Of a stretch of 64,000 nucleotides of DNA, positions 1 to 64,000 are shown in pieces. The stretch spans positions 62,739,741-62,803,740 of the forward strand of contig NC_083577.1 in the NCBI RefSeq assembly GCF_027579695.1, in the 5' to 3' direction. Made by a program: the position numbers and the translations under genes. The stretch is from Neoarius graeffei (lineage: Eukaryota; Chordata; Actinopteri; Siluriformes; Ariidae). The notes under the pieces were generated by a model. It was not told where the DNA came from and did no database searches. It saw nothing but the letters and a program-made list of their open reading frames with translations. The number at the start of each line of letters is the position of its first letter. The first letter of the stretch is position 1.

Positions 1-621
1 CAAAACGGGCGTAAAAGAGGTTTAAATCCTCAGCCAAGGTGGGACTGTCAGCTGAGGGTGGTGGTGTTTTCCTCTTATAGTCCATGATGGCCCTGATGCC
101 CTCCCAGACCTGCCTTGGGTTTGTGGTGGTGTCAAACCTGGCCTCAATACGCCTCCTGTGATGGTGTTTGGCAGTATTGATGCCTCTCTTCAGGTTGGCC
201 CTGGCAGCACTGTACGCCTCCTGGTCCCCATAGTGAAACGCAGAGTCTCTAGCTCGGATAAGCTGTTTTACTCCATGTGTCATCCATGGTGGTGTATTAG
301 GGAACACACGGAATTGCCTCCAGCAGGTGACATTGTCCACACAGAAGCAGATGTAATCTAAAACAGTGGAGGTATAATTGTCCAGTGAAACACGACTGTC
401 AGTGTCCTGCTCTTTGAATACATCTCAGTCTGTGTGGTGGAAACAATCCTGGAGCATAGGAACTGCGTCCACCGGCCATGTTCTCACAGTTTTGGTTGTG
501 ATCCCAGTGCTCTTGATCTTAGGTGTATACCGTGGGTGTAGCAGAAGAGAGAGGTGGTCTGACAGACCCAGGTGGGGGTGGGCCTGGGCCTTGTATGCGT
601 CTGCTACATTAGTATACACCT
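1..621 (-). mobile_element. LINE ORF2 fragment (endonuclease end and EN-RT linker)
   Basis: Read on the - strand, this stretch gives a continuous non-LTR retrotransposon polyprotein. It opens with the end of the endonuclease domain (LSDHLSLLLHP, the conserved SDH motif) at about 570-535, then passes through the linker between endonuclease and reverse transcriptase, with RVFPNTPPWMT near 310-280 and RQVWEGIRAIMDYK near 115-75. It runs off the window start before reverse transcriptase is reached. The 5' side is cut at about 621 by a SINE fragment. It is a dead fragment in this view; the family looks jockey/RTE-like but I cannot name it. Confidence 0.7.
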
Positions 622-727
622 AACATGCAAACTCCACACAGAAAGGCCCTCGCCAGCCGCTGGGCTTGAACCCAGGACCTTCTTGCTGTGAGGCAACAGT
701 GCTAACCACTACACCACCGTGCCGGCC
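622..727 (-). mobile_element. SINE fragment (5' tRNA-like head only)
   Basis: Only the first ~105 bp of the common tRNA-headed SINE of this window are present, in reverse orientation, abutting the LINE fragment. The promoter B-box equivalent is visible as the reverse complement of GGTTCAAGCCC. Confidence 0.75.
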
Positions 728-823
728 CCACAGGAATAGTAAAGTCTGGCAATTCTGAAGTTGTGGGGACATTTGGATGGTCCCCACAAGGAAATTGTTG
801 TTGTCGCTGTTGTTTCAACAAAT

Positions 824-1200
824 CTCATCTCATCTCATTATCTCTAGCTGCTTTATCCTTCTACAGGGTCGCAGGCAAGCTGGAGCCTATCCCAGCTGAC
901 TACGGGCGAAAGGCGGGGTACACCCTGGACAAGTCGCCAGGTCATCACAGGGCTGACACATAGACACAGACAACCATTCACACTCACATTCACACCTACG
1001 GTCAATTTAGAGTCACCAGTTAACCTAACCTGCATGTCTTTGGACTGTGGGGGAAACCGGAGCACCCGGAGGAAACCCACGCGGACACGGGGAGAACATG
1101 CAAACTCCACACAGAAAGGCCCTCGCCGGCCCCGGGGCTCAAACCCAGGACCTTCTTGCTGTGAGGCGACAGCGCTAACCACTACACCACCGTGCCGCCC
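824..1200 (-). mobile_element. tRNA-derived SINE, full length (reference copy)
   Basis: This is the dominant repeat of the window, about 370 bp. In its own 5'-3' direction it starts GGCGGCACGGTGGTGTAG, has pol III-like A-box and B-box (GGTTCGAGCC) sequences in the tRNA-like head, a conserved body, and a 3' end GGATAAAGCGGCTAGAGATAATGAG followed by a GATGA-rich tail. It is flanked by a perfect 13-bp target duplication, TGTTTCAACAAAT, at 811-823 and 1201-1213, showing LINE-style retroposition. The short ORFs across all copies are chance readings of the SINE. Confidence 0.9.
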
Positions 1201-1380
1201 TGTTTCAACAAATATTTAAAAAAATAAAATAAAAGAGCCAGAAAGTTTCATTTTCATTACTGAGTTAGGGTTAGGTTTAGGGGCAGGCACAGCATTAATT
1301 AACTGCATTAATAATTATGTCATTGGAAGGTCCTCACAAGGATAGTGAGACAAATGTGTGTGTGTGTGTGTGCTTTGCAG

Positions 1381-1774
1381 GCAGGAGGTACTACAGGATA
1401 TGCAGGAACAAGTGAGCAAGTTGACTGCACTGCTCCAGGATGAACGCAGATCACACCAACAGAGCTACCGTGCAGTCAGATAAACTCTCCTCCCTCCGAG
1501 TCTCACTGATTTGTTCCATATGTAGCCCCTGATCCCCTGTTGTCATAAGACTTGTATTCACTCATGTCCATCTCAACACTCTCTTACATTACTAGATACC
1601 CCTGCTGATTCTCTCTCTCTTTGTTTCAGTCTGTCAGTCTCCCTGTCTCTCTATTTATCTCTCTCTGTGTTAATTTTTTCAGCAGTGTTTTATATTGGTA
1701 TGGCTGCTACATGTCACATAATTGCTAAAGCAAGTAAATAAATGAACAGATTGGTGTTAACAGAATCAATGGAA

Positions 1775-1824
<50 letters not shown>

Positions 1825-2889
1825 TCATTACATTGCTGCACAATTAAACACACGAATACAATTAAATAGATGATAGATAAATAAGAGAGATTAGTGTCTG
1901 TCTCTCTCTAGTTGTTACACGAAGCAGAGAACAAGGATGAAAAAAGCAGGCGACAACATCAGCAGGAAATTGAGTAGGATTCTAAGATTTTTTTTTTTAA
2001 TACAAAAAAATTTCCTCGTCAACTTATTTTGATCCTTCCATATTAAGCCTCCATTACAGTAGGAATCTCTCTCTCTCTCTCTCTCTCTCAGGCAACTAAT
2101 CCAGGACCACAGGTCTGAGATGAGTAAACTGGTGGAATCTCACACTAGGACTCTAGTAGATGAAAAGAAAAGTGCTGAGGAGAGATATGGTATGATCACA
2201 GAGGACAATGGTGTGATCTTTATATAAGATTAGAGTAAAGGCAGGCCAGTCTCAGCCTCAGACACTCCACCCATGGAATAGACAGCATCTGCTGTAGCAT
2301 CTTTTGTACACTTTTCTGGCCCCAACCTTCAGGATCTTGAAGGTTTATATACAGTACTGTGCAAAAGTCTTAGGCACCCTATTTTTTTTCCATACAAACT
2401 TTGTAATAGATTTCTATTTTATGACGTCTACGTTATCAAGTCAGTACAAAAACATTTTAGAGTTCCAAATGTTCATTTTCCAGCACAAAATTAAATGTTA
2501 CCAAAAAAAATTTGTATCTGAGCAGCATATTACATAAGAGACCATTTTTCAGAATAAAAAGAAAACATAATGAAGGCTACTGGGTTTTCCTGCAAAATTA
2601 AGAAGCGAGTATGACAGTCAAAGTGTCCAGAAGAACCGTGGCTGGTTCTGCAAAATGCTCAGTAAAACCTACAGCTCATTTCCTTATAAAACTGCACTAA
2701 CTGTACCTGAGACTACTATTTTTTTAAAGCAAAGGGTCGTCTCACACCAAATGTTGCCTTTGTTTAATTTATTATGGCTTACTATTGTTTATAGTATTTT
2801 TTTATGTTGAAACATTTAATTTCATTATTTTTAAGCCATCTTTGGTCTACAGCATTTCTTTACATGTGCCTAGACTTTTACACAGTAGC

Positions 2890-2925
<36 letters not shown>

Positions 2926-5796
2926 TTACTTCTTTCATTATAGCACTGCTCAAAAAGGACTATGAGTTCCTCAAATGCTCCTTCAGACCTTATAAGGTAA
3001 GAGTACCACAATTTTAAGTGATTCTGAACTAAAACCATTTTATAATAATCGTGGAGGTTGAGCTCATGTTTATATGTATGTTGTGTGTGTAATAGGACAG
3101 TGTGTTTGATGACAACAACTGTTCAAAGAGTAAAGAGGAGCAGGAGAGATGCCTGAAGAAACAACTCTTATTGTGTGAGTCCAGGCTCTTTTCCAAAGGG
3201 CATTATCTAAAGAGTGTGATGATCTAGCAATCTGATAATAAGTGCACTGAATTTGCAATATAATTTCGGTCTTCAGTGAAATAGTAAAATGGCTGAAGTA
3301 ATGCCTGAAGTATGGCCTGCATCTGTGAAGGGTGTACATTATAGTCACCAGAGTGTGATCCTTTTTAGTGAAGGAGCAGCTGAATCAGAGTGAGGCAGAG
3401 AGAGAGAGGCAAAGAAAGATTTTTCACTCAGAGACTACAGAACTTCATACCAATTTTAAAGCGGAGATTGAGGTAAGCAGAATATTCGGATGTAGTACAT
3501 GTTAATTCTGAATAGGGAATCAATGCAACAGGCTATAATATGGTTTGTTTCAAATAATATAAATATTGCTGTCCACAGGTAAACAAAGGTAAAATTATAA
3601 AGTTGTAAAGTCTGTATCTCTGAAATAGGCTTTTTTTTTGACAGTATATGTTTATATGTGGGTGGCACGGTGGTGTAGTGGTTAGCACTGTCACCTCACA
3701 GCAAGAAGGTCCGGGTTCGAGCTGACAAGGGCCTTTCTGTGCGGAGTTTGCATGTTCTCCCCGTGTCCGTGTGGGTTTCCTCCGGTTTCCCCCACAGTCC
3801 AAAGACATGCAGGTTAGGTTAACTGGTGACTCTAAATTGACCGTAGGTGTGAATGTGAGTGTGAATGGTTGTCTGTGTCTATGTGTCAGCCCTGTGATGA
3901 CCTGGCGACTTGTCCAGGGTGTACCCCGCCTTTCGCCTGTAGTCAGCTGGGATAGGCTCCAACTTGCCTGCAACCCTGTAGAACAGGATAAAGCGGCTAG
4001 AGATAATGAGATGAGATGAGATGAGATGATTATATGTAGCCCTGCGATGACCTGGCGACTTGTCCAGGGTGTACCCCGCCTCTCACCCATAGTCAGCTGG
4101 GATAGGCTCCAACTTGGCTGCGACCCTGTAGAACAGGATAAGTGGCTACAGATAATGGATGGATGGATGGATAGATGTTTGTATATTCTCATGGATAAAT
4201 GAGCTATGTCTTATTTCTTCTCAAAGTTAAATCTCTCATCTCATCTCATTATCTGTAGCCGCTTTATCCTGTTCTACAGGGTCGCAGGCAAGCTGGAGCC
4301 TATCCCAGCTGACTATGGGCGAAAGGCGGGGTACACCCTGGACAAGTCGCCAGGTCATCACAGGGCTCACACATAGGCTACGTTTACATTACGTCGAATC
4401 AGCGGATCATCAGATTAACGTTCTTAAAATGATTCGCGTTTACACTAAAACCGTTAGCCGTGCACACAGCAACACCAATACGCGGATACGCTCGGCTCCG
4501 CAGGCATCCTGCGCTCCAAATCACTCCACCCTGAACAGCGAGTGCCCTCTGGAGGGTGCGCACTCCGGCCCTGCGCAGCTCACAGAGTGCGCGAGTGAAG
4601 TGAACAAGCCATGATTCGGGACTGAGCCGCTGTGTGTGTGATCCCAGCGCATATCACTTATTACTTGCAAGTGGAAGGATGGCAAGCCTAAAGACAATCA
4701 TAACTACACAGTGGGCAGTATTTGCATCAGTATTTGCAGTATTTTCATACTTTTATACTCTTTAATGAAAGGTGATACAAGGCGGAAGTCCGCGCCGTTT
4801 TTCAGCAGTCGCGTCACATGACCAACGCCAGCGAATCAGGAAGGTGGATGTCACAGTGACGTTGTCCAATGAGACGCCAGCTAGAGCTCAGCACAGCGTA
4901 TTCGCGTATTCTGAATGTTTACACAGCACCGGAGCTGATACGATCTAGATTGAATACGTGGACGCTGGCGGATTCCCGTTTCCCCGCTTTTCCAGGGGGG
5001 TTAATGTAAACGGACAGTGCATCCGCGAAGAAAACGAGATAGATACGGTCTAGTGTAAACGTAGCCATAGACACAGACAACCATTCACACTCACATTCAC
5101 ACCTACGACCAATTTAGAGTCACCGGTTAGCCTAACCTGCATGTCTTTGGACTGTGGGGGAAACCGGAGCACCCGGAGGAAACCCACGCGGACACGGGGA
5201 GAACATGCAAACTCCGCACAGAAAGGCCCTCGCCGGCCACGGGGCTCGAACCCGGACTTTCTTGCTGTGAGGCGACAGCGCTAACCACTACACCACCGTG
5301 CCGCCCCCAAAGTTAAGTCATTTAATCCATATTTTGTAAACGGTTTTTAAATTTTATCATTTTTTTCTGACAGTAAATTGTCGTGAATAATTCCATAATA
5401 ATAAAAAATGGGTGATGTTTGTGCAGGGCTTGAAGAGGCAGCTAAAAGAGAAAGACATGACTATCAGCTTGCTGAGAGCAGCTCTGCATCAAACTCAGGA
5501 GGAGCTAAATATTATGGTTAGGCGTACACTATTTTAATCATATCACTTTGTTAAAGATAGAAGCAAAAGCCTATGCAATTTTTTCATGATAATTGAATAT
5601 ATAGATTGAATAAATAGACATTTTATCATTTGTCATTTGGCTGCATTTTTTTTTTCTATTTTACTTTTACTATAATCTTTAATGGGCAATGACTTTTGGT
5701 GTTTTCTAACAGATGTGCCGTCTGTCAGAGCCGGGAAAAGGCACCCCCTCCACAGATGCATCAATGACCAGGAGCAAGCTAACAGACCAGTATTAA
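1381..5796 (+). CDS. flacc1: Coiled-coil protein, probably FLACC1/ALS2CR12 (C-terminal 220 residues, 8 exons)
   Basis: Eight exons join in one open frame: 1381-1474, 1912-1973, 2092-2189, 2944-2996, 3096-3174, 3369-3472, 5427-5516 and 5713-5796 (TAA stop). All acceptors end in AG and all donors begin with GT; phases match at every junction. The first exon completes a codon begun upstream of the window, so the N-terminus is missing. The product is almost wholly charged heptad-type coiled coil (LQDMQEQVSKLTALLQDE, KKDYEFLKCSFRPYK, LKEQLNQSEAERERQR) with a short uncoiled tail ending KLTDQY. The name rests on synteny rather than motif: in mammals FLACC1, a sperm-flagellum coiled-coil protein of about 445 residues, sits tail-to-tail with CASP8, as this gene does with the caspase at 13.5 kb. 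Another coiled-coil gene cannot be excluded. Confidence 0.65.
1777..1820. repeat. (CA)n microsatellite
   Basis: Uninterrupted CA run of about 22 units in the first flacc1 intron. A shorter (GT)n lies just before the exon at 1381, and a (CT)n run forms the acceptor tract of the exon at 2092. Confidence 0.9.
2357..2885. mobile_element. Non-autonomous Tc1/mariner element (MITE)
   Basis: Inverted ends CTGTGCAAAAGTCTTAGGCAC (left) and its near complement on the right, each flanked by TA (2355-2356 and 2886-2887). No transposase frame inside. It lies in the flacc1 intron between the exons at 2189 and 2944. Confidence 0.75.
3660..4029 (+). mobile_element. tRNA-derived SINE in flacc1 intron
   Basis: Complete copy with an extended (GATGA)n tail. 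Target duplication TTATATGT at 3652-3659 and 4030-4037. Confidence 0.88.
4038..4172 (+). mobile_element. 3' half of a second SINE subfamily, tail (GGAT)n
   Basis: Directly after the preceding SINE comes a second copy of only the 3' body (from AGCCCTGCGATGACCTGGCG), ending in GGATGGATGGATGG instead of the GATGA tail. Sequence differences (CTCACCCATAG, AAGTGGCTACAG) place it in the subfamily also seen at 6247-6605. Confidence 0.75.
4231..5307 (-). mobile_element. SINE split by a 691-bp DNA element
   Basis: A full SINE in reverse orientation, bounded by the 9-bp duplication CAAAGTTAA (4222-4230 and 5308-5316). Its body is interrupted at 4376-5066 by the terminal-inverted-repeat element listed separately; removing that insert and one ATA restores a normal SINE. 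Confidence 0.88.
4376..5066. mobile_element. Non-autonomous TIR element inserted in a SINE
   Basis: Inverted ends GGCTACGTTTACA / TGTAAACGTAGCC, 3-bp target duplication ATA (4373-4375 and 5067-5069). GC-rich interior with no long frame. A 3-bp duplication fits the PIF/Harbinger type, but the duplication is not the usual TWA and the superfamily is uncertain. Confidence 0.75.
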
Positions 5797-7233
5797 AGGT
5801 GTACTATGTAGGATTTAATGGCATCTAGCAGTGAGGTTGCAGATTGCAAACAATTGAATACCCCTCCCCCAGCGTTCCCTTTCCAAGTGTGTATTAGAAC
5901 CTATAGTGGTCATCAGGTGCAGTAATAACTGTCTACAGAGCCATGGAAGCACATGTGCTGGCACTTTTTTGTTTATCTTAGGGACTGTTAACATCAAGAT
6001 TTCAATTGCTTTAGGTGGGTTTCAGATATACTGTATTTGCGATATGAAGCTAAAATAAAACAAGACTAGTGTCAAACACTTTTGAATCTTTTTATGGTTT
6101 ACTTCCAAAAACTATAAGTATGTGATTAATAGGCTAGGTGTTTGCCTGTGTACACTTACATTACATGTGCAGGAATAATAAAACTTTACTTCAAACAGGC
6201 TTAAACTGTGAGCATAATATTATTTTACTGGAACAACTAAAACAATGAGGGCGGCACGTTGGTGTAGTGGTTAGCGCTGTCGCCTCACAGCAAGAAGGTT
6301 CTGGGTTCGAGCCCAGTGGCTGACGAGGGTCTTTCTGTGTGGAGTTTGCATGTTCTTGCCATGTCTGTGTGGGTTTCCTCCAGGTGCTCTGGCTTCCTCC
6401 ACAGTGCAAAGACATGCAGGTTAGGCTAATTGGTGGCTCCAAATTGACCGTAGGTGTGAATGGTTATTTGTCTCTGTGTTAGCCCTGAGATAACCTGGTG
6501 ACTTGTCCAGGGTGTACCCCGCCTCTCACCCATAGTCAGCTGGGATAGGCTCCAGCTTGCCCGCAACCCTGTAGAACAGGATAAGCGGCTACAGCTAATG
6601 GATGGAACTAAAACAATTACAGAAGCAAGAATGCAACTTCACTGACATTTACCTGTTCTTTTTTCTTGTAGAGGCTCTTTTTCTATTTCTCTTGGCCGCT
6701 TACGTAACAAGTGTGACACGAAAAACATCTCAAAGATCAAAAATCTTAAACAAAAACTCTTTATTAATCTGATATTGACAGTAACTATTAACTGCAACAG
6801 TACTGTAAATAACTAATCAGGGCCAAACATTTATATTAATGTTTAACAAATTACTAAATTAAAAGTAAAAGCAAACCTAGAGTAAACACCATCAGTCTTT
6901 TAAAATGGGTCTACATACTTTGATTTCCTTTCTCCTTCTTCGTCTTCCTTTTAATGCTGGCTGCCACTTTTAAAATGTGAAACACAAAATGCTCTCTCAG
7001 GCCAGTGTTTTGTTTTTCTGTTCTGGGCTACTATAGCAATGCAACATGGAAACTCATTGGAAGAGGACCTGCTCCTTATGGAGACATGAAGGGTTCATTC
7101 AAAGCTTACAAAAACACAACTATTTGTAGTTACAGGTGATTATACACTAATAAAAACATAATTATGAATACTATATTCCATTCCCGCTCCCAAAATCCTA
7201 AATAGTTCTCCCTAAATCCTACAGCGTGTACCT
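5797..7233. mobile_element. TTAA-flanked TIR element directly after the flacc1 stop codon
   Basis: Imperfect inverted ends AGGTGTACTATGTAGG and AGGTACACGCTGTAGG (right end read in reverse) flanked on both sides by TTAA (5793-5796 and 7234-7237). TTAA duplications are typical of piggyBac-type insertion. The left TTAA contains the flacc1 TAA stop. No transposase frame is visible; a SINE has inserted at 6247-6605. Confidence 0.65.
6247..6605 (+). mobile_element. tRNA-derived SINE, GGATGG-tail subfamily
   Basis: Complete copy nested in the TTAA element. Perfect 12-bp duplication AACTAAAACAAT at 6235-6246 and 6606-6617. Confidence 0.88.
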
Positions 7234-7870
7234 TTAAAGCTAGACTACCTTTCAGATTTTTCAAGTGTAGGTTATAAAAAGAATTTTCCCTGATATCCAA
7301 TTATTTTTGGTTAGTGGACTCTAAATTCAAATCACAGACTTCCAAGTTTATTAGTTTTTTTTTCTAATAGAACAATTAATGAATTTAGGGCCATGTGGCC
7401 CTAAATTCTCCACCACTTTTGCCTGCTTCAACATGACCCAGTTCAAGATACTATGTCACGCACTACGTGGTGGGCTTTCCCCGTTCGTGCAAGGCATTAT
7501 GGGATACAAATTTGAAACAGGAAAGAAAAGTGGAAGACGTGAGTATTCAAATGAAACATGAAAGATCGACTACAGTAACAGAAAGCGAGAAGAAAAGACG
7601 TTATGTTGCAAAGGCAAGGAAATGCAGGACCAAATTAAAATATCGGCAGTCAGCGAGCACTTCGGTGCGATCAGCTGTTCGTTTTGCGACAAAATGATGT
7701 AACTGTTCTTGCATGGTCAAAGGTAAACCTGCACATGCGCACACGTACTTCCTCTGTCTGCTTGACTGCGCAAAGTGAGCGATTTCATGCACAATATTTG
7801 CTAGGGAATCCCCTTAAATTAAATAACTTCCCAGCCACAGAATGGCCTGATATTTTGTGAGATATTACAG
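7234..7870. other. No gene seen; displaced flacc1 3' flank and unknown repeat-like DNA
   Basis: The first ~130 bp should be the original 3' flank of flacc1. The stretch 7379-7850 has mixed composition and short overlapping frames on both strands with no recognisable domain; I make no coding call. Confidence 0.4.
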
Positions 7871-8158
7871 AAGGCAAGGCAAGGCAAGGCAAGTTTATTT
7901 ATATAGCACATTTCATACACAGTGGCAGTTCAATGTGCTTTACAGAAGTAAAAGCAAAACAGTAAACAATAGAAAATAAAATTACATAAAATAAATGGGG
8001 AAGAAAAATAATAAGAATTAAACAAATGAGATAAAAGTTCAATTAAAAATAAAAAAGGCAGCAGAATATAATAGAATAAAAGTTAAGTAAAATTTAAAAC
8101 ATGGAGAGACTGTAAAAGTAAAGCGTTTAAAACATGTAGAGATGGCAATATTGATAAT

Positions 8159-10621
8159 TTAGCAGAAAGCATCTGAAAACAGCTTGGTCTTTAATCTAGA
8201 TTTGAAGCTGCCAACAGCAGGAGCATTTTTGATGTCCTCTGGCAGTTGGTTCCATAGCTGTACTGCATAGTAGCTAAAAGCTGCTTCACCACACTTTGTT
8301 TTAACAACAGGTTTTACCAGTAAATTTTTCTGCTGCGATCTGGTACATGGGCGGCACGGTGGTGTAGTGGTTAGCGCTGTCGCCTCACAGCAAGAAGGTC
8401 CTGGGTTCGAGCCCCGGGGCTGGCGAGGGCCTTTCTGTGCGGAGTTTGCATGTTCTCCCCGTGTCCGCATGGGTTTCCTCCGGGTGCTCCGGTTTCCCCC
8501 ACAGTCCAAAGACATGCAGGTTAGGTTAACTGGTGACTCTAAATTGACCGTAGGTGTGAATGTGAGTGTGAATGGTTGTCTGTGTCTATGTGTCAGCCCT
8601 GTGATGACCTGGCGACTTGTCCAGGGTGTACCCCGCCTTTCGCCCGTAGTCAGCTGGGATAGGCTCCAGCTTGCCTGCGACCCTGTAGAAGGATAAAGCG
8701 GCTAGAGATAATGTGATGTGATGTGTGATCTGGTACATCTGATTGGGTTAGGCCGCTGCAACATATCAGAGAGGGAACTGGGCCCTGTACCATTTAGAGA
8801 TTTGTACACCAGCAGCAATGCTTTAAAGTCAATTCTGTAGCTTACTGGAAGCCAGTGAAGGGACCTTAAAATTGGAGTAATGTGCTCTGTTCTTTTTGTT
8901 CGTGTGAGAACCCTAGCCGCAGCATTTTGAACCAGCTGAAGTCGTTTGATGGTTTTTTTTGGCAGGCCTGTGAAAAGGCCATTGCAGTAATCAACCCTAC
9001 TAGAGATGAAGGCATGTATAAGTTTTTCCAGATCATTTTTTGACATAAGTCCTCTTAGTTTGGAAATGTTTTTTAGGTGATAAAATGCCGTTTTAGTGAT
9101 TGCTTTCATGTGCCTGTCAAAGTTTAGCTCGCTGTCAATGAAAACACCAAGATTTTTAACCATTTCTTTTGTTTTAATCCCCTTTGTGTCAAGAATAGTG
9201 GTAATCCTGAGTCTTTCATCTTTTTTTCCAAATAGAATTACTTCTGTTTTATCTGTGTTCAGCTGAAGAAAATTTTGTGACATCCAGTTGTTGATTTGAT
9301 CGATACACTGGTAGAGACATTCAAGGGGGACATAATCATTAGGTGATAGAGCAAGATAAATTTGGGTGTCATCTGCATAGCAGTGATATGAAATTGAATT
9401 GTCCTTGATAATTTGCCCAAGTGGGAGCATATAAAGGTTGAATAGTAATGGTCCAAGAATCGACCCCTGGGGGACACCACAGGTCAAGGACATTGACGCT
9501 GAGGTACAATTTCCCATGGCAACAAAGAAGCTTCTATCTTTTAAGTATGATTTTAACCAATTGATAACTTTACCAGTCAACCCAACCCAATGTTCAAGTC
9601 AATATAGCAGTATGTTGTGATCAACAGTATCAAAAGCTGCACTGAGGTCCAGTAATACCAGGACCGATGTTTTGCCTGCATCAGTATTAAGACGCATGTC
9701 ATTTATAACTTTAATCAGTGCTGTTTCAGTGCTATGATTGGCACGAAATCCTGATTGAAAGTTATCAAAACAGCTGTTTGATATCAAGAAGGCAGTTAAT
9801 TGATTGAAGACAATTTTTTCAAGGATTTTCCCGATGAATGGTAGTTTTGATATTGGCCTGTAGTTATTTAATACTGAAGCATCCAGATTATTCTTTTTAA
9901 GTAGGGGCTTTACAACGGCTTTTTTCAAGGACACAGGAACAATGCCAGTCTCTAGGGATGTATTTATGATTTGAAGCACATCTGTAATTATAAGATGTAG
10001 AACAGACTTAAAAAGGTTGGTGGGCAGAATGTCCAATTCAGATGTTGAGGAACTGAGATTTTGTACAGTTTTTTCAAGAGTCTCATAATCAATTAAACAA
10101 AATTCTGACATTGTGTTGAAATCTGTCTGTGTCACTGGTGATTGCAGTTTTTCAATTATTTGCAACTGAGATATATTATGAGCAATATTATGTCGTATTT
10201 TATCAATTTTACCTTTGAAGAAGGATGCAAACTCATTGCATTTATTAACTGAGAGAAGTTCAGGTGCTAATTGTGGTGGGGGATTTGTTAGCTTCTCTAC
10301 TGTTGAAAATAGCACACGGACATTGTTCATATTCCTGTTGATGATGTTGGAGAAGAAAGACTGTCTTGCTTTACGAATTTCATAATTATATTTACAAAGC
10401 ATCTCTTTATGGATTTGATAATGGATGTGAAGTTTAGTTTTGCTCCATTTTCTTTCAGTCTTTCTACATTCTCTCTTTAACAGTTTAACAGCTGGGTATT
10501 GCTTCCATGGTGCTTTCTGCTTATCATTGACTCTTTTGATTTTGAAGGGAGCAATATCATCCATAATTTGGGTCATATTTAAATTAAAATGTTCCATTAA
10601 ATCATCTACAGAGTCTGACAT
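8159..10621 (-). pseudogene. LINE ORF2, reverse transcriptase and C-terminal region (broken)
   Basis: Reverse transcriptase blocks in order: [20 protein letters not shown] (10.0-9.85 kb), [26 protein letters not shown], then a frame change near 9600, GVPQGSILGPLLFNLYM, and the catalytic CYADDTQIY with YADD at 9379-9368. The C-terminal part carries LQNAAARVLT and LHWLPVSYRI and resumes past the nested SINE with LWNQLPEDIKNA, ending KLFSDAFC at 8159. The frame change around 9600 and the SINE make it non-functional. Confidence 0.85.
8349..8726 (+). mobile_element. tRNA-derived SINE inside LINE ORF2
   Basis: Complete copy; 12-bp duplication GATCTGGTACAT at 8337-8348 and 8727-8738. It interrupts the C-terminal end of the reverse transcriptase frame, so it is younger than the LINE. 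Confidence 0.92.
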
Positions 10622-10649
10622 TTTGGTTGAGATCCGAGAGAGAGCTTGC

Positions 10650-11501
10650 TCAAAGAGAACACGTGTTGTTGTTTATGACTCTCCTACCCATAGTCGTTGA
10701 GCTGTTCTGAATGTGAGGAGACATAGAAACATCAGAGAAAACACAAAAATGATCAGATAAGGCCAGGTCGACAACAGTAGTAAAAACAATAAGACCCTTT
10801 GTGATGACGAGGTCAAGGGTATGACCACGAGAGTGGGTCGGCCCCTGTACATGTTGTACTAGGTTGAAGTTGTCAATAAGTGCAAGTAGTTCATTGGCAT
10901 AAGTGTTTTCAGGATTATCTACATGCAAGTTAAAATCTCCAGATATAATAAGACAGTCAAACTCTAAGCAAATGACTGACAACAGTTCACCAAACTCTTC
11001 CAGAAAAACTTTGGCTGAATGTCTCGGAGGCCTGTAAATAGTTAATAATAATATGTTAGGAGAGCATGTAACAAGTGCACATAAGTGTTCAAAGGATGTA
11101 AAATCACCAAGTGAGGATTGTTTACATTGAAAAGAGAATTTGAATATATTTGCGATCCCTCCACCTTTCCCCTGTCGGGTAACATTCATAAAATTAAAAT
11201 TTGGGGGAGCTGCTTCAATAAGGGTGGTAGCACTATTTGCTTGATCCAGCCAAGTTTCAGTTAGAAGCAAAAAATCAAGATTATGTTTGCAGATAAGATC
11301 ATTAATTAAAAATGACTTGTTTGAAAGTGATCTAATGTTCAGAAGAGCTAGCTTTACAGAAAGTCTAGAAGTAATATCCGCTTGAGCACTCTGATGTTGT
11401 TTTGAAACAGGAAGGAGACTAGACTGGTTTACCCCCTGGGTTAAATATGCTCTATGTTTTCTATTTCTTATCAACACAGGAATAGAGAATGGCATAGGCA
11501 T
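10650..11501 (-). pseudogene. LINE ORF2, endonuclease domain
   Basis: Apurinic-type endonuclease (exonuclease-endonuclease-phosphatase fold), which nicks target DNA to prime reverse transcription. Visible motifs in order: ALLNIRSL, LLTETWLD, GGGIA, TIYRPP, ISGDFNLHVD, GHTLDLVIT and the terminal LSDHF. The motif order and spacing are complete. It is separated from the reverse transcriptase frame by a frame change around 10650-10620, so the original single ORF2 is broken here. Confidence 0.85.
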
Positions 11502-11815
11502 ACTGGGTCCCAGCTTGTTTTCAAAACAACACCCAATGCAGGGACCCCCAGCATATCATACTAGACTTTCTTTATGTTCCATTCTGTTTGAGATTAAGAT
11601 TGGAGATGTCATGTATCTTTTAGATGGTGAAAAAGATTCGAAGCTAGCTGAAAGTCCTGGGCGAACACAGTTCAGTCTGTTGGTTGATTTTTGATGAACT
11701 GGGTACACAGCTTGTCGCGACAGATTTGGGCTGGAAAAAGAGAGTGTAGCCATTGGCAGCAGTCTCTGCATACTATTAGGGAAATCCATGCAGGGGGGAG
11801 ACGGAGATGGTATGA

Positions 11816-13150
11816 TCAAATCCGAAGAGCGAGATTTTGGTGAGGCCATTTTAAGCGTCTCCATGACTTTCTCTGTGGTGACTGTCTCACTGTCTCTGTG
11901 ATAGTTGCATGGCGTCGAGAAGTGGACGCATGCTCACAATCTCCGTATGATTGTTGTTGTCCTTGGCAGTCTGCCCCAGATGGTTCTTGGCAGTCTGCCC
12001 CAGATGGTTCTTGGGAGTCTGCTCCAGATGGCTGTGTGTCCTTGGTCACAGACGATTGTTTTGGCATTGCGGAGGTATTGTTGATATTGACTAGGTCAGT
12101 CTGCGATATCTTATCAACTGTTCTCTTCAATGTTGACTGACAGAAAATTTCAAGTCTATAATGATCTGCTAAAACTTTGGTCCCAATCCAGCTGAGTTCA
12201 GTGCTGTTCGGCTTGAAGAATTCTCTGGGATTCCAGAAAAGGTTAAAATTGTCTATAAAGTTCATACCAGATGAAAAACAAGTTTTTCCAAGCCAGGTGT
12301 TAAGATTGAAGAGTCGAGTAAATGCAAAGCTTCCCCTTGCAGGGAGTGGGCCACTGATAAAAGATTGTATTCCGGTCTTATAGAGATGAGAAAAGAGTTT
12401 TTTGAAGTCCTCTTGGACAAACAGCTGTTCTCTGAAAACATAATTTGCTCCCACATGTACAACAATGCGTTTGATAGTTTTATGCTCGGACATGAGTTTC
12501 AAAATGCTGTCTTTAGTGTCAGAGATGGATGCATTTGGAAGGCAGCAAATAATCATTCCATGTCCTTTTAAATGTCGTATAGTGGAATCACCAAGAACAA
12601 GGGTTGTGGGATCAGGTGGTGTTACGAGCTGCTTTTTGCCTCTTCCCACAGCTCTTCGGTTGTGATGCAATTTCTTTTTACGATGCGTTTGTCCGTCTGA
12701 AAATTCCGCTTCCACATCCCTGAGGCATTCAAATTTGTTCTGAAGCCTTATGGGCTGTGGATTTTCCATAGGATTGTAAATCTTAGACTTAGCTCTATTT
12801 CTGATAGCATGGCTGTGAAGCATGGGTTGCATAGTATCAGCACAAGCTGGTGTTGAGGTAAAAACTCTGTCTGGTTTGGTTGAGGTAATAACTTTGTTTT
12901 TATTTTCATCTGTACTCACATTGTGCCCTGTTAGATCGATGAATTCATCCACTCGATCTGCAATGTCATCGGCTTGTCGGGGTACATTCTCTGCATTCTC
13001 AGCCACTGTTTCTGTACTCCTTTCCTGAGATATCGCTCTTAATTCGTCAGTCTTTGGCTGAGCATCAATCTTTGATTCCAGGATAGAAATCCTCTGTTCT
13101 AGTTCTATGCATTTTCTGCAGGATCTCCTAGATTTTTTGCCTCCTGGCAT
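11816..13150 (-). CDS. LINE ORF1 protein with SGNH esterase-like domain
   Basis: A 444-residue open frame starting MPGGKKSRRSCRK. It has a basic Cys-containing start, a short heptad coiled coil (IELEQRISILESKID, residues ~16-30), an acidic linker, then an SGNH/GDSL-hydrolase-like domain (residues ~185-330) with VLGDSTI as block I and VHVGAN as the G-x-N block. The C-terminus has repeats of (D/E)PSGAD(C/S)Q. ORF1 esterase domains are known from CR1/L2-type LINEs. The usual terminal D-x-x-H catalytic block is not apparent near STELSWIGTKVLADHY, so hydrolase activity is doubtful. The frame is intact, but it belongs to a dead element. Confidence 0.75.
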   Translation of the reverse strand: MPGGKKSRRSCRKCIELEQRISILESKIDAQPKTDELRAISQERSTETVAENAENVPRQADDIADRVDEFIDLTGHNVSTDENKNKVITSTKPDRVFTSTPACADTMQPMLHSHAIRNRAKSKIYNPMENPQPIRLQNKFECLRDVEAEFSDGQTHRKKKLHHNRRAVGRGKKQLVTPPDPTTLVLGDSTIRHLKGHGMIICCLPNASISDTKDSILKLMSEHKTIKRIVVHVGANYVFREQLFVQEDFKKLFSHLYKTGIQSFISGPLPARGSFAFTRLFNLNTWLGKTCFSSGMNFIDNFNLFWNPREFFKPNSTELSWIGTKVLADHYRLEIFCQSTLKRTVDKISQTDLVNINNTSAMPKQSSVTKDTQPSGADSQEPSGADCQEPSGADCQGQQQSYGDCEHASTSRRHATITETVRQSPQRKSWRRLKWPHQNLALRI

Positions 13151-13368
13151 TTTGTTTTAAAAGCTAACTTATCTTATAAAGATGAAAAATAAAATGAAAA
13201 AATAGTGGAAATTAAAAGCTTATAAAGATGAAAAATAAAATGAAAAAGTAGTGAAAATTAAATGAGAAAGTAAAGTAAAATAAAGATCAAGCAGGAGCAA
13301 AGCAGGAGCAAAGCAAAGAAATAAACATATATCACAATGACCAAATTTCAAAGGGAACTTTCACCAAT

Positions 13369-13374
13369 TTTATT
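13369..13374 (-). promoter_or_regulatory. Candidate polyadenylation signal for the CARD-caspase
   Basis: AATAAA on the - strand about 140 bp past the stop codon at 13516. No other AATAAA is closer. Confidence 0.4.
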
Positions 13375-13515
13375 AACTCGAAAGGCCGTCTAGCTTTAAG
13401 TACCCCTCAAAGTTATATTAATATAGTTAATTAGAAAATTAACTAATGATAGTACATGAATAACTAATAGGTAAATGATTAGTTCATCCATAAAGGTATG
13501 AGATTAAAGTGTTTT

Positions 13516-26043
<12,528 letters not shown>

Positions 26044-26730
26044 TCTTCCTGAAAAGAAACATGCAGAGATGGAGCCGTAAATGTAAATCTTCAAATACAA
26101 AGAACTCATACAGTACAGTAAAAAGGGTGTGGCCCCATGTAGCTGCATCATGTGTCTGCTATGTTAAAACTTTCGCTCACAGCTCTGTTTTTCTACATAC
26201 ATCAATAACTGGTTCGTGAAAGAAACTCTCTCAGTATAGTAAATAGGTCTATAGCTAAATTATTTATCATTCATATATGATACAATTATATAAATTAGAA
26301 TTTATAATGCTCTGTTTTAACGCACCTTATCAGCTGCTCCTCTTCAACGTGGCATAAAGGTGTGTTTTTGTTCCGTTTTTTGTTTGGACCGGATTTCCTT
26401 TCACTTTTACTGTTTCAAAATAAACCGAATTACTTCTAATCAACCAATAGATGGCGCTAGGTGTGGAAATGGAAAGAGTTTATAGACAAATTCAGACCAA
26501 AAGTTAAAAGTGAAGCAGTGTGCAGCAAAACAAATGTGTGGTTCTTTTGAGGTATGGATACCTTATGTTCACTGAGGTATGTTCATACCTTATGAGTTTT
26601 TTGTTTGTTTCTTTCTTTCTATAACTCATAATGAGTCAACAGCACCTTCAATTTCATTGTACCTTTGGAAAAGTGACAATGACAATAAAGACTTATCATT
26701 GAATTTCAGACAGAGAGACATGGCTGTTTC
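26044..26730. promoter_or_regulatory. Upstream region of the CARD-caspase
   Basis: An acceptor-like TTTCTTTTCAG at 26049-26059 (- strand) lies before the start codon, so a non-coding first exon is expected in 26.1-26.5 kb. I cannot place it or a TATA box with confidence. Confidence 0.35.
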
Positions 26731-27098
26731 TCATCTCATCTCATTATCTCTAGCCGCTTTATCCTGTTCTACAAGGTTGCAGGCAAGCTGGAGCCCATCC
26801 CAGCTGACTACGGGCGAAAGGCGGGGCACACCCTGGACAAGTCACCAGGTCATCACAAGGCCTGACACAGACAACCATTCACACTCACATTCACACCTAT
26901 GGTCAATTTAGAGTCACCAGTTAACCTAACCTGCATGTCTTTGGACTGTGGGGGAAACCGGCGCACCTGGAGGAAACCTACTCGGACACAGGGAGAACAT
27001 GCAAACTTCGCACAGAAGGCCCTCACCGGCCGCTGGCTCGAACCCGGACCTTCTTGCTGTGAGGCGACAGCGCTAACCACTACACCACCGTGCTGCCC
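26731..27098 (-). mobile_element. tRNA-derived SINE
   Basis: Complete reverse copy, more diverged than most (small deletions in the head and body). Confidence 0.85.
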
Positions 27099-27539
27099 AG
27101 AATAGAATTTTGTGTCGTTTTTCCTTTTTCAGTATTTATCATAGCTCCTCAAACACAAAAATCTAATATCCATTAATCCAAAATGTAAAATTGAGACGAA
27201 TGTTTAAATAACTTTTCAAAGTTAAGCTAACTTAAGTTGGACGGTCCCCAAGACATATTTTTACCCTATCTCTGACTGATTATTGTTACACTTTAGTACA
27301 AACATTTCCTATATGGAAATGAAACATGCAAATCGCAGTGTGGTGCTGTGAGCTAAATGTAAAATGACTAAAGACAATCTAGTTGTATTCCTTTAACAGT
27401 CCTACAGTTATGGAGGGAAATGACAGGTGGGAACTCCAGCAGAAAATGGATACACAGAGCCCAGGGCCAAATTGAGTCTAAATGAGTGTGACAACCTTTT
27501 CACTGAGTCTTTTGAAACACAATGCTGCTGCTGTTTCAG

Positions 27540-27540
<1 letters not shown>

Positions 27541-27626
<86 letters not shown>
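27541..27626. repeat. (CT)n(CA)n(TA)n compound microsatellite
   Basis: Three consecutive dinucleotide runs between unremarkable sequence (27099-27540, no gene seen) and the next SINE. Confidence 0.9.
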
Positions 27627-27629
<3 letters not shown>

Positions 27630-27631
<2 letters not shown>

Positions 27632-27952
27632 GGCAGTACAGTGGTGTAGTGATTAGCACTGTTGCCTCACAGCAAGAAGGTCCTGGGTTTGAGCCCAGTG
27701 GCCAGCGAGGGCCTTTCTGTGTGGAGTTTGCATGTTCTCCCCATGTCTGCGTGGGTTTCCTCCAGGTGCTCTGGTTTCCCTCACAGTCCAGAGACATGCA
27801 GGTTAGGCTAATTGGTGGCTCTAAATTGACCGTAGGCATGAATGATTGTTTGTCTCTATGCATCAGCCCTGCGATGACCTGGCGACTTGTCCAGGGTGTA
27901 CCCTGCCTCTCGCCCATACGACCCTGCATAGGATAAGCGGTTACGGATAATG
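27630..27952 (+). mobile_element. Old tRNA-derived SINE, diverged subfamily
   Basis: Head GGCAGTACAGTGGTGTAGTG, shortened 3' body (GGATAAGCGGTTACGGATAATGGA). Confidence 0.82.
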
Positions 27953-28145
27953 GAATGTGTGTTTTTATATATTTTATATATAGACACAAGTGTTTTAATG
28001 GGAAATACACTACTAATATTTTTCATACGAACTACATTCAGGACATGGAGAACTACAACCCTGACATATTTCTCAATATGTCACTTATGAGAAAATTGAT
28101 GAATTGTTTTGATTAATTTGGGTACTTTTTGTTTCTGAATGTGTC

Positions 28146-28454
28146 TGTAAAACTTGGAGTGGGCGGGTGGAGCACAGAAGTATGGCAGGCCAGAACTGAG
28201 TTCTCAAAACTCTTTATTTTCAGCTTTTCAGCTTTACAAACCCCCAGTCACACAGACAAGCACACATACATCAGTCGTCTGGTCAGGGAGAGAGCTCTCT
28301 TCCTCTGCTCTCTCTCTCCTTATATAGGGTGTGGTCACTGGGGAAGACACACAAACAGGTTAATTGACATCAGGTGTAGTGATTCTGCCACTTACCTTCC
28401 TTGGCTCCGCCCTCCGGTCACAGACCGACGCTTGACCACGCCCCCGCTGCCACA
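28146..28454 (-). repeat. 3' LTR of the Gmr1-like element
   Basis: 309 bp with a TATA-like CTATATAAGG near 28325 and a pyrimidine/purine run. Differs from the 5' LTR by several substitutions and small indels. Confidence 0.92.
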
Positions 28455-29988
28455 TACCCCCACCGCCCGACTCAGGCCGGGCAGCCATCCGGCCTGCAGC
28501 CGACTCCCTCTACCCCCTTGATGGGAGAGGAAGTCCGCCATGACCATCTGCGCCCCCAGCCTGTGGACCACCTTGAAGTTAAAGGGTTGGAGTGCCAGAT
28601 ACCAACGGGTGATCCGCGCGTTGGCATCCTTCATGTGGTGGAGCCACTGGAGGGGCGCGTGGTCCAAACAGAGGGTGAAAGGGCGTCCCAGCAGGTAGTA
28701 GCGGAGGGCGAGGACCGCCCATTTGATGTCCAGGCACTCCTTCTCTATGGTGCTGTAGCACCCCTCACGCACTGACAACTTCCTGCTTATATACAGCATG
28801 GGGCGATCCTCCCCCTGCACCTCCTGGGACAAAACAGCCCCCAGCCGTCTGTCCAACGCATCCATCTGCAACATAAAGTGGAGAGAAAAGTCAGGGGAGT
28901 GTAACAGTGGCCCCCCACACAGTGCAGCCTTCACCTCAGAAAAAGCCCGCTCGCATTGCTCCATCCACTGGACCGGATCTGGTGCCCCCTTTTTAGTGAG
29001 ATCAGTCAGTGGGCTGGTGACGTCCGAATAATTAGGTATAAACCTACGATAGTAGCCAACCAGCCCCAGGAACTGTCTCACCCCCTTTTTGGTCTTGGGC
29101 CTCGGGTGGGCTGCAATCGCTGCTGTCTTATTAATTTGGGGACGCACCTGCCCATTGCCCAAGTGGAAGCCCAGATACCATACTTCCACCTGCCCAATCG
29201 CACACTTCTTCGGGTTGGCCGTGAGACCTGCTCACCTCAGCGACCCAAGGACGGCCCTCAGGTGTTGCAGATGCCGCGGCCAGTCGTTACTATAGATTAT
29301 GATGTCGTCTAAGTAGCGGCCTAGTAGGTGGCATGGGGGTGGAGGACCCTGTCCATAAGCCACTGGAACGTAGCAGGCGCCCCAAACAGCCCAAAAGTAA
29401 GTGTGACAAATTGATGTAAGCCAAACGGTGTGGAAAAGGTCATTTTTCTCAGGATAGCGGAGTCAAGGGGATCTGCCAATAACCCTTTGTCAAATCCAGT
29501 GTCGAATAAAAGCGAGCCGTGCCTAGTCAATCCAGCAACTCGTCAATACGAGGCATTGGGTACGCATCGAATTTAGACACCGCATTGATTTTTCTATAGT
29601 CCACACAGAACCAGACCGACCCGTCGGCCTTGGGAACCAAGACCACTGGGCTGCTCCAGTCACTGTGGGACTCCTTGACGATGCCCATTTCGAGCATGGC
29701 CTCGAGTTCTTCCTGAACCACCTTTTTCTTGTGTTCGGGTGGCCTGTAAGGGCGGCTGCGTACTACCACCCCTGGGGGCGTCTCAATGTGGTGTTCTATG
29801 AGGCGGGTGCAGCCGGGCAGGGGTGAGAACACATCTGAAAATTCGGTCTGCAACTGGGCAACCTCCATTAGTTGGGTCAGGGAGAGGTGGTCTCCACAGG
29901 GGACCGGAGAGGTAAGCGATGTCAATGTTCCTTTTTGAACCTCCGGCCCCAGCTCTGCCTTCTCCAGAACCACCGACATCAACGCCAC
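28455..29988 (-). pseudogene. Gmr1-like element: reverse transcriptase and RNase H
   Basis: In element order: RT entry (RPYRPPEHKKKVVQEEL, MGIVKESHSDWSSPVVLVPK, FCVDYRKIN), the middle (TFSTPFGLHQFVTL, FGLFGAPATFQWLMD), the catalytic YLDD at 29315-29304, and the thumb (GVRQFLGLVGYYRRFIPN). RNase H follows with LQMDALDRRLGAVLSQ, YSTIEKECLDIKWA and LDHAPLQWL. The chain shifts frame near 29530, 29320 and 29190. It ends next to the 3' LTR, with no integrase after it. Confidence 0.88.
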
Positions 29989-31531
29989 GGGGACCTCCTC
30001 ATTCCAGAGTTTAAGCAGATTGAGGTGGTAAATCTGTAGCGCCCCACCTCATAGTCAACGTCCCCGACTCGCCGTGTGATCTCAAAGGGTTCTTGCCACT
30101 TGGCGATCAATTTGGAGCTCGACGTGGGCAACAGTACGAGTACTTTATCTCCCAGTGCGAACTCCCTAAGGCGCGTACCCCTGTCGTACAGGCGGCTTTG
30201 CCGTTCTTGGGCCTGCAGCAAATTCTCCTGGGTTAGGTGTGTGAGTGTGTGGAGTTTTGCGCGCAGGTCCATAACGTATTGAATTTCGTTTTTGCTCGGT
30301 GAAGGTCCCTCCTCCCAATTTTCCCGCAGTACATCTAGGATGCCGCGCGGCTTATGCCCATATAATTCGAACGGGGAGAACCCCGTGGAGGCTTGTGGGA
30401 CCTCTCACACTGCGAATAACAGGAGTTCAAGCCATTTATCCCAATTACGTGCATCCTCGCTTACGAATTTTTTAATTATATTCTTGAGTGTGCGGTTGAA
30501 CCGTTCGACTAAACTGTCCGTTTGTGGGTGATAAACGCTGGTGCAGATCGGCTTAATTCCCAATAACCCATACAGTTCGCGCAGTGTGCGTGACATAAAC
30601 GAAGTGCCTTGATCAGTCAGAATCTCTTTGGGGATTCCGACTCAGGAGATGATGTGGAAGAGCGCTTCCACAATACTGGGTGCTGAGATATTGCGCAGAG
30701 GCACGGCTTCCGGGTATCGCGTTGCATAGTCCACCAGGACTAAAATAAAGCAATACCCTCATGTTGACCGATCTAATGGCCCGACGAGATCCATCCCAAT
30801 TCTTTCGAACAGGGTCTCGATTAATGGTAGAGGGCACAAGGCGCTTTTGGAATGGCCACTGGATTTACTAACTTGCACTCACGGCATGCCGTACACCACC
30901 TACGGACATCGCCATGAATCCCTGGCCAATAGAACCGGGCCATTATTCGGGCTAGTGTCTTATCCTGCCCCAAGTGTCCAGCCATGGGATTAAAGTGAGC
31001 TGCCTGGAATACCAATTTCCAGCGGCTCTTTGGGATCAAAAGCTGCATGATCTGCTCTTTAGTCTGAGTGTCCTGCGTCACTCGGTATAATCTATCCTTC
31101 ATAATAGAGAAATAGGGGAAGGACGGGGTGGCGTTTTGCTGGAGCGTTTGACCATCGATTACTCTCACTTGGTCAAACGCATGCCACAGAGTCTCGTCTC
31201 GCGACTGCTCTAATGGGAAATCCGCGAGCGATTCCCCGAGAGAGGGAGGAGGAGCCTGCTGCTCCTCACTCTGACACGGAGATGATGTAGATGGCTCTGT
31301 GACAGCTGCTCCTGCCAATGCCACACCAGGACCTCCCCCGGCTGAACTACAGCAGGACCCACTCTTCACTAAATGACTCATTAACTCCTGAAATCCCAGC
31401 CAATCAGTCCCCAAAATTATTGAGTGGGTAAGGCGAGGATTAACCGCCACCTTTACACTAAATTTCTCCCCTCGAAATAGAATGTGGACCGACACTAAAG
31501 GGTAGTCGTGAACATCCCCGTGCACGCACAC
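29979..31531 (-). pseudogene. Gmr1-like element: protease end and integrase
   Basis: The first part ends the aspartic protease (NPRLTHSIILGTDWL). Then come the integrase zinc-binding HHCC domain (HFNPMAGHLGQDKTL ... CTACRECKLVN, 31.0-30.86 kb), the catalytic-core remains (SVYHPQTDSLVERFNRTLK at ~30530) and the C-terminal part (RLREFALGDKVLVLLP). Frames change near 30830, 30610 and 30400, and the N-terminal part of the core is decayed. It lies upstream of RT in element order. Confidence 0.86.
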
Positions 31532-31965
31532 AACATCTTCACCACTTGTGCTCTCCCCAATGCCTCATCTTGCACCAGGCTTTGGTGGATTGAGGTCTGA
31601 TTACAGCCAGAGTCCACCAAAGCCTGATACGTAGCCCCTTGGACACTCACCGGTATGCGATACGCTCCGGCCCGATCCAGGGCGGTTCCTGGCGCGTCGG
31701 GGATCTGGACCACTGCGCCCACCTCCATTGCTGAGCACTGATGCTGGAGGTGCCCCGGCTCCCCGCAGCGCCAGCAAACCGGCCCGGGCTTTCTCTCTGC
31801 ACCGGTGCTCTTGGGCTCACTCACCTGGGGGGGGGGGGGGGGGGGGGGGGGAGACAGACACGGAAGCGGGAAACGGGAGGGCACCACAGGTGTGACGGGC
31901 CGGCTGGGGTGCAGCTGGCCTCCGCCTCCATGGTGGGGGAATGGGGTGAGGATGAGACACAGAAG

Positions 31966-32010
<45 letters not shown>

Positions 32011-32724
32011 AGAGGAGATCTGCGCTCCTGCCATGGGAACAGCCGCCAAATGATCCTCCGCCAACTTGATAGCCTGATCCAGTGATGCCGGGTGATGGCA
32101 CTGGACCCACTCCGCGGTCCCTTCAGGAAGTCGGGCGATGAATTGCTCCAGTGCCACCAGATCGACAATTCCCTCAGCGTCGCGATTGTTAGCCCTCAGC
32201 CACCACTGGCAGGCATCCCGGAGTTGCTGGCCAAACTCGAACGGGCAGCCGACCTCCTCCAGGAGTAGAGCGCAGAAGCGCTGGCGTTGTTGTTCTGGGG
32301 TGTGCCCCACACACTGGAGGACGGCCTGGCGCAGGTCCATGTAGACCAGCCGGCTGTCGGCGGGGAGCTGTAGTGTGGCCAGCTGCGCCTCACCCATTAG
32401 CAGGGGGAGGAGGCGCGCCAAGCTCTGCTCCACCGGCCAGCCACTGGCCTCTGCTGCTTGCTCGAAGAGTGCTAGGAAGGCCTTGGGGTCGTCGTGCAGG
32501 CCCATCTTCGTTAGGGTGAGGTGGGGAGTGCCTGCGGCGGTGGAGGTGGTGGACCCTGCCGCCGCGAGGAGGTGCCGGAACGCCTGACGATCTTCTTGTT
32601 GTGCCAGCACCAGGGCCTCGAACCTTTGCGCTTGCTCCTTTCAGAAGGTGACCAACACCTGGTGCTGGCTCTGTTGGGCTGTGGCGAGGGCATGGACCAG
32701 GTCCGCGAAGGGGGAGGACTCCAT
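31495..32724 (-). pseudogene. Gmr1-like element: gag with zinc knuckle and protease start
   Basis: Gag begins at ATG 32724 (MESSPFADLVHAL), meets an in-frame TGA at 32643-32641, and then stays open to 31495. It has an alpha-rich capsid part (AFLALFEQAAEASGWP), a CCHC zinc knuckle (CWRCGEPGHLQHQC) near 31760, and the protease active-site motif ALVDSGCNQT near 31620. A poly-Pro/poly-Ser stretch is encoded by a pure G run (31829-31850) and a (GA)n run (31969-32005), probable expansions. It overlaps the next frame, where protease continues. Confidence 0.86.
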
Positions 32725-32769
32725 GGGGCTGTTCTCCTCTGTGCTCCATCTCCCGGGTTTCAGCACCAC

Positions 32770-33073
32770 TGTAAGACTTGGAGCAGGTGGGTGGAGCACA
32801 GAAGTATGGCAGGCCAGAACTGAGTTCTCAAAACTCTATTTTCAGCTTTTCAAACTCCCAGTCACACAGACACGCACACATACATCAGTTGTCTGGTCAG
32901 GGAGAGAGCTCTCTTCCTCTGCTCTCTCTCTCTCTCTCCTTATATAGGGTGTGGTCACTGGGGAAGACACACAAACAGGTTCATTGACATCAGGTGTAGT
33001 GATTCTGCCACTTACCTTCCCTGACTCCGCCCTCTGTCACAGACCGACACTTGACCACGCCCCCGCTGCCACA
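32770..33073 (-). repeat. 5' LTR of the Gmr1-like element
   Basis: 304 bp copy matching 28146-28454; includes TATATAAGG near 32946 and a slightly longer (CT)n run. Confidence 0.92.
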
Positions 33074-33448
33074 TGTCTATATAATAATGATGGCTTGAAG
33101 ATATTAAGTTTATCTTCTCATGTTGAAAAACTCATTTTTCATAAAAAATACATCACAGATCTGAGTGACATATTTCCTGATATCTTCACTCTGATGACAT
33201 CACTCCCAGCGTTTTCCCACTAACTACGCACATTATCAAAATGGCAAATTGGTTCAAAATTAAAATTCTTTTGATTCACTTGCATATTTTTTGTGGTTGT
33301 GTCCATATAATATAAAGAACATTACACAGTGGTGCAAAGATATGTTTATTATCTTGTCTTGAAAAATATATCACTTGTTCATTTCGCTCACTCGTGATAT
33401 TCACCACTTGAAGATAAACTTCATATCTTTGTGCAACTGTGTAATATC

Positions 33449-33456
<8 letters not shown>

Positions 33457-33508
<52 letters not shown>
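33457..33508. repeat. (CA)n microsatellite
   Basis: About 26 CA units at the edge of the next Tc1 copy. Confidence 0.92.
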
Positions 33509-33511
<3 letters not shown>

Positions 33512-34750
33512 CTCTGGAAAAAAATTAAGAGACCATTTCAATTTTTTTTCTTAAATCAGCATCTTTATGTATGGCAGCTATTTTATTCCAGTGTCTGTGC
33601 TGCAATTCCAACACAAGCACATTGCATTTTACTCAATGAGGTACTGGTTAGGTGATCACCTGGACCAAATCTTATTTAACGAGGAAAAGTATAAAAACCA
33701 CTGCTGTGGTCATCACTATCCTTTTGCAATAGGAGCAGTTCAGTTTGGATAGCAAAAACAGTGCTAGTAGGACCTTAAATTTTATTAGAATACAAAAATA
33801 TCTATTCATCATGACAAAAAAAAGAGTTAAAAAGAAATGTTTTGAGTGGGCAAAGAAGAAGGGTTCAAGTCTGGCTTTACTGGCAGAGGGATACAATGAG
33901 CATCAAGTTGCTTCCATCCTCAAAATTTCAAAGATGGCAGTTCATAAGAATAAGCTCAAGCAGCAGACATTGGGGACAACAAAGTTGCAGACTGGCAGAG
34001 GGCAAAAATGACTTTCCACTGACTGGAATGATCATCAACTCCTTCAAATGTCACTCAACAACCATAGGATGACCTCAAGTGACCAACAAAAAGAATTGCA
34101 AATGGTAGCTGGAGTTAAGTGCATGGCAAGAATGGTCCGAAACAGTCTCCTCTGGGTGGGGTTGAAGTCATGCAAAGCTAGAACAAAGCCCTTCATCAAT
34201 GAGAAGCAAAGAAGAGCCAGGCTGAAGTTTGTTAAAGATCATAAGGATTAGACCGTAGAGGACTGGAGTAAGGTCATCTTCTCTGACGAGTCCAATTTTC
34301 AGCTTTTCCCATCACCTGGTCATCTAATGGTTAGACAGAAACCAGGAGAGGCCAACAAGCCTCAATGAAAGTGTGGATGAAGGACCACAAGATCAAGACC
34401 CTGTTATGGCCAGCCCAATCTCCAGACCTGAACCCCACTGAAAACCTCTGAAATGTAATCAAGAGGAAGATTGATGGTCACAAACCATCAAACAAAGCTG
34501 AGCTGTGTTAATTTTTGCATTAGGAGTGGTATAAAGTCACCCAAGAACAACCTGAAAGACTGGAGGCGAGCACACCATGATATATGAAAGCTGTAATTAA
34601 ATGTAAAGGTTATTCCACCAAATACTGATTTCTGAACTTATCCTAAGTTCAAACATGAGTATTGTGTTGTTTAAAATTGAATATGTTATTGATTTCTATA
34701 CATTATTCAAGGTCTGAAAACACAAATCTTTGTTATTTTGACCAGTTGTC
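33509..34750 (+). mobile_element. Tc1-like transposon, copy 1 of an inverted pair
   Basis: The left end contains GCTCTGGAAAAAAATTAAGA. Transposase pieces on +: helix-turn-helix (YNEHQVASILKISKMAVHKN, 33890-33950), RNSLLWVGLKS, KFVKDHKD, then a stop and VIFSDESNFQLF near 34280, SPDLNPTEN near 34425. Multiple stops. The right end is not clear. Confidence 0.78.
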
Positions 34751-35619
34751 ATTTTCTGCAATTAAATGCTCTAAGTGACCATGTTTTTATGTGGAATTTG
34801 TGGGAAATGTCAGTAATTTATGGGATAAAACAAAAATGTTCATGTTCCACAAACACCTACCTATAAATAGTAAAACCAGAGAAACTGATAACTTTGATAA
34901 CTCATCAGAGAAGATGACCTTACTCCAGTCCTCTATGGTCCAATCCTTATGGTCTTCAGCAAATCTCAGCCTGCCTCTTCTTTATTTCTCACTGATGAAG
35001 GGCTTTTTTCTAGCTTTGCTCCTCCACCCAGAGGAGCCTGTTTCAAACCATCATTGCCATGCATTTAACCCCAGCTGCCATTTTCCATTCTCTTTGTTGG
35101 TCACTTGAGGTCATCCTGAGGTTGTTGAGTGACATTTGAAGTTGATGATCATCTCGGTCAGTGGAGAGTCATTTTTGGCCTCTGCCAGTCTGCAACTTTG
35201 TTGTCCCCAATGTCTGCTGCTTGAGCTTATTCTTATGAACTGCCATCTTTGAAATTTTGAGGATGGAAGCAACTGGATGCTCACTGTATCCCTCTGCCAG
35301 TAAAGCCAGAACTGAACCTTTCTTTTCTCATTCAAAGCATTTCTTTTTAACTCTTTTGGCATGATGAATAGATATTTTTGTATTCAAATAAAATATAAGG
35401 TACTACACTGTTTTTGCTATCCAAACTGCTCCTATTGCAAAAGGATAGTGATGACCACAGCAGTATGGAATCAATTTTGTGCCAAAATGTTCATACAACA
35501 CTTTTGAAATATCAAACAAAAACGACAAATCAAAATACAAAAAAAGAACAAAGTCAATTTTTTTTAGACTGGCAAACAAATTATTCGGGTAATCGTGCAA
35601 AATATCAGTCTATTAATTC

Positions 35620-36110
35620 AATTCAATTTTCAATTCAATTCTGTTTATTCGCCAGACACATGTCCAAATCGGTACAAATACACATCAAAACAAACCAGGG
35701 CAGTCAGACAAAAACAACACAAAAAAGAACAAAATCAAATTTAAAATATATACAAACATTTTGTCCAGTGCATTCTCAACCTGGATGTATACCTTGTGCT
35801 ACTCACAGTTGGATTTGAGAGTGCCACCATGATGTTGTTGGAAGAATCATCCAGGCGTTGTGTAAACTTATACATTAAGTTTCTTAAAAGTGCATGAAGT
35901 GTACTAACTCCTACAGATACAAACATCTGGCTAGCACTCCCTCCTCTGGGAACCTTAAGTAAAATTCTTAAGGCATCATTGTATGCTACTTGTAATTTTT
36001 GCATACTGGACTTTTTATAAGAAGACCAGAGGTGTGCAGTGTAGAGTGGTGTGCAGTACGCCTTGAACAGAGCCACTTTGACTTGAGTGGAGCAAAATGT
36101 AAATTTACGG
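35620..36110 (-). mobile_element. LINE 3' fragment (end of ORF2)
   Basis: The - strand reads ALFKAYCTPLYTAHLW, YNDALRILLKVPRG and LLRNLMYKFTQRLDD, the C-terminal region of a fish non-LTR retrotransposon. A tail of ATTGAA-type repeats follows at 35618-35645. The same region of a related element is at 56935-57180. Confidence 0.75.
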
Positions 36111-36157
36111 GCTATAGTGTTTGCCTGTGCATATAACTTACAACAATGTCTTTATAC

Positions 36158-36259
36158 ACAAGGATCGAGTGGACTTCAGTGGCGACTATGATACTGAAGT
36201 AATTCAACAAAGTGTAAATTCAATATCATAGTCGCCACTGAAGTCCACTCGATCCTTGT
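36158..36259. repeat. Perfect 36-bp inverted repeat with 30-nt loop
   Basis: Arms 36158-36193 and 36224-36259 are exact reverse complements (core GGATCGAGTGGACTTCAGTG). Confidence 0.95.
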
Positions 36260-37078
36260 TTACCGTCAATGGATCGGTCACTCGTCAAACAGTCCGCCAA
36301 AATCCGAGTAGGGAATGGCTGAGCGTAGCTGTCAGTCAAACACAAGTTAGCCAATGGGAATGCATTCCTGGACAGCCCACCCACACGTGAAGTTTGTGCC
36401 AAAACTGCAAGCAAAAAGTCAGGGAGCGAAAACGAGAAAGCTGGAATCGCAACCAAAATAAATTACGTCAAACAAAACTGAGAAAGACGCGGAACAAAAA
36501 TAAAAAAGTTTCTGAAGAGTAATAGACTAATATTTTGCACGATTACACGAATAATTTGTTTGCCAGTCTAAAAAAATTGACTTTTTGTTCTTTTTTTTGT
36601 ATTTCGATTTGTCGTTTTCGTTTGATATTTCAAAAGTATTGTATGAACATTTTGGCACAAAATTGCTTCCAAATTGCTTCCATACAGCAGTGGCTTTTAT
36701 GCTTTTCCTCGTTAAATAAGGTTTGGTTCACGTGATCACCTAACCAGTACCTCATTAAGTAAAATGAGGTGTGCTAAAATGAGGTCTCTTAATTTTTTTT
36801 CCCAGCAGCGTTTTATATATAAATAAAATACTGCCCCCTTCTTGATGTTTTAGCCGTTTTGTTAACTTTAAATATTTTTTTTTTTGTGAGGGGGATACTA
36901 GTTGATTTACACTAATCTGCCTGCCACCTCGAAAGTGCAAAAATATTGTAGGTTGTAATGCAACAAAACAGGAATACTTTCGCAAGGCACTGAATTGTAA
37001 TGGTACCATGCTTTGTACAGTTGTTACAAAAATAATACTTTACAAAGGATTTCTTTTCAATTTCATTTCTTTTCAAAT

Positions 37079-38000
37079 TATCAAAAGAGAAATACGCTAC
37101 CTTGACTTGATTTCCCATAACAAAATGACATATAATTTTTATCAATCATTCATTCATTCATCTTCAGTCACCATTTTATCCTGACATGGGAGAATATGCA
37201 AAATCCCACACTACAGTTACCCAAGATCAGCCTTAGAATTGGAGCGTATTTAGTTAATTTTGAACAAAACAAGCAAACAAAAAACATGTAATGGAAAAAG
37301 AAAGGAAAATAAGTGCAGGGTTCCCACTAAGTCAAATTTCAAGTTCTTTTCCCTGACTTTTATTGACTAACATGCTGAATTTCCATGACCTATAACGAAC
37401 AGAAAAACAGATCAGCCACAGTATTTTAAACCCATCAGCTTGTGAGTTTTATTTACTAGTTCACAACCATTTTCAGTCCAAAACTTAATGTTTTCACTGC
37501 TTAAACATAGTATTTAAAGATCTAATTTAAACATGCTATAAAACACAATTCCCTGATATTCCATGACTTGGCCAAAAAATGATCAAATCCCCTGACTTAC
37601 CATGTCTGGAATATACATTTTGAAATTCCAGAATTTCCATGACCCATGGGAACCATGGATATGGAAAATGCAGAGCAAAAATAATAATTATAAAAGCAAG
37701 CAGACATACTTTACAAGAGGCATCTTAAAGTAGTTTACCTGGTCTATATATTTAACAGTTTCTATGCTGAAATATTTCATAAATATTATCAAAAGAGAAA
37801 TATGCTACCTTGACTTGATTTCCTATAATATATTTCCCGCTGACTTTACCCCATAAACCTTTAGTTCACAATCTGAGCCCAATGAATCCTGGCACTGTCA
37901 TCCATATGAGGGAAGAAAAAAAAATCCATTGATGCGATAACCTGGTCATTCAGTATTCTCACATATTGCTTTACCCCATGAACCTTTAGTTGGTACCATA
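37079..38000. other. Transposon debris with local duplications, no gene
   Basis: 37316-37656 is a short TIR element (GCAGGGTTCCCACT at the left, ATGGGAACCATGG at the right). Two short direct duplications flank it: a ~40-bp block at 37079-37121 and 37787-37828, and a 23-bp block (CTTTACCCCAT(A/G)AACCTTTA) at 37846 and 37971. 37885-37960 is a remnant of the Tc1 family at 15.7-18.1 kb. Confidence 0.6.
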
Positions 38001-38334
38001 GTCACTTAATCCAAAGTCAGTATAAGAAACAAACCTGATGGATGAAATGTAACAGTACAAGAAGGCACATAGGTTAAAACAAGGGCTGCATTTGAACAGT
38101 CTTTCAGTATGTTTACTGACAGTGACTGAACTCAGGAGAAATATACTGTATGTACCCAACATAAAATTATATACTTGAAAAATGTTGTACATTCTCTATA
38201 AAAATAGGAAATATATAAAGTATCCTCTCATTACATTTGTACTATTATTAAACCCCTAATTTAATTTGGTGTTTAACACACTTTGGCACATTTAATATCC
38301 ATATTCATGATGGCAAACCCTAATTTAATGTAAG

Positions 38335-39165
38335 GTAATTTATTATATAGACACGAATGTTTTACTAGGGGCGGCACGGTGGTGTAGTGGTTAGCGCTGT
38401 CGCCTCACAGCAAGAAGGTCCGGGTTCGAGCCCCGGGGCCGGCCAGGGCTCTTCTGTGTGGAGTTTGCATGTTCTCCCCGTGTCCGCGTGGGTTCCTCCG
38501 GGTGCTCCGGTTTCCCCCACAGTCCAAAGACATGCAGGTTAGGTTAACTGGTGACTCTAAATTGACCGTGAGTGTGAATGGTTGTCTGTGTCTATGTGTC
38601 AGCCCTGTGATGACCTGGCGACTTGTCCAGGGTGTACCCCGCCTTTCGCCCGTAGTCAGCTGGGATAGGCTCCAGCTTGCCTGCGACCCTGTAGAACAGG
38701 ATAAAGCGGCTAGAGATAATGAGATGAGAATGTTTTACTGAGAAATACGCCACTCGTATTTTTCATACAAACTACAGCCGGGACATTGGAGTTTGTATGA
38801 AAAATGGAAAAACTGGAAAATGGAAAAAACTGAAAAATATTTTCCAATATCCTCACTTGTTAGGATATCAATTAACTGTTTTGATTAACTTGCATAGTTT
38901 TTATTTGTGAATGTGTCTATATAATAAAAAGAAAAATTACACGTTGGCTTGAAGATATGAAGCTTATCTTCTCATGTTGAAAAACTCGTATCTTTCATAC
39001 AAAATACATCATGGATCTGAGTGACATATTTCCCAATATTTCACTCCGATGATGTCACTCCCAGTGTTTTCCCACTGACTAGATGCACATTGTCAAAATG
39101 GCAAACCAGTTAAAAATTAAAATTCTTTTGATTAACTTGCCCTTTTTTTCTTTTGGTGGATGCGT
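38335..39165. mobile_element. Unknown repeat, copy 2, with SINE inserted
   Basis: Matches the split copy at 28/33 kb and keeps the uninterrupted site AATGTGTCTATATAATA at 38910-38926. Confidence 0.65.
38367..38727 (+). mobile_element. tRNA-derived SINE
   Basis: Complete copy; 12-bp duplication GAATGTTTTACT at 38355-38366 and 38728-38739. Confidence 0.92.
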
Positions 39166-39170
39166 CTATA

Positions 39171-39524
39171 TCTCATCTCATTATCTCTAGCCGCTTTATC
39201 CTGTTCTACAGGGTTGCAGGCAAGCTGGAGCCTATCCCAGCTGACTACGGGCGAAAGGCGGGGTACACCCTGGACAAGTCGCCAGGTCATCACAGGGCTG
39301 ACACAGACAACCATTCACACTCACAGTCAATTTTAGAGTCACCAGTTAACCAAACCTGCATGTCTTTGGACTGTGGGGGAAACCAGAGCACCAGGAGGAA
39401 ACCCACGCGGACACGGGGAGAACATGCAAACTCCGCACAGAAAGGCCCTCACCGGCCACGGAGCTCGAACCCAGATCTTCTTGCTGTGAGGCGACAGCGC
39501 TAACCACTACACCACCATGCCGCC
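39171..39524 (-). mobile_element. tRNA-derived SINE
   Basis: Reverse copy with a small body deletion (CACAGTCAATTTT). Confidence 0.88.
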
Positions 39525-39939
39525 CATGTAGTGTAATACACAGGAAAATGAAGGTGCTACATGCTACAATGGTGATACAATTCTGCTGTTTACTGCAGTT
39601 GTGTCTTTCATAAAGTGTCAGTAGTGTGTGCATTTATCCTGTCTTAAAATGTCAAAAAATATATATTATATAAAATTACTAGCTGAAGGCAAAGTGAATA
39701 TCAGTGAATAATAACCGAGGTGAAGTCGAGGTTATTATTCACCGATGTTCACTGAGCCTGAGGCGGATAATTGTTTTAGTATAAATACACAAGTGATTTT
39801 TTTTTGTTTTAATTGTATTTAAAAAATTATTTATTTCAAACTTTAAAAGTGGCATGCAAACGTAATAAAAGGTGCATGCAGGCTTGTGTTACTTATCTAT
39901 ACTGACTCACATAAATTAATTTGCTTAGAAATAGATAAA

Positions 39940-40125
39940 TCACAATTCCACCTTACCTTTGAAAAGTTTTAGACTAAACTTCGTAGCACCTTTAGTGCTT
40001 TTAGGAACAGCATTTTCTTTCATAATCTGTAATTCTTCCTCACTTCCGGTGACAAAGTGATCGGCCGTCATTTTGCTGAGTCGCTCGAGGTGATTATCAA
40101 GAAATAGTCTGACTTTCTCAACCAA
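39940..40125 (-). pseudogene. Short exon-like frame resembling a Crypton/KIAA1958-type N-terminus
   Basis: The 61-residue - strand frame contains MTADHFVTGSEEELQIMKEN and PKSTKGATKFSLKLF, the sort of sequence found at the start of KIAA1958/Crypton-type tyrosine-recombinase genes. A donor (GGTAAG) follows KLFK. Palindromic GGTTATTATTCACC motifs lie nearby at 39705-39745. No catalytic part is seen. Tentative. Confidence 0.4.
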
Positions 40126-40296
40126 TCAGCATGCACGATTTTCTATAATCACCTGTGCATTTAAACTAAATTATACAGTATGTATTATACATATAAACTA
40201 TAAACATTTTTAAAAAGAGTTCCTACAGTTTTTGAGTAAGACTTTATGAATAATTTACTACCACGCATACATCTGCCTAGCAATCCAGATGAAATT

Positions 40297-43200
40297 TCAG
40301 CTAAAGGATGATGAAGAGGGCATAGGTGTTTTTGGTACAGGGAACACCACTCTCTTCGTCAGCGTGTATTCTGGCTGTGGCATCTGCTTCCTGGTTCCCG
40401 TTCTGTCAGCCTTCTGGCTCACTTCGTTGTTCACTTCAGTCAGGATGGACAGTAGATCAATACCACTACATGCACAAAAATAAAACACAAAAGGAAAATA
40501 TAACAAAGTCCATAAAGTAGTTTATGCTAATGTTCTTAAACTTCTGTGCAATCTCATCTTCTAATGACTGTGAAATGTCTAAAGATAATGCACAAAAGAC
40601 TCGTCTACTGATTCATAAAAATGACATGATGGTTGGATAAATCTATCTTCAAGGACAAGTCATAATATAACTGAAACTGTCTTCAGCCCAAAACTTTTTT
40701 TGTGGTCTTATAAAACCTCATGACAGTGCAGGTTAGAGTTCAAATTTCATCAATCTTTATTTTTTAAAAATGCCACCAGAACTGAAGTGGTATTGGTATA
40801 GGATGAAGGTTTTCTTAAGATCACCGCCTGATTAATTAAAAATATTTAAACACAGTTTTAAAACCAAAATTTTTAAACCTAAATTTTACAACAAAAAACT
40901 GAGTGTTAGTGGATGAACCTGCTACCAGAATCAAATCTATGCAATATATAGCAAATATATCATTTTTTCCATTACTGTATTTCGCAACCCGCTTAATTTC
41001 CTGTTCAGAAATTGGCTATTCCACAGAGCAAATCTAATATTTAGTCTGCCTTTGGAGTCTTTGGCTTAAATAAATTACATCACACAAGTGATCAACTACA
41101 GAAAATAGCAGGATGTGGTCTGTGCATGCTCACCTGGGCACAAGCTGCTGCAGGTTCTGACACAGTGACTGCATGAACCAGGTTCCTCTAACTTTGTCTC
41201 TGAATGAGACATAACCTGGCACCGTCGCCATGGCCAATAGGTAGTCGGCCCCTGCAGGTATAGACTGTCTGGGTATTTGAGCATCACAGAAGAGGCCCGT
41301 TTCCATGTCTGAGGTGTTGTTAGAACTATCCGGCTGAAGGAAGACCACTTGCTGATTTTGACTGCCCTGACAGGCCTGGATGAAGAAGAGTTTGGGCTTT
41401 TCTTTGAGGGAAGGGCAATGATGACCATTCAGTCTCTCCATCAGCTCCTTTAGAAAGACTTTCCCTCCATCCACCCCATACAGACCACCTCCAAATCCAT
41501 GAGTCAGCACACAGCACACCACGCAGTCGGCTTGAGTGTGATCTCGACTGCGCAGTTCATCCAGAGCACTCAGCATGCGGTCCTTATTGCAGTCCTGCTT
41601 TATCACAGTTTCAAACCCAAGCCACTTGAACACAGCAGCCAAACTCTCTGCGCGTGCACACACACACACACACACACACACATAACCCACTGTAATCCTA
41701 TTGCCCCAAAATAGTTGACGTTGGCTTAAAAGCATGATGACTTCTTAACTGTTTCAGTGAGAGAAGTTTTTTTGTGAATATAAAACAAACTGTGGCTATA
41801 TACAAAATACATTTACATGAGTTTGTAAATGTATTTCATATATTAATGTTTGGATCAGTTTAATTCATCTTTGTAGGTGTCAGAGTGACAATTTAGACAC
41901 AATAGATTTTCATCCATGAACTATCATCCATTTACAGTATATGAGTGTATATTGTACTGAACCTATAGCTATAAAATATTCAGTTGTTGTGAACAATAAT
42001 ATGATCATGAAACCATCATAAAGGTTAACATACATCTGCAGTAATTACTCAGTGGCACAGCTCAAAATACAACATTTCATGCTACTACAACAGTTGGTTT
42101 GAGTTTACATGCATTATTTGTGCTTACTCTCATCTATGTCTGTCCCCTCTCTGTTATTCAAATGTGGACATTGTGAGAAATCATAGTTGTTGATGATCAA
42201 GGCAAATCCTCTCCAATCTCCATTCATGTCATATCGCTTCAGCTTCTGCAGCACAAAGTACAACAAGCTGTCAATTCCAGACCAGACACATACACACATG
42301 CATGCACACATGCACCACAAAACTTCAGAATTACTAAATGAGAGAACATTACCAGTGCGTTATTTTTGATTACGCTCACTAAAGCTCAGGTTTTTGTCAC
42401 CTTGGACAAGGTTTTGAGTTTCAGAAAGACTTAACCGAGCAAGCTGTGCCTGTACAACATCACCTGGAGGCCATCTACTTGCATCTACTTCAGAACTGTT
42501 TCGTGACCGATTATTTCACCTTCATGATGGATGCAGAAGGTTCTGACAGCTGCTGGGAGGCACTTACCATTGAATGGAAGTTTATGGATGAACAACAGCA
42601 GCGCTTGCACACGATGGACACCAAGATCACTTAGCCTACGGACATGCTTACCCAGATGGCGCCCACATGCCAAACCGCAGGGGCATTTCCCAACTCACTT
42701 ATTCCTCATTCAAATAAGCTTTCAGGTGAAACTGCTCTGTGCAAAGGCTTCCTGCTCCAGTGTTCACTGTACTCCGCTGGCCAGTAAGACACATCCGATC
42801 AAGCCAAGACTGCACAATTCATCAATCTGCTCACTGACAAAGCTCTCTGCTAGGCTACGGTGGTATGGGGAAAGGAGGGCGAGACTCTTTCCTCTTATGC
42901 TTGCTTCACGGAGGTTTTCCGATGTATGTTTGACCACACACCAGAGGGCAAGGAGATCGGTAAGCAGCAACTCGCTGTAAAGCATGGGTACAGCAAGCAG
43001 CCAAGTAGGCACTGGAATTCCACACACTTGCAGCTGGAAGTGGGTGGAATAAGCCTGCGTTGAAAGCTGTATTCCACAACAGATGGAACTGGCATGCCAA
43101 ATTGGACAAGTGTCATCCAATTCCCTCATTGACCTGACGATTCGCCTCAATAATCTTCTCTGAAACCACAGAGTGTACCAGGAACCCTTCAGCACAGTAA

Positions 43201-46200
43201 ACAGCCTGGATTTATCAAAGCCCATGCACATTGCATGCACGAAACTGAGCCTTACGGAGCTTGAGAAGGGCAGAAAGGAGAGACGGAGTTATTACTGTGG
43301 CAGCCCAGATCTTGGAGTGGCAACTTGTCTGGAACAGAAGAGGACCGTCTCTCCTCCCAAACCAACTGAGAGGGCGACATCTCCAAGCACTCCTGCAGTG
43401 AGTCCCTATCAGTTTCTCACTCTCCAGTCTTTTATATTAAATGTTCAGATCATGCACTCAGAGCAAGTTTTTGTTCTCCCAGCCCTGATTGTCTAAGGAG
43501 CCATGGGGAACTTTACCACCCATGACACCGCTGTCCAACTCAAGTTACCCATGCAAGATGTTTTCACCAAATTTTCGCCAATGTTTTCACCAAAATTCAC
43601 TTATGCAGTGCATATAATCTGGTGCATGTTCAACCTGGCAATGAGTGGAAAACTGCCTTTAGCGCTGCCTCAGGCCACTATGAATATTCAGGTCATGCCG
43701 TATGGGCTCTCTTGCACCCTCTCTGTCTTTCAATGTCTAATCAACAACTTACTCAGAGATATGTTGGGAAATTTTGTTATTGCTTATGACATATTAAAAT
43801 ATTCACACTCCCTGAACAGCCATGTAATCCATGTCAAACAAGTCTTGTCATGTCTTTTGAAACATCAGCTATATTTCAAAGGAGAAAAGTGTGAATTTCA
43901 CATACCCTCAGTATCATTCCTGGGAAATATCATTGGTCCTGAGGGGGTACCTATGGATGAGGCCCAAGGTAACAGCAATGATGGAGTGGCCCACACCATG
44001 AACTGTCAAGGACCTTCACTGGATTCATCAATTTCTACTGCTGTTTCATTAGGAGTTTCAGCTCCTTTGCCACCCCTCTCAACTCTCTTCTTAAAAAGCA
44101 TCCAAAGAAACTGTCATGGAACCCAGCTGCTGAAGAAGCCCTCAAAAAGCTAAAAACAACCTTTACCACAGCCCTTATCCTGAAGCACCCAGACCCTTCC
44201 AAGCCCCCTGTCATTGAGGTGTATGCCTCAGAATCTGGAGTAGGGGTTGTTCTGTCTCAATGATTAGGCGAGAAACCCAAGCTTCATGCAGTTGCTGCCT
44301 TTTCCAAAAAATTCTCTCCAGCAGAGCAGAACTATGACATTGGAAACAAATAATTACTAGATGTTAAGCTGACTCTGGAAGAGTGTTGCCACTGGCTGGA
44401 TGGAGCACTTCATCCTTTCCCAGTGTTCACAGACCACAAGAACCTCAAATATCTCAAGACTGCCAAGTGTATGAATCCCCGTCAAGCCCACTAAGCTTGA
44501 TTTTTCACCAGGTTTCATTTCACTCTGCCTTACTACCCCAGAATACCAAGGATACCAAGGCTGACTCGAAAACATCTCAAAAACATGTTTTGTTCAAGCT
44601 ACCACTTGGGACTTTGATCAAGAAATTGTTAACGCACCCTCACATCGCATACTGCAGGCATGTCCGCCCAACCAAACCTTTGTACCTCAATCACTTTGAT
44701 TATCAAATTGATAACCTGAGCACATACGGTACCAGCCATGGGCCATCCTAGCACACAAAGAACCTATGACCTACTAAGAGTCAAATACTGGTGGCCCAAC
44801 ATGGTCACAGACGTTAAGAAGTACAATACGCAAGCCAAGGTGTTGTACACACTGTCTATTTTTGCTATTTTGGATATTGCCATAATATTGATGTTTTCTA
44901 ATCACCTGAAGTATTTCTTGACCTTGATTCTCATTTTGGATTTGTTTGTTGGACTTTTTAATACAAACACCAACCTGCACTTCCATTGACTTTGACACTG
45001 TTTCATGACAACTGGGCTTTGGCTGATTAAAATATGCGGGGGGCAGCAGCTCTTCATGAGACCTCACACCTAAAACAAGAATCTCATTAATATCAGATTA
45101 ATGATATTAATCTCAGCAACAAAATATATTATAGAGCTTAGTCTGAAATTGTACCTTGGTGGTATGTAGTACATACAGTGTCCTCAGGCTAATAGCATTG
45201 AAGATTTTAAATAAAACAAGACGAAATTAGGAACAGAAAGAGACAACTGTCAAGAACAGGGGCTACAAAGTCAACAGTAAAGGTTTTCTTTTTTAACAGT
45301 TAACTTGGTCTGCCTAAAACAATCATGTATAAAGTGTGATGCAAGGACAATGATGCCTAGTTGCTTATATAATACCGGAACTGGTCTAGTGAGTATTGAG
45401 ATTTTCTGGGAATCAGACTTGTCCCTGCATTTCACTTCTTCAGGAACACTAGCACCTACAAAATGAACAGCCAAGAAATCAGGGGTTAGACATTTTAAGG
45501 TCAATGGGATAGTCAAGAATATAAGAGCAATACGATCAAAGGACAGGATACTGGATTACTCCTCCATGACTATTTTACTCCTTGACCATAGACAGTGATT
45601 GTGGTGTTCCATTAGCTTCCTACTTCATGGCAGGCCTGTGCCTTGGTGGTTCCTGACCAAATTAACCAATTTCCTCTCATCTGAGGGTAACAGTTTGGGT
45701 CTTCTTCCAGAGTTTGGTAAAATGTCTATACCTTTCAATACTTTGTACTTGTCAAACAAACTTTATGTTGGCTTAAAGAAGCTACCAACTGCAGTCAATC
45801 ATGATCACTAACAGGAAGTTAAGAGGGTTTGGCCTTTGCACATTAAAAAACATTCTGGAACATTCAGCATCACTGAATTAATAATCTATGTGGGTGTATG
45901 TTTGACCCTGTATCTATAATTTTGACCCTGTGTTGATTTCAGAAAACCCAAAATTAATTCCAACTTGTGCACCAGATTCTTCCACAGAAAAAGAACAGTT
46001 CAAAAAGGTCATCGAAAGCCCAATATTGCCATGACGTTCATATCAATGGTGAGTGTATGTAAACGTCGGACTGCAACAATGGCTTATATATACAAAACAC
46101 ATCATTAAGGCTTCTTTGGTTTTACCTCTGGGTAAAATTTTCAAGATTATTTTTCAAGCAGTTGCCCTATTAGAATAGCCTCCAACCTAGAACCTTTTAA

Positions 46201-48475
46201 AGATGATTAGAAGCCTTCACAATACAAATAAACTTTTGAAGAGCATGTAAAGAGCATTTTTTCAGGAGTGCATAAGTAGTGAAAGGTGTAAAGTTTTGTA
46301 GCACTACTATTCTGCACAGTAGTGCAGTGTGGGCATGATTTTCCCATCAGCTTTTGTCAGACAAACATACTCAAGGTTAGAAGAGGCCATCTTTTAAATT
46401 ATAGAGTTGAAACCAAAATGTGGTTATTAATCAATGTTGTGAAATTTGAGACAAGGGATTTTACTACAAGGAAGTAGACTTCCTATGTAACAGACAAGGT
46501 GTACTTACTTTCATTGTATTTACTGTCTAAATAGTGGCATAAAACAGGGGTTTTGAAGTCCTGCTAATAGACTTGTCAATTTTTCACTTGTGATTATGAA
46601 TTACTTAATTACTCAACTTTTAAAACTGTTTTGTATTATTTTATTCTGCACTCAACAGGCACACTTAACAAGATTTGAGGTGTAACTCACTTATCACTGT
46701 TTGTACTAATTCCATGCTATATGACTATTTTGCATGTGTGCGTGCTGTCATTCCTGGGTACTGAGCTTCTATTACATTATGTTACATGTGAGAGATGCTT
46801 TATCTCATGGGCTGCAGGAGAAACTCGCACATCTCTGGTATGTTGCTGTGTGGTAAATTGTGTATGTACATTGCAATGACATGCTGTAGCAAACATGCAG
46901 AAAAACATTCAAGAAGTAGATCTAATCAAACTTTTATTCTTACCAAAGTACCTGAAATGTACAAACCTGTTTTGGTTTTTTATTCGAATGCATTTTGTGC
47001 AATATACTTATACGCCTGAAAACTTGTACTCGAGTCTAAAATCAATGCTAAATTATTTTAGCATTGTTTAATATTGAAATACAGGGTGTTTCAAAAAATT
47101 GATATTATTTGAAATGTAAATATCCCAGAAACTACATAGTCTAGGCAAATAAAACTGAACAGGCTTAATGTTGAGCAATATAAGATTTATTCCTCAAAAT
47201 TTGAATGAGAAATTCAAAAGGCATGTGGATTCCATGAATGATTTCACAAATTTTCAATATGCACACCGCCTGAGACACGGCACTCTAACACACAAAACGG
47301 CTTTTCTTTTCCAGTGAATGGTATTTCTATACCTAAAAAGATGAAAACAAAAAACATTAAACATAAAATTTTGACCTGTTTCCACACATGCTGTTAAAAT
47401 TTGAGGTCAATTGAACGGGAACTGGCAAAGTTATTAGATTGTGAAATATCGAATTTTTTGAAAAAACACCCTGTACTTTCAGGATTGCATTGTAAAATGC
47501 ATACAATGTTACTCACCATTCTCCATTTGATAAAGACTGATTCTTTTCTTTAAATGAGGGCATATATTTCCGATAATTGTTTCTACAGTGCCCAGGTTAT
47601 CAGCACTCATGCAGCCTCCCTTCTCCATTTCCAGAAACAACTGCAGTGTTGTCTGTAAATGTGTCATTATATCAATTTTTTTATAACATAATATAAAAAT
47701 ATGGAGTCTTTATTTATTCTAACTTGTTTATTAATTTTTTTACTTTATTGTGGTCAGTACTATAAAAATATTGAAGTATTAGTGCATAGATTGTATTCCA
47801 ATCTAATTCCAGTATAGTATCTCAGTTAGTGTGTGTTTACAGTGATATTCTCACCACATCTTGCTGTAGTTTCTTGCGGGGTAAAGTCTTGTACAGCAAA
47901 AATTTAATATTCTTTAGTTCATCATCTGAGATGTTCTCTGACAATTCAAATAACAGCTTCCTAAATTTTAAAGAGATAAACAATTTCAGAAATCAGCATT
48001 TTGTTTTCAAGAAGGAAATTTAAAAAACCCTACAATCATACACACTCCCTAGTTAAAAATGCTTATTAGATTAATATTTAGAAAATTAATATATTTTTTA
48101 AAAAAAATCTCCTTTAAGATGCTTCTATTCATTAACCAATGAGAAGTACAAAGCAGCATGTACATTATTTGACAAGGAAGTACAAAAGGATGTACCATAA
48201 AAGTGCTGCACTGACCTGTATGGGGAGACACGACTGCCTGAGAGTTGTGGATTTAATTGCAGGTCTCGGATAAGCTTATCATGTTTGATGATATTCAGCA
48301 GCTCAACAAGCAGAGATGAATCATCAGATGATAACAGGTCATGATTCTGCAGCAGAGAAAACAGCTCTCTGGCTGTGACTACACTGCTGAGATCTTTCTT
48401 GAGCATATCAGAGCAGAGAAACACAAGCTCCTGCACCTCAGTCTGGCTCAAAGAGTCCTGAACCTGCACCAGCAT
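40297..48475 (-). CDS. casp8: Caspase-8-like initiator caspase with two death-effector domains, 7 exons, about 460 aa
   Basis: Exons 48475-48216 (DED1), 47960-47855 and 47652-47517 (DED2), 45455-45376 (linker), 42245-42128, 41647-41134 and 40465-40297. DED1 runs [13 protein letters not shown] ... LVSPYR-like end (residues 1-87); DED2 is [20 protein letters not shown] to YQMENG (88-168). The caspase domain has [12 protein letters not shown], catalytic His283 in VLTHGFGG, catalytic Cys326 in QACQG, then [16 protein letters not shown] and [10 protein letters not shown]. Two catalytic exons have exactly the lengths of the CARD-caspase (118 and 514 nt). The linker exon is damaged: its homologous second half is separated by about 3 kb of retrotransposon, and only a substitute donor at 45376/45375 (CCG|GTATTA) keeps the frame. 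DEDs recruit FADD in caspase-8/10; casp8 is the likeliest identity, casp10 is possible. The start ATG 48475 follows an acceptor-like TTCCAG, so an upstream exon may exist. Confidence 0.82.
41654..41684. repeat. (CA)n at the acceptor of the second caspase p20 exon
   Basis: Same position as the run at 19090-19125 of the sister gene. Confidence 0.85.
42420..45000 (+). mobile_element. Decayed Ty3/gypsy element (conventional RT-RH-INT order)
   Basis: Plus-strand remains: gag-like [15 protein letters not shown] near 42455; reverse transcriptase 43620-43960 ([38 protein letters not shown]); RNase H with [20 protein letters not shown] and [14 protein letters not shown] near 44180-44460; integrase zinc domain [19 protein letters not shown] near 44740. 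The RT active site reads YDI-like and many stops are present. No LTRs are recognised. It lies inside the linker exon/intron of the DED-caspase, on the opposite strand. Confidence 0.82.
45462..47081. other. DED-caspase intron; partly collinear with the CARD-caspase intron
   Basis: 45462-45560 resembles 22225-22330 and 46200-46370 resembles 25410-25590. Past ~46390 the two genes share nothing. No other content recognised. Confidence 0.5.
47082..47473. mobile_element. Mariner-type MITE
   Basis: Inverted ends CAGGGTGTTTCAAAAAATTG and CAGGGTGTTTTTTCAAAAAA, TA duplications at 47080-47081 and 47474-47475. Lies just downstream of the DED2 exon. Confidence 0.85.
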
Positions 48476-48699
48476 CTTCTGGAAGCCTAGCACCTACTCA
48501 TAAAAACAACACAGTATATGACAAGACAATTCAGTGTATATTTCAGCATGCATGCCTAGGAATTCAACCTTACTATTACCAACCTTAACATGGACAGTAT
48601 ATAGATAGTGGACAAAAGTGCTTCAAAACAGCAAATAATTAAATTTTTTTTAAGTTTTCTTTAAGAATTTTGAACATTCTGTATTTTTTCCTTCAACAC

Positions 48700-49265
48700 T
48701 TACTTTCCTATTTTCTAGTGAAACTAGATAGAACTCGATGCCAACGGCGTCAATGGGGATGCCTCCGCCTGGTAGACTACACGCCTTATTAAGTTGTGAT
48801 TTGGGGATGGACATTTGACCTCACAGTAATCTTGACCTGGTGAAATTACTTGTATCAGCCTTGGAGATATTGTGTTCACAAGGTTTTCAGACAGACATTT
48901 GACCTCACAGTGACCTTGACCTTAGACCTTTTGATCTCAAAATCTAATCAGTTTATCTTTGTCCCCAAATGCACAAATGGTGAAAGTTTGGTGAAATTCC
49001 TTTCATCTAACTTGGCGATATTGTGTTCACAAGGTTGGCAGACAGACATTTGACCTTACAGTGACCTTGACCTTAGACCTTTTGATCTCAAAATCTAATC
49101 AGTTTATCTTTGTCCCCAAATGCACAAATGGTGAAAGTTTGGTGAAATTCCTTTCATCTAACTTGGCGATATTGTGTTCACAAGGTTTCGGGACGGACAC
49201 ACGCACGCACGGACGGACAACCCGAAAACATAATGCCTCCTGCACCTTACGGTGGTGGAGGCATA
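48700..49265. repeat. Tandem duplicate of a ~150-bp unit inside a larger repeat
   Basis: The unit containing GACCTTGACCTTAGACCTTT and CATTTGACCTCACAGTGACC occurs at 48870-49025 and again at 49035-49190, nearly identical, with a partial unit before. The whole is bounded by GGCGTCAATGGGGATGCCTC-type sequence on the left and CACCTTACGGTGGTGGAGGC on the right. Frames across it repeat the same peptide and are not genes. Confidence 0.75.
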
Positions 49266-49544
49266 AAAAGTCACTTGGGCATAACAGTTAAATTATATCA
49301 TGGAGTGAACTCTGGTATAGTGGGCCATTGGGTAAACTGATACATGTCATGCTTCCTGGCATGATATGTGAAAATCAAAACTGATGTTACCACGCTTTTT
49401 AGAGGAATTGCTTGAAAGCATCAGTCTGGAAGTGGACCCAAAAAATCTTGATGTTAGAAAAATGGCATGCTTTGACTATTTTTTTTCCATAAGGCTTTAT
49501 TACTGTAACAAAGTAAGCATAAAGTTTGTTCAACTCATCTGTCC

Positions 49545-49790
49545 ATTATCTATATTGCTTTGCTGTCAGGGTCGCAGGACAAGCTGAAGCTAATCCCAGT
49601 GAGACGTGAGGTACAGCCTGGGCAGGTCACCAATCTATCGCAGGGCTAACACAGAGACAAAGAACCATTCACACTCACATTCACACCTATTGGCAATTTA
49701 GAGTAGCCAGTTGACCAAAGGTACATGTCTTTGGGCTGTGGGAGGAAACTGGAGCACCCAGAGGAAACTCACACAGGCACGGGGAGAACA
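49545..49790 (-). mobile_element. Old diverged SINE fragment
   Basis: The body of the same tRNA-derived SINE family with many substitutions (CAGGTCACCAATCTATCGCA). Confidence 0.7.
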
Positions 49791-49829
49791 TCATCTCAGA
49801 CAGTGTTTCTCAACCACTGGACCGAAGAG

Positions 49830-50200
49830 GGGCGGCACGGTGGTGTAGTGGTTAGCGCTGTCGCCTCACAGCAAGAAGGTCCGGGTTCGAGCCCCATGCC
49901 GGTGAGGGCCTTTCTGTGCGGAGTTTGCATGTTCTCCCTGTGTCCGCGTGGGTTTCCTCCGGGTGCTCTGGTTTCCCCCACAGTCCAAAGACATGCAGGT
50001 TAGGTTAACTGGTGACTCTAAATTGACTGTAGGTGTGAATGTGAGTGTGAATGGTTGTCTGTGTCTATGTGTCAGCCCTGTGATGACCTGGTGACTTGTC
50101 CAGGGTGTACCCCGCCTTTCGCCTGTAGTCAGCTGGGATAGGCTCCAGCTTGCCTGTGACCCTGTAGAACAGGATAAAGCGGCTAGAGATAATGAATGAA
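49830..50200 (+). mobile_element. tRNA-derived SINE
   Basis: Complete copy; CCGAAGAG flanks at 49822 and 50205 are the likely target duplication. It sits beside the unrelated older copy. Confidence 0.85.
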
Positions 50201-50348
50201 TGGGCCGAAGAGCCATCTAGTGGGCCATAACATTTTTTCAAGTTTGAAGCCAAATACTAAATAATTCAGGATGTCGTAGGGTCACAAATCCAGTAGCTGG
50301 TTTGCTGTATACTTTTCAAGTGGAATAAATACATTTGTGGGTAAATTA

Positions 50349-51535
50349 ATTCTTCTCCGTGCTCTCACGGAAGGCGGTCACATTTATCTGCCTCTACCTT
50401 CCCTTATCTTTCCTGCTTCTGCTGTCTCGTCTGTCTATTGTCTATACTTTTGAGAGACTCTCTCCGCACTGCTCTCCAAACTAAACATCATGGAATTGAT
50501 AAACTGGTCTCTTCACGCAATTGACACAATCTTCTCGATGAGAAGCCTGGGTTCGGGGGAACCAGCCTATCCTGCCGGAACGTTCACAGCTGGCTACACG
50601 ATAGACGCGTGGGAGAGGTGGCGGGTCGTGTGCCTGGCGGTTCTTTCTGTGAAGAACATTGAAGACATCTACCTATTCGGAACCATGATTACAGGACTTT
50701 TGCTGATTGGATTAGGCATTGCCCTGGTTTATCGAGGAAATCAGAAAACAGTGACAGCTGTTCAAAGCCCCATAAAGCTGCCCGACGTGATTGAAGCGGT
50801 GGGCAGAGCTGTCGGCACTCAGACTGTGGCTATTCAGAACTTGAACCGCAACATGGATAACATCATGGAGAAGCTTTTGGCTTTGCAAAGGAAAATGGAT
50901 CGATTCGGAGACCAGAATGGACAAACAGAGTAGTCGTGTAAAGGAATGCATCTACTCGCCCCAAGACCAAACAATCCCAATCTTATCTGCTTTCGGCTCC
51001 CTCAGATAGCACTGGCCTTGGCCAAGGCCGTTACTGGGACAACAACTCCCCCCCCCCGAAGATCACTGCTGTTAGACTCTCTCGTATTCCTTCCCCCACT
51101 TCCCATGGTCGCCGCTTTTACCCCCAGTATGACAAGTGGGTAAGCGCCGTCTTCGGCTGCAGGACCGGACTGCTTGTTTGCGCTGGGTTACCTATACCTC
51201 TGCCCCCCCCCCATGATCGCCCCCTCCCTCACCCCTTCCCCCTCGAGTCCCGAGTCATGTGTAAAGTGTACTGTGTTATTTTTGTGCTTATGTGCTGAGG
51301 TGTTTTTTTTTAATGTTCCCACACTGTACTCCCCACAGGAGCATAGTGTGGGGGTTGCTTTTTTTCTCCTCCCCTCCCCTCATGTTACTCTGTATTTTTC
51401 ATCCCTGTCTTCCTGTCCTGTCTACTCCCCGTGTCAATTGTATGTATGTGTATATGTACTGACGGGTTGACGGCTAATTTCGCTGGTACTTGTGACTAAG
51501 TGACAATAAAGGGTTAATTCATTCATTCATTAAGA
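50349..51535 (+). mobile_element. Unrecognised retro-element with a single membrane-protein ORF, copy 1
   Basis: Runs from a pyrimidine-rich leader (TTCTTCTCCGTGCTCTC) through the 147-aa frame, a C-rich 3' region, an AATAAA at 51504-51509 and an (ATTC)n tail. A perfect 25-bp direct repeat (core ACATTTGTGGGTAAATTA) flanks it at 50324-50348 and 51629-51653, about 95 bp beyond the tail on the right. A second, 5'-shorter copy is at 55505-56160. No reverse transcriptase, transposase or pol III box is seen. Confidence 0.65.
50490..50933 (+). CDS. Small single-pass membrane protein of the retro-element, 147 aa
   Basis: The ATG at 50490 (MELINWSLHAIDTIF) has an A at -3. The product has a 56-residue N-terminal part rich in Gly, Pro and Trp (WERWRVVCLAVLSV), one strong hydrophobic segment at 61-81 (YLFGTMITGLLLIGLGIALV), a basic stop-transfer YRGNQK, then an amphipathic, coiled-coil-like helix from about 99 to 140 (NRNMDNIMEKLLALQRKMD). 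I do not recognise the family. Compared with the copy at 55.5 kb, codons 57-91 (membrane segment and flank) differ at 7 sites, all synonymous, which suggests selection on the protein while the family was moving. It could be a captured host or viral-type gene or the accessory ORF of an autonomous element; no function is claimed. Confidence 0.7.
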   Translation: MELINWSLHAIDTIFSMRSLGSGEPAYPAGTFTAGYTIDAWERWRVVCLAVLSVKNIEDIYLFGTMITGLLLIGLGIALVYRGNQKTVTAVQSPIKLPDVIEAVGRAVGTQTVAIQNLNRNMDNIMEKLLALQRKMDRFGDQNGQTE

Positions 51536-51571
51536 AGAATAAGCATTTGTCACATTTAACCCACGCGCGCG

Positions 51572-51577
<6 letters not shown>

Positions 51578-51607
<30 letters not shown>
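51578..51607. repeat. (GA)n microsatellite
   Basis: AGAGAG run after GCGCGCGCACACA. Confidence 0.85.
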
Positions 51608-51609
<2 letters not shown>

Positions 51610-51872
51610 GAGCACAGCAGGCTGAATAAATAAATACATTTGTGGGTAAATTATATGGATCTGTGATGCCTGCTGGAAGAGAAGCGCAGGGAGGATTGAG
51701 AATCAAGTGGCTGTGGTTTATTTACACCCGATACTAAAACTTGTAGCGTCCTAGCAACCTTCTCAAAGACGTGTACAAAAAGCCCAGAAACTCCTATTTA
51801 CCCAGGCAAAAACAATACAGGATTTATCTTGTAGTGTCCTGATCCCCAGATCTTTAACCCAGACACATATAA

Positions 51873-51989
51873 AAAGTTGCATACCTCTATGCTCTTCCAG
51901 GTTTTCATCTGTGTGTCCATGTAGAACGATTTCTGCAGCACCAGGTAGTTTGAGATGTCAGGGAAATCAACAGATGGATAATTTTCCAA
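51873..51989 (-). pseudogene. Fragment of a SWIM/YqaJ-type transposon-derived protein
   Basis: The - strand reads MENYPSVDFPDISNYLVLQ, SFYMDTQMKTWKSIEVCNF. This pattern (DIxNYLVLQTSFYT..QMKA.KSLEAYNF) is familiar from fish predicted proteins with SWIM zinc-finger and YqaJ-like nuclease domains. Only the leading ~39 residues remain. Confidence 0.5.
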
Positions 51990-52116
51990 CTCCTAATGAA
52001 TGAATGAATAAATAACTTTATTTAAACACAATAAGTTGATCAGCAGAGCTGATGGAGTTGGGCATGTACAGATATAAATAATTACAAATACAAAAGACTA
52101 AAAATATACACAATCT

Positions 52117-52455
52117 TCTCATCTCATTATCTCTAGCCGCTTTATCCTTCTACAGGGTCGCAGGCAAGCTGGAGCCTATCCCAGCTGACTATGGGCGAAA
52201 GGCGGGGTACACCCTGGACAAGTCGCCAGATCATCACAGGGCTGACACATAGACACAGACAACCATTCACACCTACGGTCAATTTAGAGTCACCAGTTAA
52301 CCTAACCTGCATGTCTTTGGGGTTAACCGGAGCACCTGGAGGAAACCCACGCGGACAACATGCAAACTCCACATAGAAAGGCCCTCGCCGGCCCCGAACC
52401 CAGGACCTTCTTGCCGTGAGGCGACAGCGCTAACCACTACACCACCGTGCCGCCC
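52117..52455 (-). mobile_element. tRNA-derived SINE
   Basis: Reverse copy with internal deletions; duplication TACACAATCT at 52107-52116 and 52456-52465. Confidence 0.9.
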
Positions 52456-52465
52456 TACACAATCT

Positions 52466-53196
52466 TTTTAAAAAAAAAAACTTAAAACCTGTTAATTATC
52501 TTCACATTAAGTTAATTAATAGTATGCATAACTATTGTCTTTGTATTTAGTTACGGCTACAATAAGATCAAAATTTATTCAACTAATGTCAAATTTAGCT
52601 AGTAAATTTTTCTTCATAGGAAAAATCCTTCTTTGTTCACGTGTAAGGATCTAATCCCACTGAGTGGTTTTTATATCCATTTCTTTTGATTGTACTTCTT
52701 GGTTTTAATAACTTGCTTATTTACTGTACACAAACATAGCAATAAGTTCTTGTGTTAATGAACCAGACTCCACTTTTGGATCATTAATCCCTTTTGACTG
52801 AGAATTCCCTGCATCCTTGGTTTTATGTTGGCTTCTGGCACATCCATACAGTTTTAAATACAATACAATACCTACAATTAAAAACAGTTTGATTTTATTG
52901 CATTTATTTAATTCCTGGGCTCCCATCTGTGACAGGGAGTGATGTTGCATCCCATTAGTACACTTTACAGTAGATTATTAGATTCTAATAGAATAGATGA
53001 GCCAAAATAATTAGGGATCTTTTTTAATGGGCCCCGACTTGTTACAAGTATGAATAGGTGGGCCTTAAAGTACGCTACTCACTATTTACAGATGTTTTAA
53101 CTGTGTTTTCATTTAATATGTTCATTGTGAATTTTAGAAAAGCTTGGTGATGAAATTGGAAAATATTGAAGATTTTCTAAACCATCTTATTGTTGT
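52466..53196. other. No gene supported
   Basis: AT-rich. A 77-residue - strand frame (52950-52717) has one hydrophobic run (IKLFLIVGIVLYLKLYG) but no homology I recognise and no splice context. Confidence 0.35.
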
Positions 53197-53564
53197 GGGC
53201 GGCGCGGTGGTGTAGTGGTTAGCGCTGTCGCCTCACAGCAAGAAGGTCCGGGTTCGAGCCCTGTGGCCGGCGAGGGCCTTTCTGTGCGGAGTTTGCAAGT
53301 TCTCCCCGTGTCCGCGTGGGTTTCCTCCAGGTGCTCCGGTTTCCCCCACAGTCCAAAGACATGCAGGTTAGGTTAACTGGTGACTCTAAATTGACCGTAG
53401 GTGTGAATGTGAGTGTGAATGGTTGTCTGTGTCTATGTGTCAGCCCTGTGATGACCTGGTGACTTGTCCAGGGTGTACCCCGCCTTTCGCCCGTAGTCAG
53501 CTGGGATAGGCTCCATCTTGCCTGCAACCCTGTAGAACAGGATAAAGCGGCTACAGATAATGAG
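53197..53564 (+). mobile_element. tRNA-derived SINE
   Basis: Complete copy; 13-bp duplication ATCTTATTGTTGT at 53184-53196 and 53565-53577. Confidence 0.92.
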
Positions 53565-53944
53565 ATCTTATTGTTGTTATTGCTGTGAAAAATTAATTGT
53601 AGAAGGTTAATTAGGTCAACATCTTAATATGTAGTCTACTCTCTATTAAACTAATGAGCATGGCCTGAGCCCCTCACCACATACCCTACACACTCATATG
53701 CACTCACTGGCGAACTTATATTGTGCAACAATATAATCATGTGCCTTAAATAGTTCTTATATCTGTTCACATATGGCCTAATGTCAAAAACAAAGTATTG
53801 CTGTTGTCTGCTGCATTGCACTATATATTGCACATTTAAATAATATTGGCTGGCACGGAGTTGTATATCAGATATATTCCATTCAGCTAGCATGATATTG
53901 AACGAGTTATAGTTTCAGAGGGAAGTTTAACTTTAAAACCTTGA

Positions 53945-54118
53945 GTGCGCGCACAAAAAAAAAGACATTTTAGTGTTTCCATATATGGAATAAAACTTTG
54001 GAACAGTCTGAATGTGAAGCTAAAAGAATACCCAAACATCAAACAATTTAAGAAGAAATACCTCATAAAAACCATTTATTTGTATGAGCCTGAACACCTG
54101 TGTTACTTAAACACCCTC
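53945..54118 (+). mobile_element. LINE ORF2 C-terminal fragment
   Basis: RHFSVSIYGIKLWNSLNVKL followed by IKQFKKKYLIKTI matches the usual C-terminal end of fish non-LTR retrotransposons (xLWNSLP). 53578-53944 before it shows nothing. Confidence 0.6.
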
Positions 54119-54145
54119 TTCAGTCTCATACAAATAAATGGTTTT

Positions 54146-54516
54146 CTCATCTCATCTCATTATCTCTAGCCGCTTTATCCTTCTACAGGGTCGCAGGCAA
54201 GCTGGAGCCTATCCCAGCTGACTACGGGCGAAAGGCGGGGTACACCCTGGACAAGTCGCCAGGTCATCACAGGGCTGACACATAGACACAGACAACCATT
54301 CACACTCACACCTACGGTCAATTTAGAGTCACCAGTTAACCTAACCTGCATGTCTTTGGACTGTGGGGGAAACCGGAGCACCCGGAGGAAACCCACGCGG
54401 ACATGGGGAGAACATGCAAACTCCACACAGAAAGGCCCTCGCCGGCCGCTGGGCTCGAACCCAGGACCTTCTTGCTGTGAGGCGACAGCGCTAACCACTA
54501 CACCACCGTGCCGCCC
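54146..54516 (-). mobile_element. tRNA-derived SINE
   Basis: Complete reverse copy. TTTACTTATAC-type sequence at its right edge adjoins the next MITE. Confidence 0.88.
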
Positions 54517-54530
54517 CGTATTTACTTATA

Positions 54531-55045
54531 CCAGTCAAAAGTTTGGAAACACCTTCAAATTCGATTTTTTTTTCCTACATTGTAGAACAATACTGAACTC
54601 ATCAAAACTATGAAATAACCTTATGGAACATATGGAATTATATGGTAAACAAAAGTGTTAAAAAAAACACGTTTCATCTTTTAAATTCTTCAAAGTTGTC
54701 ACTATTTACCTTGAAAACAGCTTTGCACACTGTTGGCATTATCTGAACCAGCTTCATGAGGTAGTCACCTGGAATGCTTCTCAATTAACAGGTGTGTCTT
54801 GTCAAAAATGAAATTTCTTGCCTTCTTAATGCATTTGACACCATCAAACAGTAAAGAGTAAATAATAAAAATACAGTAAATAGCCCTGTTCGACAACTGT
54901 AGTAATCCATATTATGTCAAGAACCACTCAACTAAGTAAAGAGAAATAACAGTCAGTCATTACTTTAAGACACGAAGTGTCTTTTAGTTAATTAAAATAA
55001 AGAAAAAAACATCGAATTTGAAGGTGTTTCCAAACTTTTGACTGG
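54531..55045. mobile_element. Tc1/mariner-type MITE with long inverted ends
   Basis: The ends CCAGTCAAAAGTTTGGAAAC and their exact complement extend about 35 bp; TA flanks at 54529-54530 and 55046-55047. No transposase. Confidence 0.92.
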
Positions 55046-55073
55046 TACTGTGTATATTATTTACACACACAGC

Positions 55074-55430
55074 CATCCATTATCTGTAGCCGCTTATCCT
55101 GTTCTACAGGGTCGCAGGCAAGCTGGAGCCTATCCCAGCTGACTATGGGCGAGAGGCGGGGTACACCCTGGACAAGTCACCAGATCATCACAGGGCTGAC
55201 ACATAGACACAGACAACCATTCACACTCACATTCACACCTACGGTCAATTTAGAGTCACCAGTTAACCTAACCTGCATGTCTTTGGACTGTGGGGGAAAC
55301 CAGAGCACCCGGAGGAAACCCAAGCAGACATGGGGAGAACATGCAAACTCCACACAGAAAGGCCCTCGCCGGCCGCTGGGCTCGAACCCGGACCTTCTTG
55401 CTGTGAGGCGACAGTGCTAACCACTACACA
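55074..55430 (-). mobile_element. tRNA-derived SINE, head truncated
   Basis: Reverse copy of the GGATGG-tail subfamily missing the last ~20 bp of the tRNA-like head. Confidence 0.85.
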
Positions 55431-55504
55431 TTTATTCAAAGTCCTCCTCCATGGAAAAAGTGGGCCGGGTTTGGGCATGAAACTCCCAGGCCCTACACAC
55501 ACAC

Positions 55505-56160
55505 ACAATCTTCTCGACGAGAAGCCTGGGTTCGGGGGAACCAGCCTGTCCTGCCAGAACTTTCACAGCTGGATATACGATGGACGCTTGGGAGAAGTGT
55601 CGTGTCGTGTGCCTGGCGGTTCTTTCTGTGGATGACATTGAGGATATTTACCTATTCGGAACCATGATCACAGGACTTTTGCTGATTGGACTAGGCATTG
55701 CCCTGGTGTATCGAGGAAATCAGAAAACGGTGACAGCTGTTCCAAGCCCCATAAAGCTGCCCGACATGATTGAAGCGGTGGGCAGAGCTGTCGGCACTCA
55801 GACTGTGGCTATTTAAAAACTTGAGCCGCTTGGTGGATTCCATATTGGAGAAGTTGATGGCTTTGCAGAGAGATATGGATCATTTTAATGACCAGAATGG
55901 ACGAGCGGGGTAGTCTGCCACGTCTACCTGTTTCAAGTCTAAACAAATTCCAATCTTATCTTCAGCTCTCCCAGCCAGCACTGCCTCAAGGTCACTGCTG
56001 GAGCAACAATCTTCCCCTGAAGATGACTGCAGTTAGACTCTCTCTCTGTATTTCCTATTATTTCCTATTATTCCCTACTATTGCACCATTCCTGTGTTTT
56101 GTTTGTTTGTTTTGTGTGTATGCTTTTATCTGTGTTGTACTATGAAAGCTAAGTGGTACC
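55505..56160 (+). pseudogene. Copy 2 of the membrane-protein retro-element, 5'-truncated and frame-broken
   Basis: Homology to copy 1 starts at ATCTTCTCGACGAGAAGCC (55508), inside the ORF, so the leader and first ~12 codons are missing. The frame stays open through the membrane segment and stops at GTQTVAI, where CAG became TAA with one added A (55815). The rest is still recognisable to about 56060. The 5' truncation is what reverse transcription from the 3' end would leave. Confidence 0.75.
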
Positions 56161-56934
56161 GGCACTTTTTTTTTTTTTTAAGGATTTTCCACTAGGAGAC
56201 CAACTCGTCTGGGCAATACAATCACAGGCCATGCGGCTGCACCGCTGTGGCATATTCTGTGATGCAAATTGCCGCATTATGAATCCTCGTTTCAGCCAGC
56301 ATAATATCAACATAGTTAATGCAGTGCCAAGTTACCATAACTTCATCATAAGTATGGTAAAATACTAAAATTACACTATGAGTTTAAGTTATTGTTTTAT
56401 CAACTTTCATATTATGTACAACCCCTGGCAAAAAGTATGGAATCACCCGTCTTGGATGAGCACTCATTCAGGCGTTTTATTCTGTAGAACAAATTGAGAT
56501 CACAAACATGATACAATAATAAAGTCATTCCAAAGTGCAACTTCTTGGCCTTCAGAAACACTAAAATAAACGAAGAAAATACATTGTGATAGTCAGCAAA
56601 TGTTACTTTTATAGACCAAGCACAGGGAAAAAAAATATGGAATCACTCAATTCTGAGGAAAAAAATATGGAATCACTCAATTTTCAGGTAGAAAATAAGG
56701 ACTCACCCAGTCAATTTCCTTTCCCTAAATTGACACCTGCCTCAGATTAGATCTGCTCGTTAGTCTGCAGTTAGAAACAGCGCAGTTATCACACCTTGGA
56801 GGGCTGCTGGACCAAGTGGATTGGCAAGAATCATGGCTCCAACAAGAGAGATGTCTCTTGAAACCAGGGGCGCAGATAGGATTTTTGAACTGGGGGGGAC
56901 TGAGCTGTCAGCAAATGATTCCATTTTGTGTATA

Positions 56935-57270
56935 TATATACACTGAGAATATTGCTTAAAGCCCCGAGGTGGGAAAGTGCAAGTGCTTTGTTTGTAAATG
57001 CTAAGGTTCCTACATTTCAGGCTCTGATGAGGAAACTTATGCACAAATTTATGTGTAGGTTATATGAATCTAGAAATGTTATCATCATGAGTTTGTGTAA
57101 TATAAAGGAGAGTGATATTTTATATATTTCTGACATGTGGAAACATTGGAAAAGCCAACTTTATGTTGGCCTATCTTAAATGTTTTTTTTTTTTTTTTTT
57201 TTTTTTTTTTTGTAAGTGTGTATTTTTATATGTATTATTTGGACCTTTGAGTCTGTAACAATAAAGTGTG
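56935..57270 (+). mobile_element. LINE 3' fragment inside the nest
   Basis: TLRILLKAPRWESASALFVN and LMRKLMHKFMCRLYESRN correspond to the - strand fragment at 35.7-36.1 kb; followed by a T run and AATAAAG at 57260. Confidence 0.75.
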
Positions 57271-57299
57271 TATATATACACACACACACACACACACTA

Positions 57300-57817
57300 C
57301 CATTCAAAAGTTTGGGGTCACTTTGAAATGTCCTTATTTTTGAAAGAAAAGCACTGTTCTTTTCAATGAAGATGACTTTAAACTAATCAGAAATCCACTC
57401 TATACATTGCTAATGTGGTAAATGACTATTCTAGCTGCAAATGTCTGGTTTTTGGTGCAATATCTCCATAGGTGTATAGAGGCCCATTTCCAGCAACTCT
57501 CACTCCAGTGTTCTAATGGTACAATGTGTTTGCTCATTGCCTCAGAAGGCTAATGGATGATTAGAAAACCCTTGTACAATCATGTTAGCACAGCTGAAAA
57601 CAGTTGAGCTCTTTAGAGAAGCTATAAAACTGACCTTCCTTTGAACAGATTGAGTTTCTGGAGCATCACATTTGTGGGGTCGATTAAATGCTCAAAATGG
57701 CCAGAAAAATGTCTTGACTATATTTTCTATTCATTTTACAACTTATGGTGGGAAATAAAAGTGTGAATTTTCATGGAAAACACAAAATTGTCTGGGTGAC
57801 CCCAAACTTTTGAACAG
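57300..57817. mobile_element. Tc1/mariner MITE, inner level of the nest
   Basis: Inverted ends CATTCAAAAGTTTGGGGTCA with TA flanks at 57298-57299 and 57818-57819. Confidence 0.9.
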
Positions 57818-58939
57818 TAGTGTGTATACATGTTATTTCACCTCCCTCACTGCCATCACCAGGAACTACCTGCAGGCCAGGACAATAACATTTTAACATA
57901 GCCTATGGAACTCCAAAGTTTACACATTATCATCACGCACAGAAATTGCAAAACTGCAAAACTAGTTTTAAAACCGCTAAGTTCCAACTGTTGAACATAG
58001 CGAGAGGCTGGGCTACGTGTGTGTGTGTAAAGTGTAAACCAGTGCATCCTGACTTTCTAACTATGCCTGTGTGTTGCGTGAGCGGCAGTCAGTCAACAAC
58101 TCTTCGCAAAGTTTCCTTATGAAACACTATGCTCGCTGAAATTATGGCAGGGAACGCCAGATTAAACATTAAAACTGCCTTCTGAGCACTGTATCTACAG
58201 GCTACCACCGAAAGAAGGAGGCTACCAGAAAGGCTTCTCTACTCCGGACGATTTTACTTTCACTACGACATTACTTTGAACAGACTATCAAAAAATTGCA
58301 AGGTGATATGATAAAGTAAGGCACAGTTTACTTACAGTCTTTTTTTTTTTAAACGATGCAATCGTTTTCTGCCTTTTGGCACCCTTCATCATGCCGTGTT
58401 GGGGTCCTGAACTAGCAGGAGCTGTCCCCGATATGCCTGTCACTTGTGGGTAACCATAGCAACCAAGCTCGAGCTCGCAACCTGTGCAGTCTGCGCAGCT
58501 GCAACTGTATATGCTGTGCACCTCAATAAACCGAATGGTAATTAGTCTTTTGATTTTTCGGTGAGGTTTGCCTTATGCAAAGAAAGGCAGCATAGACGTT
58601 TTCCTCCCTATAAGTGGGGGGGGGGACCGAACGAGGTGAATTTAAATCTGGGTGGGACGAATCCCCCCCGTCCCCCCCTCTATCTGCGCCCGTGATTTTA
58701 CGGTATATATTTATATATATATTTTTTTCCCTGTGCTTGGTCTATAAAAGTAACATTTACTGACTTCTACAATGCTTTTTCTTCATTTCTTTTAGTGTTT
58801 CTGAAGGCCAAGAAAGTGCACTTTGGAATGACTTTATTGTTGTATCATGTTTGTGATCTGAGTTTGTTCTACAAAATAAAACGTGTGAATGAGTGCTCAT
58901 TTAAGACTGGTGATTCCATACTTTTTGCCAGGGGTTGTA

Positions 58940-59600
58940 TTTTAAGAAACCGTGAAAAATAAGAAAATCTTCAATTTTATTGCTCAATGTGAAACATAGT
59001 ATCAAATAACTGTATATTTAGTCTATAATTTGGAAATTGGAACAGTCTTGATAACCCAACTTCAATATTTCTTAAACATTCCAATCCAAAGAAAACAGTC
59101 TTATGAATTTGGACCAGCAATTCAAGCATCTCCCATAATCCCATTTCAGTTTTACCTTTCAGCATCAATCTAACATAACTTGGTTTAAAATTTGGTCTCC
59201 CAGTGAAGCTGGTTTGGCATTGACTAGGAGACCAAATCTGGCCACTGGGAGACCATTTGGAAATATATTGAAAGCTTCCTCTTCTGTCACCACAAATGGT
59301 TCCATACTTCCTCACAACTATAAGGATCTGTTTCTTCTACACTTACCTGGTTTTACTCTCTGGTCTAATCAAGAGGACGGTTCTCGTTTTTTTTTTCCAT
59401 GTTTCAACCCTACAACTTTTGTCCGATATAGGGGGGAAACAGCTGAGTCACATGAGCTGTCTTTTATTTCTCCTGTAAAATGAAACTAGTGACAGAGGGC
59501 GGGCTCTAAAGCGAAGGCAGGAGGGCTTCAATGCAGTACGTCATTTCCTGTGGAAAAAAGTTTTGTTACTGAATGCTGTGTCGTAATGTGGGACCAAGTT
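58940..59600. other. No gene supported
   Basis: Short frames on both strands without domains. CATTTCAGTTTTACC and CACTGGGAGACCA motifs suggest further repeat debris. Confidence 0.35.
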
Positions 59601-60079
59601 AGGGTTGCCACCCGTCCCGTAAAATACGGAATCGTCCTTTATTTGGCAATTAAATCTTGTGTCCCGTATTGAACTGATACGGGACGCGATTTGTTCCGTA
59701 TTTTCATAAATGTCCAATACACATGTCTGTCTCACACATATCAACACTAAATCTAACAATAACGAACAAAATAAAACAGGAAATACTCCGTTGCGGGATC
59801 TACCCAGGACACAAACCCCTGCACTCTGTGTCGCGCTCTGTGCGTCTGTGCCTGACTGCTTGCGTCACTGCGTGCGGCTCTGTCACGGTTGCCTAGAGAC
59901 AGACAACACACACCGGCGCTGCTCAAAAAAACCCGTTTTACAACAGCGCTTTGAAAGACAAAGTGCAGCAAGGAGTAACAAGAAGTACACTTGGAAAAAG
60001 AAGTGAGGGAAATCTGTTGACTGTTTAAATCTGGTTTACTCCACAGACAAAAGAAACACAACAGTTCCTGATGAACTCC
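59601..60079. other. Possible hAT-type end and flank of the palindrome
   Basis: AGGGTTGCCACCCGTCCCGT at 59602 has the look of a hAT terminus (internal CCGTATT/AATACGG symmetry at 59633-59705), but I see no second end. Confidence 0.35.
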
Positions 60080-60296
60080 GGGCCCTGTACTACGAACGGA
60101 GTTTAACCTACCCAGAAGTAACCCAGTCTTCCCCCGCTAAACCGGGGTTGACAAAACCTGGTTATCTTGTTTGGGGTTAAACGGTACTACGACGCCAGTT
60201 ATGAAGTTGATTTGTTGAACCTGGTTTAACCTAATCAGGGTTAATGCGCGTTCACGTGAAAGGGGAGGTTATCAGCACAAATCTCCACTGTTCACA

Positions 60297-60500
60297 ATGG
60301 CACGGTCGCCGTACTTCACGGAGGAAGAATGCGCTGTCAGAATGCAAAGCTACGAGGAGTTCAAAACAACATTAAGAGCAAAATCTAACACAGCGGCTGC
60401 CAATAAGGAGCGGCAAGCATGTTGGCAACGAACTGCCGATCGGGTCAATGCGCAAGTACATTCCCCCTTCTACATGTTCCAGAACAGAAGTATAGGATGA
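60297..60500 (+). pseudogene. Harbinger Myb/SANT-like DNA-binding protein, left arm
   Basis: MARSPYFTEEECAVRMQSY and NTAAANKERQACWQRTADRV form a trihelix/Myb-DNA-binding domain like that of NAIF1 and of the Harbinger accessory protein that brings transposase to DNA. The continuation GNSSAKRTWQQVKMKYKNII is at 60726-60790 after an intron with an AG acceptor. The last exon seen in the right arm is deleted here. Confidence 0.75.
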
Positions 60501-61568
60501 GAGAAAGCTTCATGATCAATCACAAGTCACAGAAAATGGTCCTTCGACGTGGCCCCAGTCATATATAGCTTGTTTAATGTCCGAAAAATCCTGAATAAAA
60601 TTTGGTATGGTAAATTCATGGAGTAGCCTACTTAAGCTGATATGTGCACAGAGTCACATGAATTAGGATGACTGACTGTTCAGTCCCTTTGACTAAGTTG
60701 GTGTATGTCCTGTGAACATTTCAGAGGCAACAGCAGTGCCAAACGCACCTGGCAACAGGTGAAAATGAAATATAAAAACATCATTCATAATGGTGTGTGT
60801 GCAAGCAAGCATTCATTTGTCTTTTATTTATTCAAGTTTTATCTGTTTGCCTAATAGTTCAAATTGTTTTGTATATAGTTTATAATGTAGTTGTGTGATA
60901 TTAATAATATTGTGGGAAAACTACTTTGCACGGACGTTCATTTAATTTATTCTATCGTCACTTTGTTTGTTCTATTTTTGTGTATTTTATTTATTTATCT
61001 GTTTGTCTAGTTGTATCTATTTTTCTAATAATATATTTTTTGCATTAATAGTTTTTTTCCTATTAAAATAATCTTGTGTTCTTGTTATAACTTTATTTAT
61101 CTGACTGTTTAGTTGTCTATTTTTGTTACAATTTCAATATTTTTAATATAGAAAGTTTTTGTTTTTTTCTATTAAAATGTTCTTGTGATAACTAGTTCTT
61201 GTTATATTTATTGTAGTTGTATCTATTTTGTATCTCAGACTTAAATATTTTTGTAAAACAAGTGTTTTTCTATAAAATATTCTTGCGTTCTTGGTAACTG
61301 TTCTTGAGTGGGTTCTTTTTTTTTTTTTTTACAGAAAAGCCGTTCTGCATGGACATTCATTGAAGCCCTCATTGTTTTTTAATGGTTATTTATGAGCATT
61401 TAGGGGTTACAATAATGTAAGTCTAGGTTGCTTTATATAAAAGGTATGTCCAGAAATATTGATGTCACTGTCTAAGCAGAGGGATCTGGCTTCTTTAGAC
61501 GCTGTCTTCTTAAAACTGAATAAATATTTAAAAAGAGCCAAATGAGCCAGTCTTTTGAACGGCTCTTT

Positions 61569-61684
61569 TCAAAGAACGGATCCCAAAGATGCGGATCCCA
61601 TCAAAGAGCCATAAATCCCATCTCTAATCTGCGCTCCGATATCGCACGGGTCATCCAGGTACGCTGGCATTGTCTCTAGAGGAA
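61569..61684 (-). pseudogene. Harbinger transposase start, left arm
   Basis: MPAYLDDPCDIGAQI is the typical opening of a Harbinger nuclease (EDPxDIGAQI). It then runs into GLMG-type sequence from an inserted AGAGATGGGATTTATGG repeat, so the DDE domain is absent. Confidence 0.65.
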
Positions 61685-61907
61685 ATGTCGGTGGAGAGGT
61701 GGTGTTTAAAAAGGGTGTGGTTAATCGGAAACCTCGGGTTAACCAAGAACATAACCTGAGACGAGCAGGTTTGAGATGCAGCGTAAGTTGCCATGGCAGC
61801 ATACCTCGGTTTGAACATAGCCAACTTTCGTAGTATGGGTTAATCGGGAAGTTACGCTGCACGTGATCAAGTTACTCTCGAAGTTACCCTGGTAAGCCAG
61901 AAAACCC

Positions 61908-61979
61908 GCTTCGTAGTACAGGGCCCCGCTTCGTAGTACAGGGCCCCGCTTCGTAGTACAGGGCCCTGTACTACGAAGC
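61908..61979. repeat. Palindrome centre: 20-bp terminal unit three times, then inverted
   Basis: GCTTCGTAGTACAGGGCCCC repeats at 61908, 61928 and 61948 with exact 20-bp spacing; the third copy runs into its own inverse at 61963/61964. Confidence 0.95.
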
Positions 61980-62216
61980 GGGTTTTCTGGCTTACCAGGG
62001 TAACTTCGAGAGTAACTTGATCACGTGCAGCGTAACTTCCCGATTAACCCATACTACGAAAGTTGGCTATGTTCAAACCGAGGTATGCTGCCATGGCAAC
62101 TTACGCTGCATCTCAAACCTGCTCGTCTCAGGTTATGTTCTTGGTTAACCCGAGGTTTCCGATTAACCACACCCTTTTTAAACACCACCTCTCCACCGAC
62201 ATTTCCTCTAGAGACA

Positions 62217-62318
62217 ATGCCAGCGTACCTGGATGACCCGTGCGATATCGGAGCGCAGATTAGAGATGGGATTTATGGCTCTTTGATGGGATCCGCATCT
62301 TTGGGATCCGTTCTTTGA
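62217..62318 (+). pseudogene. Harbinger transposase start, right arm
   Basis: Same translation as the left-arm copy over its whole 97-residue surrounding frame, including the inserted repeat. Confidence 0.65.
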
Positions 62319-62999
62319 AAAGAGCCGTTCAAAAGACTGGCTCATTTGGCTCTTTTTAAATATTTATTCAGTTTTAAGAAGACAGCGTCTAAAGAAGCCA
62401 GATCCCTCTGCTTAGACAGTGACATCAATATTTCTGGACATACCTTTTATATAAAGCAACCTAGGCTTACATTATTGTAACCCCTAAACGCTCATAAATA
62501 ACCATTAAAAAACAATGAGGGCTTCAATGAATGTCCATGCAGAACGGCTTTTCTGTAAAAAAAAAAAAAAAAGAACCCACTCAAGAACATAGTTATCAAG
62601 AACGCAAGAATATTTTACACTTGTTTTACAAAAATATTTAAGTCTGAGATATAAAATAGATACAACTACAATAAATATAACACAAGAACATTTTAATAGA
62701 AAAAAACATATTAAAAATATTGAAATTGTAACAAAAATAGATACAACTAAACAGTCAGATAAATAGATAAAGTTATAACAAGAACACAAGATTATTTTAA
62801 TAGGAAAAAACAATTAATGCAAAAAAAATATTATTAGAAAAATAGATACAACTAGACAAACAGATAAATAAATAAAATACACAAAAATAGAACAAACAAA
62901 ATGACGATAGAATAAATTAAATGAACGTCCGTGCAAAGTAGTTTTCCCACAATATTATCATTAATATCACACAACTACATTATAAACTATATACAAAAC

Positions 63000-63631
63000 A
63001 ATTTGAACTATTAGGCAAGCAGATAAAACTTGAATAAATAAAAGGCAAATGCTGTTTAGCCTACTTCTTGTCCTTGGGCAAAAGCTTTTTCATCTGAAAC
63101 AGTACAGAAAAAGAACGACACACACACACACTTACCATTATGAATGATGTTTTTATATTTCATTTTCACCTGTTGCCAGGTGCGTTTGGCACTGCTGTTG
63201 CCTCTGAAATGTTCACAGGACATACACCAACTTAGTCAAAGGGACTGAACAGTCAGTCATCCTAATTCATGTGACTCTGTGCACATATCAGCTTAAGTAG
63301 GCTACTCCATGAATTTACCATACCAAATTTTATTCAGGATTTTTCGGACATTAAACAAGCTATATATGACTGGGGCCACGTCGAAGGACCATTTTCTGTG
63401 ACTTGTGATTGATCATGAAGCTTTCTCTCATCCTATACTTCTGTTCTGGAACATGTAGAAGGGGGAATGTACTTGCGCATTGACCCGATCGGCAATTCGT
63501 TGCCAACATGCTTGCCGCTCCTTATTGGCAGCCGCTGTGTTAGATTTTGCTCTTAATGTTGTTTTGAACTCCTCGTAGCTTTGCATTATGACAGCGCATT
63601 CTTCCTCCGTGAAGCACGGCGACCGTGCCAT
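63000..63631 (-). pseudogene. Harbinger Myb/SANT-like gene, right arm (more complete)
   Basis: The first exon at 63631-63440 (MARSPCFTEEECAVIMQSY), the second at about 63205-63138 ending KNIIHN with a GTAAGT donor at ~63136, and a third after TACTGTTTCAG at ~63090 reading DEKAFAQGQEVG then stop. The left arm lacks this third exon. Confidence 0.65.
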
Positions 63632-63848
63632 TGTGAACAGTGGGGATTTGCGCTGATAACCTCCCCTTTAACGTGAACGCGCATTAACCCTGATTAGGTT
63701 AACACAGGTTCAACAAATCAACTTCATAACTGGCGTCGTAGTACCGTTTAACCCCAAACAAGATAACCAGGTTTTGTCAACCCCGGTTTAGCGGGGGAAC
63801 CCTGGGTTACTTCTGGGTAGGTTAAACTCCGTTCGTAGTACAGGGCCC

Positions 63849-64000
63849 AGGTTTGTTGTGTTTTTGTTGTTTTTTGTTCTCTTTTTTCCTCTTTAAGTGA
63901 AAATGTCCCCAAGGTTCACATGAGAGTCCCTACGCCAAGAACAGTTATGCACTTACATTTGCAGTGATATTCTATTAAGTTCTCAATATATTTAGATTAT
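63849..64000. other. Flank of the palindrome, nothing recognised
   Basis: T-rich sequence, no feature. Confidence 0.4.

Follow-up and report, generated by a model that had tools for sequence, protein, structure and literature searches.

Results

Organization of the element

The window, i.e. the whole stretch of 64,000 nucleotides that was analysed, carries two copies of a small element on its plus strand. The first, a member of subfamily A, occupies positions 50349-51531 (1.18 kb), and its ends are common to near-full copies found elsewhere in the genome. It begins with a 5' untranslated region (50349-50489), the first bases of which are the start of 39 of the 44 near-full copies, and continues with the predicted ORF of 147 codons plus stop (50490-50933), which has a good start context (ACATCATGG) and whose frame is intact here and in part of the A copies elsewhere. 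The ORF comprises a conserved part, codons 1-115 (50490-50834), including a membrane helix (residues 62-80; 50673-50729), and a fast-changing helical, coiled-coil-like tail, codons 116-147 (50835-50930). The 3' untranslated region contains a strong RNA hairpin (51316-51354, plus strand; -23.7 kcal/mol, z -3.65), and the element terminates with a CAATAAAGGG(TTCA)n-type 3' end (51504-51531), in which the AATAAA signal (51505-51510) and the (ATTC)n tail of the original prediction were both found.

The insertion is flanked by two identical 25-mers, the first directly upstream (50324-50348) and the second at 51629-51653. The outer ends of this direct repeat had been taken for the ends of the element (50324 and 51653); the element itself is bounded at 50349 and 51531, because the 44 near-full copies share those starts and ends, the A copies elsewhere beginning just past the point equivalent to 50348. 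Some 97 bases (51532-51628) separate the tail from the second repeat; they were not seen behind the tail in any of the 43 other near-full copies.

The second copy (55503-56162, plus strand) is cut at both ends and is 82% identical to the first over 55503-56044. Its 5' truncation was confirmed, the copy beginning at 55503. It was expected to share the 147-residue frame, but its remnant ORF (55508-55816, plus strand) covers codons 14-115 and then stops with a TAA, its 3' end is cut at about 56162, and its sequence assigns it to a second subfamily, B, the copies of which are matched by its 3' untranslated region as far as 56162.

Elsewhere in the window, on the minus strand, frames resembling the gag-pol of an LTR retrotransposon (28395-32640) and two similar caspase-like frames with a QACQG motif (18570-19190 and 41133-41744) were recognized by eye, the latter being possibly duplicated genes.

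Features of the encoded protein

The single membrane helix described originally was confirmed, residues 62-80 (Kyte-Doolittle mean 2.32) forming the only hydrophobic stretch that stands out. An AlphaFold model computed on 17 sequences was of low confidence (mean pLDDT 46.6) and placed helices at 57-86 and 97-145, the second of which agrees with the coiled-coil-like tail noticed earlier. Acidic residues precede the membrane helix and basic residues follow it. The positive-inside rule relates the charge flanking a membrane helix to topology, and by this rule the C-terminal helical part would face the cytosol.

No Pfam family was over the cut-off for the 147-residue protein, the nearest being DUF6476 (20.8 bits for the second copy and 16.2 for the first, cut-off 24), and the protein has no known RNA-binding domain. 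A sequence search of the PDB gave coiled-coil matches near chance (best E 0.026), confined to the helical residues 66-138; the coiled coils of paramyxovirus phosphoproteins are among them. These weak matches, together with the small size of a membrane protein bearing a helical tail, could be read as the trace of an endogenous virus, a fragment of which, coding for an envelope-like or fusion-type membrane protein, would have been spread by LINE enzymes. The near-chance level of the matches speaks against such an origin, as does the lack of any relative among 50,697 phage records and IMG/VR, two collections poor in animal viruses, and we consider it very unlikely.

An autonomous LINE encodes an endonuclease and a reverse transcriptase. 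In the 1.18-kb element the longest frame is a 159-codon one containing the ORF, and no Pfam domain is over the cut-off, so that the reported absence of an enzyme holds. SINEs are headed by a pol III promoter and lack coding capacity, and the LINE-tailed SINEs of fish are small and non-autonomous, with a 3' tail shared with a LINE. The element is likewise small and non-autonomous; it differs from them in that an Rfam search of 50200-56600 (E up to 1) gave no match at all, and so no tRNA, 7SL or 5S head, in agreement with the lack of a pol III promoter noted at first, and in that its ORF is conserved between subfamilies.

A multicopy family with shared ends

A 33-base core of the ORF, allowing up to 3 mismatches, occurs at 2049 sites in the 2.34-Gb genome (38 contigs), against 0 for the reversed control. 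The element is therefore real, far beyond chance, and about two thousand ORF-core copies, segmental duplicates included, is a fair minimum. Copies were gathered by a whole-element DNA search (best 40 of 3499 candidates scored, 41 matches listed with the window copy) and by a protein search (best 150 of 2923 candidates scored). Among the 44 near-full copies, that of the window included, 39 have their start in the first 10 element bases, at (A)TTCTTCTCCGTGCTC or a close variant of it; in the remaining 5 the start is displaced inward by 20-35 bases. Almost every one of the 44 ends with CAATAAAGGG(TTCA)n, its core CAATAAAG(TTCA)n or a variant, followed by unrelated flanks; L030, L031 and L043 deviate from this 3' end. 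The window element is thus one copy of an interspersed family. As the 44 copies were picked for reaching both ends, they are uninformative on the frequency of truncation; 5'-truncated copies are represented by L041, L064, L085, L092 and the second copy of the window. Target-site repeats of A copies are short or absent: a rightly placed match of at least 6 bases was found in 7 of 39 copies, whereas 200 permutations gave 1.9 copies on average and 5 at most. A uniform 3' end with a tandem repeat, some 5' truncation and no LTRs place the family among the LINE-type (non-LTR) elements, and these repeat-tailed ends, with the number of ORF cores, support the small retro-element first proposed and show it to be abundant.

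The original prediction had also considered that the copies might be processed ones from an ordinary host gene, and the single continuous ORF, its good start context and the AATAAA signal could speak for this. Such copies would be expected to carry a poly-A tail, and here (TTCA)n or (TTCTGA)n stands in its place; about two thousand ORF cores, subfamilies with their own shared untranslated regions and a hairpin module located at either end argue further against this origin, to which we attach next to no credence.

Some copies depart from the common structure. L050, L065 and L068 (C25:7.2-8.3 Mb) have unbroken ORFs, are 92-94% alike over 1.3 kb downstream and share some 200 additional bases behind element position 767; they are probably segmental duplicates. 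In L030, an older 3' untranslated region (481-1002, 70% identity), with a hairpin loop of the B type, lies directly behind an A copy, as if two members had been joined.

Two subfamilies and a shared RNA hairpin

For subfamily B, a search with the 3' untranslated region of the window copy listed 40 copies; ten of these were read, which gives 11 with that of the window. Seven of the ten begin with ATCCAAGATGGC, a GATGGC 5' end located about 80 bases upstream of the point matching the A start, and three are 5'-truncated. The B copies end with CAATAAAAGTG(TTCTGA)n or near variants. A and B consequently possess unlike 5' ends and unlike tails around a common ORF. GATGGC-like starts are known as YY1 sites in L1 promoters, and we take the B start to be of this kind. 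In seven of the 11 copies, that of the window among them, a TAA follows directly after codon 115; the four others have CAA at this place, and two of these (L086 and L090) have an unbroken frame of 144 codons. The frame is unbroken to codon 115 in 8 of the 11. Thirteen of the 40 listed B places, 12 of them on the minus strand, are clustered at C2:122.3-126.2 Mb of the genome (G000), probably by segmental duplication.

The hairpin of the A 3' untranslated region has a relative in the 5' untranslated region of B (60 of 78 bases alike, E 3e-11). In 42 chosen A and B sequences, those without length change, 95.7% of the cells are paired, and the covariation score of 0.128 exceeds that of shuffled sets (0.089; none of 500 reached the observed value) and of slid controls (0.018-0.069). 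Two pairs are C-G in A where B has U-A or the reverse, the switch being from C-G to U-A. As many pairs with changes on both sides arose in 164 of 500 shuffles, and as many pair types in 456 of 500, and the both-side changes stem almost all from the single split between A and B, so the data support, and do not prove, a conserved RNA structure. Since the hairpin sits at different ends in A and B, it may act as a cis-acting module. The folds of the 3' tails of A and B are no more stable than those of shuffled sequences (z -0.13, 0.09 and 0.06).

Conservation of the ORF between and within subfamilies

Majority letters were derived for A from the window copy and 39 copies ranked by whole-element DNA, and for B from the 10 copies ranked by 3' untranslated DNA and the window copy, so that neither set was chosen by protein. 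Between the two majorities, 29 of 127 sites differ in the 5' untranslated region, 15 of 345 in codons 1-115, 27 of 99 in codons 116-147 and 26 of 130 in the 3' flank. The low-divergence block coincides at both ends with codons 1-115, and its contrast with the two flanks together (55/257) is marked (p 1e-10). Third positions account for 12 of its 15 changes (p 3e-4), and 11 of the changes are synonymous against 4 non-synonymous, i.e. a dN/dS of about 0.13. The third positions themselves are less changed than the untranslated regions (12/115 vs 55/257, p 0.013), and exchange of ORF blocks between the subfamilies, or a constraint on the RNA, may add to the low divergence. In keeping with the conserved membrane protein first described, codons 1-115 are the most conserved part between subfamilies, and this divergence pattern makes the membrane part look selected in the source elements.

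The seven codon differences between the two window copies over codons 57-91, all said to be synonymous, are indeed so; this is the best stretch only, and over codons 14-115 the count becomes 12 synonymous to 10 not (22 differing codons), for which reason the all-synonymous stretch was rejected as proof of selection. Pairwise dN/dS values with L080-L083 were left out of the verdict because these copies had been picked by protein similarity.

Within the young subfamily A, selection is barely visible, as would be expected of a family with few source elements whose other copies are dead on arrival. Among 49 near-full copies, some of them chosen by protein, the terminal branches hold 303 non-synonymous and 180 synonymous changes (omega-like 0.84) and the internal branches 42 and 27 (omega-like 0.81); changes to stop number 15 vs 29.8 expected on terminal branches and 0 vs 4.9 expected on internal ones. 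In the 40 DNA-ranked A copies, the frame is unbroken in 23, including that of the window, interrupted by stops in 12 and frameshifted in 5.

This near-neutral evolution inside A, together with the amplification of B copies coding for a truncated product, would be in agreement with a passive SINE-like passenger, the ORF being a not-yet-decayed fossil and the protein inert. On the other hand, codons 1-115 are far more conserved between subfamilies than the untranslated regions, with an excess of third-position changes, more than half of the A copies retain the frame and the internal branches lack the expected stops, and we regard such a passenger as unlikely.

Search for a putative mobilizing LINE

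The B tail occurs at 630 sites genome-wide and the B 5' end at 238, compared with 133 for the B 3' untranslated region adjoining the tail. No listed B 3' untranslated region adjoins 21 of 37 exact B tails. The 5' sites were compared on 100 of the 238, with 100 of the 133 3' untranslated sites and the list of 40 copies: a listed B 3' untranslated region lies within 6 kb downstream for 28 of the 32 listed sites with 0-1 mismatch and for 18 of the 68 with two mismatches. By these counts, other elements seem to share both B ends, and the excess of tails is the pattern that would arise if a parasite had taken its tail from a larger family. In contrast to the B tail, the A tail (153 sites) has no excess pointing to a partner. 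An L2 tail pattern in (TTCTGA)n occurs at 29 sites in the genome.

These counts bear on another explanation, in which the element is an internally shortened autonomous LINE that has this protein as ORF1, the lost ORF2 being supplied by full-length sisters. Both B ends outnumbering the B 3' untranslated region, and the 50 of 68 two-mismatch 5' sites with no listed B 3' untranslated region within 6 kb, fit this explanation, and Table 1 of PMC4120745 includes an L2_1 subgroup of L2 LINEs with an ORF1 devoid of recognized domains. Against it, among the sites listed, the B 5' sites devoid of a B 3' untranslated region have none of the 37 exact B tails within 8 kb, and no ORF2 was found at a consistent place beside the ORF in the fetched copies with queries from two LINE types. 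The 150 best of 116248 reverse-transcriptase candidates do not overlap the listed B tails (contigs C1, C2, C4 and C5, compared by eye), a result of little weight. We hold this shortened LINE to be possible but doubtful.

Copies lying within a longer LINE had also been named at the outset as a case that would overturn the proposal. No LINE was found at a fixed place around the 39 copies read with 1-kb flanks or the 30 more with about 1.3 kb, and tblastn with the reverse transcriptases of the two LINE types gave pieces near 6 copies. One of these candidates, L045, was rejected as an element with its own reverse transcriptase: a LINE with a (TTGAC)n tail is inserted at element position 977 and the element resumes behind it. 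Three places on C21, where protein matches and A tails stand 5.4-8.5 kb apart, looked like an autonomous version; one of them, L078, proved to be two separate family pieces about 4 kb apart. An 1823-residue open frame on C16 (L079, C16:61330800-61338300) was due to about 5 kb of N that begin straight behind element position 542.

The window itself contains, on the minus strand, an L2-type LINE (7900-13156; type assigned by eye) that ends with (CTTGC)n and into which a common repeat is inserted. Its ORF1 (11819-13156) is GDSL-like, and it has frames for endonuclease/reverse transcriptase. It was discarded as tail donor, its tail being different from that of the element. A LINE ORF2 fragment (2-424, minus strand) is 37% identical to the LINE inserted in L045. 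According to PMC4176376, zebrafish L2 LINEs copy only RNAs bearing their own 3' stem-loop, and for this reason the two different tails of the family suggest, by analogy, two LINE partners.

Discussion

We give about an even chance to the explanation in which the family is a non-autonomous LINE-type one, moved in trans by a LINE of the CR1/L2 group, and its protein acts as a membrane-anchored ORF1p. The element RNA has a LINE-like 3' tail, in which a short tandem repeat follows a CAATAAAG-type motif; the endonuclease and reverse transcriptase of such a LINE would copy it in trans by target priming. The protein, whose single membrane helix (about 62-80) lies between a short N-terminal domain and a helical tail that should be cytosolic by its charges, would be made on the ER and self-associate. 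It may hold its own RNA at the membrane, perhaps via the hairpin of the untranslated regions, and the membrane-held RNA would have a higher chance of meeting the LINE enzyme; selection would keep the protein at the level of the source elements. The lack of an enzyme in the element and of a LINE at a fixed place around it supports mobilization in trans. The near-neutral ORF inside A, the weak target-site repeats, the absence of any sign of a partner for the A tail, the tail folds at the level of shuffled sequences and the seven B copies that lack the helical tail in their product, and yet have spread, count against this explanation. So do the low divergence of third positions, which an exchange of the ORF block would equally explain, and the both-side pair changes of the hairpin, whose number many shuffles reach. 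A bolder version, in which a selfish RNA with its own membrane anchor has kept its N-terminal module through at least one change of tail and partner and gathers its RNA via the moved hairpin so as to capture LINE enzymes, appears to us rather improbable.

HAL1 (half-L1) of mammals is a non-autonomous LINE derivative that keeps the L1 ORF1p without the reverse transcriptase. The present element resembles it in keeping an ORF1-like protein, in the absence of a reverse transcriptase, and probably in borrowing the enzyme. It differs from HAL1, which keeps the RNA-binding L1 ORF1p and has poly-A tails, by the membrane helix of a protein with no known RNA-binding domain and by tails made of tandem repeats; strictly speaking, it would be a HAL1-like derivative if its partner LINE codes for this protein as well. 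The zebrafish LINEs ZfL2-1 and ZfL2-2, as presented in PMC4176376 and PMC3905857, likewise have specific 3' tails with repeat units, and unlike the element they encode an endonuclease and a reverse transcriptase. The ORF1p of ZfL2-1 is described in PMC3905857 as a coiled-coil esterase, not membrane-spanning, unlike the protein of the element, and a membrane role was proposed for it from its lipid binding. In the LTR elements of bdelloids, a short ORF3 with membrane helices and a coiled coil can lie downstream of pol (PMC5408684); its product is also a small membrane protein with a coiled coil in a retro-element, whereas LTRs and pol are both missing from the present element.

LINE ORF1 proteins are mostly regarded as RNA-binding. 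A survey of 448 Jockey-superfamily elements distinguishes ORF1s with RRM, CCHC, PHD or esterase domains, plus an unclassified type, and the word "membrane" occurs twice in its accessible text, both times in the passage on esterases (PMC4120745). In the research literature, the field covered here as distinct from Repbase and Dfam, no description of a membrane-spanning LINE ORF was found in the texts accessible. If the bolder version is true, the protein would be a membrane-spanning ORF1, of a kind absent from the ORF1 types in that survey, save its unclassified type V. Why some LINEs involve lipids or membranes is a standing question, raised by the ZfL2-1 esterase and by the requirement of LINE movement for ESCRT (PMC5478143). 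An abundant parasite with a membrane protein as its sole conserved product would offer a direct test of whether membrane-anchored RNA aids retrotransposition, and would further demonstrate that a protein module can survive a change of LINE partner.
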